Shown piece after piece: positions 1-64,000 of a stretch of DNA of 64,000 bases (positions within the stretch are counted from its first letter, which is position 1; each line of letters starts with the position of its first letter). The translations under genes and the position numbers were made by a program. Source of the DNA: Candidatus Thiodiazotropha endoloripes (GTDB taxonomy: Bacteria; Pseudomonadota; Gammaproteobacteria; Chromatiales; Chromatiaceae); the NCBI RefSeq assembly GCF_001708965.1, contig NZ_LVJW01000003.1, forward strand, positions 248,001-312,000, read 5' to 3'. The notes beneath the pieces are model-generated. The model was not told the DNA's origin and did not search any database. It worked only from the letters and a program-made list of their open reading frames with translations.

Positions 1-2
1 CC

Positions 3-404
3 ATGACATTGATTGAATATCGTCTGGATGATGCGCTCACAGCCATGAATATTAATGAGGAGGACCGGATTATTTTGGGTGACTTTAATGACAACCCTCA
101 AAAAGTATCCGAAACAGGTACTCTGAAATACTCTCCAGCCATGTATTACCACATGGCCTTCAAAGGTTATATGGATTACGTGCCAGCAGACTTTAAAAGC
201 ACGCGTATGGACACCGAACTGGACAGCATTGTCGATCACGTGCTTGTCAGTCAAGCAGCTCAAAGGCATCTATTTGGCAATCGGGCATTTCTCTGGCTGC
301 CAGAGAATGCTCCAGAATCGTTTGCTGAATGGCGCGAAACTTTTAGCAATCATTTCCCGATTTCGGTTGTTATGAATATTACCGAAGATGATGATGAAGA
401 TTAA
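3..404 (+). CDS. Endonuclease/exonuclease/phosphatase (EEP) family protein, C-terminal part
   Basis: The gene runs in from before the window, so only about the last 133 residues are visible. They carry the late motifs of the EEP (DNase I/exonuclease III-like) fold: ILGDFND, the metal and phosphate site with its Asp-Phe-Asn, then VDHVLVS, then SNHFPISVVM, which stands where the catalytic SDH motif lies in the family. The tail is acidic (TEDDDED). Members cleave phosphodiesters in nucleic acids or lipids; the substrate cannot be told from this fragment. A strong terminator follows about 70 bases downstream, so this is the last gene of its transcript. The ATG at position 3 is probably an internal Met and not the true start. 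Confidence 0.75.
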   Translation: MTLIEYRLDDALTAMNINEEDRIILGDFNDNPQKVSETGTLKYSPAMYYHMAFKGYMDYVPADFKSTRMDTELDSIVDHVLVSQAAQRHLFGNRAFLWLPENAPESFAEWRETFSNHFPISVVMNITEDDDED

Positions 405-706
405 ACCACCACTCCAGTTCGTTGACCCTTTATAAAAGGTCATACTAAACCGATGGTTTCTTTTCTGAGCAAATCAAAAAGGGCTTTGGATTTACCCAAA
501 GCCCTTTTTTTATAATGAATCTATTTTTGCAGATGCAGCAAAAGATATTCACTAGCAATACCATCAGCCACCAGCCCCTGTTTCTGCTGATATGGATTAA
601 AGGAGTCAGAGACCTTTAATTTTGATCGAACAGGATCTCATTGCCAATGGCGATCAGGCCGAAGCTGTCCGGAGAGGATGGCCGCATAGCGGGGCGACAG
701 TTGTAG
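405..706. other. Intergenic region, possible coding remnant
   Basis: Apart from the terminator no gene is evident. On the plus strand from about 619 a short open stretch reads like the end of a bacterial protein (contains LIEQDLIANGDQAEAVRRGW) with no start and no extended reading frame upstream. It may be the tail of a lost gene, for example a GntR-type effector domain, but this is a guess. Confidence 0.3.
476..511 (+). terminator. Rho-independent terminator after the EEP gene
   Basis: A 9-bp perfect stem (GGGCTTTGG at 481-489 with CCAAAGCCC at 496-504) is preceded by an A-run and followed by seven T residues. The A-run and T-run allow weak termination on the opposite strand too. Confidence 0.9.
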
Positions 707-1651
707 TTACAGGACGTGGGTCAGAACGCCCCAGCTCAACATGAGATAGACGATCAGCGGTATCACCGCGAAGGCGAGCAGGGTTTGCAAGGTAATGATC
801 GAGGCCATGGTCTCGGTATCGCCCCCCAGCTGTCGGGCCAGGATGTAGGCGGACGGGGCGGTTGGTGTCATGAAGGCGATCACCAGCGCGCCAGCGGCGG
901 CCCCGGTGAGGCCGGTGAGCAGGACCAAACCTGCTGCGGCCAGGGGTTTTACCAGGAACTGCACCAGGGAAGAAGCCAGGGTCGGTCCCAGGTGACCGTG
1001 CAATGCCCTGGGCCGCAGGGCGGCGCCCACCGCCAGCAGACCGAAAGGGAGGGCGGCCCGACCGATGATCTCCAGGATCTCCTCACTGGGGCCAGGCAGA
1101 CCGATGCCGCTCAGGCTCAATGCCCAGCCGATGAGACAGGCGATGATCAGGGGGTTGCCGAGGATATCCCGTGCCAGGCCACCCTTGGGTCGCTGGTGCC
1201 TCTCCCCCCAAATCGACAGGGCCATGATGCAGAGGAAGTTGATCAGCAGGATCATGAAACCGGCTGCCACCGCACCCAGGGCGAGCCCGGTGGCCCCGAA
1301 CAGGGATTGGGCCAGCGCCAGGGCGATATAGGTATTGAAGCGCACGCCCCCTTGAAAGATTGAGGTAAAGGTGGGGCCCGAGACCTTTGGCAGTAGGCGA
1401 TAGCCGATCACAAGCAGAAGTGCGCTCAACAGCAGCACTCCGACCACCACGCCGAGTATGGCCAGCCAGGGCAGGCCGTCGGTCTGCTGGCGACTCAGGG
1501 TATGGATCAAGAGTGCGGGAAAGAGCAGGAAGTAGGTGAGCCGCTCCATCCCCATCCAGGCCTCATCCGGGATAAAGCGTACCTGCTTCAGCGCCAGTCC
1601 TAAAAGGATCAGCGTCAGGATGGGCAGCAGGGCGGTGACGATGGATTGCAT
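707..1651 (-). CDS. AEC family permease (auxin efflux carrier-like transporter)
   Basis: A membrane protein of about 314 residues with the two sets of hydrophobic helices typical of the AEC (Mem_trans) family. The N-terminus reads MQSIVTALLPILTLILLG, followed by LTYFLLFPALLI, the family's conserved first-repeat signature. The C-terminal half contains PTAPSAYILARQLGGD, the second-repeat signature. AEC proteins export or exchange small organic anions such as malate or malonate in bacteria; the substrate is not deducible. I chose the ATG at 1651; the frame stays open to a TTG at 1675, which would add eight polar residues. The next gene upstream on the same strand ends at 1672, so the two are probably co-transcribed. 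Confidence 0.85.
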   Translation of the reverse strand: MQSIVTALLPILTLILLGLALKQVRFIPDEAWMGMERLTYFLLFPALLIHTLSRQQTDGLPWLAILGVVVGVLLLSALLLVIGYRLLPKVSGPTFTSIFQGGVRFNTYIALALAQSLFGATGLALGAVAAGFMILLINFLCIMALSIWGERHQRPKGGLARDILGNPLIIACLIGWALSLSGIGLPGPSEEILEIIGRAALPFGLLAVGAALRPRALHGHLGPTLASSLVQFLVKPLAAAGLVLLTGLTGAAAGALVIAFMTPTAPSAYILARQLGGDTETMASIITLQTLLAFAVIPLIVYLMLSWGVLTHVL

Positions 1652-1671
1652 GGGTGGTGTGACTCTGCCGC

Positions 1672-2181
1672 TCAAATGTGGTTACGTAGACCCAGATTGT
1701 CCGGGTGGGGTTGCAGGTAGACCTGCTTCGCCATGTAGGGATCGGGATGGCGCCGAAAGTAGTGATGCTGCAGGCTGACCGGAACCACCAACGGCGTCTC
1801 GCCTCGATACTGTCTGTCGTTCAGCTTCGGGTTGTCGTTACTGTCGATTTCACGTTTCAGGTATCCATTGATGTGATGAAGGACATTCACGTGCCGTTTA
1901 CGCTTGACGCCACGTTTGAGCGCCAGTATGAGTTCATTGATAACACATTCAGATATAGCATTGATTTCTTTGCTTGGTATGTTGGAAAGCAGGCATCGCA
2001 TGGGTTGATAGGCGGCCTGGGAGTGGGCCATCAACAGATACTTGTGAATGGTGTGAAACTCGATCAGGCCGGCGGCGCTGATACCCTGTTCCAACAGCTG
2101 CTGCCAGCGCTGCAGGAGATAGCTCCGGTTGACGAAGTTTTTATGCAGCACTGTGTCGTTGAGCCGCTCCTCTTCTTTCAC
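1672..2181 (-). CDS. DUF1722 (YbgA-like) protein, possibly a truncated DUF523-DUF1722 fusion
   Basis: This 169-residue frame is a full DUF1722 domain: YLLMAHSQAAYQPMRCLLSN, then GVKRKRHVNVLHHINGYLK, and the typical end RHPDPYMAKQVYLQPHP. E. coli YbgA is a free-standing protein of the same length. Here, however, the frame stays open upstream of the GTG at 2181 for about 14 codons and reads ...QQRLPLLPVKEEERLND, which matches the linker that joins DUF523 to DUF1722 in fused proteins, and it then meets a TGA. No DUF523 part (Cys-rich start) is visible upstream. Either the front half was lost or a GTG start now serves the remaining domain. The biochemical role is unknown; some fusions neighbour photolyase genes, but none is visible here. 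Confidence 0.7.
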   Translation of the reverse strand: MKEEERLNDTVLHKNFVNRSYLLQRWQQLLEQGISAAGLIEFHTIHKYLLMAHSQAAYQPMRCLLSNIPSKEINAISECVINELILALKRGVKRKRHVNVLHHINGYLKREIDSNDNPKLNDRQYRGETPLVVPVSLQHHYFRRHPDPYMAKQVYLQPHPDNLGLRNHI

Positions 2182-2726
2182 CGGTAACAGGGGCAGGCGC
2201 TGCTGCCCACCTTGGGGTGTGTCTCAGTCATACCGTAGACCTTAAATCAGAAACTATTTCAAGACCAGCGGTTTCAGAAACTCGGCTATCCCTGACTTCC
2301 ATAGGGAATATCCGTCAGCTGATTAAAGGGGGGCAGTACCCTTTAATTATTGCCAGCATCAAGTTTCATCCGATCATCGACAAAATTCTGGCTTCCTGCA
2401 TGAAGATCGGCGCATGTCCGTCGGCAACCGAATTGCTGCCTGAGACACGAGCCTCACCCGCATCGGACTGGTCAGCATAGCACTGGGTTTTTATCAGCAA
2501 TCACAGCACGTCACGGCAACGTAGTGCAGGTGGCCGGTGATCCGTTGTCTGTTGGAAACCGGAGGGCCTGAAACTGAGCAGAAGAGATCAGAATCAGCGT
2601 GAATCCCAGGGTGTTAAATCGATTAAGACTGGATAGTCGGATGTTTCAGGCATATCCCGCTTCCAGTATTCTGCCTTGATATTCAGGAGGGAACGGTTAT
2701 TCTGCTTATAGCAGACGAAGTTGCCT
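2182..2726. other. Intergenic region, no gene recognised
   Basis: Short open frames exist on both strands, but none shows a recognisable domain, a convincing start or codon use like the neighbours. The part next to 2181 should hold the missing front half of the DUF523-DUF1722 gene if that gene were intact; no Cys-rich DUF523 pattern was seen. Confidence 0.4.
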
Positions 2727-3320
2727 TCATTCGCTAACCTGGGTGAGCGTTTCCAGCGCATCCAGAATCTCTTGTGCCAATTCAACCAGACTGCGTCGTT
2801 GGGAGCGGGCTCTAGTTCGCAGCAGATCGAATGCGTTGGCACGGTTGAGTCGATGTCGTTCCATGAGAATTCCTACTACCGTACCAACGATCTTACCTGT
2901 CTCGATAGCCTTGATGTAGTGCTGTTCTTGCCCTTTGAGCTCCTCTGACTCAAAGGACTGCTTAAGTAACGACTCGATGCAGGCAATCAAGCTCGAAACC
3001 TGTTCATCCTGTCTGAGCAAGATGGCGGAATCTTCACCAGTCTCGTGCGAATGCAGCGGATCTGGCGCTTGCTGATGCTGGTAAAAGATGAAGGGAGAAC
3101 CTGAATCCAACAGCGTATCCGCAAGATCCAACCCTATGCTGCCTATCAATCGATTATTGAGAATGACGAGGTTGGGTTTTTCAAGATTGTTCAGTCGTGC
3201 TGCGTCCTGTTTGTTGGATGCGGTATATACCCTGTAACCTGTGGTTTCCAGACTGCAGCGCATCGCCTTCAGCGAAGGCTGATTGCTATCCACAAGTAAC
3301 AGTTTGGCCTGCTTGTTCAT
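2727..3320 (-). CDS. ANTAR-domain antiterminator with degenerate receiver domain
   Basis: About 198 residues. The C-terminus (from IGTVVGILMERH-like sequence through LLRTRARSQRRSLVELAQEIL) is a clear ANTAR domain, the RNA-binding three-helix module of AmiR/NasR that prevents termination by binding twin hexaloop hairpins. The N-terminus is a CheY-like fold (LLLVDSNQPSLKAMRCSLETTGY) in which the usual phospho-acceptor Asp is Asn (VILNNRL) and the acidic pair is reduced to one Asp, so it is a pseudo-receiver, as in AmiR. I prefer the ATG at 3320 (MNKQAKLLLVD); a GTG at 3362 would add 14 residues. No partner sensor or nitrogen operon adjoins it, so its target is probably elsewhere. Confidence 0.85.
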   Translation of the reverse strand: MNKQAKLLLVDSNQPSLKAMRCSLETTGYRVYTASNKQDAARLNNLEKPNLVILNNRLIGSIGLDLADTLLDSGSPFIFYQHQQAPDPLHSHETGEDSAILLRQDEQVSSLIACIESLLKQSFESEELKGQEQHYIKAIETGKIVGTVVGILMERHRLNRANAFDLLRTRARSQRRSLVELAQEILDALETLTQVSE

Positions 3321-3562
3321 ACTAAAGCCCGCCAAGTATTCATGATCGTACTTCCTGTACACAATATAGGACTTCGATGTTGACTTCCATGCCCATTCGA
3401 ATTGTAATACTTTGCGGTATCAGAGTCGTTGATGTCTGTCATCAGCTTGTAGAATAGTCTCTTGAAAATGGCACTACTCATACACTGAGTTTATGAATGT
3501 GAAGTGCTTTTTATAGACCTCGAATATATCGAGGTGGTCATATACAACACTGTTCTCTGACG

Positions 3563-5383
3563 TCAGATGGGATCAAGGCAATCGGTTTCATCAGTCGTTT
3601 GTGCCTGCAATCTTCGTTGCGCTTCTTGTAGCAGTTGGGTCAACTCTCCGCTACTCACCGGGGGGCTTATATAATACCCCTGTGCCAGATCACAACCTGA
3701 CTCCTGTAAAAAGTCGAGTTGTAGCTTGTCCTCAATGCCTTCTGCGGTCACCTTCAGGGAGAGGTCGTGACCCATGTTGATGATGGTTCTGACCAGTTGA
3801 CGGTCGCAATCACTGGAACTGACGTCGCAAATAAACGAGCGATCGATCTTCAGCTTGTCAATATCGAATCGTTTTATGTAACTGAGTGAAGAGTAACCGG
3901 TGCCGAAATCATCAATGGAGATCAAAACACCCATCTGCTTGATGTTCGAAAGCACGTTGAGCGCCTCATGATTTTCAAGCATCAGCACACTTTCAGTGAT
4001 TTCCAGCTCGAGTGAGGATGGGGGTAGTTTATTGGCATTTAAAGCGAGTCGGACATCACTGTCGAGCCGACCCTCAAGCAGTTGAATGCCTGAGACATTG
4101 ACAGCGATTCGAAGGTCAATTCCAATCTGCTGGCGCCACTTTGCTAACTGACTGCAGGCAGAGTGGAGCACCCAACTGCCCAGATCATTGATCAGGCCAC
4201 ACTTCTCGGCGATTGGGATGAAGTGGTTTGGCGGAATGGCTCCGATTTCCGGATGGTTCCAACGTGCCAATGCCTCGATGGTGATAATTTTATTGGAAGT
4301 CAGATCAATTTGCGGTTGATAGGCCAGCTTCAGGGAATTCTCAGTCAAGGCTTTGCGCAGTTCATTTTCCAGAGTTACCCGCATCTTGTGCTGACTACCC
4401 ATCTGCGGGGTGTAGAGCATGAAGCGGTTCTTTCCCGCCTCTTTGGCTTGATACATGGCAGTATCTGCATGCCTGACTAGATGCTCGCTGTCTGTGCTGT
4501 GTTCAGGATAGAGGCTGATGCCGATACTGGTACTGATATGGATGTCCCGCCGGCCAACACGAAACGGCTGCTGAAAGCAGTCAAGGATCTTGTTTGCCAC
4601 ATTGAGAGCCTTTTCATTATCCTGGATACCAGAGAGGATCACGGTGAACTCATCGCCACCCAGCCTGGCGATGGTATCGGATTGGCGCAGGCTGTTGGTC
4701 AGTCGATTGGCAACGGCATTCAACAATTGATCTCCGGTGGTGTGGCCCAGAGAGTCATTGATGTCCTTAAAGCGGTCCAGATCCATGAAAAACAGTGCCA
4801 CTTTCTGTTTTTCACGCCTGGCCAGGGAGAGGCTCAGATCGAGCCGGTCCGAGAACAGTTGACGATTCGGCAGACCGGTCAGTGAGTCGTAGTAGGCCAT
4901 CAGATGAATCTGATTGTGGATATCCTTGTGTTTACTCAGGTCTGAGAAAACCGCGGTATAGTGAGTCACATCACCACGCCTGTCGGTCAACGCCTCAATG
5001 GATAGCCACTCAGGATAGACTTCCCCGTTTTTTCTGCGATTCCAGATTGTGCCTTGCCAAACTCCATTTTGCTCAAGTTGTTGCCACATGCGCTCGTAGT
5101 AATCGGGGCCATGTCGGCCGGATGAGAGCAACTGGGGTTTCTGCCCTAAGGCCTCTTCACGGGAGTAGCCCGTAACTCGGCTGAAGGATTCATTGACGTC
5201 AATGATCTGAAGCTTGGCATCAGTTACCAGGATGCCGTCCTTGAACGCGCTGAAAATACGGTTTGCAAGAGCCGGGTCACTATGATTTTTGTTGTTTGAG
5301 AATTTCGCCTTGTTCTGTCTCTTGTCGGCGAAGCGCTTGGCCCATCGCGGCTTTGATCCTCGTTTATTCAACCCATTTTTCAT
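3563..5383 (-). CDS. PAS-GGDEF-EAL cyclic-di-GMP enzyme
   Basis: A cytoplasmic 606-residue protein with no membrane segment. A basic N-terminus (1-37) is followed by PAS (about 40-155, ILVTDAKLQIIDVNESFSRV...), GGDEF (about 165-325) and EAL (about 340-590). The GGDEF site is intact (RLGGDEF), with an RxxD inhibitory site (RQSD) five residues before it. The EAL domain keeps EALARW, DDFGTGYSSL and QGYYISPP, so both synthesis and breakdown of c-di-GMP are possible; which dominates cannot be read. The PAS probably senses a small ligand or redox state. It is transcribed alone, 200 bases upstream of the ANTAR gene on the same strand. Confidence 0.93.
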   Translation of the reverse strand: MKNGLNKRGSKPRWAKRFADKRQNKAKFSNNKNHSDPALANRIFSAFKDGILVTDAKLQIIDVNESFSRVTGYSREEALGQKPQLLSSGRHGPDYYERMWQQLEQNGVWQGTIWNRRKNGEVYPEWLSIEALTDRRGDVTHYTAVFSDLSKHKDIHNQIHLMAYYDSLTGLPNRQLFSDRLDLSLSLARREKQKVALFFMDLDRFKDINDSLGHTTGDQLLNAVANRLTNSLRQSDTIARLGGDEFTVILSGIQDNEKALNVANKILDCFQQPFRVGRRDIHISTSIGISLYPEHSTDSEHLVRHADTAMYQAKEAGKNRFMLYTPQMGSQHKMRVTLENELRKALTENSLKLAYQPQIDLTSNKIITIEALARWNHPEIGAIPPNHFIPIAEKCGLINDLGSWVLHSACSQLAKWRQQIGIDLRIAVNVSGIQLLEGRLDSDVRLALNANKLPPSSLELEITESVLMLENHEALNVLSNIKQMGVLISIDDFGTGYSSLSYIKRFDIDKLKIDRSFICDVSSSDCDRQLVRTIINMGHDLSLKVTAEGIEDKLQLDFLQESGCDLAQGYYISPPVSSGELTQLLQEAQRRLQAQTTDETDCLDPI

Positions 5384-6154
5384 ATTCGCCGTCCATCGAT
5401 CGCTACCATGCCGGTCTCAATGAAACAGGGGATTCTGGTAAATAATTACCAATATCTGCCCGTTCAGGAGCCTGCAGTGTTATTCTCGGCGGAGGTTGGG
5501 CCGTCTTTGTAAAGCACCTACGTGGCGCTTGTCGTTTCTGTATTGGCGGGTCAAGGGCCAAAATAGGTGTTTGATCTACGACTAGACCAACATCAGATTA
5601 TCCTGAATCTATAGGTGACATTTCAAGGATTAGTTTATCTCCGATGGCTGATCGGCTGTTTTTTCAAACCAATCATTAGATTTTTTGCCTCAACTTCAAT
5701 CGAAGACTGAATCATATCCCTGGACAGAGGGTCGATTCGCGCATAAAGCTCCTCTCAAAGAACCAAAGAACAGGGAGGTCCATCATTTAGCGTATATGGA
5801 AACTGCTGCCGAGGCTCTATTAAGAGAGAAAGAAGATAACCTAATACGGGTGCCTACTGTGTAATATCAATAAAAATACTTATAGATCAATTGCATAATA
5901 ACGCTACATATAATGAGTGTCCTCAATTTCTCGAATATCCTCAGTAAATCAAAAGTCAGGTGTAACACTTACAGCGCGATATTACACCCAACCTATCCAA
6001 TCGGTGAAGAATAGAAGCCATTTCACACTATGTCCATTGATATTCAATGACCTTCCTGGCTCGGCCGACACTATTCTCACTTGTTGGCAGAGAATCACGT
6101 GATTGATCAAGCATCTAATGGGAATTCAGTCACTATTAGCCTGATTCTGAAGCT
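5384..6154. other. Intergenic region with short coding remnant
   Basis: No intact gene. On the minus strand around 5630-5755 a frame of about 40 codons with good coding character (contains RIDPLSRDMIQSSIEVEAKN) ends in TAA but begins right after a stop, which suggests the tail of a deleted gene. The rest is AT-rich and featureless. The downstream end adjoins a decayed permease gene, so this whole stretch looks like a site of gene loss. Confidence 0.4.
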
Positions 6155-6563
6155 CTAAGAATAATAGAGTGCCGGTAAAATCCAACTATAAGCAAGCCAG
6201 ATAATCAGAATGAGCGGCAAACCAACCCGCATAAAATCCCAAAATTTATAGTTTCCTGCACGCATGACCAACAGATTTGTCTGATAAGCCATGGGTGTTG
6301 CATAACTCATATGGGCGCCAAACAGCATGGCAAGTGCAAAGGGCTCAGGGGAAAGCTGGAGTGTATTCGCAATACTGATCGCAACCGGTGTACCTGTTAC
6401 AGCGGTAGCATTTTGTCATTAACAGGGCATTTCCATGCGCCAGACTGGCGACAATCGAGTGGGAGTGACCGGTACCCACAGTCAATGACGGGCACTGGCT
6501 GGCAACAGCAAGCATAAAGCATTCATCTCTATAGAGAACGAACAGTCGTTTTGGGCAGGACAC
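6155..6563 (-). pseudogene. SLC13/DASS-type permease, C-terminal remnant with a frameshift
   Basis: The minus strand encodes the last roughly 130 residues of an SLC13 (divalent anion:Na+) permease. HGNALLMT continues into NATAVTGTPVAISIANTLQL, which matches the SNNATA(V/A)LLxPIAI signature, then FGAHMSYATPMAYQTNLLVM and a final hydrophobic helix ending at the TAG at 6155-6157. The two parts lie in different frames: dropping one base from the T-run at 6411-6414 (AAAA on the coding strand) joins them. The front two thirds of the gene is missing, so this is a remnant and not merely a sequencing slip. Confidence 0.75.
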
Positions 6564-6615
6564 GGGAAAGGGTTTGCTGCAGATTCAGCACCCGGTTGAT
6601 AACACAGTTCTCGAA

Positions 6616-7524
6616 TCAAGAAGCTACGGGCACACCGCTGCATGCCAGGTCGTCAAAATCGCCTGCCACAGCTTTGACCTGCCGTTTCAAGTGGTGCTTT
6701 TGCGCATCGCTGAGTTGTAGGACTATGGTATAGAGCATGTCGATCGTCACATCGCGATTATGATCCAGGCGCTGTTGGTAAACCGGGGTGCGCAGTGTGC
6801 CCGGGTTGGTCAGCAGTTCAGCGAATTCGCGCTGGAAAGCCTCGGGGTCATTGCGGGCGTTCATGATCTCCTGCAGGCGTGACTGCCAGCGCCGCCGTAC
6901 TTCCAATCCTTGCAGGCCCAGTGGCTGGAACCGCCTGCTCCAGACGACCAGTAGCTGTTCCTGCCGCTCGTCCAATTCGCCGAACCAGCGTTGCAACTCC
7001 TTGCTCATGCGTTCTCGGTAGTCATCGCGCAACTCCTCGTCACTGGTGGCTTCGAACTCCTCCAGCCACTCGCTATTGCGTTCCTCAAAGCCTTCGAAGA
7101 GTTCCCTGATCTGGGTTTCATCCGCGGTGAGCAGGATAACACCCAGTGCCGGGCTGCCCTGCTGCAGGATGCCCGTCCAGGCCTGTTGGACATGATCGTT
7201 GAAGTTTACCAGTTCGGTCCGGATCAGATCGTCGCTTCGGAAGCGTCTATCGACTTCGCGCAACAGTTGCGCATAGCTGGTGACCTGGGTGCTGCAATGC
7301 CAGTGGAGGAAATTCTCGACGCCCGCTTCCAGCAGGCTGTCCTGGTTATCGGACAGGGGCATGTAAGAGCTGAGGTAATGCGGCAACAGCCAGTCGAGGT
7401 TGTTATAGGCCAGCTGGATACGACTGCAGGACGAAAGCAGCAGCGCCAGCAGGAGTGCTTGTAAAATTCGCAACAGCTGGCCCGGTCTGCTGCTGTTGCC
7501 GATACGGAACGGGTTGTACTGCAT
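6616..7524 (-). CDS. DUF6279 family lipoprotein
   Basis: 302 residues. The N-terminus has a basic stretch, a hydrophobic core (LLRILQALLLALLL) and a lipobox LSSC, giving a lipid-anchored envelope protein. After the Cys comes SRIQLAYNNLDWLLPHYL, the typical opening of the DUF6279 family, and the rest is predicted to be almost wholly helical with many Glu, Arg and Leu. The function of the family is not known. It lies 20 bases downstream of the membrane-protein gene on the same strand and probably shares its transcript. Confidence 0.8.
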   Translation of the reverse strand: MQYNPFRIGNSSRPGQLLRILQALLLALLLSSCSRIQLAYNNLDWLLPHYLSSYMPLSDNQDSLLEAGVENFLHWHCSTQVTSYAQLLREVDRRFRSDDLIRTELVNFNDHVQQAWTGILQQGSPALGVILLTADETQIRELFEGFEERNSEWLEEFEATSDEELRDDYRERMSKELQRWFGELDERQEQLLVVWSRRFQPLGLQGLEVRRRWQSRLQEIMNARNDPEAFQREFAELLTNPGTLRTPVYQQRLDHNRDVTIDMLYTIVLQLSDAQKHHLKRQVKAVAGDFDDLACSGVPVAS

Positions 7525-7544
7525 ATCGCCTGCTCCGAGCGGGG

Positions 7545-8195
7545 TTATTGCGAGGTCTTAAGCGACATGCGATAACCGGCTGCTGTGAGTATCCAACCGG
7601 CCACCAGCGCCGCCATGATCGCTTTCATCTGCCCGATGGCAAAGCCGCGGCTGCCCGTGGCCAGCATTTTTTCCGGATCCAGGGCAAAGGAGGGCATGCC
7701 GCCAACGCCGCACAGGTTCCAGGCGACAACAGCGAAGCACAGATAGCCGGCGCCCTGCAAGTCCGCGCCTAGGCGCGCCTCGGGTGGCAGGCTGGCCCGA
7801 TGCCTGCCCCAAAACCAGAGGGTTGCCAGCACCAGCACCAGAATAATGTAGCCGCCGGTGCCGAAAAAATAGGGGCTGGGTGCCCGCCCTGCGATTCCCG
7901 GCACCAGGATGGCCGACAGGGCGACAAACAGTGCGGTGATCGCAAACAGCAGGCGTTTTCCGGCTGCGGGTTCGCTCGCCATGAACATGCCGGTGGCACA
8001 GACAGCCATGCCCAGTGGAAATCCGAAGGCGAAAGAGAGAAAGGTCAGCCAACCTGTTGCGCCGTGTTTGGCCAGAAAGGCCTGGTCTCCCAGGCTGACA
8101 AGCTCGTCCTGGATGAAGTTTCCGGCGAGCACGCTGGTCAACACTACGACCAGCCCGATCGCGAAGACCCACTGTCCTTGATGTTGAATGTGCAT
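7545..8195 (-). CDS. Hypothetical multi-pass membrane protein
   Basis: About 216 residues with six likely membrane segments (starting FAIGLVVVLTSVLAG, TFLSFAFGFPLGMAVCATGMF, LLFAITALFVALSAILVPG, IILVLVLATLWFWG, GYLCFAVVAWNLCGV, and AIMAALVAGWILTAAGY). I do not recognise a family. I chose the ATG at 8195, which has a GGGGA about 8 bases upstream; the frame is open seven codons further to a TTG. It sits directly upstream of the DUF6279 lipoprotein gene, so an envelope role is plausible, but this is inference from position only. Confidence 0.7.
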   Translation of the reverse strand: MHIQHQGQWVFAIGLVVVLTSVLAGNFIQDELVSLGDQAFLAKHGATGWLTFLSFAFGFPLGMAVCATGMFMASEPAAGKRLLFAITALFVALSAILVPGIAGRAPSPYFFGTGGYIILVLVLATLWFWGRHRASLPPEARLGADLQGAGYLCFAVVAWNLCGVGGMPSFALDPEKMLATGSRGFAIGQMKAIMAALVAGWILTAAGYRMSLKTSQ

Positions 8196-8216
8196 GGCTG
8201 TGTCCCCAAACTGCAA

Positions 8217-8745
8217 ATTTTCTGCAAGTATAACCGAATCTTGTGAAAAACTGACTTGCCGGTGCCTGGTGCAGTTGCAGGATGGCAGGGTGATCCAGGA
8301 CTATAGCCTGTGCACGCAGACAGAGAATGAGCTCTTCCCATGATTAGCAGAGTGTTCGCTGAAGATATGGTTGCAGTACTGTTGATTTTCCGATGTGTCA
8401 TCACTTGATGAAAAAGTGGCGTTTTCACACCCTGCATGCAGATTCGGCAAATGGTATGACACAGTGGGTGTTTATGAACTGGAGCATTTGCCTGAATTCT
8501 TGCAGATTGAAGCGCTACAAAAGGAACTGCACGATACGATCAAATCTATCAGTTCAACTGAAATACCAGGGTGATGTAGAAGGCCCTGACTAAGGCAATT
8601 GGATAAGTTGCCCCGCTGCCCCGGTAAATTGTGGTGTTGACCGGTTAACTTGGAAAGCAGTTTTCAGAAATAAACACTCGACCTTGGCAGGCTGTTTTTT
8701 CGGGGTAAATGCAATACAAACATTTATTCCGCTGACCAGCCCTTT
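8217..8745. other. Intergenic region, no gene recognised
   Basis: Between two minus-strand genes. Short frames occur on both strands without recognisable domains or good ribosome sites. It should contain the promoter of the membrane protein-DUF6279 pair. Confidence 0.4.
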
Positions 8746-11700
8746 TTATGTCTTTAATTCATTCCAAAAACGTGTACTCTGGTTGGCGGACCAGTTAGTA
8801 CTCTCATTCAGGAAACGCTCTTCGAATTCCTTAGCAGCCACAGGCTGGCTGAAATAAAATCCCTGGAATGCTTGGCAGCCAAAATCGATCAATTGATCGA
8901 GGACATCCTTGTTTTCAACGCCTTCAGCCACGGTTTCCATGCCGAGTTGGGTGGCCAGCTTAATGATGGTCTCAACCACCGCAGCATCATTGGGATCATC
9001 AAGCATGTCATGGATAAATGAGCGATCGATCTTGATTTCACTGATGGGCAGACGTTTCAGGTAGGCCAGGGATGAATAACCAGTGCCAAAATCGTCAATG
9101 GAAAAGCGTACACCGGACGTTTTCAGCTCTTTCATCTTTAATGCCGTTGCATTGATATCATGCAATAACATGCTTTCAGTAATTTCAAGAGTCAGGACAG
9201 ATGGGTCAGTGCCTGTTTGGCTGATGATATCCAGGATATTTTGCACAAAATTATCCTGATTGAATTGAACGGCGCTGACATTGACCGAGATGCGTTGAAC
9301 TGCTTTCTCGGCATAGGTTTTTTTCCATGCCAACTGCTTGAGCAAAGAGTGGCGCAGGACAAAGTTGTTGATTGGCTGGATTAAACCGCTCTCCTCGGCC
9401 AGATGTATAAAATCTCCCGGTTGTATGATTTTGTCGTCTGCCTTTTTCCAACGTACCAAAGATTCCATGCCGACTAATTGCATGGAGCTGTCAAACTGAG
9501 GTTGGAAATAAACCTTGAACTGGTTTTCTTCAATAGCATGATGCAGTTCATCAAGCAGGTACATGCGTGCCTCAATATTTTTCTGCATGCTTAGTGAGAA
9601 GAATCTGAATGTATTGCGTCCGGCTTCCTTGGCTTGGTACATGGCGGTATCAGCCTGGCGTAAAATGTCATCGGCTGTTTCATCTGACGTAGGAAAGACA
9701 CTAATACCGATACTGGTAGTTGTACGAATCTCATGCCCGTCAATCAGGTAGGGCTGGGCGATCGTTTCGTTAAGTTTATCCGCAACCTGTTTGATATCGG
9801 CTATCGCTTTTTCCAGCGTGTTGCCTGATTCGGATAGCAATACAACAAATTCATCGCCACCAAGCCGTGCTACAGTGTCTTCATCCCGGACATCTTTGAG
9901 CATGCGTTGAGCAACTTCCTGCAGCAGTGAATCTCCAACAGAGTGACCAAGCGTGTCATTGACCTGTTTGAAGTTATCCAGGTCGATGAAAAGAATTGCG
10001 CCGAGATGATTGTGACGTTTACAACGAGAGATGGTCTGTTGCAGGCGAGTCAGCAGCGTAAGTCGGTTCGGCAGGTTGGTCAGGTGATCATAAGATGCTT
10101 GGAATTTGATCAGTCTTTCCGCCTCACGCTGACGTGTCACATCTTCTATCATCAGGATATAACCTTGCAGTTCCTGGTTATCATCCCTGATTGGCGAGAT
10201 CCTGGCGTCCAGGTATCGAGTTTCATCCTTGATTGGCAGGTTCAGTTGAAAACGATACTCTCCCTTCTCCTGCGCTATCTGCATGGCTGCTTTAAAACGG
10301 TTTTTGCTTTCAGAGCCGTGTCCTGCATGAAATATGTGGATGCTTTGATCTTTCAGCTGGTTGGGCTCCATTCCGAAAATACGAGCGGCTGATTCGTTGA
10401 AATAATTGATCTTTAGGCTGGTGTCTGTGGCAATTAAACCAATATTGACCGAAGCGCTGAGCACGCTGTTTAGGTAAGTGGTTTTTTCACGTAACCCATT
10501 TTCTGCATTACGCCATTCAGTGATATCGCGCCATATACAAAACAGAGCGAAATCATTCTCAAAGGGAATGCGCGTCAGTGATACCTCGATCAATAGCGGG
10601 GTGCCATCTTTCTTTAAATGTTGCCATTCAAATCTGTGGTAACCGGTTTTATAAGCCTGTTCCATCATGTCATTGGCTTTGTCGATTGATGGCTGGCCGT
10701 CAGGCTGCTTATCGGGCGACAAAACGGACGGGTGTATTTGCTGAAGTGCCAGTGAGCTTTCGTAGCCTAGAAGACGGGCGGCAGAATCATTGGCGATGAC
10801 AAAGGTGTTTTTACGAATAACCAGCATGGGTTCTTCGGGGCGTTCGAACAGCAAGCGGTATTTTTCCTCACTTTGACTTAACTGCTCTTTTTTCAATCTG
10901 AGCAATTCTGACTGCTGTTGTAATTTCTTGTTTTTCTTTGAGGTAAGCCAGGTATACAGGATAAGGCTGGCAATCAGTGACAGGAACAGAATAACAATGG
11001 TCGATATAATGACTTGTTTGTAACGTCCATAAAAACCGGTTCGTGGATTTAGTATGGTTACCTTGTTAGCGATGGTTGCGGGTAATTTTAGATTAAGTGC
11101 CTGCAGAGTGGGGTCGGAAAAAATATATTCGTTTGGGCTTTTTGTAATTGGCGGCAGTTCTGTGATCTTTACCCCGTTTATAAAAGCTTTTACCAGGGAA
11201 GCTGCTGACATTCCCTGGGCCTTTCCGCTGGTGACATAACCTCCGAGTACGCCATCAAACAGGTAGGCATCTTCCATGCTGATGACAATCTCTGATCCGG
11301 AGGTAACGATCTTTTTTATCGTGTCGTTGAGTTTCAGGGTTGATCCGCTGTTATCCCGCATGGCACCGAGCGTAGTCAGTAAAACCAGTGGTTTTTCTAC
11401 CGAGCTGAGATGTTTGGTGATGTTATCGATGTTGTTGTCAGCTAAAAAAATCGTTTTCGGGAATTGCGCTGTTGACAGTTTTTTTCGCAGTTCACGCTCG
11501 ATCGCCTGGTAGGTGTTGGAGTTGTCCCCAACGATGAAAACCTGATCAGGCTGGCCGAACAGCTGTTGCACCAGTTCCAGGTTAGAGCCGATTTCCTTTT
11601 TTTCGAATACGCCTGTCTGTAATGCAGGATCGAGTTTTTCCTGTATCGAATAGTCGTTGACCCCGGAAAAAACCAATGGTGTTTCCGGAAATAAATTCAC

Positions 11701-12057
11701 CAGGTGGGTCAAACCGAAATTCAGGCCGTTGTCATCTGTGACATAAATGACATCCGGTCTGAAGTCTTGGTATTTAATCTGAAGATACTGCTCGAACCAG
11801 TCGGCATAGCTGTTGTTGTAGTCGGTGCGTTTGCTATCCAGGTATTCAGTTTTGATGATGGTTTGTGCTGGCTGCTCTTGTTGCAGTCCATCGATAAAAC
11901 CTTCATGCTGGCCTTTGGTCCAGGGGTATTCCTGACTATACGAGTGTATGATAAGAATGCGGCTGGCATCCGCTGCTATCGCCAGGATCGGGCAAAAAAA
12001 TAGTAGAGTGGTCGCTAAAATAGAACCTGGCATGAAATATTTAGGGGGAAATAGCAT
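8746..12057 (-). CDS. ABC-sensor/PAS/PAS/GGDEF/EAL transmembrane c-di-GMP protein
   Basis: 1103 residues. A signal-anchor at the N-terminus (about 8-28) is followed by a periplasmic domain of the ABC-sub-bind/sensor type (ILIIHSYSQEYPWTKGQHEGF, then DVIYVTDDNGLNFGL and PLVFSGVNDY), as found in hybrid sensors of sugars or peptides. A second membrane helix lies near 350-372, then a coiled-coil linker, two PAS domains (about 400-650), GGDEF and EAL. The GGDEF site is intact (RLGGDEF) with RxxD (RDED) before it. In the EAL domain the signature is ESL (GMESLVRW), keeping the metal-binding Glu, and DDFGTGYSSL is intact. It stands alone, so the periplasmic ligand cannot be guessed from neighbours. 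Confidence 0.92.
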   Translation of the reverse strand: MLFPPKYFMPGSILATTLLFFCPILAIAADASRILIIHSYSQEYPWTKGQHEGFIDGLQQEQPAQTIIKTEYLDSKRTDYNNSYADWFEQYLQIKYQDFRPDVIYVTDDNGLNFGLTHLVNLFPETPLVFSGVNDYSIQEKLDPALQTGVFEKKEIGSNLELVQQLFGQPDQVFIVGDNSNTYQAIERELRKKLSTAQFPKTIFLADNNIDNITKHLSSVEKPLVLLTTLGAMRDNSGSTLKLNDTIKKIVTSGSEIVISMEDAYLFDGVLGGYVTSGKAQGMSAASLVKAFINGVKITELPPITKSPNEYIFSDPTLQALNLKLPATIANKVTILNPRTGFYGRYKQVIISTIVILFLSLIASLILYTWLTSKKNKKLQQQSELLRLKKEQLSQSEEKYRLLFERPEEPMLVIRKNTFVIANDSAARLLGYESSLALQQIHPSVLSPDKQPDGQPSIDKANDMMEQAYKTGYHRFEWQHLKKDGTPLLIEVSLTRIPFENDFALFCIWRDITEWRNAENGLREKTTYLNSVLSASVNIGLIATDTSLKINYFNESAARIFGMEPNQLKDQSIHIFHAGHGSESKNRFKAAMQIAQEKGEYRFQLNLPIKDETRYLDARISPIRDDNQELQGYILMIEDVTRQREAERLIKFQASYDHLTNLPNRLTLLTRLQQTISRCKRHNHLGAILFIDLDNFKQVNDTLGHSVGDSLLQEVAQRMLKDVRDEDTVARLGGDEFVVLLSESGNTLEKAIADIKQVADKLNETIAQPYLIDGHEIRTTTSIGISVFPTSDETADDILRQADTAMYQAKEAGRNTFRFFSLSMQKNIEARMYLLDELHHAIEENQFKVYFQPQFDSSMQLVGMESLVRWKKADDKIIQPGDFIHLAEESGLIQPINNFVLRHSLLKQLAWKKTYAEKAVQRISVNVSAVQFNQDNFVQNILDIISQTGTDPSVLTLEITESMLLHDINATALKMKELKTSGVRFSIDDFGTGYSSLAYLKRLPISEIKIDRSFIHDMLDDPNDAAVVETIIKLATQLGMETVAEGVENKDVLDQLIDFGCQAFQGFYFSQPVAAKEFEERFLNESTNWSANQSTRFWNELKT

Positions 12058-12260
12058 TTTTGTTTCTGAATAAACAATAATGTTTTCAATCGTTCCGGTA
12101 TTTCCGGTTACTGCCTGGCTCAGCCTGGGGGTTTTGAAAAGACTGAAAAGCTTTTAAATAATATGGTTATTAAATAATAGCAGACCTGCTGATACAGTTT
12201 GTATCTTCAATTTATTAACAGACGTTCTCCTGAGTGAAATCAATATTTGTTTATTCTTCT

Positions 12261-13065
12261 TCAGCCGCGAAGAGCTTATCGGCTCCAGTCACAACATCGG
12301 TCGCCACCCTGATTTGCCCCTGCTGGCTTTCGAAAATCTCTGGTAGATCCTGAAGGTGGGCAATCCCTGGATCAGGGTGGTGAAAAATCGCTTCAAAAAC
12401 AGAGACATCTACTGGTTCCAAGCCTATGTTTCGCCGTCTATGAGGGAGAACACCCCAGCGGTTACCAGTCGGTCAGGCATGCGCCCACCCATGAGCAGCT
12501 AAAACGCGCTAAAAACCTCTACCAACTGGTCAACTGGAAAGAGGGCGGTAACGGGCTGCTGGGTAGACTCCAGTTTTGCTTCAACTAGGCCCAGCCGGCC
12601 TTTGACATCACGTCCGCCATCATCCTGACTGGGGTCGGAGTCGGCATCCTCAGCGGACAGCTTTCGTCCTTATATGGTCTGCTGTCCCTGATTGCCGGAC
12701 TACCGCCGGCGCTCCTCATCGCACATCTGGTGACACGTCCCCTCGCTACACTGTGAAAAACTGCCAAACAATACGCAGACAACGATCTCCTGGAATTCGT
12801 CTACTCCGGCAGAGGGGACAGGTGGCAACCACAGTGGAGCATGCACTGCTGATGCAGCAGTCGAAGCTCTAAGCCGTGGAGGGGCGGCATCAATAGGTTG
12901 CCCAATCTCTGATGCAGGCGGTCACCTCCTCGACCAGTAGACTGGGGATTTCCTCTGCGTCGACAGGGTGTTGCGATACATTGACAAGATCTCTGAGCAG
13001 ACCAACCAGCTGGTACTCAACGCCCCCATGGAGGCCACGAGAGCCGGGAAGCTGTTCGGTGGCAG
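12261..13065 (+). pseudogene. Decayed Aer-like methyl-accepting chemotaxis protein gene
   Basis: The plus strand carries an eroded chemoreceptor. From 12263 it reads SREELIGSSHNIGRHPDLP, the PAS domain of Aer-type redox or oxygen receptors, with a TAG at 12344-12346 after FENLW, then ILKVGNPWIRVVKNRFKNRD, again Aer-PAS sequence. Later come two hydrophobic segments (ILTGVGVGILSG and LSLIAGLPPALLIAHLVTRPL), and near 13000 a remnant of the signalling hairpin (ISEQTNQLVLNAPMEATRAG, compare [20 protein letters not shown]). Several stops and frame changes separate these parts, and much of the signalling domain is deleted. It cannot make a working receptor. Confidence 0.8.
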
Positions 13066-13294
13066 TTTGGTGGGGAGGACGGAAGTTGTGAATCCGGTGT
13101 TTGGTTCTGGGATAGATAAGCGGTGGATTGAAACAAGTGGTGTACTTGCAATATCCGCTTTTCGCACTATTCCTAATGATTCGGTGCGTTCGTTGAGTAT
13201 TTCAAAGTGTCCCCGATAAGCTCTACTGCAAGCGTTGGAAGTACAAAATAGGATTTATATTTTCAACTACCCTGGGAATAATGCCCCGAGGTAT

Positions 13295-14062
13295 TCACTG
13301 TTTTGGCAGCTCCTGAGAGTATCTGAGGATATCCACTTGCTGTTGTATATTGAGTGCGAGTACCGAGATCATCTGCTCACCGGGGTGGCCGTTACGTATC
13401 TTGTGCAATACTTCCCACGGATTCCTGTTGGCTACGGTTCCAACGAACTCGGGCTTGTTGAATGTCTTGAAATTGATCTTTCTGCCCTTGGTACCATGAC
13501 AGATAGCGCATAGGGAGTTGTACAGGGGCTTGCCCTTTCCCGGTGTTCCCTTGGCCTTTCCAGTATCACGGTCAATGTAGGCGTTCATATCCACTTGACC
13601 GCGGCTGATGAACAGTGCCAAAGCGGATAAGGTGTCATCGTCAATCATGCGCTGATCGTAACCATGACTGTCGCCACGGATGATCGCAGCGATGCTGTCG
13701 TGACTTGCCCCCTGCATGTCTCGTATACCCTTGATGCCCGTGTAATGAGACCCTGAGCCATAGGCTCCCTGGTTGCCAAGGTAGTCCCAGCCGTGGCATT
13801 CCTTGCAACGCCATGTGGTCAGTCCCCGTTTCTTGCCAGCGGCCGGGTAGAGGGGGTGGTTGTGGTGGAACTCCTGAATGCTCAGACCGCGCTGCTTCCG
13901 TTCTTTCTTATCAATCAGGTTCATCCAGTTGTCGTAGGCACGCCCTCCCAGTGCCAGATAATACTCCTCGTCTTCGTGTTCGGAAGTGGCGACAGCAATA
14001 GTCTGTATGATCAGTCCAATGCAGAACAAGAGTGTTGCGCTCAGTTTGATCCAGTCAGTCAT
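13295..14062 (-). CDS. Exported di-haem cytochrome c
   Basis: 255 residues: a hydrophobic N-terminal signal or anchor (about 8-25), a region rich in charged and aromatic residues, then two c-type haem attachment motifs, CKECH at 86-90 and CAICH at 185-189. Spacing of about 100 residues fits two tandem cytochrome c domains, the second followed by a Met-rich stretch (QMISVLALN) that may supply an axial ligand. Its ATG overlaps the stop of the upstream diguanylate cyclase by 4 bases, so the two are translationally coupled. The partner carries its own CxxCH motif in the periplasm, so the cytochrome may pass electrons to or from that sensor; this is inference. Confidence 0.87.
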   Translation of the reverse strand: MTDWIKLSATLLFCIGLIIQTIAVATSEHEDEEYYLALGGRAYDNWMNLIDKKERKQRGLSIQEFHHNHPLYPAAGKKRGLTTWRCKECHGWDYLGNQGAYGSGSHYTGIKGIRDMQGASHDSIAAIIRGDSHGYDQRMIDDDTLSALALFISRGQVDMNAYIDRDTGKAKGTPGKGKPLYNSLCAICHGTKGRKINFKTFNKPEFVGTVANRNPWEVLHKIRNGHPGEQMISVLALNIQQQVDILRYSQELPKQ

Positions 14063-15774
14063 GTTTCGTCTCCATCGTCCGGTTGCTGATCGCTATCTCT
14101 CGAGACTGCGAGGACAGCACGATTACGCCCCTGGTTTTTCGCCTCATAGAGCGCTTGGTCGGCCTGCTTCATGAAAGTATTGATGTCGCGGATGGGTTTT
14201 TGGCCAAGGGTGCAGGCCACACCCAGACTGATGGTGACCTGGAGTTCGTCAACCCGGGCCTGTTCCACACGGCGACGCAACTTCTCGGCAAACACCATGG
14301 CTCCCTCATTATTGGTGTGTGGCAGAATGATGCAGAACTCCTCACCGCCATAACGGCAGGGATGGTCGGTTTCACGGCAGGTGTTCATACAGAGACCACC
14401 CAGGGTGGACAAAACCCTGTCGCCTTGGTCGTGGCCGTAGGTGTCGTTGAAATGCTTGAAGTGGTCCACATCAAACAAGACAATGGACAACGGGGAATGG
14501 TGCCGGTTCGCCAGGTGCAACTGCTTCTTGAGGGTTTTTTCCAGGCTGCGCCGGTTGTAGAGGCCGGTCAGTTGATCATTGAAGGAGAGTTGACGAAGTT
14601 CGGATTCCAGGCGCTTTTGCTCTGTTACGTCCTGAATCAGGGCAGCAGAGCCAATGGGTTCACCGTCGCTACGGCGTATACGGGCCGCGTAGATCTGCAG
14701 TAACCGATCGTTGAATTTGAGGATTTTGCTATCCTCGACCTTCCCGTCCATTAGCTGTTGCAGCACGTCGGGTTGATCCGCAAGATGTTTGAAGCCCTCC
14801 CGAATGATTTGTCCCATACTTTTACCGAGCAGCCGCTCGGCCGCCGGATTGACCAGCACGACGCGGTCGTCGTGGTCAGTGACCACAATTCCCTCGCTGG
14901 AGCTGAGGATGATGGTGGTTAGCTTATCCTGTTCCCGTTGCAGGCCGGTATAGGTCTGTAACAGTCTCTCGATCATGCTGTTGAAGCTGCGTGCCATGCG
15001 GCCGAGTTCATCATTGCCAAGTACAGGCACCTGTTGGGTAAAATCACCCTCTTCAACCTGCCTCATGGCCTTGGTCACCGACTGGACCGGTACAATGATG
15101 GCTCGGCGCATCAGTGCCGCAGTAATCAGCAGCATAATCAGTAGAAATATTCCGAGGACGACTAAAGCGGTTTGCCAGGTCTTTTCTATTTCGTCATGGG
15201 TGGCCTGCAGGGAGGAGGTCAGTTTGATGACACCAAGTACTTGATCCCCCTGTTCATGGCAGCGATGGCAGCCCTCGTCATTGACGAGTGGTTTCAGAAA
15301 GGTTATCAAGGGTTCCCCATTGCTAGCTTGCTCATTGTATAGAACGGTCTGTTCTTCCTGAACTGTCCTGCGGAATTCAGGGGTTTCCGGGGCGATTACC
15401 TGTCGCTCGGTTTCCTCACCCCTGGGGGTGAACAGCTCCTCACCCTTGTTCCAGTTGACCTGGTGAATGGTGTTGTTATCAAGGAAGGCCTGCTTGCCGT
15501 CTGTTCGGAGAATTATAAATTCAGTGACATCTGGAGCTTCCAATAATTGACGGGCATACTTCTCGGCGGCTTCAGCGGAACCGGTGATCATGATGAAGTG
15601 CAGGCCTCTGTCTACGCTGTTCAACAGCTCCTGGCGCCCCTTGGTGTACTGTTCGAGAATGCTCTGTTTCTCGCTCCAGGTATAGAACAGCACCATACCG
15701 AGAAGGCTGACCAGCGCGGAAACCCCAACCACAACCAGAATCTTGTTTCCGATGTGATCCCGAATGAGTCGCAC
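14059..15774 (-). CDS. Haem-motif (DUF3365/Tll0287-like) sensor diguanylate cyclase
   Basis: 571 residues. A membrane helix at about 12-31, then a periplasmic domain of the DUF3365/Tll0287-like type holding one c-haem motif, CHRCH at 169-173, followed by a second membrane helix (about 200-220), HAMP, PAS (about 285-390) and GGDEF. The active site is RYGGEEF with an RxxD inhibitory site (RETD) five residues upstream, so it should synthesise c-di-GMP under product control. There is no EAL domain. The single haem would sense redox state or a gas such as NO or O2; that is known for related haem sensors and inferred here. It is the first gene of a two-gene operon with the di-haem cytochrome. Confidence 0.9.
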   Translation of the reverse strand: MRLIRDHIGNKILVVVGVSALVSLLGMVLFYTWSEKQSILEQYTKGRQELLNSVDRGLHFIMITGSAEAAEKYARQLLEAPDVTEFIILRTDGKQAFLDNNTIHQVNWNKGEELFTPRGEETERQVIAPETPEFRRTVQEEQTVLYNEQASNGEPLITFLKPLVNDEGCHRCHEQGDQVLGVIKLTSSLQATHDEIEKTWQTALVVLGIFLLIMLLITAALMRRAIIVPVQSVTKAMRQVEEGDFTQQVPVLGNDELGRMARSFNSMIERLLQTYTGLQREQDKLTTIILSSSEGIVVTDHDDRVVLVNPAAERLLGKSMGQIIREGFKHLADQPDVLQQLMDGKVEDSKILKFNDRLLQIYAARIRRSDGEPIGSAALIQDVTEQKRLESELRQLSFNDQLTGLYNRRSLEKTLKKQLHLANRHHSPLSIVLFDVDHFKHFNDTYGHDQGDRVLSTLGGLCMNTCRETDHPCRYGGEEFCIILPHTNNEGAMVFAEKLRRRVEQARVDELQVTISLGVACTLGQKPIRDINTFMKQADQALYEAKNQGRNRAVLAVSRDSDQQPDDGDET

Positions 15775-15901
15775 GATCTCCCCCTATTCTGCTTGTGTTT
15801 AATAGTAACTATACATAAAAATGTGGAAATTTCTTGAATAATGGCAACATGCGGATGATCCATTATTTGCTGTGGTTACATTCGGCCTGACTGAAAAACC
15901 C

Positions 15902-16885
15902 TTATTGATTCGATGGAGGGTCTTCGGAGCTCAGGATTCTCCGTCGGGCACGACTGATAAACGAATCCCGGCTTTTGTTGCGGAGTTGCCTGGGTGTATT
16001 CCCTGTGAAACTTTTATAGGCTTTTCTGAAAGAGGCTGCTGATTGGTACCCACATTTCCCGGCAATTTTCTCGATGTTGAGCGTGGTGTTTTTCAGCAGG
16101 TTGGTGGCTTCCTGCATGCGCCATGAGGTCAGGTATTTGACTGGCGGCATTCCCACGTATTCATGAAATTTTTGGGCGAAGGCTGTACGGCTCATACCAA
16201 TTGTTCGGGCCAGATCTTCCAGGGTCCACTCCTCATTGAATCGGGTATGGATCAATTGCAGGGCGTGGCCAATTTGCGGAGTGATCAATGCCTTGAGGTA
16301 ACCCTGTGACAGGTTGGCGGAATAACAATTGCGCAGCAGGTGCAGCAACAGCAGGCGCGCCAGGTCACGAAGTGCGATATTGCGCCCAGGGTTGTTGTTC
16401 TTCAGTTCGATAAGGATTGTGTCTATGACATGGGCGATGCCATCAGTCGTTGGGTTGTTGCGTGCATCAGTCAGCAGAACGATATCGGGCATATCATTTA
16501 ACAGCAACTGTGCGGCATCCGATTCAAATTCATAAAAGCCGCATAAAACGCTGGTCAAACTCTCCTGTTTTATACAGTCTTTTGGTTGGTTGATGTTTTC
16601 CCTGTTCTGTGGTTTTCGACTATTTGCGAGTACATGGTGAGAATCATGCGGAAACATCACCAGGTCACCAGCCTGGATTAACCGGGGTTCTGTGCCATCC
16701 ATGTGTACCCATGCCTGACCATTGTCGACGAGATAGAAGGGGATCTGTCCGGTGCCTGCAATATCAATGGCCCATTCTTCGCAATAGCTGCGGTGCATGA
16801 AAATTCGTGCCTGCAGATGAGTCCTGGTCAGAAAATGGGTTAATGCATCATCTTTGATGTCGTTATTGGGATCATGCATTTCCAT
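15902..16885 (-). CDS. AraC family transcriptional regulator with N-terminal cupin
   Basis: 327 residues. The N-terminal half looks like the cupin ligand-binding domain of the AraC_binding/cupin_6 group (FYLVDNGQAWVHMDG, then IQAGDLVMFPHDSHHVL). The C-terminal 100 residues form the double helix-turn-helix: LEDLARTIGMSRTAFAQKFH and IEKIAGKCGYQSAASFRKAY with the closing FTGNTPRQLR. It is divergent from the Rieske-enzyme operon across 218 bases that contain a direct repeat spaced 24 bases apart, and most probably controls it. Cupin-type AraC regulators often answer to aldehydes, thiols or other small reactive compounds; the ligand is unknown. Confidence 0.9.
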   Translation of the reverse strand: MEMHDPNNDIKDDALTHFLTRTHLQARIFMHRSYCEEWAIDIAGTGQIPFYLVDNGQAWVHMDGTEPRLIQAGDLVMFPHDSHHVLANSRKPQNRENINQPKDCIKQESLTSVLCGFYEFESDAAQLLLNDMPDIVLLTDARNNPTTDGIAHVIDTILIELKNNNPGRNIALRDLARLLLLHLLRNCYSANLSQGYLKALITPQIGHALQLIHTRFNEEWTLEDLARTIGMSRTAFAQKFHEYVGMPPVKYLTSWRMQEATNLLKNTTLNIEKIAGKCGYQSAASFRKAYKSFTGNTPRQLRNKSRDSFISRARRRILSSEDPPSNQ

Positions 16886-17033
16886 ATTGATTAAATGTAC
16901 GTTTGGTTAAATAAAGTGGACGATGGGTATCGATATTTTCTGTCGAAATCATCACTGAAAATATATCATATAAAGCCAACTTAAGATCCTATGTGCAATA
17001 ATCAGTTGACGGTTCCATACAAATTTAAAAAAA

Positions 17034-17065
17034 ATTACGTTTCCGCACCTGTTACAGATTACGTT
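17034..17065. promoter_or_regulatory. Candidate AraC-type operator: direct repeat ATTACGTT
   Basis: ATTACGTT occurs at 17034-17041 and again at 17058-17065 in the same orientation, 24 bases start to start, just upstream of the first Rieske gene and downstream of the divergent AraC gene. AraC-family dimers bind direct repeats about two helical turns apart, so the arrangement fits, but no footprint or conservation supports it yet. A strong ribosome site (AGAGGACC) lies 8 bases before the ATG at 17104. Confidence 0.4.
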
Positions 17066-17103
17066 GTATCTGCATTAATAATTCAAAAAAAGAGGACCAT
17101 TAC

Positions 17104-18723
17104 ATGAATAAAATCCCAATTGCCCAGTGGTCTGAACTAGGGCCGGAAAAGCCAGCTTATGCTTTAGTTGCTGATGTGGATCTGGTGATCGTGCGCTGGC
17201 CTGATGAGGAGCAGGTCTCGGTGCTCTATGGTCGTTGTGCGCACCGCGGCGCACTGATGTCGGACGGCCGCATCGAGGGCAACAATATTGTCTGCGGCCT
17301 GCATGACTGGGACTACGAATACAAAACCGGGATCAGCTCTTACAACTCATCGGAAAAGCTGCACCGTTTCAAAGCCTGGATCGAAGCTGGCCAGGTCTGG
17401 GTGGATGAAGACGAAATTCGCCAATGGACGCAAACCAATCCGCAACCATACAACCGTGAAGCCTACCAGGGACTGTATCAGGACATTCACGGCGCGCCAG
17501 AAGAACCGCATACCAAATACATCCAGCATCTGGCCGAGCACGGCCTCTCCAAGGTCGGTCATCATGGTCGTGTCGGTGCCATGGGCGTGCCGCGTGACCT
17601 GTTGCCCAAGTGGGAGGAGATCCAGATACTCACCGCGCAACTGCACAAGGTACCGATGCTCGATGACGATCCGGTCGGCACTGAAGTCGTCATCGGTCCC
17701 AATGCCGAAAAACCGCTGAAACTGGATCGGCCCTTGTTTGTGTCGGACATGAGTTTCGGTGCCCTGTCGGAAGAAGCCAAGGTGGCTTTGGCGATGGGGG
17801 CTGAAATGGCCGGCACCGGCATCTGTTCCGGAGAAGGCGGTATGCTGCCCGACGAGCAACAGGCCAACAGCCACTATCTGTATGAATTGGCCTCGGCACG
17901 TTTTGGTTATTCCATGGATAAGGTCAAACAATGCCAGGCCTTCCATTTCAAATGCGGTCAGGGTGCCAAAACCGGTACTGGCGGTCATCTGCCTGGCAGC
18001 AAGGTCAAGGGCAAGATTGCCGAAGTGCGCGGTCTCAACGAAGGTGAGTCTGCGATTTCGCCCGCGCGTTTCCCCGACTGGGACAACATCGACGAATATC
18101 GCCGTTTCGCCGCGGTAGTGCGAGATAATACCGGTGGCATTCCCATTGGCGTGAAACTGTCGGCCCAGCACATTGAACGTGATATCGAAGCGGCACTGCA
18201 GATCGGTGTGGACTACATCATTCTGGATGGACGCGGCGGCGGCACAGGGGCTGCGCCATTGATTTTCCGTGACAATATTTCCGTACCGACCATTCCTGCT
18301 CTGGCGCGTGCGCGCCGTTATCTTGATAAAAAAGGCCGTAACGATGTGTCACTGGTGATTACCGGCGGGCTGCGCCTGCCGGCAGATTTCATCAAGGCCA
18401 TGGCTTTGGGAGCGGACGCCATTGCCGTGTCCAACTCGGCGATTCAGGCGATTGGCTGTCTGGGCATGCGTGCCTGCCACACCAACAACTGTCCGGTCGG
18501 TATCGCCACGCAGAAACCGGAATTGCGCAAACGTCTCAAAATCGAAAAAGGGGCCAATCAGCTAAATAATTTTTTCCGGGCTTCAACCGAGCTCATGCAG
18601 GTCATGGCGCGCGCCTGTGGCCATGACCATCTCAGCAAGTTCTGCATTGATGACCTGAGCACATTTGACCGGGACATTGCGCATCTGACCGGCATTGAAT
18701 ACGCGGGTGTGAAGCTGGACTGA
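17104..18723 (+). CDS. Rieske-fused glutamate synthase-like FMN/Fe-S oxidoreductase
   Basis: 539 residues. Residues 1-100 form a Rieske [2Fe-2S] domain with all four ligands: C45-x-H47 (CAHRG) and C64-x2-H67 (CGLHDWD). Residues about 130-520 match the FMN-binding synthase domain of glutamate synthase (GltB-like): ISPARFPDWDNIDEY, GVKLSAQHIERDIEAAL, the flavin loop ILDGRGGGTGAAP, and the Cys cluster CLGMRACHTNNCPVG, which binds a [3Fe-4S] centre in GltS. There is no glutaminase domain, so this is not an ordinary glutamate synthase; stand-alone synthase domains act on other substrates. The Rieske cluster suggests electron entry from, or exit to, a soluble carrier. It is followed 33 bases later by a second Rieske-fused enzyme. 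Confidence 0.85.
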   Translation: MNKIPIAQWSELGPEKPAYALVADVDLVIVRWPDEEQVSVLYGRCAHRGALMSDGRIEGNNIVCGLHDWDYEYKTGISSYNSSEKLHRFKAWIEAGQVWVDEDEIRQWTQTNPQPYNREAYQGLYQDIHGAPEEPHTKYIQHLAEHGLSKVGHHGRVGAMGVPRDLLPKWEEIQILTAQLHKVPMLDDDPVGTEVVIGPNAEKPLKLDRPLFVSDMSFGALSEEAKVALAMGAEMAGTGICSGEGGMLPDEQQANSHYLYELASARFGYSMDKVKQCQAFHFKCGQGAKTGTGGHLPGSKVKGKIAEVRGLNEGESAISPARFPDWDNIDEYRRFAAVVRDNTGGIPIGVKLSAQHIERDIEAALQIGVDYIILDGRGGGTGAAPLIFRDNISVPTIPALARARRYLDKKGRNDVSLVITGGLRLPADFIKAMALGADAIAVSNSAIQAIGCLGMRACHTNNCPVGIATQKPELRKRLKIEKGANQLNNFFRASTELMQVMARACGHDHLSKFCIDDLSTFDRDIAHLTGIEYAGVKLD

Positions 18724-18756
18724 CGTTTAAAAAACCAAACCAAAGGAGCATGACAG

Positions 18757-20721
18757 ATGGCGGACATAGATCTCATTTGGCACAAGGTGTTGAGTAAAGA
18801 CGAGTTACCGGAAGGTCGGGTCACTTCGGTTACCTGCAAGAAAAAAACCCTCTGCATGAGCCACCATGAGGGGCAATACGGCGCGCTTGACAACAAATGT
18901 CCGCACCAGGGCGGCCCGCTGGGCGAGGGGAGTATCGAAAACGGCCTGCTGCGTTGTCCCTGGCACGGTTGGGATTATCATCCGCTGACAGGCAAGGCGC
19001 CGGGTTTTGACGATGGTGTGGAAACCTTTCCGGTGGAAATTCGCGACGACGGCATCTATGTCGGTCTGCCGCCGGAAGAGACCCACATCGGTACCGTTGG
19101 CGATCTGATGATGAAAACCATGACCAACTGGGGCGTCAATCAGGTATTCGGTATGGTGGGCCATTCCAATCTTGGTGTGGCCGATGCCCTGCGCATCCAG
19201 GAGAAGGCCGGCCGCCTGAGTTATTACGGTATCCGCCACGAAGGCGCGGCCGCCTTTGCCTGCTCGAGTTATGGCAAACTGACCGGCCGTCCGGCCGCCT
19301 GTCTGGCGATTGCCGGTCCCGGGGCCACCAATTTGCTGACCGGATTGTGGGATGCCAATGTGGATCGTGCTCCGGCACTGGCTTTGACCGGCCAGGTCGA
19401 GACCCAGGTGCTGGGTCCGGGTGCGTTCCAGGAGATTGATCAGGTGGGGGCATTCGGCAGCGTCGCGCAGTGGTCACAAACCGTTATGCATGACAGCAAA
19501 CATACTGAACTCATGAACCTGGCCTGCAAAAGTGCCATTCTCAACAGCGGCGTGTCGCACCTGATTTTCCCCGATGAAGTGCCCAAGCGTGAACTGGACA
19601 ATCCGCCACCGGCTGGCACACCCGAAGGTCGTTTGCCCTCGCGCGAAATCTCACCGCCGGGCGACGCCCTGCAGGCAGCAGTGGAGTTGTTGTCCAACAG
19701 CAAAAGGCCGGTCATTGTGGTCGGGCATGGCGCGCGTTTCCAGATGGACGCGGTGATTGCCCTGGCCGAACAGCTTAAGGCGCCGGTCATCACCACCTTC
19801 AAAGGCAAGGGTCAGATCGCCGACACTCATCCGCTGGCCGGCGGCGTACTGGGTCGCAGCGGTACACCGATTGCGAGCTGGCTGATGAATGAATCCGACA
19901 GCCTGCTGGTGTTTGGTGCGAGTTTTTCCAACCATACCGGCATCACGCAAAAACGTCCGACCATCCAGGTGGACTACGATCTCATGACGCTGGCCAAGTT
20001 CCATGCCATTGATGTGCCGGTATGGGGTGAGGTTGGTGTGACTGCCAGACTGTTGTCTGAGGCTTTGGCCGGTTACAGCGGTAGCGAGGACCAGACAGAT
20101 GATGTCGCCACACGCTGGGCCATCTGGCGTGAGGAAAAACAGCGCCGCACCCTGGATGACCGTGGCAAAGGCATCAACTCGGCCATCCTGTTTGATAAGC
20201 TCGCCAGCAGCGCCGACAAAGATGCCATCATTGCCGTGGATGTTGGCAACAACACTTACGCGTTCGGTCGTTACTTTGAATGTGAAGAGCATTCGGTGCT
20301 GATGTCGGGTTATCTCGGCTCCATCGGTTTCTCCTTCCCGGCAGCCATGGGCGCCTGGGCCGCGACCCAGGAAGATGACCCGCGCTTCAAAGGCCGTCAG
20401 GTTATTTCGGTCTCTGGCGATGGTGGTTTTGGTCAGTATCTGGCCGAGATCAACACCGCAGTCAAATACGGCATGAACATCACTCATGTGCTCATGAATA
20501 ACGGTGAACTGGGCAAGATCAGCAAGGAACAGCGCGCTGGCAACTGGGAGGTCTGGCAGACCAACCTGCACAACCCCAACTTTGCTGAGTATGCGCAACT
20601 TTGCGGAGCCAAAGGCCTACGCGTGACCGATGCCGCCGATCTGGAAGGCGCATTCAATGAAGCACTGGCCCACCCGGGGCCAGCCCTGGTGGAAGTGTTG
20701 ACTGATGCGGAACTGGTCTGA
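18757..20721 (+). CDS. Rieske-fused thiamine pyrophosphate enzyme (pyruvate oxidase-like)
   Basis: 654 residues. Residues 1-105 are a Rieske domain with C48-x-H50 (CPHQG) and C67-x2-H70 (CPWHGWD). From about 110 onward it is a ThDP enzyme of the pyruvate oxidase/acetolactate synthase group: the catalytic Glu in RHEGAAAFA, GPGATNLLTGLWDA, a central nucleotide-binding-type domain (RPVIVVGHGARF...), and the ThDP-Mg motif from SGDGGFGQYLAE to MNNGELGK. Sequence around RHEG...GLWDA resembles pyruvate oxidase (PoxB) more than acetolactate synthase. A Rieske domain on such an enzyme could carry electrons away from the flavin or hydroxyethyl-ThDP. The substrate is unknown. It is 3 bases upstream of the antiporter gene and clearly in the same operon. 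Confidence 0.85.
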   Translation: MADIDLIWHKVLSKDELPEGRVTSVTCKKKTLCMSHHEGQYGALDNKCPHQGGPLGEGSIENGLLRCPWHGWDYHPLTGKAPGFDDGVETFPVEIRDDGIYVGLPPEETHIGTVGDLMMKTMTNWGVNQVFGMVGHSNLGVADALRIQEKAGRLSYYGIRHEGAAAFACSSYGKLTGRPAACLAIAGPGATNLLTGLWDANVDRAPALALTGQVETQVLGPGAFQEIDQVGAFGSVAQWSQTVMHDSKHTELMNLACKSAILNSGVSHLIFPDEVPKRELDNPPPAGTPEGRLPSREISPPGDALQAAVELLSNSKRPVIVVGHGARFQMDAVIALAEQLKAPVITTFKGKGQIADTHPLAGGVLGRSGTPIASWLMNESDSLLVFGASFSNHTGITQKRPTIQVDYDLMTLAKFHAIDVPVWGEVGVTARLLSEALAGYSGSEDQTDDVATRWAIWREEKQRRTLDDRGKGINSAILFDKLASSADKDAIIAVDVGNNTYAFGRYFECEEHSVLMSGYLGSIGFSFPAAMGAWAATQEDDPRFKGRQVISVSGDGGFGQYLAEINTAVKYGMNITHVLMNNGELGKISKEQRAGNWEVWQTNLHNPNFAEYAQLCGAKGLRVTDAADLEGAFNEALAHPGPALVEVLTDAELV

Positions 20722-20724
20722 GTC

Positions 20725-22023
20725 ATGAATGAAGCCAGCCTGTTACTGGTGTTGCTCGGCATTGCCTTGTTCGCACTGTTTTCCGGGCCGATCAGCCGCG
20801 GCAGCCTGACACCGCCGATGACCTTTACCGCCCTGGGTCTACTGCTCAGTCCGATTGCGCTGGGTTGGATCAATCTCGGTTTGGACAATGCGGTGATTCA
20901 CGCCATAGCAGAGATCACTCTGATTCTGGTTTTGTTTACCGATGCGGCGCGCATCAAACTCAAGAGCCTGTGGTCGGACCATGATGTGCCGATGCGCCTG
21001 CTGCTGATCGGCATGCCGCTGACCATCGGTCTGGGTATGGTGCTGGCGCTGGCCGTGATGCCGCAACTGCTGTTGCTTGAGGCGCTGGTGCTGGCTGTCA
21101 TCCTGGCGCCGACCGATGCGGCCTTGGGACAGGCGGTGGTCAGTAGTCCCAAAGTGCCGGAACGCATACGTCAGTCGCTTAATGTGGAGAGCGGGCTCAA
21201 CGACGGTATTGCCTTGCCAGCTCTGCTGTTTGTGATTTCGTTTGCCGCTGGCAGTCATTCTGGTGAACAGAATACCGTCTGGCTGAATTTTGTGTTGCTG
21301 CAACTCACATTGGGTCCGCTGGTTGGTGCGCTGGTTGGCTGGTCGGGATCCAAAGCCATCAATATGGCGATTGAAAAACGCTTTCTGACCCATGAATTTT
21401 GCAATATTTATTTGCTGAGCATGACGTTTATTGCCTACCTGGCGGCCGACCTGGTCGGCGGCAATGGTTTTATCGCCGCTTTTGCCGCCGGTGTGGCGAC
21501 CGGTAATACGCTCAAGCATGTCAATGAGGAGATTTATGAGTTTGCCGAATCCGAAGGCCAGTTATTGAACCTAGTGATTTTCTTCCTGTTCGGTGTGGCA
21601 CTGTTGCCGCAGGTGTGGCCACGAATCAGTGGCGAAATGGTGGTTTACGCCCTGTTGAGCCTGACGGTTATCCGCATGCTGCCGGTGTTTGTTTCGTTGC
21701 TGGGTAAACAGCTGCGCTGGGAAACCGGTCTTTTTGTGGGTTGGTTCGGGCCGCGTGGCCTGGCCTCGATTCTGTTTGTCTTGTTGGTGCTTGAACATGC
21801 TCAACTGCTGAACCAGACATTGGTGTTTGATACGGTGATTGTCACGGTTTTTTTTAGCATCATTCTGCATGGCCTGTCGGCACTACCGGGGGTGAGCCTG
21901 TATGCCAGGGTATTGAAACTCTGCCAGCGTCGCGGTGATGACATTTCATCGGAACAGGCCAGTGTCGAAGCTATGCCATTGCGACTCTCTTCCACCTTCA
22001 AGGATATGGAGGATGGGTCATGA
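20725..22023 (+). CDS. CPA1-type cation:proton antiporter
   Basis: 432 residues with about 12 membrane segments of the Na+/H+ exchanger fold. LAPTDAALGQAVV and VESGLNDGIALP are the conserved discontinuous-helix motifs, the latter carrying the Asp of the ion site (Asn-Asp), and WFGPRGLASILFVLL is the conserved Arg helix. The C-terminal tail is short (about 40 residues). It swaps Na+ or K+ for H+ across the inner membrane. It lies in the operon of the Rieske enzymes and is followed, with a 4-base ATGA overlap, by a small ORF and then a K+ channel, which suggests a need to adjust pH or K+ when the operon is on. Confidence 0.92.
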   Translation: MNEASLLLVLLGIALFALFSGPISRGSLTPPMTFTALGLLLSPIALGWINLGLDNAVIHAIAEITLILVLFTDAARIKLKSLWSDHDVPMRLLLIGMPLTIGLGMVLALAVMPQLLLLEALVLAVILAPTDAALGQAVVSSPKVPERIRQSLNVESGLNDGIALPALLFVISFAAGSHSGEQNTVWLNFVLLQLTLGPLVGALVGWSGSKAINMAIEKRFLTHEFCNIYLLSMTFIAYLAADLVGGNGFIAAFAAGVATGNTLKHVNEEIYEFAESEGQLLNLVIFFLFGVALLPQVWPRISGEMVVYALLSLTVIRMLPVFVSLLGKQLRWETGLFVGWFGPRGLASILFVLLVLEHAQLLNQTLVFDTVIVTVFFSIILHGLSALPGVSLYARVLKLCQRRGDDISSEQASVEAMPLRLSSTFKDMEDGS

Positions 22024-22238
22024 CCGGTGTGATTGAATCCTGGCTGGCCCACTTGCTGTTTGATTCAGTGCCGACGCTCAGGATTCTTTCCACGTCGAAA
22101 CTTTGTGCCCATCTGCATGACGAAATAGACGCCATCCATGACTATTCACATAAACCCGCTGCAAACGATCTGGCGCGTGGAGCTTTGCTCTCGTTGCGGA
22201 TCATAAGCCTGGATTTTGAGGAGCTGGTAGGAGACTGA
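22020..22238 (+). CDS. Small hypothetical protein (72 aa)
   Basis: 72 residues with no recognised domain. The ATG overlaps the antiporter's TGA by 4 bases and the stop is 8 bases before the K+ channel's ATG, so position argues that it is real. It is mixed in character (Leu-rich ends, acidic tail FEELVGD), with no clear membrane segment or signal. A regulator or accessory subunit of the antiporter or channel is possible but not shown. Confidence 0.55.
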   Translation: MTGVIESWLAHLLFDSVPTLRILSTSKLCAHLHDEIDAIHDYSHKPAANDLARGALLSLRIISLDFEELVGD

Positions 22239-22246
22239 TTACTGTT

Positions 22247-23188
22247 ATGTCAGGATTCAAGTCAAAACTCTATCTGTTGCTGGAAGCTATACCCCGCCAA
22301 AGTCGTGCACAGCGTATTTTTGATCTTTTTTTATCACTGTTGATCCTGGCTAATGTATTGGCGGTGATTGTGTCGACCGTCAACAGTTTTGCTGTCGAAT
22401 ATGAACGTTGGATTCATTGGTTCGAGATTTTTTCAGTGGCTGTGTTCACGCTGGAGCTGTTATTGCGCTATTGGGTGGCGGACATGGCCGGTGCTGAAGG
22501 GGAAAAATCTTCCCGCCTTAAATTCTGGGCCAGCCCGTACACCCTAATTGATATCCTCGCAATTGCACCCTTTTATTTCGGTTTTATTTTGAATGCCGAT
22601 CTGCGTCTGTTACGACTGCTGCGTCTGTTTCGCGTTTTCCGTTTCAGTCCCTATTTCCGTAGCCTGGCGTTGCTAGGTAATGTGATTCGCCAAGAATACC
22701 GCCCTATGCTATCGGCTCTGACGATAATTGTTATCCTGATGCTGATTGCCGCAAGTGGTATTTACCTGCTTGAACGAGAGAACCAGCCGGACACCTTTGG
22801 TGATTTGCCCTCGGCTCTATGGTGGGTGGTGGTGACACTATCCACCGTCGGTTACGGTGATGCCGTTCCTCAAACAGGGTTTGGTCGGATGCTGGGCGCC
22901 GTGATCATGATTCTCGGCGTGGGCATGGTGGCCTTGCCGGCCGGCATGCTGGCTTCACGTTTTTCCCAGGTCATGCACAGCCAACAGGATCTTTTTCGCA
23001 TGTTTGTTGAAAAACAGATCGAGAGGCAAGGGGCTGTTGATGAGATGCAGGTGGAACAACGCCGTCAGCAACTGTTCATCAGCCGGGCTGAGGCTCGCTC
23101 CATTATCGCCAACACGATTGAGGTGCTGCAGTCGCCGCTGAATTTTTGTCCGCATTGCGGAAAAAAACTACCCGATCATCAATCCTAA
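22247..23188 (+). CDS. Voltage-gated potassium channel (Kv/ion transporter family)
   Basis: 313 residues with six membrane segments. The voltage sensor S4 is plain (DLRLLRLLRLFRVFRFS at about 118-134) and the pore holds the K+ selectivity filter TVGYGD (200-205). S6 follows (MLGAVIMILGVGMVALPAGML), then a helical tail. The extreme C-terminus reads FCPHCGKKLPDH, a zinc-ribbon-like CPxCG knuckle. It should let K+ pass in response to membrane potential. Length and layout match bacterial Kv channels except for the ribbon. It overlaps none of the operon's other genes if the next one starts at 23203. Confidence 0.92.
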   Translation: MSGFKSKLYLLLEAIPRQSRAQRIFDLFLSLLILANVLAVIVSTVNSFAVEYERWIHWFEIFSVAVFTLELLLRYWVADMAGAEGEKSSRLKFWASPYTLIDILAIAPFYFGFILNADLRLLRLLRLFRVFRFSPYFRSLALLGNVIRQEYRPMLSALTIIVILMLIAASGIYLLERENQPDTFGDLPSALWWVVVTLSTVGYGDAVPQTGFGRMLGAVIMILGVGMVALPAGMLASRFSQVMHSQQDLFRMFVEKQIERQGAVDEMQVEQRRQQLFISRAEARSIIANTIEVLQSPLNFCPHCGKKLPDHQS

Positions 23189-23202
23189 AAAAGGATATTA
23201 CC

Positions 23203-24030
23203 GTGACAGCAACTCTTCCCTCATTGATTCTCGCCGACTGGGTAGAAACCCGTGATGCCATTCATCAATACGCCCGCATCATCGGCAAGATACGCGGCTT
23301 TTACATGCCCAAGGCAAAACACTGGTGGCATATCACCCTTACAGTGAATGCACATGGCCTGACAACGACGCCTTTTCCTGTAAGTGGTGGAACTCTGGAA
23401 ATGCAACTCGATCTGATTTCACATCAGTTATCGATCTTCAGCAATACGGGATGGAATTGCGGCATCCCTCTTAAGGGAAACAGTGCTGCCGGGATGCGTC
23501 AGCAGATCACGCAACTGCTCGCTACTCAGGGCATCGATCTGGATGAGCAGCTGCTGAGCGCTTTTGAGGATGAAAGCATACTGGCTTATGATGCGGATAC
23601 TGCGGATGATTTTCACCGCGCCCTCAGTTGGATTGATGTGGTGTTCCGGACTTTCAAAGGTGGATTGCGCCAGGAAACCAGTCCGGTGCAGTTGTTTCCG
23701 CATCACCTCGATATTGCGATGAACTGGTTTTCCGGCAGGCTGGTGCCCGGCGTGGATCCGGCCGACGAGGATACTGCGGATGAGCAGATGAACTTTGGTT
23801 TCGTCAGCGGCGACGCTTCAATAGATGAAGCTTATTTTTATGTTACCGCATATCCCATACCTGAAAACTGGTCTGGCCTGGCATTGTCACAAGGGGCGTA
23901 TTGGCATACCGAAGGCTGGGTCGGAGCGATTCTGCCGTATGCCAGGTTGCTGAAAGCGAACGATCCGCAGGCCATGCTGCTTGAATTCCTGCAACAGCTG
24001 CAGGGCCATGGTGCTGCGCTGATGAAGTAA
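23203..24030 (+). CDS. DUF5996 family protein
   Basis: About 275 residues. LADWVETRDAIHQYARIIGKIRG and KHWWHITLTVNAHGLTTTPFP are typical of DUF5996, and the family's later half is also present (VQLFPHHLDIAMNWFSG; YFYVTAYPIPENW; GAYWHTEGWVGAILPYARL). It has several conserved His and Trp residues, but no enzyme activity is known. I chose the GTG at 23203 because AAGGAT lies 5 bases before it; the frame runs back to 23146 within the channel gene. It lies 41 bases before egtB and is probably co-transcribed with it, with a 24-bp palindrome in between. Confidence 0.78.
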   Translation: MTATLPSLILADWVETRDAIHQYARIIGKIRGFYMPKAKHWWHITLTVNAHGLTTTPFPVSGGTLEMQLDLISHQLSIFSNTGWNCGIPLKGNSAAGMRQQITQLLATQGIDLDEQLLSAFEDESILAYDADTADDFHRALSWIDVVFRTFKGGLRQETSPVQLFPHHLDIAMNWFSGRLVPGVDPADEDTADEQMNFGFVSGDASIDEAYFYVTAYPIPENWSGLALSQGAYWHTEGWVGAILPYARLLKANDPQAMLLEFLQQLQGHGAALMK

Positions 24031-24037
24031 GTTTGTG

Positions 24038-24061
24038 TTAGGGCCTGTTAACAGGCCCTAA
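24038..24061. repeat. Perfect 24-bp palindrome between the DUF5996 gene and egtB
   Basis: TTAGGGCCTGTT is followed directly by its exact reverse complement AACAGGCCCTAA. No T-run follows, so it is not a standard terminator. The half-site AACAGGCCCTA recurs in intergenic DNA at about 34750-34760 and 36081-36092 and, with one change, at 61962-61973, which suggests a dispersed intergenic element or a regulator's site. Confidence 0.7.
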
Positions 24062-24071
24062 AGGAGTCGAA

Positions 24072-25340
24072 ATGCAAGTAGCAGTAGACAAAAAACAAAT
24101 CCCTGCTCGCGAGAAGTTGATCAATCGCTTCCTCGACGTGCGGACATACACCGAAACTTTGTGTCGTCCGTTACAGACGGATGATTACCAGATCCAGTCC
24201 ATTATGCAGACCAGTCCGCCCAAGTGGCATATTGCCCATGTCACCTGGTTTTTTGAGACTTTTGTTTTGCCGCATTTTAATCCGGCTTACACACCCTTTA
24301 ACCCGGTCATGGATTTTCTGTTCAACAGCTATTACTACACGCACGGTCAGATGCATCCGCGTCCGAACCGCGGACTTCTGTCAAGGCCGACCGTGGCTGA
24401 GATTTATGACTACCGCGCCTATGTCAATGAACAAATGCTGCAGTTGATGCATAACATTGATGACTCCCGCCGTGAGGAACTGGCTTTTCGTGTGACCCTT
24501 GGCTTAAACCATGAACAACAGCACCAGGAATTGCTGCTCATGGATGTCAAACACAATTTCTCGGTCAATCCGGTCAAGCCGACTTACCGCGACGATCTGA
24601 AAATACCACAGGGACAGAGCCGACCTGTGCGATGGCTTGAGCAGGCTGGCGGCATTCATGAAATCGGTTTTGCCGGTGAAGGTTTCGCTTATGATAACGA
24701 GACACCGCGCCATCAGGTCTTGCTACGGGACTATCGCCTGGCTAGTCGCTTTGTCACCAATGGCGAATACCTTGAGTTTATCAGGGATGGGGGATACGAC
24801 GATGTGGCGTTGTGGCTGTCGGACGGCTGGGCCCTGATTAAAAAAGAAAATTGGACACAACCTCTGTACTGGCAACAAGGTGACGATGGCTGGCGACAGT
24901 TCACTTTGGGTGGCATGCGTGAGCTCAATGAGCATGAACCGGTTTGTCACCTGTCCTATTTTGAAGCCGACGCCTACGCGCGTTGGGCGGGTAAACGCCT
25001 TCCGCTCGAAGCGGAGCTGGAGCAGGCGCTGTCGATGATGCCTGTCACAGGGAATTTTACCGAATCTGATTTTTTACACCCGGTACCTGCATCAGAGCAA
25101 GGCCAGTGGTTCGGCGACCTTTGGGCCTGGACCTCGTCACCCTACACGGCGTATCCAGGTTTCAAGCCCCTGGAAGGCTCTATGGGTGAGTACAACGGAA
25201 AGTTCATGTCCAACCAGATGGTGCTGCGCGGCGGCAGCGCCGCAACACCTGCCGGTCACACCCGCGCGACTTACCGTAATTTTTTCTACCCGAATGAACG
25301 CTGGGCCTTTACCGGCCTGCGTCTGGCGGAGGATGCCTGA
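24072..25340 (+). CDS. egtB: Ergothioneine biosynthesis sulfoxide synthase EgtB
   Basis: 422 residues. The N-terminal DinB-like half carries the non-haem iron ligands: H56 in KWHIAHVTWFFE and the H-x3-H-x-E motif (H147, H151 in LGLNHEQQHQELL). The C-terminal half is the formylglycine-generating-enzyme-like domain (FAYDNETPRHQVLLRDYRLA; LSYFEADAYARWAGKRLPLE; VLRGGSAATP; RNFFYPNERWAFTGLRLA). EgtB joins a thiol donor to trimethylhistidine with O2. Length and motifs are complete. The stop overlaps egtD by one base. No egtA, egtC or egtE is present here, so either Cys is the direct donor or the other steps are encoded elsewhere. Confidence 0.95.
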   Translation: MQVAVDKKQIPAREKLINRFLDVRTYTETLCRPLQTDDYQIQSIMQTSPPKWHIAHVTWFFETFVLPHFNPAYTPFNPVMDFLFNSYYYTHGQMHPRPNRGLLSRPTVAEIYDYRAYVNEQMLQLMHNIDDSRREELAFRVTLGLNHEQQHQELLLMDVKHNFSVNPVKPTYRDDLKIPQGQSRPVRWLEQAGGIHEIGFAGEGFAYDNETPRHQVLLRDYRLASRFVTNGEYLEFIRDGGYDDVALWLSDGWALIKKENWTQPLYWQQGDDGWRQFTLGGMRELNEHEPVCHLSYFEADAYARWAGKRLPLEAELEQALSMMPVTGNFTESDFLHPVPASEQGQWFGDLWAWTSSPYTAYPGFKPLEGSMGEYNGKFMSNQMVLRGGSAATPAGHTRATYRNFFYPNERWAFTGLRLAEDA

Positions 25341-26302
25341 TGCAGAACGTCACTTTTCATGATCACAAGCAGCAGGCTTTGAGTTTCCTGGATGCCGTCG
25401 TCGAAGGTCTGTCGCAGGAGAACAAAAGCATACCGCCGAAGTTTTTTTATGATGAGCGCGGTTCCGAGCTTTTTGACCGGATCTGTGAACAACCCGAGTA
25501 TTATCCGCCATCGGTTGAGCGCAAGATGCTGTCCGAACTGTCTGCCGAGATCGCTTCATTGACCGGGCAGAATCGTCTGCTGATCGAACCGGGAGTGGGT
25601 AGCGGCGCCAAAGTGCGCCTGTTGCTGGATGATCTGAAGCCTTCGGCTTTTGTGCCCATGGATATCTCTTTTGATTATCTCAAAACCGTGGCCACTCAAC
25701 TGGCGGCTGAATACCCATGGCTGCCGGTGCATGCCGCCTGCGTGGATTTTTCTCATTCCCTGCCGCTGCCGGATGAGGCGCCGGACAGCCCGAGGTTGGT
25801 GTTCTTTCCGGGCTCGAGCCTGGGTAATTTTGATATGACGGAAGCGGAAGCATTTCTCAAACTGGTGCGTGAAGTACTGGGCGAAGAGGGCATGCTTCTG
25901 ATCGGCTTGGATACCAAGAAACCTGAGTACGTGTTGAATGCGGCTTATAACGACGCGGCTGGTGTGACTGCCGAATTCAATAAAAACCTGTTGCATCGCA
26001 TGCGCGATGAACTCAAAATCGAGGTCGATCCCAGATCATTCGATCATCATGCTTTTTATAACGCCGCAGCCGGACGTATCGAGATGCATCTTGTCAGCAG
26101 ACGGGATCAATTATTACACCTGAACGGATTTTGCTTTGAATTTGAGCAGGGTGAGTCGCTGCATACGGAGAATTCCTATAAATACGAACCGGAGGAGTTC
26201 CTGGACCTGGCATCAAAGGCGGGTATGGTTACGGTAAGACACTGGTTGGCGGAAGAGGGTTTGTTCGGCATCTACCTACTTGAAACTACTGCGCTCGGGT
26301 AG
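25340..26302 (+). CDS. egtD: L-histidine N-alpha-methyltransferase EgtD
   Basis: 320 residues matching EgtD end to end: IPPKFFYDERGSELFDRICE, the SAM-binding loop IEPGVGSGAKVRLLL, VFFPGSSLGNF (the substrate and SAM-site motif), LIGLDTKKPEYVLNAAYND and a C-terminal IEMHLVSRRDQ with EKFLD-like EEFLDLASKAG. It trimethylates histidine to hercynine, which EgtB then oxidatively sulfurises. TGATG overlap with egtB shows translational coupling. Ergothioneine would protect against peroxide and singlet oxygen. Confidence 0.95.
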   Translation: MQNVTFHDHKQQALSFLDAVVEGLSQENKSIPPKFFYDERGSELFDRICEQPEYYPPSVERKMLSELSAEIASLTGQNRLLIEPGVGSGAKVRLLLDDLKPSAFVPMDISFDYLKTVATQLAAEYPWLPVHAACVDFSHSLPLPDEAPDSPRLVFFPGSSLGNFDMTEAEAFLKLVREVLGEEGMLLIGLDTKKPEYVLNAAYNDAAGVTAEFNKNLLHRMRDELKIEVDPRSFDHHAFYNAAAGRIEMHLVSRRDQLLHLNGFCFEFEQGESLHTENSYKYEPEEFLDLASKAGMVTVRHWLAEEGLFGIYLLETTALG

Positions 26303-26942
26303 GGATGAGGTTTCAAATCTGCACCTCATGCTGTTTGCACGGGGAGCCAAATCCTATCTTTTTGCAGTGACGAGCAGATTTGGTTCTCGACTCAATAGGT
26401 AGTCGGCTGGACGTGCAGATGCCGATCTGCTTGTGGATCTGATCCGTGCCGGTGCGTCTGTGCAGCAATTTTCGCTGGCACCATATAGAGATATCCATGT
26501 CGGACGCCGGGCTGAGCGATAGTCGCATTGGCGAAATGTTCGCAAGATTGAAACAGCCACCCAGCATGAACGCTGCGATATCACTACCGTACCTGTCCTT
26601 CAGATATATCCTCATTCGCCTATATTCTTCATATCAGCACTTTCTAATGCAATGTGCCCAGCACCCTTCTCCCTTGAAGCCCCTAAGGGCTGGAGTGTTA
26701 CCAAATTCGCCTTGGAGCACCGAAGCTCTATTGTCTTAATGCTTGCCAGAAGCATTAAGATTACACTCTCTTTGTGGGGTGATTTGGGATCTGCAGATGT
26801 TCGCACAACTCTGTCATTGGCATAACCAAACCGAATCTGCTTCTGGAGTCTCATCGCTAGATTCTATTCGACGATACAACGAGCGTCCGGCCCGTTATAC
26901 TACTTCGAAATCTGAACATCCATTTCATCAGGAAACATCCGA
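26303..26942. other. Intergenic region, no gene recognised
   Basis: Both strands have open stretches of up to about 100 codons (for example minus strand 26313-26615) with stops in the matching plus frame, Cys-rich and of odd composition. No domain was recognised. One plus-strand stretch around 26410-26515 (DADLLVDLIRAGASVQQFSL) has coding character and ends at a stop, so this may be eroded coding DNA. Confidence 0.4.
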
Positions 26943-29237
26943 ATGTCTGAAAACTTTAAAGAAAGTGCACTGAGATACCACGTCAGTCCGGTACCTGGAA
27001 AGCTGGCAATACAAGCGACCAAACCGCTTTCCAACAAGCGTGATCTCTCAAGAGCCTATTCACCGGGCGTGGCCTATGCCTGTGAGGCGATTGTCGAGGA
27101 TGAGAGTCAGGCTGCGAGGATGACCGCGCGTGGAAACCTGGTGGGTGTTGTATCCAATGGTACCGCAGTGCTGGGCTTGGGCAATATCGGTCCGTTGGCC
27201 TCAAAACCGGTGATGGAAGGTAAGGCGGTACTGTTCAAGAAGTTTGCCAATATCGATGTGTTCGACATCGAGGTCAATGAGAGTGATGTTGACCGTCTGG
27301 TCGATATCGTTGCGGCCCTCGAGCCAACCTTTGGTGGTATCAACCTTGAGGATATCAAGGCGCCCGAGTGCTTTCTGGTGGAGCAAAAGTTGCGTGAACG
27401 GATGAGCATTCCGGTTTTTCATGATGACCAACATGGTACAGCGATTGTTGCGGCGGCGGCGGTATACAACGGTTTAAGACTGGTAGACAAAAAGATTGAA
27501 GAGATAAAACTGGTGGTCTCTGGAAGTGGCGCGGCCAGTATTGCCTGTGTCGATCTGCTGGTCAGTATGGGTATGCAGAAAGATAACGTCACCTTGATCG
27601 ACCGCAGTGGTGTCATTTACCAGGGGAGGGAGTCCGGCATGAACCCCTGGAAAGAGAAGTATGCCCGTGAGACAGAGATGCGAACACTGGATGATGCCAT
27701 CGATGGCGCTGATCTGTTCATGGGGCTTTCCGGACCGGGAGTGCTGACTCAGGAGATGGTAAAGAAAATGGCCGAGCGGCCATTGATTCTGGCGATGGCC
27801 AACCCGGAACCTGAGATCAGGCCGGAACTGGCGAAGGAAGTTCGCCCTGATGCGATCCTGGCCACCGGTCGATCGGACTACCCGAACCAGGTCAATAATG
27901 TGCTCTGTTTTCCTTTTATTTTTCGTGGTGCGCTGGATTGTGGTGCGAAAACGATCAACGAGGAGATGAAGCAGGCTTGTGTTAAGTCGATAGCCGATCT
28001 GGCGATGAAGGAGGCAACTGACGTGGTTGCCGAAGCCTACTTAGGGGAAGAGCTCAAGTTTGGTCCAGATTATCTTATTCCCAAACCTTTCGATCCACGG
28101 TTGATTGAAGAAGTGCCGGTTGCCGTGGTTCGTGCAGCGATGGAGAGTGGTGTAGCGACCAGACCGATCGAGGATCTGGATGCTTATCGTAAGTCGTTAC
28201 ATGAGTTTGTGAATGCCTCCGGCTTATTCATGCAACCCATGATTGAAGCTGCCAAAAAGGGACCCAAGCGTCGACTGGTCTATGCGGAAGGAGAAAACGA
28301 TGATGTATTGATGTCGATGCAGGCCATCGTCGATGAAGGTGTTGCAACCCCCATCCTGATTGCTCGCCCAGAAATCGTGAAGCAGAAGATGGATCGTCTC
28401 GGCTTACGCTTTACTCTCGGTGAGGATGTGATGGTGTTTAATCCCAACGATTGTGATCAGCATGATCGCTATTGGCAGCACTATCATGATCGAGTCGGGC
28501 GAAATGGCGTAGACGTGGAGGCGGCACGCAACGAAGTCCGCAACAATCCGACTGCTTTGGCATCGGTAATGGTTTCGATGGGTGAAGCAGAAGGCATGAT
28601 CTGCGGCAAAGTACGTCGTTTTGATAGCCATTTCAAAACGATTCACAAGGTGTTAGGCACTGACAGCAAAAACCAGCGTGCCTCCACGGTATGCGCATTG
28701 CTGCTGCCCAGCGGTCCCCTGTTCCTGGCCGATGCCTTCCTCAATCTCGATCCCGACGCTGAAGAACTTGTGTCCATTACAGAATCCGGGATCGAATTCG
28801 TACGTCATTTCGGCATCGAACCGAAGGTGGCGCTACTGTCACACTCCAATTTTGGATCTTCACGCGGTGGTTCAGCGCACAAGATGCGCGATGCGGCCAA
28901 AATTCTGAGACAAAAACATCCGGATGTGGAAGTCGATGGTGAAATGCATGCTTTGACGGCGATGAATGAGGAACTTCGCAAACGTATCCTGCCGGGTGCC
29001 AATCTGACGGGGGCGGCCAACTTGTTGATCATGCCGAATCTCGATGCGGCAAATATCGCTCTTGGATTGATTCGCTCGCTGACCGATGCATTATTGGTTG
29101 GGCCGTTCCTGAATGGCATCAGCAAGCCGGCTCACATTGTGATTCCTTCGGTAACAGCACGCGGGATCTTCAATATGAGTGCGATTACAGCAGCGGATGT
29201 TGAACGCTATTGCGAGATCAATATCAGTTCAACCTGA
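26943..29237 (+). CDS. maeB: NADP-dependent malic enzyme with phosphotransacetylase-like domain
   Basis: 764 residues, the usual length of MaeB. The malic-enzyme half (about 1-425) shows [33 protein letters not shown], the NAD(P)-binding loop [17 protein letters not shown] and [11 protein letters not shown]. The C-terminal 330 residues form the PTA_PTB domain ([44 protein letters not shown]), which in MaeB is regulatory and binds acetyl-CoA without catalysis. It turns malate into pyruvate and CO2 while making NADPH. It is transcribed alone, with a hairpin plus T-run just after the stop. Confidence 0.96.
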
Positions 29238-29255
29238 TTCTGAATCGGCTTTTTG
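29234..29255 (+). terminator. Probable rho-independent terminator after maeB
   Basis: CTGATTC and GAATCGG (with one G-T pair) form a tight hairpin that overlaps the stop codon and is followed by CTTTTTG. The stem is short and the loop tight, so confidence is moderate. A second, larger hairpin (CATAGG...CCTATG, 29261-29301) with inner GCACC/GGTGT pairing lies just downstream and may back it up. Confidence 0.5.
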
Positions 29256-29404
29256 ATTAACATAGGGCACCTGGTGAGTTGGGAAAAACCGGTGTCCTAT
29301 GATTATGACGCTGTGGCGGAGTTTGCTGGGTGAACCTGGGAGATATATCCGTTAACTTTGCCATTCCGAACTAACTAAAAAAATCAAGAACCTGATATGC
29401 AGGT

Positions 29405-29896
29405 TCACAGATCCATTTTCAGTTTTCTACCTCCAGTTATCGAGAAACCTTCACGTACATAGAAAGCCAGGGTTTTGTCAAACTGTGGGAGCGGGGGTGT
29501 TGTGACCTCCAGGCGACTCCAGCCTTTCGAAGCGGCGAATTCTTTTGCGTGTGATAGTAGCCGTAGTCCAACCTTGTTCGAACGGTAGTCAGGTCGTACA
29601 TAGAGCTCCGGTATAGTGCCGAAGGTGCCTCCAGCATAGAGTGCGTAACTTTCATACAGCGTTAGTAGTCCAATACTTTCACTCTGCTCGTTACGTGCAG
29701 TGAACACAAAATACTTTTTCTGCTCGATAAGATCCTTGAGTTTTAAAGATGTCTCTTCAAGGTCATAATTGAATGCTTGAACGCCAATGGCGTGGGTGAT
29801 TTCAATCAGCAACTCATCCACTAACATGGCCACTTTCTGCACATCGTTGACAGTGGCCGTATGAATTGTGATATCTGTGTCCATACTATTATCCAT
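29405..29896 (-). CDS. GNAT family N-acetyltransferase
   Basis: About 163 residues. The GNAT fold is shown by TVNDVQKVAMLVDELL (helix 1), IGLLTLYESYALYAGG, IPELYVRPDYRSNKVGLRLLSHA (the acetyl-CoA pyrophosphate loop, here RSNKVG in place of RxxGxG/A) and LAFYVREGFS. It transfers an acetyl group to an amine; the substrate is unknown. I chose the ATG at 29896, which has AAGG five bases before it and avoids overlap with tetR; the frame is open to 29941. It lies 14 bases downstream of the tetR gene, which probably controls it. Confidence 0.85.
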   Translation of the reverse strand: MDNSMDTDITIHTATVNDVQKVAMLVDELLIEITHAIGVQAFNYDLEETSLKLKDLIEQKKYFVFTARNEQSESIGLLTLYESYALYAGGTFGTIPELYVRPDYRSNKVGLRLLSHAKEFAASKGWSRLEVTTPPLPQFDKTLAFYVREGFSITGGRKLKMDL

Positions 29897-29910
29897 GTGC
29901 CTTACAAGTC

Positions 29911-30504
29911 CTAGGTGTTGGTGCATACTTCGGTCAGCCATTCACGCATCACGATTGATTGCCGTCGGACAATCTCCGGATCTTCATGGATATGCGCCAT
30001 GAGACTTGCTCCCTGGGCCATCACCATCAGTTGCTCTGCACGCGCCCGCGCTGATTCTCGCGGCAGGATAGCGCTAAAGCGTGCTTCCAGCCAGCGCAGG
30101 TAAAGTTCGAACATGGCCCTTGCCTGGTGCTGCTGTTTACGATGATCCTTGCCAAGTTCACTGTTCAGGGTACCCATGGGGCAGCCGTACCGGGCGAGGT
30201 TGTCCGCATTGTCATCAACCATCGCGATGAACCGCTCCACGCAGTCGTAGGTGGTGCCGCAGTCGAGTGACCAGCTCTCGAGCTGTTCTCTGATACCCTC
30301 AACCTGTTGCTCGATAACGGCTTGTAGCAATTCATCCTTGGATTTGAAATGGTACTGAATATTGCCTTTTTGTAGTTTCGTTTGTTGTGCGATATTTGCG
30401 TAGGAGGTTGCACCAAAGCCTTTGTGGTAGATGTGGCTTCGGGCCGCGTCAATAATGCCTAAACGTGTGGGCTGTTTTACCGCTCTCTTCTGATCTGTTT
30501 TCAT
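29911..30504 (-). CDS. TetR family transcriptional regulator
   Basis: 197 residues. Near the N-terminus the HTH reads HIYHKGFGATSYANIAQQTK followed by LQKGNIQYHFKSKDELL, the classic TetR recognition helix. The C-terminal ligand domain includes GCPMGTLNSELGKDH, a motif common to a TetR subgroup often beside oxidoreductases. It is the first gene of a two-gene unit with the acetyltransferase and probably regulates that unit; the inducer is unknown. Confidence 0.9.
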   Translation of the reverse strand: MKTDQKRAVKQPTRLGIIDAARSHIYHKGFGATSYANIAQQTKLQKGNIQYHFKSKDELLQAVIEQQVEGIREQLESWSLDCGTTYDCVERFIAMVDDNADNLARYGCPMGTLNSELGKDHRKQQHQARAMFELYLRWLEARFSAILPRESARARAEQLMVMAQGASLMAHIHEDPEIVRRQSIVMREWLTEVCTNT

Positions 30505-30703
30505 GATCTGTACCTATGGGAGGTGGGATCGTCAGCAAGTCCCGTTGTCACCGAAAGGTTGTGCCATTAATCGCGTCAGGATGTGGCTTCTCTCTCATTG
30601 TAGAGGTTGTCAGCATGTGGATCTGTTGGTAATTATATCGGTACTTGCTTCATGGCCTCTCGATTAAGCTGTGGTCTATGCATAGTGTGACTTTTATATC
30701 AGG

Positions 30704-31189
30704 TTATTTGCTGCGGTATTTTTTTGCAATGCGCGAAAGTGAAGGGGCCGCCTCTTTAAACTCCATTTGAAAGATGGGTATGGTTCGGCTCACACCTTCG
30801 GTCGCACAATCCAGGTACTTCGAAGCTGCCGAAACTGCGGTTTCGGTTCCGCTGTTCCGGTAGGCCTTGGCAAATTCTCTTAGTGTTTCATCACTGCAAG
30901 CAGATATTATCGTTGCGACTACCCGCTCTCCAACTTTGTCCCAGGTCAGGCGACTCTTGAGTAGCGCTTCAATCTCTTCTCTGAGTCCGCTCTTTGCCTC
31001 GGTAGTGAGGTTTTTGTACAGACCTTTCTTTTCCAGGTAAAGCTGATAGTTTTCTATTGTTTTTGTCGAAAGCCTGGCCCAGCGACTCTCCAACTGCAGT
31101 ACATGGGAGAAATAGTCGTAGTCGGGGCCGGCATGAGCCGGTATAGAGATCAGCAGCGAAATCACGGTCGCCATAAGCGTCTGTTTCAT
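30704..31189 (-). CDS. Hypothetical exported protein
   Basis: 161 residues with a clear signal peptide (MKQTLMATVISLLISIPAHA, cleavage after AHA). The mature part is helical, with two Cys (SACSDETL and YLDCATEG) that could form a disulfide. No family recognised with confidence. It lies downstream of another exported protein of like size, and the two may form a transcript. Confidence 0.7.
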   Translation of the reverse strand: MKQTLMATVISLLISIPAHAGPDYDYFSHVLQLESRWARLSTKTIENYQLYLEKKGLYKNLTTEAKSGLREEIEALLKSRLTWDKVGERVVATIISACSDETLREFAKAYRNSGTETAVSAASKYLDCATEGVSRTIPIFQMEFKEAAPSLSRIAKKYRSK

Positions 31190-31253
31190 TTTAGTACCTT
31201 TTCAACCTAAACATACCCAATGCATATGTATCTATTAACTACGTAGAGTACTA

Positions 31254-31742
31254 TTATTTAAAGGGTTTTATTACTCTGCGATCCAGCTTCCAGCCATTTT
31301 CATTAACTAGATGGACCTCTTCAATGGTCTTCTCAATAGTGGTAACGGAATCCACAGAAGGTTTGTTGCTGAAATGGTTCGGGATGTTTTCGTCTTCAAC
31401 GACAAAGGTGATAACAGCCTTCGTATCCGATTGATGGAAGTCTGTCTTTTTTCGACTCTTTTCGTACTTAAAGGCCCGTTGTCGGCCTCTAAACAGAGTG
31501 GACTTGGCTTCCGCCTCAGAGATTCCCCTCGATTTGAGTTTCTCGATATATTGATAACTCGCCTTCAGAGTACGATTTGAGAGCAGGCCGGTAAGAGAGT
31601 CAAAGTCGCTGCTTGATGACAAGGACTTGCGGTACTGATGGTAGATCTCTTCCGGGCCAGCCTGTTGTGAATAGCAAACCGGTAGCCAGAGAAGTGATAT
31701 GACTAAAATCATGATGGACAGGTTATTGGCCTTTTTTTTCAT
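31254..31742 (-). CDS. Hypothetical exported protein
   Basis: 162 residues. The N-terminus is a basic signal peptide (MKKKANNLSIMILVISLLWLPVCYS). The mature part has a compact alpha/beta look (ITFVVEDENIPNHFSN; IEEVHLVNENGWKLDRRV), ending much like lipoproteins of the DUF4878/SnoaL-like kind (...VNENGWKLDRR), but I do not assign a family. It is 64 bases upstream of the preceding-listed exported protein on the same strand. Confidence 0.68.
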   Translation of the reverse strand: MKKKANNLSIMILVISLLWLPVCYSQQAGPEEIYHQYRKSLSSSSDFDSLTGLLSNRTLKASYQYIEKLKSRGISEAEAKSTLFRGRQRAFKYEKSRKKTDFHQSDTKAVITFVVEDENIPNHFSNKPSVDSVTTIEKTIEEVHLVNENGWKLDRRVIKPFK

Positions 31743-31851
31743 AGTTAATTACTCCATGTGATACTTCGTTTGGACAGTTTTTCAGTTTCGATGTGTCATC
31801 CAGTTTATTGTCATATCAGCCTTTGAGTACAACAAAAATCCAAGCCGACAC

Positions 31852-32436
31852 TTATGTCCGGTTACTTATACGCTCCATCTTTAAAGTTGGATTCAAAGAA
31901 TGGGAAAACAGATGCTCCAGTGGTATGTGATCCCCAATATCCCGCCCGTAGTAGACTTCGATCAAGCGACCGTTACGATCTATGAGAAAATCGGCGGGTA
32001 GGCGATGTATCTCGTTTTCCATGGTGCCGGGTAGGAATCCGTTTGTCACCACCGCACGGTAGACCTGGGGTATTCCCAGAGTCCAGGCACGGGCGAATCC
32101 ACGCCAGGAACTCTCCACCCCATACAGACGATAGAGTTTCAGATCCGGATCGGGTATGAGCGGGAAAGGCGGTGACTGGGTGCCCACATAGTGTGCGATA
32201 CGTTCCAGTGGTGACTGGAATACCGCCAGGATACGGATACCGCTTTCGAGAAACTGCTGGTGTTTGGTGATCAGCTCTCTGATCCGCAGATTGCACAGTG
32301 GACAGGAGGCGTAGCGAAAAAAACTGAGTAGGGTCATGCCTGGATGCGAGCCGAAAGGCTCAATTGGATTGCCTTGCCAGTCATGAGTCTCGAAAGTCGG
32401 AGCTCTCCCGCTGGGTTTGAGTTGAGTCTCTTTCAT
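31852..32436 (-). CDS. Peroxiredoxin-like (AhpC/TSA) protein
   Basis: 194 residues of the thioredoxin fold. It begins like the family (GRAPTFETHDWQGNPI), with the redox site SCPLCNLRIREL, a CxxC in place of the single peroxidatic Cys, then LAVFQSPLERIAHYVG and the strand-turn PADFLIDRNGRLIEVYYGRDIGDHIP. The CPLC pair suggests a peroxiredoxin-like oxidoreductase of the AhpC/TSA_2 type. It overlaps the upstream SDR gene by 4 bases, so the two are co-translated. Confidence 0.85.
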   Translation of the reverse strand: MKETQLKPSGRAPTFETHDWQGNPIEPFGSHPGMTLLSFFRYASCPLCNLRIRELITKHQQFLESGIRILAVFQSPLERIAHYVGTQSPPFPLIPDPDLKLYRLYGVESSWRGFARAWTLGIPQVYRAVVTNGFLPGTMENEIHRLPADFLIDRNGRLIEVYYGRDIGDHIPLEHLFSHSLNPTLKMERISNRT

Positions 32437-33452
32437 CGGCCACTCCCTCCGGGAAGAGGTCGGGCCATGGACATCGCCTTGCCCTGGTGTTTGCCCATCT
32501 CCGCCATTTGAATATCAATGGCTTCCCGCCAATGGTGTCTTGGCTTGTAGCCGAGGAGTTTTGATGCGCGCTCATTGTCGGCACTGGTTTCCTGTAACAG
32601 ATGGATGATGCTGCGGGTCACGAGCGGCTCCCAGGGCAGCAGCGGATTCAACTTTTCCATCATCCAGGCGAAGACAAAGGCGAGCGGGAAGGGGACGCTG
32701 AAATGAGGCCTTGGCAGTCCATATTGCTGATGCAGGTAGTCGATCACTTCCCGTACCCGGGGAACCTCCGGACCGAGAATATTGAATGATTGATAGCCGG
32801 TCAGCTTCGGGGTGGTGGCCGCTAGCTCGACGGCGTGGCCAATATCGCGACCATCGGTGATGGTCATACCGGTTTTACCGCCCTTTACCCAGGGTACTAA
32901 GTGGGTTTTCAGGCGTGGCACCAGGATCGGTAACAGGCCGAGTGCATATCGGGAACCGGCAAACAGACCCAGGCGCAGATTAATCGTACAGAAACGATCG
33001 TTGGAGGCTTCGCGTAATCGATCCTCGATTCGTACCACATTCGTCTCGTGGGGCCAGTAGGCGCGCTTGATACCAGGGCTCATTGGATCAGATGAGGCCC
33101 CTGGCGCTGCGGCACTCACGGTACTGATAAAGATAAATCGTTTAACCCCCTGGCATCGGGCTGTTTCGATCAACGCCAGGGATGGTTTGAGAAACAACTC
33201 ATCGGATTGCTTTCGATGGTCCCAAAGTGAAGTCCAGGCGGCGGCATGAATCACCGTATCGATCCCATGCATCAGTTTCTCGAGGTAGTTGACGTCGCGT
33301 AAATCCCCGATTCGGGACTCCCCTGAGAATCCACCCGGTAATCTGGAAGGGTCGCGGCAGGCCGCAATGGTTATCACGTCCTGGTGTTTTGCCAGGGCTT
33401 CGATGCAATGACTTCCAACGAAGCCGGTAGCGCCGGTTATCAGAACTCGCAT
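32433..33452 (-). CDS. Extended SDR (NAD-dependent epimerase/dehydratase) with altered catalytic motif
   Basis: 339 residues. A Rossmann fold with the extended-SDR glycine motif (MRVLITGATGFVGSHC), an acidic strand end typical of NAD(P) binding, VIHAAAWTSLWDH and the Ser strand FIFISTVSAAA. The place of the YxxxK motif reads YWPHE, so the catalytic Lys seems to be Glu, unless a nearby residue takes the role. The C-terminal half matches the family of steroid or NAD-dependent epimerases (SFNILGPEVPRVREVIDYL). The substrate is unknown. It is the first gene of the pair with the peroxiredoxin. Confidence 0.85.
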   Translation of the reverse strand: MRVLITGATGFVGSHCIEALAKHQDVITIAACRDPSRLPGGFSGESRIGDLRDVNYLEKLMHGIDTVIHAAAWTSLWDHRKQSDELFLKPSLALIETARCQGVKRFIFISTVSAAAPGASSDPMSPGIKRAYWPHETNVVRIEDRLREASNDRFCTINLRLGLFAGSRYALGLLPILVPRLKTHLVPWVKGGKTGMTITDGRDIGHAVELAATTPKLTGYQSFNILGPEVPRVREVIDYLHQQYGLPRPHFSVPFPLAFVFAWMMEKLNPLLPWEPLVTRSIIHLLQETSADNERASKLLGYKPRHHWREAIDIQMAEMGKHQGKAMSMARPLPGGSGR

Positions 33453-33780
33453 GGGCGTTTTCCTTTTCTGACTGTGTATTAATGACGACTTAGATTAGTA
33501 CGAACGTATAGTAATTTCAAGTACACAGTATTTTTGGGTTAGTGTCTTGAATGAGCCTCCGGTGGAGAGATAGGGGAGGATTGAGAATTTCGGTTATTTT
33601 TGATTGTGAGAGTAACTACTTCAAAATAAGGGAGGAACAGTTCATGATAGGAATGGGTCACCAGCCGCTGAATTCGAATTGAGTCGAATGGTGGCGCAGA
33701 TTTCCGGCTTTATCTTTGTTGTTGCCCCTGTGCATAGCCTTGGGTGTGGAGTCCCGTAGCGAAATATAAAGAGTGCAGTA
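33453..33780. other. Intergenic region, no gene recognised
   Basis: A region between two minus-strand genes with no gene-like frame. It must hold the promoter of the SDR-peroxiredoxin unit; no clear operator was seen. Confidence 0.4.
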
Positions 33781-34647
33781 TCAACGTTGTGATTGAGATA
33801 AATCCCCGTTCGTCGATCTGCGGATTCGGGCTTCTACCAGGATTGTATTCAATCTCTTTTCATCCGCGATTTCAGGATAGAGTTTATGGAATCTTTCTAC
33901 TTCCAAGGCATGCTTTCCGGCTGATGATTCCAACTTCCTCCTGCACTCGAGCTCTAAACCGGGCAACATGAGTAGACGTGGCGCCAGTCTCTGTATATAG
34001 CGTTGGCAGAGGCTGTTTTTCTGGTCATCTCCCCAATCCTCCCTGATCATCATAGGTGGGAAATTTTCCACTTCGCCAATGCCCCGTTTGAACCACTTTG
34101 CTTTAGGGAAGTAACCGGCTGTTTTGGTTACCATCTGTTCAACTCTATAGTTTACAGGCGGTTTATTGTTCTGTTTCTCTGTTTCCGTATATTCGATTGG
34201 CATCACGGCGGCAGGTAGTGCTTTCCACTCTGTATTGGTTGGAAAATTACTGAAACTATCAGGATTGTTGCAGCTGAAAACCAGTGCTAAGGGTGATTCA
34301 TCTTTCGGGTCAAGAATCCAGTATTCATACAGATCGTCAGACGGGAACGGGTAGTTCGCATTAACAAGAAACTCAGCCAGTTGAATGATTCTGTCGTCTA
34401 TGACTGTGCCATGTAGTGATCCTGTTTTGGCAATCGTGTTCATTGCCTCATGCTCCAGTGTTTGAACCCGAATAAATCGCCTGCGCCCGGTTTGTCCGGC
34501 TTTATTCAAATTGACTTCGGCATCGTAGAGAAAATGGATCTCCCAGCTGAGGGCGTCGAGTGTAAGCGCTCTTGCGGTATCGGACTCGACGATTTGCACC
34601 AATCCTGAGTAAGGAGGCATGAGGCGTTGCGAATAAGCTTTGATCAT
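33781..34647 (-). CDS. Conserved-looking hypothetical protein
   Basis: 288 residues with no signal peptide and no membrane segment. It is rich in aromatic and charged residues; the first half (SGLVQIVESDTARALTLDALSWEIHFLY) looks like a compact alpha/beta domain and the second half (LMLPGLELECRRKLESSAGKHALEVERFHKLYPEIADE) like a helical one. I do not recognise the family. It has good codon use and stands alone between two stretches without genes. Confidence 0.7.
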   Translation of the reverse strand: MIKAYSQRLMPPYSGLVQIVESDTARALTLDALSWEIHFLYDAEVNLNKAGQTGRRRFIRVQTLEHEAMNTIAKTGSLHGTVIDDRIIQLAEFLVNANYPFPSDDLYEYWILDPKDESPLALVFSCNNPDSFSNFPTNTEWKALPAAVMPIEYTETEKQNNKPPVNYRVEQMVTKTAGYFPKAKWFKRGIGEVENFPPMMIREDWGDDQKNSLCQRYIQRLAPRLLMLPGLELECRRKLESSAGKHALEVERFHKLYPEIADEKRLNTILVEARIRRSTNGDLSQSQR

Positions 34648-35403
34648 GAGTCAATTCGACCATGGAATTCATTTTTTATTCAAATGGAAGAATAAAGGTT
34701 ATTTATGTCATGTCAGTGAGATCCATAGCAGGTGGATCATTCAAACTGGTAACAGGCCCTAGTTGCGGTTACCAATGGACCGTTTTGCTGTAGTTAAGAC
34801 GCTAGACCGAGGTTTGAGATTTGCTGCTCATTTTAGTAAAGATAGCTGGTTGAATTGAGCGAGTTCGGGCAGTAAACCGTATTGATTATGAATACAAATC
34901 ATTGAATTAGAATATTGAGCATCCGATGAGTAAATCGACATATCTGAAACAGAAATAAGATCGCCTGTATCCATGTAGTGAATTTTATTCCTGTCCTCTG
35001 TTTTTCTGATGATAAAGCTCACAGGCCGTGATGCCTGGTTTTGTTCAGTGCAGCAATTGAAATGGCACCCGGCTTTATTGCCTGGAAGTGAATTGAGAGT
35101 CTTCCGGAATGGTTCTGGTGTAGTGATCGAAGGCTCACTATACGATCAATCGATGCAAGTGGTAGACAGGTCGACTTTTCGGTTGTTTAACAGATGTAAT
35201 TATTTGATTAAGAGTGAAATAGTGCTGTTTAAGTCGTGTAACATGGGGTGACGGATTGAACAAGTGTTTACAGTTTACATGCTTATCAAATAAGATTGCA
35301 CTCTGAATAACTAGCAGGTTTCAATTTTTCATTCGCTGAATTGGCGCGGATGCTTTGAAATCTGTAAAAATAGCAATAATCCAATTATTATAAAGATTCC
35401 AAT
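34648..35403. other. Intergenic region, no gene accepted
   Basis: AT-rich. Two overlapping short frames occur, 34828-35022 on the minus strand (64 codons) and 35009-35251 on the plus strand (80 codons); neither has a good ribosome site or a known domain. One half-site of the egtB palindrome (AACAGGCCCTA) lies at about 34750-34760. Confidence 0.4.
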
Positions 35404-35907
35404 ATGACTCTTTCAGCAGAACAAAATTGTTACTTTTGCAAGGTAACCAGTCAGACAGCCGATCCTTTTATTTTCGAGAACAGATCCTTTGTCGGTATCT
35501 TTGATACTAATCCGGTCAACCCTGGTCATGCACTGGTGATTCCACGTAGGCATGTCGCATCTATCTTCAATCTAAATGATGCCGAGCATGAGGATTATTT
35601 CGATGCAATTAAGGGTGTTAAAGATGTCATTGAAACAACTGACATGATAGAGCTTTATCAAAACATGCTTAATCGACGTTATCTCCAAAATCGGCCTAAG
35701 GATCACATTGAAACTGTTTTACAATTACCCTTCTTGTTAGACAAGCCGAATGCATACACGATCGGTAATAACGACGGACGAGAAGCGGGAAGAAGTATAG
35801 ACCATTTACATGTGATTCTTTTACCGCGCTACAAAGGGGATGTAGAGAACCCGAGCGGAGGAATCCGAAATGTCATTCCCAGCAGGGCAAACTATCAAAG
35901 AACCTGA
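35404..35907 (+). CDS. HIT family protein with altered triad and insertion
   Basis: 167 residues. The HIT fold is clear: CYFCKVT, IFENRSFVGIFDTNPVNPGHALVIPRRHV and, near the end, YTIGNNDGREAGRSIDHLHVILLPRYKGD. The triad H-x-H-x-H reads H-L-H-V-I: the first two His (including the likely nucleophile) are kept but the third is Ile. About 25 extra residues (MIELYQNMLNRRYLQNRPKD...) sit between the helix after the first domain half and the YTIG strand. HIT proteins cleave or transfer nucleoside phosphates. The GTP/ATP-type substrate is not deducible. It stands alone. Confidence 0.85.
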   Translation: MTLSAEQNCYFCKVTSQTADPFIFENRSFVGIFDTNPVNPGHALVIPRRHVASIFNLNDAEHEDYFDAIKGVKDVIETTDMIELYQNMLNRRYLQNRPKDHIETVLQLPFLLDKPNAYTIGNNDGREAGRSIDHLHVILLPRYKGDVENPSGGIRNVIPSRANYQRT

Positions 35908-36599
35908 GTGAGAGATTTAAAAGCTTATTCTACAAGCCTATGCTGTAATTCAAAACAGAACTCGGAAAGACGTTGATTTGTTGTCAGAAACTGCATCTAT
36001 CCGCAAAAATTGAGTAGACAACACCCAATTACTTCTGATGACTCAATCAAAGAGCCCTACATCAAATTTGTATATGGCCTAACAGGCCCTAACCGGGTGG
36101 GGCTGGGAATTCTCGACATCCTCATCTGCATCACAGACACTTATGAGCCGATTGACCTAGGCGCAAACATGATCGTGGAGTAGCGCTGTGAACTTGGTTG
36201 ACTCTCCGATTATGACAACAAGCTGCTTTCTGTCTATTCTTGCCCGGTTGAGTAGGATATCGGTGGCCTGTAGCGATATTATCGATCGTTACGGTCTCTG
36301 TAATCGTTCTTTCTGTAAACAGGGGATGCTGAATATCCATACCATCCCTGCTGCTCGTGTCTCGGCTTTTTTTATAATCCTCATGATTACTGACAGGACT
36401 CTCAGTTTATTCAGAATTTGCAGTGGTTAAATACGCTGCTTCATCCGTCGCCCATCCGCACTCCCCGCTATTGTCTTTTGTTATCTTACCGTGATACTTC
36501 CGTGATAATTCTCTATAAGAATTGATTCACGCTGATGGCAAAGCCAGCCTTCAGTGTTTTTACATTACAGAATAATTTTGTAAACCGAAGGAGATATTC
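35908..36599. other. Intergenic region upstream of the bufferin operon
   Basis: No accepted gene. It contains a hairpin GGCCT-aac-AGGCC that shares the egtB-palindrome half-site (36076-36092), then short frames of doubtful nature (36131-36430), and, close to bufA, a tandem 11-base repeat and an inverted repeat listed separately. Confidence 0.5.
36490..36523 (+). promoter_or_regulatory. Candidate regulatory site upstream of bufA
   Basis: Two near-identical 11-base units stand in tandem (CGTGATACTTC at 36490-36500 and CGTGATAATTC at 36501-36511), overlapping a 6-5-6 inverted repeat AATTCT-CTATA-AGAATT (36507-36523). They lie about 80 bases before the bufA start and could be a regulator's binding site for a metal-responsive factor. 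No experimental support. Confidence 0.4.
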
Positions 36600-36866
36600 A
36601 TGATAACCCGCAGAAAATTCGCTTCGATTGCGCTGGCATCCACCGCCGCCACCATGTTTTCCATGGCACCTGTCGCTACGGTCCAGGCCGGAAGTGATGC
36701 GAATGTGCAATGTTATGGTGTAAACAAGTGTAAGGGCCATAATGATTGTAAAACCGCCAATAATGCCTGTAAGGGCCATGCAGCATGTAAAGGGCAGGGA
36801 TTTATTAAAATGTCCCAACACGCCTGTGAAGAGATTGGTGGCTCTGTAAATAAACCGAAAGGGTAA
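36600..36866 (+). CDS. bufA: Bufferin-type RiPP metallophore precursor (BufA2-like)
   Basis: 88 residues. The N-terminal 30 residues form an export signal that opens with TRRKF, a possible twin-arginine motif, and ends at VQA. The mature part is short and Cys-rich: C38, C44, C50, C57, C63 and C76, in the repeating pattern [10 protein letters not shown]...[14 protein letters not shown] that marks the BufA2 family of periplasmic copper-binding peptides. In bufferins some Cys are turned into thiooxazoles by the MNIO enzyme encoded next door. An AGGAGAT ribosome site lies 7 bases before the ATG. Role: periplasmic metal buffering or defence; which metal is inference (copper in known cases). Confidence 0.88.
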
Positions 36867-36890
36867 TTCAAGTAACGATGGACTGGTGCG

Positions 36891-36904
36891 CTATCCAAGG
36901 ATAG
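36891..36904 (+). repeat. Short hairpin between bufA and bufB
   Basis: CTATCC-AA-GGATAG forms a 6-bp hairpin 24 bases after the bufA stop and 26 before the bufB start. No T-run follows. It might act as an RNA-stability element that keeps precursor mRNA in excess over the enzyme's; this is inference. Confidence 0.35.
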
Positions 36905-36929
36905 TGATGCCAGTTCCTTACTTGCACAC

Positions 36930-37808
36930 ATGCCAATCATCGATTGGGGAAGCGTTGTGATCGAAACTGAAGACAATCAAAGACCTTTTCTCGGTTATGG
37001 ATTGGGTCTGCGAAGACAGCATTACGAAGCTGTGATCGATACCAAACCTGAAGTGGACTGGTTTGAAATCATCTCTGAGAACTATATGGTGGATGGTGGT
37101 AAGCCACTCCATTATCTTGATCGGATTCGTGAGCACTACCCCATGGTAATGCATGGTGTGTCTATGTCCATCGGTAGTATTGAACCACTGAATTACGATT
37201 ATCTGGATAGATTGAAGGCTTTGATAGAGCGTGTCGAGCCTGCCTGGTTTTCAGATCATCTATGCTGGACCGGTATCGAAAAACTGAACATGCACGACCT
37301 GCTTCCTCTGCCTTATACAGAAGAGGCGTTGGATCATGTGGTAGAACGTATCGTCAAGGTACAGGACTATCTTGGACGACAGATGTTGATTGAAAATGTA
37401 TCAAGTTATGTAAGTTACAACGAGTCACAGTTGACGGAATGGGAATTTTTACGCGAGGTGGTGGAACGCGCCGACTGTTTGATGCTGCTCGATATCAACA
37501 ACATATACGTCAGTGCCTTTAATCACCATTTTGATCCAGTTGAATATTTAAGGGCGATGCCCAGTGAGCGGATCTATCAAATCCACTTGGCTGGCCACAC
37601 ACAAGAGAAGGGACTGATCGTGGATACTCATGATCATCCTATTATAGATCCGGTTTATGAGTTGTATGCCGAGGCGGTCAGACACTTTGGTCGTGTCAGC
37701 ACGATGATTGAGCGTGATGACAATATACCGCCACTGATGGATCTGCTGTCTGAGCTCGATCGTGTTCGGCAGATCGGTAATGCCCTTTATAGTGAACAGG
37801 TGGCGTAA
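36930..37808 (+). CDS. bufB: MNIO (DUF692) bufferin-modifying oxidase BufB
   Basis: 292 residues of the DUF692 TIM-barrel family, multinuclear non-haem iron oxidases. FLGYGLGLRRQHYEAV opens the barrel, and likely metal ligands follow: H75 (VMHGVSMSIGS), H110 (WFSDHLCW), E155 (LIENVSSYV), D188 (LLDINNIYV), H219/H223 (IHLAGH), D232-x-H234 (DTHDHP) and E261 (MIERDD). It modifies Cys in the BufA core peptide with O2. The gene lies 63 bases after bufA and 3 bases before bufC, the canonical order. Confidence 0.93.
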   Translation: MPIIDWGSVVIETEDNQRPFLGYGLGLRRQHYEAVIDTKPEVDWFEIISENYMVDGGKPLHYLDRIREHYPMVMHGVSMSIGSIEPLNYDYLDRLKALIERVEPAWFSDHLCWTGIEKLNMHDLLPLPYTEEALDHVVERIVKVQDYLGRQMLIENVSSYVSYNESQLTEWEFLREVVERADCLMLLDINNIYVSAFNHHFDPVEYLRAMPSERIYQIHLAGHTQEKGLIVDTHDHPIIDPVYELYAEAVRHFGRVSTMIERDDNIPPLMDLLSELDRVRQIGNALYSEQVA

Positions 37809-37811
37809 GGG

Positions 37812-38615
37812 GTGACAATGATGCCGCTAAGTGAATTGCAGTCACGTTTTCAGAGTTACATTCTACAGCCTGAAAATGGAGAGGAGATCTCATGGGTAAG
37901 CGGGACAGACCAGGTGCCATCACGCTATCGGCTCTCAGTCTATGCCAATGCCTATCTCTTACGTTTGAAAGAGGTTCTGGAAACTGACTATCCTGCGGTG
38001 AATATGGCCATTGGTGATGATCGTTTCGGACCACTGGCAGAAAGCTATATCAGGCAACACCCGTCCCATTTCTTTTCTCTGCGGGATTTCGGCTGTCGAT
38101 TCGCAGCCTACCTCCGTGAACAGGTTGGCAGCGAAGATTCGCTGCGGGATCTGGCATGGCTGCCGGAGCTGGCGCAGTTTGAGTGGACCTTGGGGCTGGC
38201 ATTCGATGCGGCCGGATCCATGCTACTGGAGGAACAGGATATGGCCTCCATACCGGCCGACGCATGGCCCACGCTTCGGTTTGAGTTTTGCCCCTCTGTC
38301 TACCGTATCGATCATGAGTGGAATATTCCAACCATGTGGAAGTCTCTCACCGCCGATCCACCGGCAACTGTCGAGGCGATAGAGACATCTGGCAGCTGGT
38401 TGATCTGGCGTCAAAATCTGGTGACGCGCTTTCGCTCGCTGGATGAGGATGAGCGGTTGATCCTTGATCTGCTTCACGCTGGCGGTACTTTCAATGAGGG
38501 ATGTGAAATATTGGCATCACAGATTGACCGGGAGGGTGTATCGATGCGGGCAGCCAGTCTGCTTAAGGGTTGGATCAGGCAGGGGATCATTGCGGACGCT
38601 GTCTGCGCTTACTGA
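37812..38615 (+). CDS. bufC: DUF2063/BufC-HvfC family partner protein
   Basis: 267 residues. The N-terminal half is the DUF2063 helical domain (LQSRFQSYIL, then SRYRLSVYANAYLLRLKEVLETDYPAV and HFFSLRDFGCRFAAYLRE), found next to nearly every MNIO enzyme, and the C-terminal half is the family's second domain. It is thought to bind the precursor and present it to the MNIO enzyme. It starts 3 bases after bufB. The DoxX-like membrane partner (bufD) common in such operons is absent here. Confidence 0.92.
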   Translation: MTMMPLSELQSRFQSYILQPENGEEISWVSGTDQVPSRYRLSVYANAYLLRLKEVLETDYPAVNMAIGDDRFGPLAESYIRQHPSHFFSLRDFGCRFAAYLREQVGSEDSLRDLAWLPELAQFEWTLGLAFDAAGSMLLEEQDMASIPADAWPTLRFEFCPSVYRIDHEWNIPTMWKSLTADPPATVEAIETSGSWLIWRQNLVTRFRSLDEDERLILDLLHAGGTFNEGCEILASQIDREGVSMRAASLLKGWIRQGIIADAVCAY

Positions 38616-38985
38616 TAAAGTCAAAGCGTGATGAAATCTGGAGAACACCCCTGTTCCCGCCTGATCATGGGCACCGATAACGATTTTCAAGCTCGCGGAC
38701 AGCCGATATAGCGGAGGAGAGGTGTCCTCGACATCTGTTACCCACCCATTTCACTTCAGAGAATTCCCCTCCTGGTCCCAGGAATCCAATAAAACCTCAC
38801 TCCTAATACCTTAATTGACGCTTTTTAGCTACCACAGGGTATTGAATTCCTGTCTATTGCCCCCGTTACCTAGTGCCGCACAGTTAAACGGTCAATTTAA
38901 AATATTTTGATACCTGCCGATATATACTGTGTTTAGCGATAATTTTTAACTATTACGAGTTGTTCCAAATGGATTGGTAAGCTCT
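38616..38985. other. Intergenic region, no gene recognised
   Basis: No bufD-like or other gene. It holds the promoter of the following c-di-GMP gene, with an AT-rich tract around 38880-38960 that is a likely promoter area. Confidence 0.4.
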
Positions 38986-41067
38986 ATGATTCAATCATTT
39001 CCGCTTGTTCACAGTGATAAGGCCAGGTTAAGGGTACAGCTTTGGCTGGTCTTTTTCGGCTGGACACTGATGGTGCTGTTGTTGCTCCTCTGGTCGTTGA
39101 ACAAGGAGGATGCGGAGATGCTGGAGCTGGCACGCCAGGAGGCGATCGACAATTTCAACAAGGATCAGGCGTTTCGGGTCTGGGCAACTACCCATGGGGG
39201 TGTCTACGTACCCGTTACCGAGCGTACCCAGCCAAGTCCCCTCCTGAATCACATTCCTGAACGGGATCTGGTGACGCCTTCCGGTCGTCAACTGACCCTG
39301 ATGAATCCAGCCTACATGCTGCGTCAGATGATGGACGATTACGCGGATCTCTATGGCGTCAGAGGGAGAATCACCAGCATCAAACCGCTCAATCCGGACA
39401 ATGCACCGGACGACTGGGAACGGGCAGCTCTGGAGTCTTTCAGCCGAGGTGAGAAAGAGCAGTTTGAGCTTACTGATATCGATGGTGAGCCATACCTGCG
39501 CCTGATTCGTCCCATGCAGACCCAGGCAGGTTGCCTCAAGTGTCACCATAATCAGGGCTATAAGGTGGGGGATGTCCGGGGTGGAGTGGGAATATCTGTG
39601 CCGATGAGGGACTACTTAGCCACGGCTGCCGTGCAAAAGCGGGAGATTTCTATGGGGCTGGGATTGATCTGGTTGGCGGGTCTCAGTGCCATCGGCTTTT
39701 ATGCCAAGCGCAGCTACCAACGACTTGAGGAGCGCAAGGATTATGAGGATCAGATCTGGCAGCAGGCCAATTTCGACTCACTGACGGGTCTTTCGAACCG
39801 TAATCTCTTCCTCGACAGGCTGGATCATGCACTGGCCTATGCGCAGCGGCAACAGACCATGGTCGCGTTGCTGTTTATCGATCTGGATCGTTTCAAGTAT
39901 GTCAACGATGCCCTGGGGCATGTTACAGGCGATCAACTGCTGCAGGAGGCGGCTCGCAGACTGCGATTGTGCGTCAGAGAGATGGATACGGTATCCCGAC
40001 TGGGTGGTGATGAGTTTACCGTTATTCTGCCCGCCATCAGTGAGGGTCAATCGGTTGCCAGAGTGGCCGCCTCGATACTCAATGAATTGTCACGACCATT
40101 CGATCTGGCGGCTCAGGAGACCCATGTCTCCGCCAGTATCGGTATCACCATCTATCCGCAGGATGGCAGTGATTCGGGCATGTTACTACAGCATGCCGAC
40201 ACCGCCATGTACCAGGCCAAGGAGGATGGGCGCAATACCTATCGCTTCTTCACCTGGGAGATGAATCGAGAGGCCGAGGGACGAATCTCAATGGGTGCAG
40301 CCCTGCGTAACGCAATCCGTGAAAAGGAGTTTCTACTTCACTATCAGCCCATTGTTGATATCGCGGATGGTCAGATTGTGGGTGCTGAGGCTTTGATTCG
40401 ATGGGAGTCACCTGGGCGTGGGCGTGTTAGGCCGGATGAGTTCATCCCGGTGGCGGAGGAGAGCGGGCTGATCGTACCCATCGGGGATTGGGTGCTGCAG
40501 CAAGCCGCATTGGATCTCAAACAATGGGATCGAGCTGGACTGAAGATGGAACTGCTCTCGGTCAACGTCTCCACAGTGCAGTTCCAGTACGAGGGATTCC
40601 TGGAAAAAATGGCTGATCTTTTGAAGGCCAATCAGCATCTCTCTTCCAGGCTCTTCCTTGAGATTACCGAGAGCGTCTTTCTGAACGAACATCGGGAGCC
40701 GGGTGTGCGTTTGGGTGTGCTGCGTCAGCAAGGCATCAGGATATCCATCGACGATTTCGGTACCGGTTATTCGTCCTTGAGCTACCTCAAGCGGTTTCCC
40801 GTGGATAAGATCAAGATCGATCGATCATTCGTTCGGGATGTGACCACCGATCCGGAAGATGCCGCCCTGTGTGAAGCGATTATTGCCATGGCCCATCATC
40901 TCGGACTCAAGGTGGTGGCTGAGGGTGTGGAGACAGAGGCCCAGTGGCAATTTCTGCGTAAAAGCGGTTGTGACTTCGCCCAGGGTTTCTACTTCAGCCA
41001 ACCATTGACGGTTGGTGATTTCACCGAATATCTGGGTAAACATAGAAACATGATGGTGGTAGGCTGA
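38986..41067 (+). CDS. Haem-motif (DUF3365/Tll0287-like) GGDEF-EAL protein
   Basis: 693 residues from the ATG at 38986 (a TTG four codons upstream is less likely). One membrane helix (about 17-36), a periplasmic DUF3365/Tll0287-like domain with a c-haem motif CLKCH at 183-187, a second helix (about 218-235), then GGDEF and EAL. The GGDEF site is intact (RLGGDEF) with RxxD (REMD) before it; the EAL domain keeps EALIRW, DDFGTGYSSL and DFAQGFYFSQP. Its sensor resembles that of the diguanylate cyclase at 14.1 kb, but it lacks HAMP and PAS and can also degrade c-di-GMP. A decayed copy of its EAL end lies 2 kb downstream. Confidence 0.92.
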   Translation: MIQSFPLVHSDKARLRVQLWLVFFGWTLMVLLLLLWSLNKEDAEMLELARQEAIDNFNKDQAFRVWATTHGGVYVPVTERTQPSPLLNHIPERDLVTPSGRQLTLMNPAYMLRQMMDDYADLYGVRGRITSIKPLNPDNAPDDWERAALESFSRGEKEQFELTDIDGEPYLRLIRPMQTQAGCLKCHHNQGYKVGDVRGGVGISVPMRDYLATAAVQKREISMGLGLIWLAGLSAIGFYAKRSYQRLEERKDYEDQIWQQANFDSLTGLSNRNLFLDRLDHALAYAQRQQTMVALLFIDLDRFKYVNDALGHVTGDQLLQEAARRLRLCVREMDTVSRLGGDEFTVILPAISEGQSVARVAASILNELSRPFDLAAQETHVSASIGITIYPQDGSDSGMLLQHADTAMYQAKEDGRNTYRFFTWEMNREAEGRISMGAALRNAIREKEFLLHYQPIVDIADGQIVGAEALIRWESPGRGRVRPDEFIPVAEESGLIVPIGDWVLQQAALDLKQWDRAGLKMELLSVNVSTVQFQYEGFLEKMADLLKANQHLSSRLFLEITESVFLNEHREPGVRLGVLRQQGIRISIDDFGTGYSSLSYLKRFPVDKIKIDRSFVRDVTTDPEDAALCEAIIAMAHHLGLKVVAEGVETEAQWQFLRKSGCDFAQGFYFSQPLTVGDFTEYLGKHRNMMVVG

Positions 41068-41088
41068 GAATGCCGGCAACCCGTCTGA

Positions 41089-42867
41089 TTATGCACTCAT
41101 AACCTGATTGCGACCGGCTCTCTTGGCGGCATACAGGGCTGTGTCCGCCGTGCTCAACAGATCGCCCCAGGATTTGGCATGTTCCGGCATGGTGGCGACT
41201 CCGATGCTGATGGTCAAGTTGATCGTTTTACCGTTCTCAAGGGAGGACAGAGGCGTACCGGCGATCTGTCGGCAGAGCCGCTCTGCTAACTCCAATGCTT
41301 TTGGGAATGGTGTCTCCGGCAGTACAATCACAAACTCCTCACCGCCATAACGTGCGGCATAATCGGTTTTGCGTACGTTCCGGTCTATAAAGCTGGTCAA
41401 TTGGCGGAGGACCTGATCTCCGGTCGGGTGACCGTACTGATCATTGATCTGTTTGAAATGATCGATGTCAATCATAAAGAGTGACAGCTCGTGGTTATAT
41501 CGTATTGACCGCTGTGCCTCCTCTTCTAGACGCCTCTCCAGTTCAGAGCGGTTGTACAAGCCGGTCAGTGGGTCATGTATTGCTTGTTGCTTCAGTGTCT
41601 CTTCAGTCTGCTTACGTTTTGATATGTCATGCATGGTAACGAACACCTGATAAGGCCGGTCCTGTTCAGGTTTAAATTGGGGGATGGCGGTGATATTCAG
41701 CCATACCGTACGTTTTTCACGACTGTGATAGACGCCGACAATTGCACCCCTGACAGGTTTTCCCGTCAGCAACGCCTGCATTGAAGGGTGCTGGTCACCG
41801 GGAATCGTTGTACCATCTTCCCGGATTACCCGCCATTGCGGGTCCATCGAGGTTTTTCCGATAAACTGATCGTAGGTTACGCCCAGCAGTTTAAGTCCGG
41901 CTGAGTTGATATCGATCAATACTCCATCAACTCTTTGAAAGAATGCTCCCTGAGCCATGTTTTCGAAGAGTGTGCGGAACTTCTCTTCATTAAACTTTAG
42001 ATTGTAGTGCTCTCGCCAGTGATAGTAGATGAACAGCCCTATGACTATGAGAGCAAGTAGTGTGGTTGCACCCGTGGCTATCTGTAAGGTGAGTACTCTT
42101 TCATCCTCTTTCCTGTCCAGGATGCCCAGCCACTTTTCCCGCAAATGATCATAGGTGCCGTTGGCAATGATTAACGACAATCCTTCATTGAGTAGAGCAA
42201 GCAGTTCTTTGTCACCGTCTGCAACGGCAAAACAAAAGTCCTGTTTGAACTCAGTTAACGGCGCTATTGCGGTTTCGATATTCTTAAGACCAAGCTTGTC
42301 GATGAGAGTCAGTCCAACCAGCCGTTGTGCGACAATGCTATCGATTTCACCCCCGGCAAGCATTAAGAATGCTTCTTCATAGGTTTTGGTGGCAACAATA
42401 TTTTCTGTGAAACCCTCCCGGTGTAAAAACTCTTCAGCATTATCACCTTGCAGAACCCCGATGCTGAGTCCCATAAGGTCTTGCAGATTGGCAATATCGT
42501 GTTTGCCATCACGAACAAAAACAGCTCCATACAGACTGATGTAAGGAATCGTGAAGTCAAAAAGCGCTTCACGCTCCGGGGTGCGACCAACCAGTGGTAG
42601 AGCGTCCAGCCAACCCTTTTCAAGCTCCTGTTTGATTACTGGCCAGGCCCCGGTCTTAAATGTTACGTCACGGTTCATCGCCTGAAGTGCGGCGCGCATC
42701 AATTCAACGGAAAAGCCATCTGCACGACCGTCTTCCAGGACAATTGAGAACGGTGGATAGTCGAGTTCGCTTGCGGATTTCACTGGATCCGATTCGGCTG
42801 TGCCAGTCATGAGAAGAATGGACAATATGAGGCCAAATGTTCTGCTTTTAATGGATGTCTTGTTCAA
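41089..42867 (-). CDS. SBP-PAS-GGDEF sensor diguanylate cyclase
   Basis: About 592 residues. I chose the TTG at 42867 because GGAGGAG lies 6 bases before it and it gives a clean signal (NKTSIKSRTFGLILSILLMTG); the frame is open to another TTG at 42912. A periplasmic solute-binding domain of the SBP_bac_3 type follows (YPPFSIVLEDGRADGFSVEL, then DLMGLSIGVLQGDNAEEFL), then a membrane helix near 265-285, a PAS domain and GGDEF. The active site is RYGGEEF with RxxD (RKTD) before it. Such sensors bind amino acids or similar ligands. It is convergent with the haem sensor upstream and has no transporter partner nearby. Confidence 0.92.
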   Translation of the reverse strand: MNKTSIKSRTFGLILSILLMTGTAESDPVKSASELDYPPFSIVLEDGRADGFSVELMRAALQAMNRDVTFKTGAWPVIKQELEKGWLDALPLVGRTPEREALFDFTIPYISLYGAVFVRDGKHDIANLQDLMGLSIGVLQGDNAEEFLHREGFTENIVATKTYEEAFLMLAGGEIDSIVAQRLVGLTLIDKLGLKNIETAIAPLTEFKQDFCFAVADGDKELLALLNEGLSLIIANGTYDHLREKWLGILDRKEDERVLTLQIATGATTLLALIVIGLFIYYHWREHYNLKFNEEKFRTLFENMAQGAFFQRVDGVLIDINSAGLKLLGVTYDQFIGKTSMDPQWRVIREDGTTIPGDQHPSMQALLTGKPVRGAIVGVYHSREKRTVWLNITAIPQFKPEQDRPYQVFVTMHDISKRKQTEETLKQQAIHDPLTGLYNRSELERRLEEEAQRSIRYNHELSLFMIDIDHFKQINDQYGHPTGDQVLRQLTSFIDRNVRKTDYAARYGGEEFVIVLPETPFPKALELAERLCRQIAGTPLSSLENGKTINLTISIGVATMPEHAKSWGDLLSTADTALYAAKRAGRNQVMSA

Positions 42868-43076
42868 CCAAAACTCCTCCGAGAGACATGCAGATCCAAA
42901 ATAGGAGATCAACTTCTCGGAATCTCTATCTCTACACTGATCCGTTGATCGATCACTACCTATAGCCTAATTATACCTTATGGATTGGACAATCTTTTGA
43001 GTTTACAGATCGTCACATGGGCAATCCTGTATTGAAGATTACGCTATCAGGTTATTGATCAACGATACCCTGTTGT

Positions 43077-43433
43077 GGGTTGAGTATGCGTAAACAGGGT
43101 ATCAGTATCTCGATTGACAATTTCAACACCGGCTACTCTTCACTGAGCTACCTCAAACGCTTTCCTGTGGACAAGATCAAGATCGATCAATCATTTGTAA
43201 GGGATGTGACCACCGGTCCTGAAGATGCCGTTATGAGTGAAGCAATTATCGCCATGGTCCATCACCTGGAACTCAAGGTTGTGGCTGAGGGTGTGGAGAC
43301 TGCGGCATAGTGGCAATTCCTGCGTAGCAGCGGCTGTGACTATGCCCGGGGTTACTACTTCAGCCAACCACTGATTGTAAGTGATTTCACTGACCATCTG
43401 GATAGACACCAAAAATTGATGAGGACAGGCTGA
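43077..43433 (+). pseudogene. Decayed partial copy of an EAL domain
   Basis: The plus strand reads like the last 115 codons of the haem GGDEF-EAL gene (40.7-41.07 kb): RKQGISISIDNFNTGYSSLSY, DKIKIDQSFVRDVTTGPEDA, VVAEGVETAA, a TAG at 43308-43310 where the intact copy has Gln, then WQFLRSSGCDYARGYYFSQP and a final TGA at 43431. The catalytic DDFGTG is now DNFNTG. The start of the EAL domain and all upstream domains are missing. It looks like a partial duplication that has lost function. Confidence 0.85.
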
Positions 43434-43622
43434 ATTGTCTGCCAAACGGCCTTCAGGTGCGAATGACGAAACCCGGAATCAACGTCGTCTGAGGGTGGTT
43501 CGGTAGGCCGCTGACGGCAGACAGTCAATCTGGCGTTTAATCTTCCTGCACTCCACGACTATAATAGACCGCTTTTGCCGGGTCTGCGCCTGGCCGTGTT
43601 CGAATATCAAAAGGTTGATTCT

Positions 43623-44813
43623 ATGATCATTAAACCCAGAGTCCGTGGGTTCATTTGTACCAATGCCCACCCAACTGGCTGTGCAGCCAACGTCCAGGAA
43701 CAGATTGATTACATCAGAGGCTCCGCTATTCCGGCTGGCCGGGGACCTGAAAATGTATTGATAATCGGTGCGTCAACCGGTTATGGCCTGGCGACACGCA
43801 TCACGGCCGCATTTGGCTATGGCGCCAACACGCTGGGCGTGTTCTATGAAAAACCGGGCAGTGAGAAGCGCACCGGTACGGCAGGGTTTTATAATGCGGC
43901 CGCCTTTGAGGAGAAGGCCAAGGCTGAGGGTTTATACGCCAAAAGCTTCAATGGCGATGCTTTCTCTGATGAGATGAAAGATCGAGTGGTCGAGACCATC
44001 AAAGCCGAGATGGGGAAAATTGACCTGGTGGTGTACAGTTTGGCCTCGCCCAAGCGAACCGACCCCAAAACCGGTGTACTCCATAGCTCCGTACTGAAGA
44101 CGATCGGTAAATCCTACACCGCAAAAAACCTGAACACCGATACGCTCCAGGTGGGTGAGGTCACCATTGACCCGGCCACCGATGAGGAGATCGAGGCAAC
44201 CGTCAAAGTGATGGGTGGTGAGGATTGGGCGATGTGGTTGCAGGCGCTGGCAGCGGCTGATCTGCTGGCCGAGGGCGCGCAAACCACCGCTTATACCTAT
44301 TTAGGAGACAAGATCACCTGGCCGATCTACGGCCATGCCACGATCGGCCGGGCAAAAGAGGACCTGGATCGAACTGCCAGCGAACTCAACAAGCAGCTGG
44401 CTCCCATCCAGGGAGAAGCTCGAGTGGCCGTGCTTAAGGCATTGGTGACCCAGGCCAGCTCCGCCATACCAGTGATGCCTCTCTACATGTCCATTCTATT
44501 CAAATTGATGAAGGCGCAGGGTACTCATGAAGGCTGTATTGAGCAGACTCAGCGCTTATTTACCGAGGGTCTCTACTCCGAGACCCCACGTGTGGATGAT
44601 GCCAACCGTCTGCGTATGGATGAAAAAGAGCTGGACCCGCAACTGCAGGCCGAAGTGGAGAGTGTTTGGTCACAGGTAACCACTGAAAACGTTGAAGAGA
44701 TGACAGACATTGCCGGCTACAATGCCGACTTTCTCAAGCTGTTCGGCTTTGGTGTTTCAACGGTAGACTACGATGCCGACGTATCGCCGCTTGTGCTGGT
44801 GGATTTTGAGTAA
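43623..44813 (+). CDS. fabV: FabV-type trans-2-enoyl-ACP/CoA reductase
   Basis: 396 residues from the ATG at 43623, which has AAAAGG 9 bases upstream; the frame extends to 43575 without a better start. The family signatures are complete: [49 protein letters not shown] and the catalytic Y-x8-K in [17 protein letters not shown]. FabV reduces the enoyl intermediate with NAD(P)H in the last step of each fatty-acid elongation round, and it is insensitive to triclosan. It stands alone. Confidence 0.96.
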
Positions 44814-44949
44814 GCCAACGGACAGCTCCACTATAGTCCGCCTCCGGACAGATAGCCGCAGCAACGCTGGCCGTCCAAACCGCGCAGCGCCATGACAGTC
44901 AATTGATGGAGAAAAAGCTGAATCTTTGATTTATTGGCTGGAAAAGCCT

Positions 44950-45004
44950 ACCGGTGCACACAAGGACGACGAATCTGGGATTCAGCCTCCTCGTGTGAAC
45001 CGGT
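44950..45004. terminator. Large imperfect hairpin between fabV and the Mrp cluster
   Basis: ACCGGT at both ends, CACAC/GTGTG, AGG/CCT and GAATC/GATTC pair to form one long interrupted stem of about 55 bases, placed between two convergent operons. There is no T-run on either strand, so it may be a weak bidirectional terminator or an RNA-stabilising structure. Confidence 0.5.
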
Positions 45005-45011
45005 ATTCACC

Positions 45012-46721
45012 TCAGGCCAGCAGACCCAGGCTGAAGATGTCCAGTAACAGGAAAGCAAGGATCATCGAGATCCAGAACACCATGCTGCCGGTTGGCCAAC
45101 TCTCCGAGAGGTGGTATTTGGCCAGCGGGGACTTGCCGAACTGCTCTTGCACACCCTGTATCTGATTCGTAACCGTTGTCACCATCGACGCTTTAGCCCG
45201 TGCCAGAAGGTTTACGCTTCGATGGGTGCCAGCAGGAATCAATCTGCGGTAGAACCACTCGGCATCCAGGTTGACCGAATGCAGTTCCGGTGGGTAGAGC
45301 CCCTGTTTATTGAGCCAGACAAACGCCAGGGCGGAGAAGAACAGCAACTGTGTCTGCGCCAGTACATGGGTCAGGTCATAGGGCCAGTAGTCGACTTCCC
45401 AGGGCAGCAACGCATAGAGATACTGCGGCTGCATGCCGATAAAGAGACAGAGGAACGCGGCCACGCTCATGGCGACCAGCATGTTCGTCGGCGCCTCTTG
45501 GGTGCGTATGCCTGAATCGTGATGGAAGAAGGCGAAATAGGGGATCTTGATACCAGCGTGATGGAATACACCGGCCGAGGCGAACAGCATCAGCAGCCAG
45601 AAATAGCCATGGTTCTCCTGCATCAGCGCGGTCATCACCATCGACTTACTGACAAAGCCACTGAACAGCGGGAATGCGGAGATGGAGAGTGCGCCGATCA
45701 CACAGAGTGCGGTGGTTTTGGGCATCGATTTGTAAAGTCCGCCCAGGTCAGAGCCATTGATGTTGCCGACCCGGTAGAGTACCGCGCCCATGCTCATGAA
45801 CAGCAAACCTTTAAAGATCACATCACTGAATGCGTGAGCAACGGCACCGTTCAGTGCCAGTGCAGTGCCGATTCCGATACCGGTTACCATGAAGCCGACC
45901 TGGTTGATCAGACTGTAGGCTAATACCCGGCGCAGATCATTTTCGATTACCGCATAGAAGATCGGGAAGCAGGCCATGGTGACGCCGATATAGACCAGAA
46001 TCTCTTCACCGGCAAAGCCTCTGGCCAGGGAGTAGACGGCGACCTTGGTGGTGAAAGCGGAGAGAAAAACCGTGCCGGTCACGGTTGCTTCGGGATAGCC
46101 ATCGGTAAGCCAGGTGTGGAGGAACGGAAAGGCGCATTTGATGCCGAAGGCGATGAAGATCAACCAGCCGGCCACACCCACATCCAGGCCGATGTGATTG
46201 AATTCCAGTGTACCTGTCTGGTGGTAGTAGACCAGTGCACCGGCCAGCAGCAGTACCCCTGACAGAACCTGGTAGACCAGGTAGCGCATGCCGGCCTTCA
46301 ATGCCCGTTCCGTGCCTCGTGCCCAGATCAGAAACACAGAGCTGATGGCCAGCAGCTCCCAGAAAATGAAGAGGGTAATCAGGTCGCCGGAAAAGACCGC
46401 GCCAAGCGCGCTGCCCGCATACGTCATGCCCGCAATATGCTGTTTTGTATCCTTCACATGCAGGGCGTAGATGGCACCAAAGAAACTGGCGATACAGAAC
46501 AGATAACCGAACAGCAGACTGAGCTTGTCTGCGCGCAGGATGCTCAGCTCATAACCCATCACGCTGTAGGCGACATCGGTGCCGGGGTTGATGCCCTGCC
46601 AGAGATAGAGCCCGGTCACCACCGGCGTAGCCAGCAGTATCAGCTGCCGCGGCAGACCGCGGGTAAAGGCAGCCAGCAGTGCAGCAGCAAAAAAGAGCAG
46701 GAACGGAGGTAGCTCACTCAT
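45012..46721 (-). CDS. Mrp-type proton-pumping antiporter subunit D-like (third copy)
   Basis: About 569 residues, start at the ATG at 46721 (MSELPPF). A Proton_antipo_M (NuoL/M/N) membrane domain of about 14 helices: FSGDLITLFIFWELLAISSVFL, then GIKCAFPFLHTWLTDGYPEATV with its conserved Lys, and LAYSLINQVGFMVTGIGIGTA. The C-terminal extension of about 110 residues includes two more hydrophobic helices. It resembles the MrpA/NuoL side of the family. It is the last gene of the cluster and overlaps the small-protein gene by 8 bases. Confidence 0.88.
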   Translation of the reverse strand: MSELPPFLLFFAAALLAAFTRGLPRQLILLATPVVTGLYLWQGINPGTDVAYSVMGYELSILRADKLSLLFGYLFCIASFFGAIYALHVKDTKQHIAGMTYAGSALGAVFSGDLITLFIFWELLAISSVFLIWARGTERALKAGMRYLVYQVLSGVLLLAGALVYYHQTGTLEFNHIGLDVGVAGWLIFIAFGIKCAFPFLHTWLTDGYPEATVTGTVFLSAFTTKVAVYSLARGFAGEEILVYIGVTMACFPIFYAVIENDLRRVLAYSLINQVGFMVTGIGIGTALALNGAVAHAFSDVIFKGLLFMSMGAVLYRVGNINGSDLGGLYKSMPKTTALCVIGALSISAFPLFSGFVSKSMVMTALMQENHGYFWLLMLFASAGVFHHAGIKIPYFAFFHHDSGIRTQEAPTNMLVAMSVAAFLCLFIGMQPQYLYALLPWEVDYWPYDLTHVLAQTQLLFFSALAFVWLNKQGLYPPELHSVNLDAEWFYRRLIPAGTHRSVNLLARAKASMVTTVTNQIQGVQEQFGKSPLAKYHLSESWPTGSMVFWISMILAFLLLDIFSLGLLA

Positions 46722-46968
46722 CGTAATAATCTTCCCCACGCATCAGGACATTACGCATTTTCTTGGCAATCAAGACCAGCAGAACGCAGGCGACAAAACC
46801 GTATATGGCATAAAAGGCCGGCAGTTTCTCCCAGACAAAGCCGATGTGGCGGTGCAGGACCAGGTCGAGCACGACTAACAGAACGCAAATGGCATAGAAC
46901 CCTTTGAGCAGGCGATCGACATTCTCCTGCCGGTCAAAGATATGGATTTTCTCTTTTTCATCTGACAT
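46714..46968 (-). CDS. Small membrane protein of the Mrp cluster
   Basis: 84 residues with two membrane helices (FYAICVLLVVLDLVLH and FYAIYGFVACVLLVLIA) between polar ends that are acidic and basic. It lies between two MrpD-like genes with 1 base to spare upstream and 8 bases overlap downstream, so it is almost certainly a cluster component. It is not one of the classical MrpA-G subunits; I know no function. Confidence 0.75.
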   Translation of the reverse strand: MSDEKEKIHIFDRQENVDRLLKGFYAICVLLVVLDLVLHRHIGFVWEKLPAFYAIYGFVACVLLVLIAKKMRNVLMRGEDYYDE

Positions 46969-46969
46969 G

Positions 46970-48436
46970 TCAGTAGCCTCCGACAGCTAAACTCGCCAGT
47001 CGATAGAAGGGATCTGGGTAGAAGAAGAGGATGATGCAGGCGGTCGATGTGATCACCATCGCCAGCAGTATCGACTTCGGTGCTTCCTCGATCTCTGTGT
47101 AGTGTTCTCCACTTTCCGGTTTACTGAAGAATCCCCGGATCGGGATCGGCAGCAGATAGATGATGTTGAGCAGCGAGCTGATCATCAACACCGCGAGCAG
47201 TAATAGCTGAGTGGTTTCGACCGCACCCAGCGCCAGGTACCACTTACTCCACATGCCACCGAAAGGCGGCAGACCGATGATGCTCAGGGTGCCGATAAAA
47301 AAGGCGGTAAAGGTGACGGGCATGGCGCGTCCCAGTCCGTTCAGTTCGCTGACCTTCTTTTTATGCCAGGCGACGAAGATTGCGCCAGCAGCGAAGAACA
47401 GTGTGATCTTGGCAAAGGCGTGCATCGCAATATGCATCGAGGCGCCGATCAGGCCAGCTTTGCTGGCCAGCATCGCCCCCAGAACGATGTAACTCAGCTG
47501 GCTGACGGTGGAGTAAGCGAGCCGCGCCTTCAGGTTGTCCTTGGTCATCGCAACCATGGAGGCGATCAATATGGTGGCGGCGGCCATCCAGATCAGCCCG
47601 CCGGTGACGTCATTGGAGAGGATGAAATCACTGCCAAAGATGTAAATCGTCACCTTGAGTATGGTGAAGACACCGGCCTTGACCACAGCGACCGCATGCA
47701 GCAGGGCGCTGACCGGAGTGGGTGCCACCATCGCCGCAGGTAACCAGCGGTGAAAAGGCATTACGGCGGCTTTGCCGATGCCGAACAGGAACAGCGCATA
47801 GAGCAGACCGGCCCAGGCGGGATCGATATGGCCGGAGAGAATACCGCCCGGTTCAAAGTCGACACGGCCGGTCAGCGACCAGGTCACCAGTATGCCGAGC
47901 AGGAACAGGGCGATCGATGTGCCCAGCAGAATACCGAGATAGACCCGCCCGCCCTGCTTCGCTTCCGGGGTACCGGCATGGGTGACCAGGGGGTAGGTTG
48001 AGAGGGTCAGCAATTCATAGAACAGGAACAGGGTAAACAGATTGGCGGAGAAGGCGATGCCCATGGTGGCGGCGATAGAGACCGCGAAGGCCGCAAAGAA
48101 CCGGGTTTGATTCTGTTCGTTGTGGCCCCGCATGTAACCGATGGCATAGATTGAGGTAACCAGCCAGAGAATGCCGGCAATCAGCGCAAACAGCATGCCC
48201 AGCGCTTCGATCTTGAAGCTGATGGCAATGCCGGGTACTGGCTCGATCAGGGTCAGGGCGAACGTCTCGCCATCCATGAAGCGGTTTGCCAGAACCACCA
48301 CAAGCGCGGCAATCAATGCCGAACAGAGCAGGGTTACCCCTTCCCTGACATCCGGGTTGCGGCGGGTGATGATTATACCGGCTGCTCCCGCCAGTGGCAG
48401 CAGCAGGATCGTCAGCAGCAATGTCTCGGCACTCAT
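46970..48436 (-). CDS. mrpD: Mrp antiporter subunit D-like (second copy)
   Basis: 488 residues with about 14 membrane helices of the Proton_antipo_M family: FSANLFTLFLFYELLTLSTYPLV (with the key Glu), FGIGKAAVMPFHRWLPAAM (with the conserved Lys) and ARLAYSTVSQLSYIVLGAML. It overlaps the upstream D gene by 4 bases. In Mrp complexes such subunits couple H+ movement to Na+/K+ export. Confidence 0.9.
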   Translation of the reverse strand: MSAETLLLTILLLPLAGAAGIIITRRNPDVREGVTLLCSALIAALVVVLANRFMDGETFALTLIEPVPGIAISFKIEALGMLFALIAGILWLVTSIYAIGYMRGHNEQNQTRFFAAFAVSIAATMGIAFSANLFTLFLFYELLTLSTYPLVTHAGTPEAKQGGRVYLGILLGTSIALFLLGILVTWSLTGRVDFEPGGILSGHIDPAWAGLLYALFLFGIGKAAVMPFHRWLPAAMVAPTPVSALLHAVAVVKAGVFTILKVTIYIFGSDFILSNDVTGGLIWMAAATILIASMVAMTKDNLKARLAYSTVSQLSYIVLGAMLASKAGLIGASMHIAMHAFAKITLFFAAGAIFVAWHKKKVSELNGLGRAMPVTFTAFFIGTLSIIGLPPFGGMWSKWYLALGAVETTQLLLLAVLMISSLLNIIYLLPIPIRGFFSKPESGEHYTEIEEAPKSILLAMVITSTACIILFFYPDPFYRLASLAVGGY

Positions 48437-49908
48437 GGCTTCATCCCCCCGAGAATTGCGGCGGCTTGTTCAGCAACTCCCACCGTCAGGTCTGTATCCA
48501 GGCCGAAATAGATGTTGGCGAGCACCAGGCCCCAGGTCGGTACGAGTAACATTAACGGTGCTTCGGTCACGACCTTGCCGTTATCGGTTACCGGTTTGAA
48601 ATAGAGGGCTTCGATCAATTTACCCACATAAACAACAGCCAGCAGAGAGCCAATCAGAATCACGGCAACCGGGATCCATGCGGATTGTTCCAGGGCCGCT
48701 GTCACCAGGTACCACTTACTGATAAATCCGGCCGTGCCCGGTACACCAACCAAGCTCAGGCCACCGATGACAATCGCACCGAATGTCCAGGGCATAGCCC
48801 GGCCAAGGCCATGAATCTGATCAAGACGGCATGAATCGATACGGTAGATGATGGCACCAATGGCCATGAACAGCGCGCCTTTCATCAGCGCATGGTTGAA
48901 TAGATGAATCAGGGTTGCCGTCAGACCGGTTGTCGTGGCAAAGCCGATCCCCAGAACCATGTAACCGATTTGAGCCACACTGGAGTAGGCCAGCAGTCGC
49001 TTGATGTTTTTCTGGTAGATGGCGTAAACCGATGCACTTAGAACACCGGCCATACCTGCAAGGATAAACAGCTCGTCAGCGGGGGTGGTGATGGTGAAGG
49101 TCTGCGGAAATACGGTGAACAGGATGCGCAGCATCACATACACGGCGACTTTGGTGGCCGTTGCGGCAAGAAAAACGGTGACCACTGTGGGCGCGTAGGT
49201 GTAGGCGTTCGGTAGCCAGAGGTGCAGGGGAAACAGTGCCAGCTTCAGGGCGATACCGACCATGATGAAGGTAAAGCCGGTCACCACGGTATTAAGGTGC
49301 AGTACGCTGGGCAGGATATTCGCCATATCCTGCATATTCAACGTACCGGTTTGGGAATAGAGCAGACCCACCCCGATCAGGTAGAAGGTGGCGCCGATGG
49401 TGCCCATGATCAGGTATTGGTAGGAGGAAGTGAACGCCTGCCTGCTTTTGCCAAGGCTGATCAGTGCATAGGAGGAGAGTGAAGAGATCTCCAGGAAGAC
49501 GAAGACATTGAAGATGTCACCGGTCTGGGTAATACCGAGCAGTCCAGTCAGACAGAGCAGTAAGGCACTGTAAAAAGTCGGTATTTTCTCTTCCGGTATC
49601 TCCCGCTCCACACTGTGCAGTGCATAGGGCAGGGTGAGTGCAGCAATGACCGCAACGATCAGGGCGACAAAGGCGTTCACCGCATCAATGCGGTACTCAA
49701 TTCCCCATGGGGGTGCCCAACCACCAAGTTCATAACTGATGGTCCCACCTTGAAGCACCGACCCGAGCTGGATTCCGGCAAACACGGCACAAGCGATGGA
49801 CACGGCAAACGAGGCCGCCCAAGGCAACCGGCCACGGGGTAATACGGCCACCAGGGGTGCCGCAATCAGCGGTACAACGACCAGCAGCAGACTAATATGA
49901 TTTCCCAT
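48433..49908 (-). CDS. mrpD: Mrp antiporter subunit D-like (first copy)
   Basis: 491 residues of the Proton_antipo_M family: TGDIFNVFVFLEISSLSSYAL carries the conserved Glu, MVGIALKLALFPLHLWLPNAY the conserved Lys, and LLAYSSVAQIGYMVLGIGF the loop motif. It follows mrpC with a 1-base overlap, which is the usual place of MrpD, so this copy is the best candidate for the true MrpD. Confidence 0.92.
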   Translation of the reverse strand: MGNHISLLLVVVPLIAAPLVAVLPRGRLPWAASFAVSIACAVFAGIQLGSVLQGGTISYELGGWAPPWGIEYRIDAVNAFVALIVAVIAALTLPYALHSVEREIPEEKIPTFYSALLLCLTGLLGITQTGDIFNVFVFLEISSLSSYALISLGKSRQAFTSSYQYLIMGTIGATFYLIGVGLLYSQTGTLNMQDMANILPSVLHLNTVVTGFTFIMVGIALKLALFPLHLWLPNAYTYAPTVVTVFLAATATKVAVYVMLRILFTVFPQTFTITTPADELFILAGMAGVLSASVYAIYQKNIKRLLAYSSVAQIGYMVLGIGFATTTGLTATLIHLFNHALMKGALFMAIGAIIYRIDSCRLDQIHGLGRAMPWTFGAIVIGGLSLVGVPGTAGFISKWYLVTAALEQSAWIPVAVILIGSLLAVVYVGKLIEALYFKPVTDNGKVVTEAPLMLLVPTWGLVLANIYFGLDTDLTVGVAEQAAAILGGMKP

Positions 49909-50264
49909 TACAGCGAGTGATCCAGATTATGAATTTCATCTTCTTCGATGGTTCCGTAGGTTTCCTTGATACGTACCACCAAAGCCAGCGCCAGTGCCGT
50001 CGTCGCCACGCCAACCACGATGGCGGTGAGGATAAGGACATGGGGTAGCGGGTTTGAATAGACTTTGACACCTTCAGCGATAATAGGCGCTGCACCTCCC
50101 TCCACCGTGCCCATGCTGATATAAAGGAAAAAAACCGAAACCTGGAAGATATTCAGGCCGATGATTTTTTTAACCAGGTTGCCACGGCTGATCACCGTAT
50201 AGAGCCCGACCATCATCAAAATGATCACGATCCAGTAGTTATAGTGGCCAATAAAGAATTCCAT
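49908..50264 (-). CDS. mrpC: Mrp antiporter subunit C (NuoK-like)
   Basis: 118 residues with three membrane helices: YWIVIILMMVGLYTVIS, KIIGLNIFQVSVFFLYIS and PHVLILTAIVVGVATTALALALVVRI, matching MnhC/MrpC, a NuoK homologue. It shares 1-base overlaps with both neighbours. Together with B and D it forms part of the ion-translocating core. Confidence 0.93.
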   Translation of the reverse strand: MEFFIGHYNYWIVIILMMVGLYTVISRGNLVKKIIGLNIFQVSVFFLYISMGTVEGGAAPIIAEGVKVYSNPLPHVLILTAIVVGVATTALALALVVRIKETYGTIEEDEIHNLDHSL

Positions 50265-50683
50265 TACTCTCTGCCCCTGCCTGCAAAGGCAAAAAATAGA
50301 ATCAACATGGCGGCAGCCACCGTGATGCCGACACCCAGTTCGACCAGCAGGATACCCAGGTGCTGGCCGGCAATCTGATTGCTGCCCAGAAGTGTGTAGT
50401 CGAGATAGTTGCTGCCCAAAATCAGGGACTCTATTCCCACCCCGGCATAGATCACCACGCCGAGTGACGCCAGGATGCGCAACCAGTGGTGAGGGATAAT
50501 CTTTTCTGCGGTTTCGAGTCCGAAAACCAGGCTGTAGAGGATGAAGGCGGCACTGAAGATAACCCCGGCCTGGAAGCCTCCGCCGGGTCCGAAATCTCCA
50601 TGAAACTGGACATAGAGTGCAAACAGGATAATCAGCGGAATAACGAACTTTGCTATGACATGCAGGATCAGATTAGGCCTCAT
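50264..50683 (-). CDS. mrpB: Mrp antiporter subunit B
   Basis: 139 residues from the ATG at 50683, which has GAGGAGG upstream; the frame extends to 50734 but that start lies inside the previous gene. Four helices and the MnhB signature FHGDFGPGGGFQAGVIFSAAF. The overlap with the DUF4040 gene is 11 bases. Confidence 0.93.
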   Translation of the reverse strand: MRPNLILHVIAKFVIPLIILFALYVQFHGDFGPGGGFQAGVIFSAAFILYSLVFGLETAEKIIPHHWLRILASLGVVIYAGVGIESLILGSNYLDYTLLGSNQIAGQHLGILLVELGVGITVAAAMLILFFAFAGRGRE

Positions 50684-51263
50684 CTTGTGCCTCCTCATCC
50701 TCTGTTTTGAGTGCCGGTTTCGGGCGCTTGCCACCGATCAGCAGCAGTACCGCTACCGCGGCGGTGAAGATCACGGTGACTTCGCCCAGGGTGTCAAAGC
50801 CGCGATAACTCGCCAGTACTGCGGTTACCGTATTCGGTACCCCGGTGTCGGGCATCGAGTTTTCCAGATAAAAACGTGCGACGTGTGTCTGTGACGGGGC
50901 ATCCGGGGAACCAAAGTTTGGTATGTCCCAAGTGCCGTAAACCAGCGCCGAACCGGTGACTATCACGACGATCAGCGGTAGCCATGCGGTGTGAGCCTGC
51001 GGCGCCTCGTCGTAGTAGGGCTCTTTCGGTCGCTTGACCAGGGCCAGGGTCGCCAGCATCAAGACCGTGGAGATACCCGCACCCACGGCTGCTTCGGTAA
51101 AGGCCACATCGGGCGCATCCATCACCACGAACAGACCGGCAGAGAGCAGGCTGAAGATTCCGAACAGCATCACGGTCGCAAACAGATTGGTCATGCGCAT
51201 GATTGCGATGGAGGTGGTCGCCAAAAAGGTGAGTAGAATAATATCGACTACAACATCAATCAT
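50673..51263 (-). CDS. DUF4040/MbhE-type antiporter subunit (MrpA C-terminal equivalent)
   Basis: 196 residues. The first 80 form the DUF4040 domain (MDAPDVAFTEAAVGAGISTVLMLATLAL), which in MrpA forms the C-terminal part together with an MbhE-like region, seen here after about residue 95 (NTVTAVLASYRGFDTLGEVTVI). Thus the C-terminal half of MrpA is a separate protein in this cluster, and no full-length MrpA of 800 residues is present. Confidence 0.88.
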   Translation of the reverse strand: MIDVVVDIILLTFLATTSIAIMRMTNLFATVMLFGIFSLLSAGLFVVMDAPDVAFTEAAVGAGISTVLMLATLALVKRPKEPYYDEAPQAHTAWLPLIVVIVTGSALVYGTWDIPNFGSPDAPSQTHVARFYLENSMPDTGVPNTVTAVLASYRGFDTLGEVTVIFTAAVAVLLLIGGKRPKPALKTEDEEAQDEA

Positions 51264-51283
51264 GATTTTTCACTCCCACCGGC

Positions 51284-51586
51284 TTATTTCTGGTCAAGCT
51301 TGGGCTTGAGACCGCTGTGTTGTGCTGCGTATGCCAGCGCATGAGAAGCAGTCGGGCTGGTAAAAAATAGGAATATGAAGATCAGGGCCAGTTTAAAGGC
51401 CGCAATACTCCATCCGGCCTGCAGCGCGAGACCCAGCAGAATCATCAAGGCACTCAGGGTATCGGTTATTCCGATCGCGTGCAGGCGGGTATAGAAGTCG
51501 GGAAAGCGGTGGATCCCAATTCCGCCGACGATGCCGAGCGCAGCGCCAACCAACAGAAAGATCGAACTGAGAATATCGATAATCAC
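51284..51586 (-). CDS. mrpG: Mrp antiporter subunit G
   Basis: 100 residues with three membrane helices: LSSIFLLVGAALGIVGGIGI, then the family motif RFPDFYTRLHAIGITDTLSAL, then a helix ending in FFTSPTASHALAYAA. It overlaps mrpF by 4 bases. Confidence 0.93.
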   Translation of the reverse strand: MIIDILSSIFLLVGAALGIVGGIGIHRFPDFYTRLHAIGITDTLSALMILLGLALQAGWSIAAFKLALIFIFLFFTSPTASHALAYAAQHSGLKPKLDQK

Positions 51587-51882
51587 TTCGGCTCTCCCTG
51601 TTTCGCATCACCATCGAGGCTGTCCGAGGTGTGAAAATTACCCTGTTCGACCAGCTTGAGGGCGGCGACGACACCAATGAAATTGATCAGTGCATAGACC
51701 AGTGCAATGTCCAGTACATCGGTTCTGCCGGATAGAAAAGCCAAAACCGCAATCAACAGCACCGTTTTGGTGCCATGCATGTTAACCGCCGCAATACGGT
51801 CATAGGTCGTAGGCCCTGATAGCGCGCGCGCGAGGGCCAATCCCATGGTGACCAGGATCGCCAGTGAAGCTGCAATATACAT
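51583..51882 (-). CDS. mrpF: Mrp antiporter subunit F
   Basis: 99 residues with three membrane helices and the MnhF signature RALSGPTTYDRIAAVNMHGT, which carries the conserved Asp. It overlaps mrpE by one base (TAATG) and mrpG by four. Confidence 0.93.
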   Translation of the reverse strand: MYIAASLAILVTMGLALARALSGPTTYDRIAAVNMHGTKTVLLIAVLAFLSGRTDVLDIALVYALINFIGVVAALKLVEQGNFHTSDSLDGDAKQGEPK

Positions 51883-52358
51883 TATTCTTTGAAAACCCGG
51901 TTGGTAATCTCTTTCGACATGGTGTCGGTGGCCAGATCGGCGGCTGCCTCCTTGCTGAGCGCATGCACAGTGAGGCTCTCTTCCGATATCTTAATCGTGA
52001 CCGTTCCAGGGGTCAGTGTAATGGAATTGGCATAAATCACAGCCCCGAGGTCGGTTTGTTGCGACTGAGGGATCTCAATCATCTGTGGACTGATCGGTGT
52101 TTTTTCCCAGCTTAGGATCCGTTTGATTACGTCGATATTCGCTTTGATAATCTCGCCGAACAGATAGAAATAGTAACTGGGGAATTTTAATGAGAGATGC
52201 AGCGGGTAGCTTTCGTGATCGATGACATTCATCCGGTGGGATAGGAATGCCGTGAGTGCAATCGAAACTGCCCCCAGGCCCAGCAGCAGGGGTTCGAAAT
52301 GTCCGGACAAGGCGATCCAGAACAGAAACAGCAGTACGACAAAGCTAAAATATCTCAT
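51882..52358 (-). CDS. mrpE: Mrp antiporter subunit E
   Basis: 158 residues, first gene of the cluster. Two membrane helices at the N-terminus, then a cytoplasmic domain typical of MnhE: KFPSYYFYLFGEIIKANIDVI and ANSITLTPGTVTIKISEESLTVHAL. The whole cluster is read on the minus strand from here to 45012. Confidence 0.93.
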   Translation of the reverse strand: MRYFSFVVLLFLFWIALSGHFEPLLLGLGAVSIALTAFLSHRMNVIDHESYPLHLSLKFPSYYFYLFGEIIKANIDVIKRILSWEKTPISPQMIEIPQSQQTDLGAVIYANSITLTPGTVTIKISEESLTVHALSKEAAADLATDTMSKEITNRVFKE

Positions 52359-52730
52359 TTCGATGGTCTAGGTTGATTCGTGTTTTCAAATGACCCGCGC
52401 GCCCGGACAGATTATTGCATGATTCCTGGATCTGTTCCGCTGCGGTCTTGAATCCGCCTGTCTTAGAATGTTACGGCGATTACCCGTTGCGATGATATGA
52501 CAGTGATGGGTTAAAATCCAGCTGAGGTGACCGTACAAACCCTCTCACTGGCGACTTTTCCACATGATGCGGCAAGCCGGGCCAGGGTGACCAACATGAA
52601 ATGTTTATTGTCGTCGATGCTGTCTGATGAGCTGCTGGAGTCTGGTTGGGGAAAGCGGTTTTTTCATTTGACCAACTTATATAATAGGAGTAGCCACAAA
52701 CGCCGGCATCCGGCTATCCTGATGTTATCT
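52359..52730. other. Intergenic region with Mrp promoter
   Basis: Downstream end of the HD-phosphohydrolase gene and promoter area of the Mrp cluster. No gene is seen and no operator stands out. Confidence 0.4.
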
Positions 52731-53951
52731 TCATACGGAAACAGCAAGTTTCAAGCATGTCTCCGGTTCCGCCTTTACGAGCTCGACCAGATCGGTATCC
52801 AGATGACCCGATTCGGCCATTTCTCCGATCAACTCAAGTATCTTCGGCAGTGCCATCGCTGCCCGATAGGGGCGATCCTGGGCGAGTGCCTGAAACACGT
52901 CGGCCACGGCGATGATCCTGGCCTCCCGAGTCAACTCCTCACCGATTCGACGAAAGGGGTATCCCTGTCCATTGGGGGCTTCATGATGGTAGGCGGCCCA
53001 TAGGGCGATATCCTCGATCCCCTCGATTTCACGCAGTACCTGGTAGGTCTCAAAACTGTGTCGGTGGAGCAACAGCTTGTCGTCGGCGTCCAAAGGCCCA
53101 GGTTTGTCGAGAACCTGATCCGGCACCCGCAGCTTGCCCAGGTCATGGAGCAGTCCGGCCACTTCGATGCGCTCGCAGGTATCGAAAGCCATACTCGAGC
53201 GCTCGGCCAAGTGGCGTGCCAGGCGTGAAACCCCGACGGAGTGTTCGAAGGTGAAGTGGCTCTTGGCATCGACGATGGTGGCGAAAATACGCGCCATCTG
53301 TTTCAGTTTTTCAAAAGAGACCGGTTGCGGGGTAGTGAATCGCTCCATGTCGAAGAGAAAGCGCTGCAGGTGGGGTGGTTCCAGCATCATCCAGAACGCC
53401 TCAGAGTTTGAAACCAGCACAAATAGTTCCACCAGATCGGGGCTGAACAGGGTTCCGGCATACTCCTGAATCTCCTTACGGATATTCCCGGTCTGTTGAA
53501 GCAGATCCTTACCATAGTGGATGGCAGATAGTGCATCGACCCGGTCGACCATGAAGATCAGGTTGGCGTCGCGGGCGATTTCAGGTTTCACATCGCTTTC
53601 CAGCAGAGACTCCCAAGGCGTATGGTGGTAGCGCACGACCTGGGCGTAATCGTGAAAATAGGAGAAGCTCTCAAGCAGGGTTGCGCCGATCGCGGAGTGG
53701 GCATCGGCTCCCTCCCAAACCATCTCCTCAACCAGATGGGTATGTTCCTCCGTGGAAGAGACACCGCAGTCGTGCAGCATGCCGATGTGGAACAGGCGCT
53801 CACGAGCCTCCTTGTCCATGCCCATCATCTCAGCGCACTTGAATGCCATGTAGCCCACCCGCTTACCGTGGGCAGTTTCGTCGACCCCGACCAGGTCCAG
53901 TGCGTCGGCCAGGGCGTAGACGACCTGACGCAAATCGATTGAAACAGTCAC
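52731..53951 (-). CDS. HD-domain (HD-GYP-like) phosphohydrolase
   Basis: 406 residues with two HD regions. The first (about 10-110) keeps HDCGV but looks incomplete. The second (from about 225) has the full HD-GYP-like set: HSVGVSRLARHLAERS, LLHDLGKLRVPDQVL, then HRHSFETYQVL and HHEAPNGQGYPFR, the GYP loop with Asn in place of the usual Asp. HD-GYP proteins hydrolyse c-di-GMP to GMP, so this is a likely phosphodiesterase in the network of this window. The GTG start has AGGGGGGAT 8 bases upstream. No receiver domain. Confidence 0.87.
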   Translation of the reverse strand: MTVSIDLRQVVYALADALDLVGVDETAHGKRVGYMAFKCAEMMGMDKEARERLFHIGMLHDCGVSSTEEHTHLVEEMVWEGADAHSAIGATLLESFSYFHDYAQVVRYHHTPWESLLESDVKPEIARDANLIFMVDRVDALSAIHYGKDLLQQTGNIRKEIQEYAGTLFSPDLVELFVLVSNSEAFWMMLEPPHLQRFLFDMERFTTPQPVSFEKLKQMARIFATIVDAKSHFTFEHSVGVSRLARHLAERSSMAFDTCERIEVAGLLHDLGKLRVPDQVLDKPGPLDADDKLLLHRHSFETYQVLREIEGIEDIALWAAYHHEAPNGQGYPFRRIGEELTREARIIAVADVFQALAQDRPYRAAMALPKILELIGEMAESGHLDTDLVELVKAEPETCLKLAVSV

Positions 53952-54191
53952 GATAATAGATCCCCCCTATGTGAGCATGGTAGCGTCTGGCATCGAAAAG
54001 TCTTTAATAATGTAGGGGTATTGGGCCTGGAAACAGTTCTCGTTTTCACCACTTAATTGTGATTGGTAGAGAGTTTTGAGTGTTGAGGATCTCTGTCAGA
54101 CGGCACTCTTCAGGTGTCTCTCCAGTTGTGTCAACAGAATCTGGTCCTGTCCTTGTCAGGTTTTTTTAACTCCTAGGCTGTCGAAGTCTGA

Positions 54192-54869
54192 TCAAATTTC
54201 ATCCGTATGTTTGTCGCAATATTTGGTGTAATCCACATGCCGCTCCTCTCCCCAAACATCATCCACAAACTGATAACGACCGGAGTTGAATGTGTAAAAG
54301 TTGTATCGGACCGGGTTCTTTTTATAGTAATCCTGGTGTTTCTCTTCCGCTTGGTAGAATTCAGTAAAGGGTACAATCTCAATGGTCACCGGATCCTCGT
54401 AGCGCCCGGAGGCATCCAATTCAGTGCGCAGTTTTTCCGCAATTCGTTTCTGCTCACTGTCATGGTAAAAGATGGCCGGTCGGTATTGTCTGCCCCGGTC
54501 GTAGAACTGACCACGGGAATCGGTAGGATCCATCATTCGCCACAGAGCCTGTATCAAGCCTGTGTAGCTGATGACCTGCGGGTCGTAATAGACCTGTACG
54601 GCCTCGGTATGGCCGGTCATACCGAGGGCAACTTTACGGTAAGTCGGGTTTTTTTCCACGCCGCCGCTGTAACCGGATACAGCCTCTTTGACGCCAGGCA
54701 GCATCTCAAATCCGTTTTCGACACACCAGAAACATCCGCCGGCAAATGTTGCCACTGATAACCCCTGCAACTCCTCTTCTAACGACGCTGCCCGGTTGGC
54801 TAGAGGCTGAGAACAGCCAGAGATTAGCATTGCAATGGCCAACAGGCTGCCATACATGGAAAACTTCAT
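54192..54869 (-). CDS. msrA: Lipoprotein-anchored peptide-methionine (S)-S-oxide reductase
   Basis: 225 residues. A lipobox ISGC (Cys 19) makes it an envelope lipoprotein, unlike most MsrA. The catalytic Cys 46 stands in TFAGGCFWCVE, and SGYSGGVEKNPTYRKV, GHTEAVQVYYDPQ and FWRMMDPTDSRGQFYDRG (the last with ALWRMM) complete the family. It reduces Met-S-sulfoxide in envelope proteins, so it repairs oxidised proteins outside the cytoplasm. Its upstream region is duplicated 3 kb away. Confidence 0.95.
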   Translation of the reverse strand: MKFSMYGSLLAIAMLISGCSQPLANRAASLEEELQGLSVATFAGGCFWCVENGFEMLPGVKEAVSGYSGGVEKNPTYRKVALGMTGHTEAVQVYYDPQVISYTGLIQALWRMMDPTDSRGQFYDRGRQYRPAIFYHDSEQKRIAEKLRTELDASGRYEDPVTIEIVPFTEFYQAEEKHQDYYKKNPVRYNFYTFNSGRYQFVDDVWGEERHVDYTKYCDKHTDEI

Positions 54870-54896
54870 CGATAGATCCTCAAAGCAATCTTTAGA

Positions 54897-55090
54897 TTAG
54901 TGCTGATTATCAATCGCAAAGTTCACCGGTCAGTCACGAGAAAATCACAAAAGTATCTCCTCCAGGAGCAAATGAAAAGCTTGTTAACACGGTCTATCTA
55001 ACAGCTGAAATCAGCATACATAGCAAAAGTGCTGATTTTAAGCGTAAACAGGGAGTTACCTATAAAAGTCCTGTACAGACACTCTTCAGC
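54897..55090. repeat. Direct repeat copy 1 (upstream of msrA)
   Basis: The first 66 bases (from TTAGTGCTGATTATCAATC) match 57910-57975 at about 60 of 66 positions. Similarity then fades but resumes: in both copies a stretch of the form GCTGA...GATTTTAA...AAAAGT follows at a similar distance, so the copied block was about 190 bases. Here it holds the promoter region of msrA (minus strand). Confidence 0.8.
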
Positions 55091-55098
55091 TGTTCGCG

Positions 55099-55824
55099 TT
55101 ATTTATCATTACTGAAACCGACTTCTGCTAACCAGCGTTGGAAGGCATTAGTGGCAGCAGACCTCAGTGAAGCGCTGCTCTGGTGTGTATCTGAGCGTAG
55201 CTTTGCAATTGTGACTCCGGGGGTCTGTGCGATTTCACCCGTATGGCCGATCAGCCAGGGTTCTATACCGTAAGCGCCGGCTTCGATATGGAACTGCAGT
55301 GCCAATGAATTGGGGCCAGGAATGAATGCCTGAACTGTGCAGTCGGGCGTATAGGCAAGGCTCTCTACATCAGCGGGTAGCTCACACACCTCACCGTGCC
55401 AGTGCAGCACCGGGGTGTCACCTAATTCGGTGAGTACGGATGCCTGACCTGCATCCGATAGGTTAACCGGCGCCCAGCCGATCTCTTTCACCGGTCCGGG
55501 GCGAACACTAGCGCCGATTGCACGGGCGAGAATCTGTGCGCCAAGGCAGATGCCGAGGGTCGGCTTGGCGGTGACAAGCCTGGTTTTGGCAATAGCGATT
55601 TCGTCAGTCAGGAAGGGATAGTCGACCTCATCCATTACGCTGATCGGTCCACCCAGAAACACCACCAGATCTGCCATCTCGGCAGTTTTTCTGTCCAACT
55701 CCCAGGCATTGACATAATTTATCTCAAAGCCGGACTTTTCAAGCAGGGGTTCGAGTAAACCAAGGTCTTCAAAGGCGACATGACGAATTGCGCACACGCT
55801 CCTTCTCATTTTCATACGCCCCAT
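55099..55824 (-). CDS. Class I glutamine amidotransferase-like protein
   Basis: 241 residues from the ATG at 55824, which has AAGGA 8 bases upstream; a longer frame reaches 55902 inside the marR gene. The GATase fold is shown by VFLGGPISVMDE, the nucleophile elbow LGICLGAQILARA, LHWHGEVCELP and the catalytic His/Glu LQFHIEA. It resembles the GuaA-like free amidotransferases that remove glutamine-type amides. The substrate is unknown. It lies directly downstream of the marR-like gene on the same strand and is likely co-transcribed with it. Confidence 0.85.
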   Translation of the reverse strand: MGRMKMRRSVCAIRHVAFEDLGLLEPLLEKSGFEINYVNAWELDRKTAEMADLVVFLGGPISVMDEVDYPFLTDEIAIAKTRLVTAKPTLGICLGAQILARAIGASVRPGPVKEIGWAPVNLSDAGQASVLTELGDTPVLHWHGEVCELPADVESLAYTPDCTVQAFIPGPNSLALQFHIEAGAYGIEPWLIGHTGEIAQTPGVTIAKLRSDTHQSSASLRSAATNAFQRWLAEVGFSNDK

Positions 55825-55858
55825 TATTACAATCCTTATCTTCGGGTGGCAGTTTGCC

Positions 55859-56425
55859 TCAGGCTGCGGCCTCATGCTCACGGCAAATACGCTGCACATC
55901 ATCCACCGTTAATGGCTGCTGAACCAGATTGCAGTAGTAGCCACCATCTTCTGAGCGCCCGTTGTAGCGACAGGTGTGGCATACACCAAAACTTTTCATG
56001 CCATTACTTTGCAGTAGTGCCATAACCAGTTGATTGAGAGCGTGATTGATCTGTGTGCGGGCTTTTTTTGACAGATTATCACAGGCATTCGTCAGCATCG
56101 GAGGCGGTACCAGTCGATCCAGCAGCTTGCTGCCCTTTGCGGTGAGTCCGAGATGGGAGACACGTTTGTCTCCAGCATCGGTACGCCTTAACAACAGCCC
56201 TTTTTGCTCGAGTACTTTGATGGTCTGGGAGACTGTGCCTTTTGTTTGGCCAAGATAATCGCTCACAGCCAATGGCGTGTCCGAATAGCGATTGCAAACA
56301 GACAGGTAGTGTAACACCTCGAGCTGTACAGGCTGCAGGCCATGCTTGATACCGCTTTTGCGTAGATCGGTACGCAAAAGTTCGCTGAGACGCTCAAGGT
56401 GATTATAGAGGCTATTTGAATCCAT
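55859..56425 (-). CDS. MarR family regulator with Cys-rich C-terminal tail
   Basis: 188 residues from the ATG at 56425; a longer frame reaches 56506. A MarR winged-helix domain: LQPVQLEVLHYLSVCNR, DTPLAVSDYLGQTKGTVSQTI, LEQKGLLLRRTDAGDKR and VSHLGLTAKG. After the usual dimerisation helix it has an extra tail with C-x2-C (GVCHTCRYN), then YYCNL and RICREHE, four Cys in all, which could bind Zn or an Fe-S cluster and make the repressor redox-sensitive. It is divergent from the thioredoxin-like gene, with inverted repeats between them. Confidence 0.88.
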   Translation of the reverse strand: MDSNSLYNHLERLSELLRTDLRKSGIKHGLQPVQLEVLHYLSVCNRYSDTPLAVSDYLGQTKGTVSQTIKVLEQKGLLLRRTDAGDKRVSHLGLTAKGSKLLDRLVPPPMLTNACDNLSKKARTQINHALNQLVMALLQSNGMKSFGVCHTCRYNGRSEDGGYYCNLVQQPLTVDDVQRICREHEAAA

Positions 56426-56434
56426 AGGATTATA

Positions 56435-56504
56435 GTATCGACTAAAAACTAGTTTGACAAGCTTGAGATCCTCTGCTAACTTGATAATGGTATCGAGTCG
56501 ATAC
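56435..56504. promoter_or_regulatory. Candidate MarR operators between marR and the thioredoxin-like gene
   Basis: A perfect 15-base palindrome GTATCGAGTCGATAC lies at 56490-56504 and another half-site GTATCGACT at 56435-56443, forming a wider inverted pair with AGTCGATAC. A TTGACA -35 element (56453-56458) stands between them, and the 15-mer lies near the expected start of transcription of the plus-strand genes. The arrangement fits autoregulation and control of both sides by the MarR protein. Confidence 0.6.
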
Positions 56505-56533
56505 AATAATCTTAATCATACGAGGAGTCACTT

Positions 56534-56776
56534 ATGAAAAAAGCTATTTTCTACCATGCGGGTTGCCCTGTCTGTGTCGCTGCGGAACAACAGGTTCTTG
56601 ATGCGTTGGACAAGGGACGTTACGAATTGGAGGTGGTGCATCTTGGTGCAGACCGGAGTCGGATTGTTGAGGCAGAACAAGTCGGTATCCAATCGGTTCC
56701 GGCGCTACTGCTTGACGGGGGGGTCTTCCACATCAACTTCGGCGCCTCCTTGGCGGATGTGAAAGGAGGTTCGTGA
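56534..56776 (+). CDS. Thioredoxin-like protein with CPVC motif
   Basis: 80 residues of a minimal thioredoxin/glutaredoxin fold: IFYHAGCPVCVAAEQQVLDAL with the CxxC, then VVHLGADRSRIVEAEQVG and the cis-Pro turn SVPALLLDGGVFHINFGA. It reduces or exchanges disulfides; the partner is unknown. AGGAGTC lies 6 bases before the ATG. It is under the divergent MarR operator and its TGA overlaps the next start by one base. Confidence 0.88.
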   Translation: MKKAIFYHAGCPVCVAAEQQVLDALDKGRYELEVVHLGADRSRIVEAEQVGIQSVPALLLDGGVFHINFGASLADVKGGS

Positions 56777-57519
56777 TGCAGGGTGGCTCATTGATCTCAG
56801 TAATAACGCTTATTTCGCTCTCATTGCCGGTCTGTGCTCATCAGGATCACCATGGTGGCATCAGGGCGGATCAGGGTAATGCGAAACTGGCGCCTTTCGA
56901 TATCATCCATACGAAGATCAGCAGTGAGGGCAATACTGCGCTGTTCCATATGGCCGTTTCATCGAATGCGGGTTCCAGCAAGCCAACGGCAACAGGTCAA
57001 CTTGCAGGCAGTCATGTATTTTCCTACGTCTGGCCAACCTCAATTGATAGCTATAGCGTGGGTTTTGAACATAACGCCGGTATTCTGGCGTTGGCGGTGA
57101 CCTCACACCCTGATTTCGATGATACACCCCTGTTCGATGAGAACGGTGATGGTGATGTGAAGAATGACGGGGCTGTTTGGCACAGTCACTGGGTGGTGTT
57201 GCAACCCAATGAACGTTGTGGCGAGGGTGCGCTGGGTGTGGTCGATATAGCGGAAGGCGCGAAGCCCCGTTTACCCAATACCTGGCCTGGCTTGCCCATC
57301 TTGCTCGACAGCCCCGGCTGGGATCCCATCTTCAATGGCGAGATTGTCGAGGTTCGGGTTCCTTTCGCCGATATCGGTGTCGTTGAAGCCGCAAGTTTTG
57401 ATGGTGTCACGGCAGGTTTGCGTGTCCACCAGAGTGTTCATGCGCCTCTGCTTTGTGTTGTCGACGTCATGGATGTGGCCTCCGGCGATTTAAGTCTGCC
57501 GGGCCGGGTGAATCGTTAA
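56776..57519 (+). CDS. Hypothetical exported protein with Asp-rich loop
   Basis: 247 residues with a signal peptide (SLISVITLISLSLPVCAHQ). The mature part begins HQDHHGG, a His-rich start, and is predicted to be mostly beta. An Asp-rich loop DENGDGDVKNDGAVWHSHW looks like an EF-hand-like calcium loop next to a His motif. No family recognised. The ATG at 56776 has AAAGGAGGT 5 bases before it and overlaps the thioredoxin-like gene, so the two are co-translated. It may be the redox partner's periplasmic target. Confidence 0.72.
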   Translation: MQGGSLISVITLISLSLPVCAHQDHHGGIRADQGNAKLAPFDIIHTKISSEGNTALFHMAVSSNAGSSKPTATGQLAGSHVFSYVWPTSIDSYSVGFEHNAGILALAVTSHPDFDDTPLFDENGDGDVKNDGAVWHSHWVVLQPNERCGEGALGVVDIAEGAKPRLPNTWPGLPILLDSPGWDPIFNGEIVEVRVPFADIGVVEAASFDGVTAGLRVHQSVHAPLLCVVDVMDVASGDLSLPGRVNR

Positions 57520-58230
57520 CAGTGAGTCTGATTGTCGGCGTCATGCCAGTTTGTCTCGAGGTATGGTGCCGGCTGTGGTTTCAGCTATAGAGGATGTTAC
57601 TGCTGTGTATGAGGAAATCGAAATAGCGACTTAGAGAGAAGCCGTCATGTGAATGAATAGACACACATGAGGCCGAATTGGCTTGTCCTTTGAACACTCA
57701 ATGCGTATGGATAGGCGACTGATACTATTTACACTTGATGCTTTTACACAGTTTGATGCCTTTCACTGAGCCTGGATGACTTTGAGATTTCGTTTCAGGC
57801 GCTTGCGGTTTTGCGGATTCTCTTCCTGGTCAATCCTGAATTTCAAGGCTACCTTCTGTTTTATGAGTTATTTCAGTAAGGTGCGGATCTTGTCGCGCTT
57901 CTCTTTATGTTAGTGCCGATTATCAATCGCAAAGTTCACCGCCCCGTCACGAGAAAACCACAAAAGTATCTCTTCAGTTCTAATTAAAAATGGCGTCTTC
58001 AGTGCCTAAATAATGGCTGATATTCATGAGCATGGCAAAGTATTGATTTTAAAAGTAAAAGGGTATTGTCAGGCAAAAGTTCTACGTGTTTCTTGCACTC
58101 ATTTTTGCTGGATGTCGATAAGCGTGGACGATGGTCTATACAGCACTTCCAGTTTGTATGGGTATAATCAATCAGGCAGCGCTTTTTGTGTCGTATCAAC
58201 GGTTTTAACACAGTTGGGGATGTATCGATT
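57520..58230. other. Intergenic region with repeat copy 2 and a coding remnant
   Basis: Apart from the repeat, a minus-strand stretch of about 36 codons ending at the TGA at 57763-57765 (contains ALKFRIDQEENPQNRKRLKR) has coding character but is cut by a stop upstream. It looks like the tail of a lost gene. No intact gene is seen. Confidence 0.45.
57910..58090. repeat. Direct repeat copy 2
   Basis: Copy of the block upstream of msrA (54897 onward), about 60 of the first 66 bases the same, with weaker similarity beyond. Here it is not followed by msrA but by a short coding remnant (minus strand), so it is an orphan copy of a promoter-like region. Confidence 0.8.
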
Positions 58231-58356
58231 ATGAGCAATATTCTGATCGCCATTTCGTTGGTTATTCTGCTTCTAATTGGCGTGGCAGCGCTTTTTCTGG
58301 CTGGTGACAGTCATCAGGATTCGTCCAAGGACGAGCTGAAAGATGATGAGTTTTAA
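58231..58356 (+). CDS. Small single-pass membrane protein (41 aa)
   Basis: 41 residues: MSNILIAISLVILLLIGVAA, a membrane helix that continues LFLAGDSHQD, then an acidic and basic tail. GTTGGGGAT lies 10 bases upstream. Codon use and the clean helix-plus-charged-tail layout suggest a real small membrane protein. No family is known. Confidence 0.55.
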   Translation: MSNILIAISLVILLLIGVAALFLAGDSHQDSSKDELKDDEF

Positions 58357-58738
58357 AATAAAGAATCAGCTTGTTTGTGAGTCGCTGTTACGGCTTCGAT
58401 AGAGCGCCTTCGATGTTGTCTGCTTAGCTGGGTTGTATCGATCCTTTAGTCTGCTTATAAGCGCTATTTGAGATCATTGTTCTATTGGGAAAAGTCATTA
58501 AAATGTATTGCAGAATTGAATATCTCAATGCATATCCGACGCTTTTTTCAAGCATCTCTGCTGCCACTAAAAAATCCCTTTGGAAATCAGTACTCTACTC
58601 GGTACTGGTCTGGCCGCTTGGTGAGATCTACGGGAATGGATCACTTATATTTGAAAGTGGCTGGTGTTGGTTGAGCTAAAATTAAAAGAGGTAATGATGC
58701 AAACCTTCAATCCATAATCCCACGGCAGGGAGGTAGCC
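58357..58738. other. Intergenic region, short frames only
   Basis: Two overlapping frames (58468-58674 and 58485-58679) are open but have no good ribosome site or recognised domain. No other feature is seen. Confidence 0.4.
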
Positions 58739-59059
58739 ATGAAAACCTTTATGCTGATCACTGGAAGCGGTCCGCTGATGATACTCACATCTCACTCATC
58801 CATCGAAGATCCGCTGATTCTGGAGAAGCTCGCCATCAAGGGTATCGAGAAGTTTATTGCCTATGAGGTGCCCTATGATCTGGCCAAGCTGCGTTATGGT
58901 GGCCACTTCAATGTGGTTGCCAATGACCTGCATGAGAGTGATGATCTGCGTGTACTGGATTACAATGGAGAGCGAACTTTCAAACTCTTCTCATTTGCAG
59001 AACTTGGCACCCCGGTACTTCACGAAGCCAGTGGTTCGACTGTATCTGCTGTTGCTTGA
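58739..59059 (+). CDS. Conserved-looking small cytosolic protein
   Basis: 106 residues with an excellent ribosome site (GGGAGGT) 7 bases upstream. Alternating hydrophobic strands (FMLITGSGPLMILTSH; EKFIAYEVPYDLAKLRYG; RVLDYNGERTFKLFSF) suggest a small alpha/beta domain. I do not recognise the family with certainty. It stands alone, convergent with the C13 peptidase gene. Confidence 0.68.
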   Translation: MKTFMLITGSGPLMILTSHSSIEDPLILEKLAIKGIEKFIAYEVPYDLAKLRYGGHFNVVANDLHESDDLRVLDYNGERTFKLFSFAELGTPVLHEASGSTVSAVA

Positions 59060-59153
59060 TTCCATTGAATCACTAGGTAGATAATGTTGTTTGAGCTCAC
59101 CAGACCTCAGGGTGCTCTGAATGTCTGGGGTTTGGCCTGGGACAACACACCAG

Positions 59154-60563
59154 CTATCGATAGGTTTGCCGATAGGTAGTGGACTCGCTATACCGCATCT
59201 CACCTAGCTGGCTAAGTTTGTCACGGATCTCATCACCGACGAAACGTTGTGGTAGTGAGTGCTTGCGCTGTTCGCGGAGTTCTTTCTGCTTTATCCACTT
59301 TGCGGCGATGTCGAATGCTTCAATGAAATCGGGTTCTTTGTCCAAGGCGTGTTTGAAGTAGGCGGTACCAAAGTCTGTGAACTCGCTTTTGACGCCGCAA
59401 CCGAATGATTGACGATCCTTTTCTGCTGCTGTGATGATCAAAGTGTTGGGCGTGCGTAGCGGTTCGATGAAGCCGCCTGAATAGCAACTGGATACGACGA
59501 TGACCCGCCAAAGAATGCCGGCTTGATCGAGGGCCTGCCGTAGTTGCAATGGTGTTATGTCGTCCAAGGGTACAGGGCCAAAGTTCACTGAAAATTTGGG
59601 ATCCTTACTGCCATGTGAGGTCATGAACAGAAACAGTATATCCTCTTCTGTATCCATGATTTCGCCAATTACCGACAGGCTGTCGGATAGATTGTGACGG
59701 TTGGCAAGGGGGTATCGAGATAGCGTGTCGATGTTATTCACCAGTGACATCGATCGTCCGCTTGTATCGAAACGACGATCGAACAGTTCGCGCACATACT
59801 CAACTTCATTGAGAAAAACATTTTCCAAGCCATATCCGGCTACAGTGACCAGATAGAGATCGGTGATTCCGGGGCGTTGTGAAGTCAGGCCATTGAGTGT
59901 TTTATCCACCATCGGATACTGGTCATAGAAGAGGTCTTCTATGCTGAGTTTGTATAGCTTTTCATAGAGGCTGTCGCTCTGTGGGGGTTCATCGCTGTAC
60001 CAGAGTTGTGAATACGGAAGAAACACGCTACTTGACAGGGAGAGCAGGAAAGCGGTTGTTGCAAGATAAAACGATTTTCCAAGTGATAGCGAGAGTACGA
60101 TTCGCATCAATCTCAGAATGATGTAGAGATGCCAGGCTAACAGTAGCAGCAGCAGTAGACCGCCACTCTGCGGGTGGTCGTAATAGAGGTGCGTTGGCAT
60201 GCTCAGGGTTTGAAAAACAATAATGAAAATTGGCATTGATGAGAGATAGGCGAGTATCAGTTTGCCCGTGTCAGATGTATTGGCGTGGACCAGTCTGGAG
60301 ATCGCCAAAAGAATCAACAGATCGAAGAGATAGACAGCACCCAGGTGGTTGAGTCCATAGGCAGAGAAAGTTGCTGGTTTATCAACAGCCAGATAAGTGA
60401 CACTGATTTCGAGGCTGAATATCAGTGCGAATAGCCAGAGCAGTTGGTCTATAGAGTAGATGAAGTTGTTAGGTGTCAGCTGTTGGTTGCTGGCGAGTCT
60501 CAACCCGGCTCTGAGGTTGATGGTAAGTGCGATCAATTGTCTTGGGAGAGATTTTGCTTCCAT
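59154..60563 (-). CDS. Membrane-anchored C13 family (caspase-fold) cysteine peptidase
   Basis: 469 residues. The N-terminal 180 residues contain about five membrane helices; a soluble C-terminal domain of the peptidase C13 (legumain/GPI8-like) family follows. The catalytic dyad is visible: H317 in FLFMTSHGSK and C360 in VVSSCYSGGFIEPL, followed by TLIITAAEKDRQSFGC and TDFGTAYFKHAL as in the family. C13 peptidases cut after Asn or act as transamidases. The peptidase domain's side of the membrane is not certain. It is the downstream gene after the DUF599 gene, 115 bases apart. Confidence 0.88.
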   Translation of the reverse strand: MEAKSLPRQLIALTINLRAGLRLASNQQLTPNNFIYSIDQLLWLFALIFSLEISVTYLAVDKPATFSAYGLNHLGAVYLFDLLILLAISRLVHANTSDTGKLILAYLSSMPIFIIVFQTLSMPTHLYYDHPQSGGLLLLLLLAWHLYIILRLMRIVLSLSLGKSFYLATTAFLLSLSSSVFLPYSQLWYSDEPPQSDSLYEKLYKLSIEDLFYDQYPMVDKTLNGLTSQRPGITDLYLVTVAGYGLENVFLNEVEYVRELFDRRFDTSGRSMSLVNNIDTLSRYPLANRHNLSDSLSVIGEIMDTEEDILFLFMTSHGSKDPKFSVNFGPVPLDDITPLQLRQALDQAGILWRVIVVSSCYSGGFIEPLRTPNTLIITAAEKDRQSFGCGVKSEFTDFGTAYFKHALDKEPDFIEAFDIAAKWIKQKELREQRKHSLPQRFVGDEIRDKLSQLGEMRYSESTTYRQTYR

Positions 60564-60677
60564 GTCAATGCTCTGGATTCCGTTGTTGTATCGTAGCAGG
60601 TATCGGCCGTTAGTTATTAATCCTTAGTTTTGCTTCAGTTCGGTCAAGGGAGCCTGTTTTTGCGGTTGCCGCAGTCG

Positions 60678-61370
60678 CTAACGGGCGGAGAAATCATCCG
60701 GATCACCGAGCTCCTTTAACATGCCGGATTTGAATTCGCGACGATAGAGTACGCCAACCACCAGTGTGGTAGCGAGAATAAACAGCAGAGGATGGAGAAA
60801 CCAGCTGAGGAAGGCGAGACCAAAATAGTAGGCCCTGAGTCCCCGGTTGAATGTATTGGAGGCCTTGGAGCTGACCTTGGCGGCCCGTTCCGCAAAGCTG
60901 TCACTCCATGCCGGCAGCTCATGGCTCATAGGAGCGGCGCCGATAATGGTGGAGAGGTAGTTGAAGTGGCGCATTGACCAGGTGAATTTGAAGAAGGCAT
61001 AGATAAATACAAGTAACAGTCCCAGCATCTTCAGTTCCCATACTTCCCGGCTGCTCTTTACTGCATAACGCAGATCGCCCACGACTTCCATGGCGGTATC
61101 CATTGTGCCCAGTACCGCAATCAGTCCGGCGAGTATGAAGATTGTTGTGGAGGCGAGAAAGGTGGCGCTTCTGGCAAGAATCAATACAATGTTGGAATCC
61201 ACGATGCGAACATCCCGATGCATCATCTCACGCATCCACTGCCTTCGATAGCCGTGCATGGCGCTCATCAGTGTCAATTTGTCGCGGGCTCGAAGGTCTG
61301 CAAATCGGGTATATCCGATCCAGCAGATCAGAAACCATAGCAGTGCGCTCACATCGAGTATGGGTATCAT
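60678..61370 (-). CDS. DUF599 family membrane protein
   Basis: 230 residues with four or more membrane helices. The family motif is at the start (ILDVSALLWFLICWIGYTRFA) and RQWMREMMHRDVRIVDSNIVL and HFNYLSTIIGAAP are also typical. The function of the family is not known. Between it and the C13 gene there is no obvious terminator, so co-transcription is possible. Confidence 0.85.
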   Translation of the reverse strand: MIPILDVSALLWFLICWIGYTRFADLRARDKLTLMSAMHGYRRQWMREMMHRDVRIVDSNIVLILARSATFLASTTIFILAGLIAVLGTMDTAMEVVGDLRYAVKSSREVWELKMLGLLLVFIYAFFKFTWSMRHFNYLSTIIGAAPMSHELPAWSDSFAERAAKVSSKASNTFNRGLRAYYFGLAFLSWFLHPLLFILATTLVVGVLYRREFKSGMLKELGDPDDFSAR

Positions 61371-61549
61371 TAACTTTCACGGGTTTTCATGAGTCTATAA
61401 GTTTAATCGTTTTTCCGGCGTAGAGAAATTCTGAAGTTGTTGCTTGATGGGTGAACATTGCGGCTCAGTCGATAAATCCATTATCGCGAGGTTCGGCGGA
61501 AATTGGAGAGGTTCTGTTCAAGGTCTTGTACATCAATGGGTTGGGTAAT

Positions 61550-61585
61550 ATGAATCAATGGATGCGTGAGTATCCATTGATTCAT
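61550..61585. repeat. Perfect 14-bp inverted repeat downstream of the DUF2892 gene
   Basis: ATGAATCAATGGAT (61550-61563) and its exact complement (61572-61585) are separated by 8 bases. It stands 12 bases after the stop of the DUF2892 gene (minus strand). No T-run follows, so it is an unusual 3' hairpin and not a standard terminator. Confidence 0.75.
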
Positions 61586-61596
61586 GATTCAGCGCG

Positions 61597-61803
61597 TCAG
61601 CCAAAAACGCTACCCGTTTTCACGCCCATCATTTTCAACAGCAAAGGCAATGGGCAGAACTTGGTGAAGGGTGCCTGGAAAATCATGAAACCGACAAAAA
61701 TCGAGGCATAGAGAAAAAAGATATTCTGTGTGGCGAGATAACCGCCTACGGTTGCCATGATCAGAATACCGACAATGGTAAAAGTGATGCGTTCTACAGA
61801 CAT
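61597..61803 (-). CDS. DUF2892 (YgaP transmembrane-like) protein
   Basis: 68 residues with two membrane helices: TFTIVGILIMATVGGYLAT and FFLYASIFVGFMIFQ, followed by the family motif FTKFCPLPLLLKMMGVKTG. In YgaP this part anchors a rhodanese domain; here it stands without one. Probably handles sulfane sulfur or acts as an anchor; role unproven. Confidence 0.85.
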   Translation of the reverse strand: MSVERITFTIVGILIMATVGGYLATQNIFFLYASIFVGFMIFQAPFTKFCPLPLLLKMMGVKTGSVFG

Positions 61804-61969
61804 GGTTAAGAGCTCCTGCTTGGTTGCCTACGTGCGACCTGATTGTCGACGATAGGCAGATTATCCATGGGTGCTTATCGGAATCTGCAACATTTGTTAC
61901 ATTCAGATGCGCTTGACGGAAAGTTGCATCTTCAAGCTGAAGGTGGGCTTCAGTTCGTCTTAACAGGCT

Positions 61970-63661
61970 CTAGGGTGTACTGTATTTTTTTAACCGATAG
62001 GCCATCTGGGGTCTGGTTAAACCCAGCATTCTTCCGGCGGAAGCGAGGTTGCCTCTGGCCCGCTCGACGGCTCTGTCGAGGAGTCTGTTTTCCACGGTTC
62101 CAAGGGGTATGTTCTGCTCCAGTATCTGGTCAAGCATTCGATCGAATAAAAGGCCACTGTTTTGTGGGCTGGGGGAGTCCGCCAGGGTGGAGGTTTGAGT
62201 TTGTGCTGTGGCTGCGGGTTCCACACTGAGTTCAGGGAAAAGGTTTGGCAGGTCGATGTGTGTGTCATTGGCAGTAATGATCACACCCCGCTCGATAATG
62301 TTCTCCAGTTCACGGATGTTGCCGGGCCAGTCGTAGTTTCTCAGCGCCCTGAGTGCCCGTTCGGTGATCCCGGGGGTACGTTTACCATGCAGAGCGGTGT
62401 ACTTCTCCAGAAAACGATTGACCAGGGCCGGTATGTCATCTTCCCGTTCGCGTAAGGCGGGGATCAGAATTGGAAAGATGTTGAGTCGGTAATAGAGGTC
62501 CGCACGGAATTTGCCTGCATCCACAGCCTGCTGCAGATCCACATTGGTGGCGGCCACCAGTCTGACATTGACCTTGCGGGTGCGGCTGTCTCCGATTCGT
62601 TCAAACTCACCTTCCTGTAAGACTCTTAACAGCTTGGCCTGTGCGGCGGGAGAAAGCTCTCCCACTTCATCAAGGAAAAGCGTGCCTCCGTGTGCACGCT
62701 CAAATCGTCCGGGGCGGGAGTGCTGGGCGCCGGTATAGGCCCCTTTTTCCACGCCGAAGAGTTCCGATTCGATGAGTGATTCAGGAATTGCGGCGCAGTT
62801 GATGGCGATGAAGTTTCTTTCTGCCCGGGAACTGATGCTGTGGAGTGCCCGGGCGAACATCTCCTTGCCGACACCGGTCTCGCCCAGCAGCAGTACGGTT
62901 ACATTGCTCTCACCCGCCTTTTTCAGCATTTCGCAGGTTTTCAGGAAGGGCGGTGCGCTGCCTACCATGTCGCCGGGTGCGGTCTCCTCATCAAGAGAGT
63001 AGCGAAGATGGGCCACTTCCTCTTGGAGTTTGAGTAACTGGTCTGCGATATGGTCCGGATTGAAATATTTGAGATCCTCTTCCACATTGCCTTCCCACTC
63101 CTCGACCGGTTTACCTACATTACGACAGTGGCGGTCGCCCATGCCGCAGCACTCCGGTTCCTTGTAGAGGATAAAGCGGCCGACGATTTCACTGGTGTAA
63201 CCGGTGGCATAACCGATCTGGGTCCAGCAGACTGATTCGGTGTGTACGCCGAATTGCTCGATATGAACATCTGCCTCGTAGGAGTGCTCCCAGATCAGAT
63301 CGCCGAAATATCGGCCATTGGCGATGTCGACGTCGATCTTGATCGGTGAGACCTTTACGATGCCTTCCACCATGTGGAGTTTGGGCCCCATCAGCATCAG
63401 CTCTTCATCCGATGCGTTAGGCATCAGCTTACGGGCAAGTTTGGCGTCCCGGACTCCGGAGGCGTAACCCATTCTGGTCAGCAGTCCCCTGGCCCGTTCA
63501 ATGCCCAGGGTCTCGATCAGCTCCTTGCGCAGAGAGCCCATGGCGCCGATATGCAACATGATCATGCGCTGGTCACTGAGGTGTATCCGGCCCTCCTCCA
63601 GGGAGAGGTTGAGCTCTGAGGGGAGGTTGAATTCAGAGCTCAGATCGATCTGTATGGCCAT
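61970..63661 (-). CDS. XylR/DmpR-type sigma-54 activator with V4R domain
   Basis: 563 residues. The N-terminal XylR_N domain (about 10-115, e.g. ELIETLGIERARGLLTRMGY) and V4R domain (about 120-195, with CCGMGDRHCR, a Cys pattern for a metal or small-ligand pocket) sense an aromatic effector. The AAA+ domain has Walker A GETGVGKE, the sigma-54 contact loop GAYTGA, GGTLFLDEVGEL and the Arg finger region. A Fis-type HTH closes the protein (ERARGNLASAGRMLGLTRPQ). By analogy with XylR and DmpR, binding of a phenol or toluene-type effector to the front domain relieves inhibition. The genes it controls would be to the right, beyond the window. Confidence 0.95.
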   Translation of the reverse strand: MAIQIDLSSEFNLPSELNLSLEEGRIHLSDQRMIMLHIGAMGSLRKELIETLGIERARGLLTRMGYASGVRDAKLARKLMPNASDEELMLMGPKLHMVEGIVKVSPIKIDVDIANGRYFGDLIWEHSYEADVHIEQFGVHTESVCWTQIGYATGYTSEIVGRFILYKEPECCGMGDRHCRNVGKPVEEWEGNVEEDLKYFNPDHIADQLLKLQEEVAHLRYSLDEETAPGDMVGSAPPFLKTCEMLKKAGESNVTVLLLGETGVGKEMFARALHSISSRAERNFIAINCAAIPESLIESELFGVEKGAYTGAQHSRPGRFERAHGGTLFLDEVGELSPAAQAKLLRVLQEGEFERIGDSRTRKVNVRLVAATNVDLQQAVDAGKFRADLYYRLNIFPILIPALREREDDIPALVNRFLEKYTALHGKRTPGITERALRALRNYDWPGNIRELENIIERGVIITANDTHIDLPNLFPELSVEPAATAQTQTSTLADSPSPQNSGLLFDRMLDQILEQNIPLGTVENRLLDRAVERARGNLASAGRMLGLTRPQMAYRLKKYSTP

Positions 63662-64000
63662 AGGGTCGTCTCAGGCTGGTATCAATTTCATGCTGACGAT
63701 ATGGTGAGAAAATAAAATCACGATATCATCAGAAAGTGATCATATAATAAGTATTGTCTGCTTTGTGACAGTGTAACTTAAAAATAGCAGTAAAAAATAA
63801 CGATTGAAAATATAAATATCGATTTTAATTGTTATAACGATAAAATATTAGGGTTATCCCTTAAATAAGTGATCATTTAGTAATTTTTGCATTCAATTCC
63901 TCTGTTTTGGCTGATTTTGGCAGCGATCTGAGCTGACCGCCCGGCTGAGGTTGTTCTCTCCACGCGTCCTTCATGGCACACATTCTGCTCTAACCACTTC
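63662..64000. other. AT-rich region at the window edge
   Basis: No gene is seen. The AT-rich stretch 63700-63890 is likely a regulatory region for the activator gene and for something beyond the window, with the candidate repeats listed above. Confidence 0.5.
63734..63876. promoter_or_regulatory. Candidate upstream activator sites for the XylR-type regulator
   Basis: AAGTGATCAT occurs at 63734-63743 and again at 63867-63876 in the same orientation, each containing the palindromic core TGATCA found in DmpR/XylR upstream activating sites. They lie in the very AT-rich region upstream of the regulator gene and may serve it or a divergent catabolic operon beyond the window. No -24/-12 promoter with correct spacing was found within the window. 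Confidence 0.35.

Follow-up and report, generated by a model that had tools for sequence, protein, structure and literature searches.

Adjacent Rieske fusions of a glutamate-synthase-type and a pyruvate-oxidase-type enzyme point to an uncharacterised electron-transfer pathway

Rieske clusters are found in respiratory complexes, oxygenases and ferredoxins. The fusion of a carrier domain to the N-terminus of an FMN-barrel dehydrogenase is known from flavocytochrome b2. Type 5 CISD proteins are fusions of CDGSH and glutamate synthase (Lin et al. 2011, PMC3174974). No description of the Rieske fusions presented below was found in the open literature searched, and the available parts of PMC6037941, PMC5859297 and PMC3174974 contain none.

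The window analysed here is a 64,000-nucleotide stretch of Candidatus Thiodiazotropha endoloripes, to which all positions refer. The initial annotation had described two adjacent enzymes in it, each with an N-terminal Rieske domain and of no standard architecture, and both descriptions were confirmed by Pfam and by alignment, the architectures proving unusual as claimed. The first gene (17104..18723, forward strand) was defined by its ORF and Pfam matches and encodes a protein of 539 aa, Rieske-GltS. Its N-terminal Rieske [2Fe-2S] domain (17104..17424, forward strand; PF00355, 7e-12, residues 3–76) is followed by a Glu_synthase module of the FMN/[3Fe-4S] type (17686..18621, forward strand; PF01645, 7e-95, residues 195–506), and no glutaminase match was obtained with Pfam, the N-terminus being Rieske instead. 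The Rieske ligands C45, H47, C64 and H67 were invariant in an alignment of 35 sequences, the window's own among them, as were C452, C458 and C463, which match in position the [3Fe-4S] cysteines of glutamate synthase and which we take to be cluster cysteines.

Rieske-GltS shares the FMN-barrel module and the three cysteines with the large subunit of glutamate synthase (GltB, Fd-GltS; PDB 1ofd, 1ea0, 7mfm), and it keeps the residues aligned with Synechocystis K966, Q969, K972, R992 and E903 (counted by hand on the alignment), which presumably have roles in glutamate synthase. It differs from these enzymes in having no glutaminase match, and in the motif GAKTGTGGHLPG (residues 287–298), where TGTGGH stands in place of PGEGGQ, the active-site motif of true glutamate synthases. 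The GltB-like protein encoded elsewhere in the same genome has PGEGGQ and is ~34% identical to Rieske-GltS. The name 'glutamate synthase without glutaminase' was dropped because of the changed motif and this second protein, and the changed active-site residues argue against a plain glutamate synthase. In the structure model of Rieske-GltS the loops around the active site were weak (mean pLDDT 72.6). Among its structure matches, flavocytochrome b2 (PDB 1fcb, 1ltd) has the same arrangement of an N-terminal one-electron carrier and an FMN-barrel dehydrogenase, but with a haem domain, lactate as substrate and a barrel of another family. A further comparison was made with a protein that we liken to MgsC of N-methylglutamate synthase, encoded next to a glutamine-synthetase-like gene and a trimethylamine monooxygenase; it likewise has a GltS module with no glutaminase in the same chain and shares H295, but is 41% identical and has no N-terminal carrier.

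The GltS module of the type 5 CISD is 65–70% identical to that of the window (one outlier at 59%) and was assigned to the same core by identity, shared motif and tree. The type 5 CISD too begins with a His-ligated [2Fe-2S] domain, which is a tandem CDGSH where the window protein has Rieske. In a set of 122 distinct GltS cores, which is not a random sample, the N-terminal carrier was Rieske in 92, CDGSH in 22 (a CDGSH form occurs in Vibrio fortis), rubredoxin in two and none of these in six, so that this end of the protein appears to accept interchangeable one-electron carriers. Since T290, T292 and H295 are retained in >97% of the Rieske and >90% of the CDGSH forms, the two forms probably catalyse the same reaction and differ in the carrier alone. 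Inspected by eye, the neighbourhoods of the CDGSH- and rubredoxin-GltS genes had no common neighbour among the genes listed; an antiporter-like gene lies near the GltS-core gene at one locus of this set (L150).

The second gene (18757..20721, forward strand) starts after a gap of 33 bp, as the initial annotation had it and the ORF coordinates bear out. It encodes Rieske-ThDP, a protein of 654 aa nearest to pyruvate oxidases, with an N-terminal Rieske [2Fe-2S] domain (18778..18999, forward strand; PF00355, 4e-16, residues 8–81) and a ThDP enzyme core of the three domains TPP_enzyme N, M and C (19093..20697, forward strand). The ligands C48, H50, C67 and H70 were invariant in 26 aligned sequences including the window's own, and H136, E162, K587 and E591 are conserved in the core. 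By Foldseek E-value, an AHAS entry ranked first for the structure model, just ahead of PoxB, to whose chains the TM-score by target reached 0.89. The whole ThDP fold, the catalytic Glu162 and the GDG motif are common to Rieske-ThDP, E. coli PoxB and C. glutamicum PQO (PDB 3eya, 9ev6), and Rieske-ThDP is likely an electron-exporting enzyme too. It differs from them in sequence (26% identity), in its N-terminal Rieske domain and in Lys587, which, among those of 47 alignment rows that cover this place, is present in every one bar at most one and is aligned with a Phe of PoxB (Phe465 by our count along the alignment). The aromatic residue that has a role in PoxB is thus replaced by Lys, and even oxidative decarboxylation is therefore not certain. 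The alignment ends at PoxB residue 528 of 572, and Rieske-ThDP is thus without the C-terminal membrane segment. NCBIfam equivalog scores were far under the cut-offs (374 against 742 for PRK08611, 291 against 792 for PRK09124); on these scores and Lys587 the name pyruvate oxidase was dropped, and the changed active-site residues speak against a plain enzyme of this kind. As Pfam detected a Rieske domain in both window proteins but a mononuclear-iron catalytic domain in neither, an assignment to the Rieske oxygenases was rejected.

To establish whether the genes belong together, as proposed initially, three genome draws (398, 248 and 56 genomes), all taken within the phylum of the window, were compared. 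Rieske-GltS was present in 5/5, 13/14 and 14/15 of the genomes with Rieske-ThDP (30/32 overall), with Fisher p values of ~1e-8, 1e-14 and 3e-7 that ignore shared ancestry. The expectation that the two always co-occur failed, as the partner was missing from 2/32 Rieske-ThDP genomes and from 24/54 Rieske-GltS genomes; Rieske-GltS therefore also works without Rieske-ThDP. Where both were located, the Rieske-ThDP gene was downstream on the same strand at 23 of 25 loci, at 16 of these within 100 bp. GltS cores without Rieske, mostly CDGSH forms, were not associated with Rieske-ThDP (2/14 against 24/248 overall, p 0.63; the 24 include two untyped fragments) and were rejected as its partner, a further difference from the type 5 CISD. 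Five plasmid records carry Rieske-ThDP, and Rieske-GltS was among the matches listed for three of them; for the Haloferax larsenii and Mycobacteroides plasmids none was among the matches listed, the search covering plasmid records. In these records the proteins bear no more specific names than 'glutamate synthase-related protein' and 'thiamine pyrophosphate-binding protein'. The two fusions are widespread, neither has a named function, and the proposal withstood, within one phylum, the comparison by which known enzymes or a lack of co-occurrence could have overturned it.

A third Rieske fusion, a membrane protein of the ferric-reductase type (FerRed-Rieske), was detected in 13/14 Rieske-ThDP genomes of one family against 23/248 genomes overall. 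It is not always near the pair and co-occurs at distant loci as well; it was not found in the window genome. The culturable marine relative Labrenzia sp. THAF82 has all three Rieske fusions. Of the seven genes antiporter, Rieske-GltS, small membrane protein, FerRed-Rieske, a 254 aa protein, an 89 aa protein and Rieske-ThDP, six were clustered at L083, L138, L139, L141, L213 and L219. TRAP- or NMT1-type transport and two-component genes at L138 and L139 had suggested a transported acid and were dropped, no common cluster of them being seen. The membrane protein and Rieske-ThDP have Rieske domains that are more alike than either is to the one in Rieske-GltS, which suggests that the same type of carrier was recruited separately. 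The Rieske electron network of the initial annotation appears likely.

Taken as a whole, these results are best explained, with a probability of about 0.45, if the two act as oxidoreductases in a shared electron-transfer pathway not previously described. In this pathway, spread over Bacteria and haloarchaea, electrons would be exchanged through the Rieske clusters of three proteins: the FMN enzyme of GltS type, the ThDP enzyme of pyruvate-oxidase type and a membrane protein with haem b. In other lineages, CDGSH or rubredoxin takes the place of Rieske on the GltS enzyme. Each old enzyme would be firmly coupled to Rieske as its one-electron carrier. The substrates of the GltS module, with FMN and [3Fe-4S], would be an amino acid and its imine, or a related pair of 2-oxo and 2-hydroxy acids, with no glutaminase involved, and the ThDP module would oxidatively decarboxylate a 2-oxo acid, possibly one whose second negative group is bound by Lys587. 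The electrons would travel via the Rieske clusters and, in many relatives, through the haem b of the ferric-reductase-type protein and its own Rieske to the quinone pool; in the window genome, which lacks this membrane partner, they would go to a putative acceptor. The net direction would be oxidative, from amine to 2-oxo acid on the first enzyme and then to decarboxylation on the second, given the redox potentials that we assume.

The opposite sense, in which the ThDP protein oxidises a 2-oxo acid and passes electrons Rieske-to-Rieske into the GltS module for the reduction of an imine, a reductive amination without NAD(P)H or glutamine, would agree with the scarcity of ThDP proteins lacking Rieske-GltS, as expected of a donor, with the close downstream gene order and with the retained GltS fold and cluster cysteines. 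It is doubtful, as many genomes have Rieske-GltS but no Rieske-ThDP (7/21 in relatives, besides the overall count), the membrane partner suggests that electrons exit the system, and CDGSH, rubredoxin and Rieske are carriers of fairly high potential, unlike the ferredoxin of glutamate synthase. That the Rieske domains are structural or redox-sensing, and the two enzymes carry out separate ordinary reactions co-regulated by chance, seems improbable: many of the 80 Rieske-GltS loci surveyed had none of the ten neighbour genes sought, but the exchange for two other carriers on the same core and the third fusion, co-occurring even at a distance, fit electron transfer better.

The same survey bears on a role in stress or detoxification, with the pair and its neighbours handling reactive electrophiles or oxidants and feeding electrons to a defence reaction. 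The best NCBIfam match of the AraC-type regulator with a Cupin_6 domain (15902..16885, reverse strand) is RclR, but its score of 104.5 bits falls well short of the cut-off, which is 400. The genes that we name EgtB-like and EgtD-like from their domains (FGE-sulfatase with DinB_2, and Methyltransf_33; 24072..26302, forward strand) have relatives at 9/80 and 7/80 loci and are missing from most, while copies on haloarchaeal plasmids lie among genes annotated as mercury(II) reductase, pirin, peroxiredoxin and DsrE, and in the window an antiporter adjoins the pair. At the loci viewed, none of the stress genes was linked to the pair as strongly as FerRed-Rieske, and this role is judged improbable. 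The divergent position of the AraC gene was as first annotated, but its use as evidence of joint function was not upheld: a relative was near Rieske-GltS at only 4/80 loci, three of them with the ThDP gene, and it was rejected as a marker of the system.

In the preferred reading, that of a shared electron-transfer pathway, Rieske appears to join two enzyme folds of central metabolism, along with a membrane protein, in a single circuit. This would, if correct, provide ThDP enzymes with a new outlet for electrons alongside quinone, O2 and ferredoxin, give the CDGSH-GltS proteins (type 5 CISD) a testable role and offer a natural carrier-swap set on one flavoenzyme, useful for the study of electron transfer. 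The system is carried by cultured marine bacteria and haloarchaea and is therefore open to testing.

The third gene of the run, absent from the initial annotation, starts 3 bp after Rieske-ThDP and encodes a cation/proton antiporter of 432 aa (20725..22023, forward strand; Na_H_Exchanger, PF00999, 2.9e-46), with a relative at 18/80 loci. Possible accessories beyond it on the forward strand are a DUF5996 protein (23146..24030; PF19459, 5e-56; 18/80 loci), whose listed TTG start lies within the preceding channel gene and possibly upstream of the true one, the Egt-like genes above and the ion channel itself (22247..23188; relative at 2/80 loci). In Halorarius, a potassium-channel gene also adjoins the antiporter.

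Open reading frame and domain searches upheld the initial annotation on both fusion genes. Rieske-GltS (17104-18723, + strand) couples a Rieske domain at its N-terminus to a Glu_synthase module, and Rieske-ThDP (18757-20721, + strand), which begins after a gap of 33 bp, carries an N-terminal Rieske domain and three ThDP-enzyme domains. The annotation had missed, however, a cation/proton antiporter gene starting 3 bp past the Rieske-ThDP gene. An AraC-type gene lies divergent and upstream of Rieske-GltS, and the run is followed on its 3' side by an ion channel, a DUF5996 protein (23146-24030, a family name without a function) and EgtB/EgtD-like genes (24072-26302), which we take to be ergothioneine-type. 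Two loci, L007 and L008, the second from Ca. T. taylori, match at 97%. At 13295-15774, a cytochrome c-type protein adjoins a HAMP/PAS/GGDEF protein whose sensor part contains a CxxCH motif.

The best solved relative of Rieske-ThDP by sequence was E. coli PoxB, followed by other pyruvate oxidases and C. glutamicum PQO. For the predicted fold (model pLDDT 83.7), PoxB chains had the top TM-score among the matches listed, up to 0.89 by target, and an AHAS entry ranked first by E-value. In an alignment of 47 rows, taking in haloarchaea and a Mycobacteroides plasmid, the GHSN motif, Glu162, GDG, Lys587 and Glu591 each deviated in at most one aligned row, whereas PoxB has Phe (465, counted on the alignment) in place of Lys587. 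Since the alignment with PoxB stops at PoxB residue 528 of 572, Rieske-ThDP lacks the membrane segment found at the PoxB C-terminus.

Relatives of Rieske-GltS were sought by a pattern scan of one genome per species (84,980 species), which gave at least 574 stretches, and the best 80 of these were analysed as loci. The Rieske pattern was present in all 80 of these best matches, labelled as Pseudomonadota, Myxococcota, Acidobacteriota, Nitrospirota, Nitrospinota, Cyanobacteriota, Planctomycetota, Fidelibacterota and others; individual labels may be wrong because most loci are metagenome bins. Rieske-GltS also occurs in records from cultured organisms (Labrenzia sp. THAF82, Actibacterium pelagium, Zarconia navalis) and on three haloarchaeal plasmids. 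Among the same best 80 of at least 574, Rieske-ThDP was found in 25 loci, in 23 of them on the same strand and downstream of Rieske-GltS, and in 16 of these 23 within 100 bp (measured between match ends); antiporter relatives and DUF5996 were each found in 18, EgtB-like genes in 9, EgtD-like genes in 7 and an AraC-type relative in 4. Seven of these best 80 had, within 8 kb of Rieske-GltS, a third fusion, FerRed-Rieske, in which a ferric-reductase-type membrane domain is joined to a C-terminal Rieske domain. Many of the 80 contigs end close by, and a recount on the 49 loci with at least 4.5 kb on each side gave Rieske-ThDP in 16, antiporter in 16, DUF5996 in 14, EgtB in 6, EgtD in 5, FerRed-Rieske in 6 and AraC in 3. 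DUF5996 lies between Rieske-GltS and the ThDP gene in some loci, e.g. L070. A remnant of a second Rieske-GltS gene (L004; G000 contig C6, 76188-76448; residues 450-536 matched at 80%) adjoins an RNase HII-like gene, judged by eye. Among relatives, G648 has two full-length Rieske-GltS copies; G650 has one, together with a Rieske-free GltS core interrupted by a stop.

Whole-genome co-occurrence was counted in three draws from one phylum, with p values that ignore shared ancestry: Rieske-ThDP, Rieske-GltS and both were found in 5, 12 and 5 of 398 genomes (draw 1, p 1e-8), in 14, 23 and 13 of 248 genomes of family f56, probably Roseobacteraceae from its tree position (draw 2, p 1e-14), and in 15, 21 and 14 of 56 relatives of the window genome (draw 3, p 3e-7). 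Rieske-GltS was scored where the match started in the first six residues; partial matches were included (G278, G136, G490, G548, G643, G661), and a small number of fragments missing the N-terminus were excluded (e.g. G160, G272, G206, G226). With the draws pooled (G000 and G183 each being present in two), 30 of 32 different Rieske-ThDP genomes had Rieske-GltS, the exceptions being G583 and G666 (89% complete, 6% contaminated). The converse fails, as 24 of 54 Rieske-GltS genomes were without Rieske-ThDP at the cut-offs used.

FerRed-Rieske, whose domain content was checked in two proteins, one of them from the family draw, was found in 23 of the 248 draw 2 genomes; of the 14 holding Rieske-ThDP, 13 had it (p 1e-14, ignoring shared ancestry). 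As a control in the same draw, GltS cores without Rieske were not associated with Rieske-ThDP (2/14 vs 24/248 overall, p 0.63). FerRed-Rieske lay less than 4 kb away in 7 of the 13 genomes, on another contig in 4, and on the same contig but more than 0.7 Mb off in G516 and G561, and the link is therefore not merely physical. Six genes of a set of seven (antiporter, Rieske-GltS, small membrane protein, FerRed-Rieske, 254-residue protein, 89-residue protein, Rieske-ThDP) were called together in L083, L138, L139, L141, L213 and L219, and all seven in no locus. A genome search found no FerRed-Rieske protein in the window genome. FerRed-Rieske was accompanied in 7/7 loci by a protein of some 255 residues that has no Pfam match (L138:7397-8161, L079:5528-6292); the single sequence read has a Cys/His-rich stretch.

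The carrier on the GltS core appears to be exchangeable. On Vibrio plasmids, CDGSH motifs replace Rieske on the same core, about 67% identical, and among 122 distinct core sequences, picked by similarity rather than at random, the N-terminal carrier was Rieske in 92, CDGSH in 22, rubredoxin in 2 and none of these in 6. Rubredoxin is fused to a module about 46% identical to that of the window in L155 and L156. A quick tree with a midpoint root and long outer branches placed the Rieske form on one side of a branch (SH-aLRT 96); the CDGSH forms came next, and the rubredoxin forms were more distant. Because Rieske and CDGSH forms alike retain T290, T292 and H295 of the motif GAKTGTGGHLPG, whereas true GltS has PGEGGQ at this position, the core chemistry looks, from sequence, constant across forms and unlike that of glutamate synthase, the carrier alone having changed. 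The CDGSH fusion has been published as type 5 CISD, with no function given in the relevant passages (PMC3174974; also PMC5859297).

In a tree of the Rieske domains, with few columns, many open forks and weak outgroups, those of Rieske-ThDP and FerRed-Rieske were closer together and those of Rieske-GltS sat on a very long branch. Judged by this tree, at least two of the three fusions probably arose separately, and separate origins would argue for selection for a Rieske carrier.

The same type of cluster is thus found on three unrelated catalytic or membrane folds, which tend to be co-inherited, and one of these folds, GltS, exchanges it for alternative one-electron carriers. An electron circuit formed by the Rieske fusions is the simplest account. 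We favour a direction in which the GltS module would oxidise an amine or a hydroxy/oxo acid, the ThDP module would carry out oxidative decarboxylation, and electrons would exit via Rieske, passing to a membrane-bound haem protein if the genome has one. In the main rival the sense is reversed, and Rieske-ThDP would drive a reduction by the GltS module. Redox potentials and single-residue roles enter both readings as general background. The GltS, ThDP and Rieske families are all established, as is the published CDGSH-GltS fusion. Searches of open papers, none naming FerRed-Rieske as such, brought up no account of any of the three Rieske fusions, and the whole pathway has a fair chance of being new.

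The association is looser on plasmids, where Rieske-GltS was among the matches listed for 3 of 5 records with full-length Rieske-ThDP relatives (H41-H45); the Haloferax and Mycobacteroides plasmid records had none among the matches listed. Four haloarchaeal plasmid loci (L087-L090) hold Rieske-ThDP, three of them also Rieske-GltS, in surroundings annotated as mercury(II) reductase, pirin, DsrE, TauE and M20 peptidase. The Rieske-ThDP relative on the Mycobacteroides plasmid (L091) is 54% identical and lies about 3 kb from a cation:proton antiporter gene on the opposite strand. On Rhizobium plasmids, related FerRed-Rieske genes lie about 3-5 kb from a ThDP-enzyme gene, and the one tested (L136) was without a Rieske domain.
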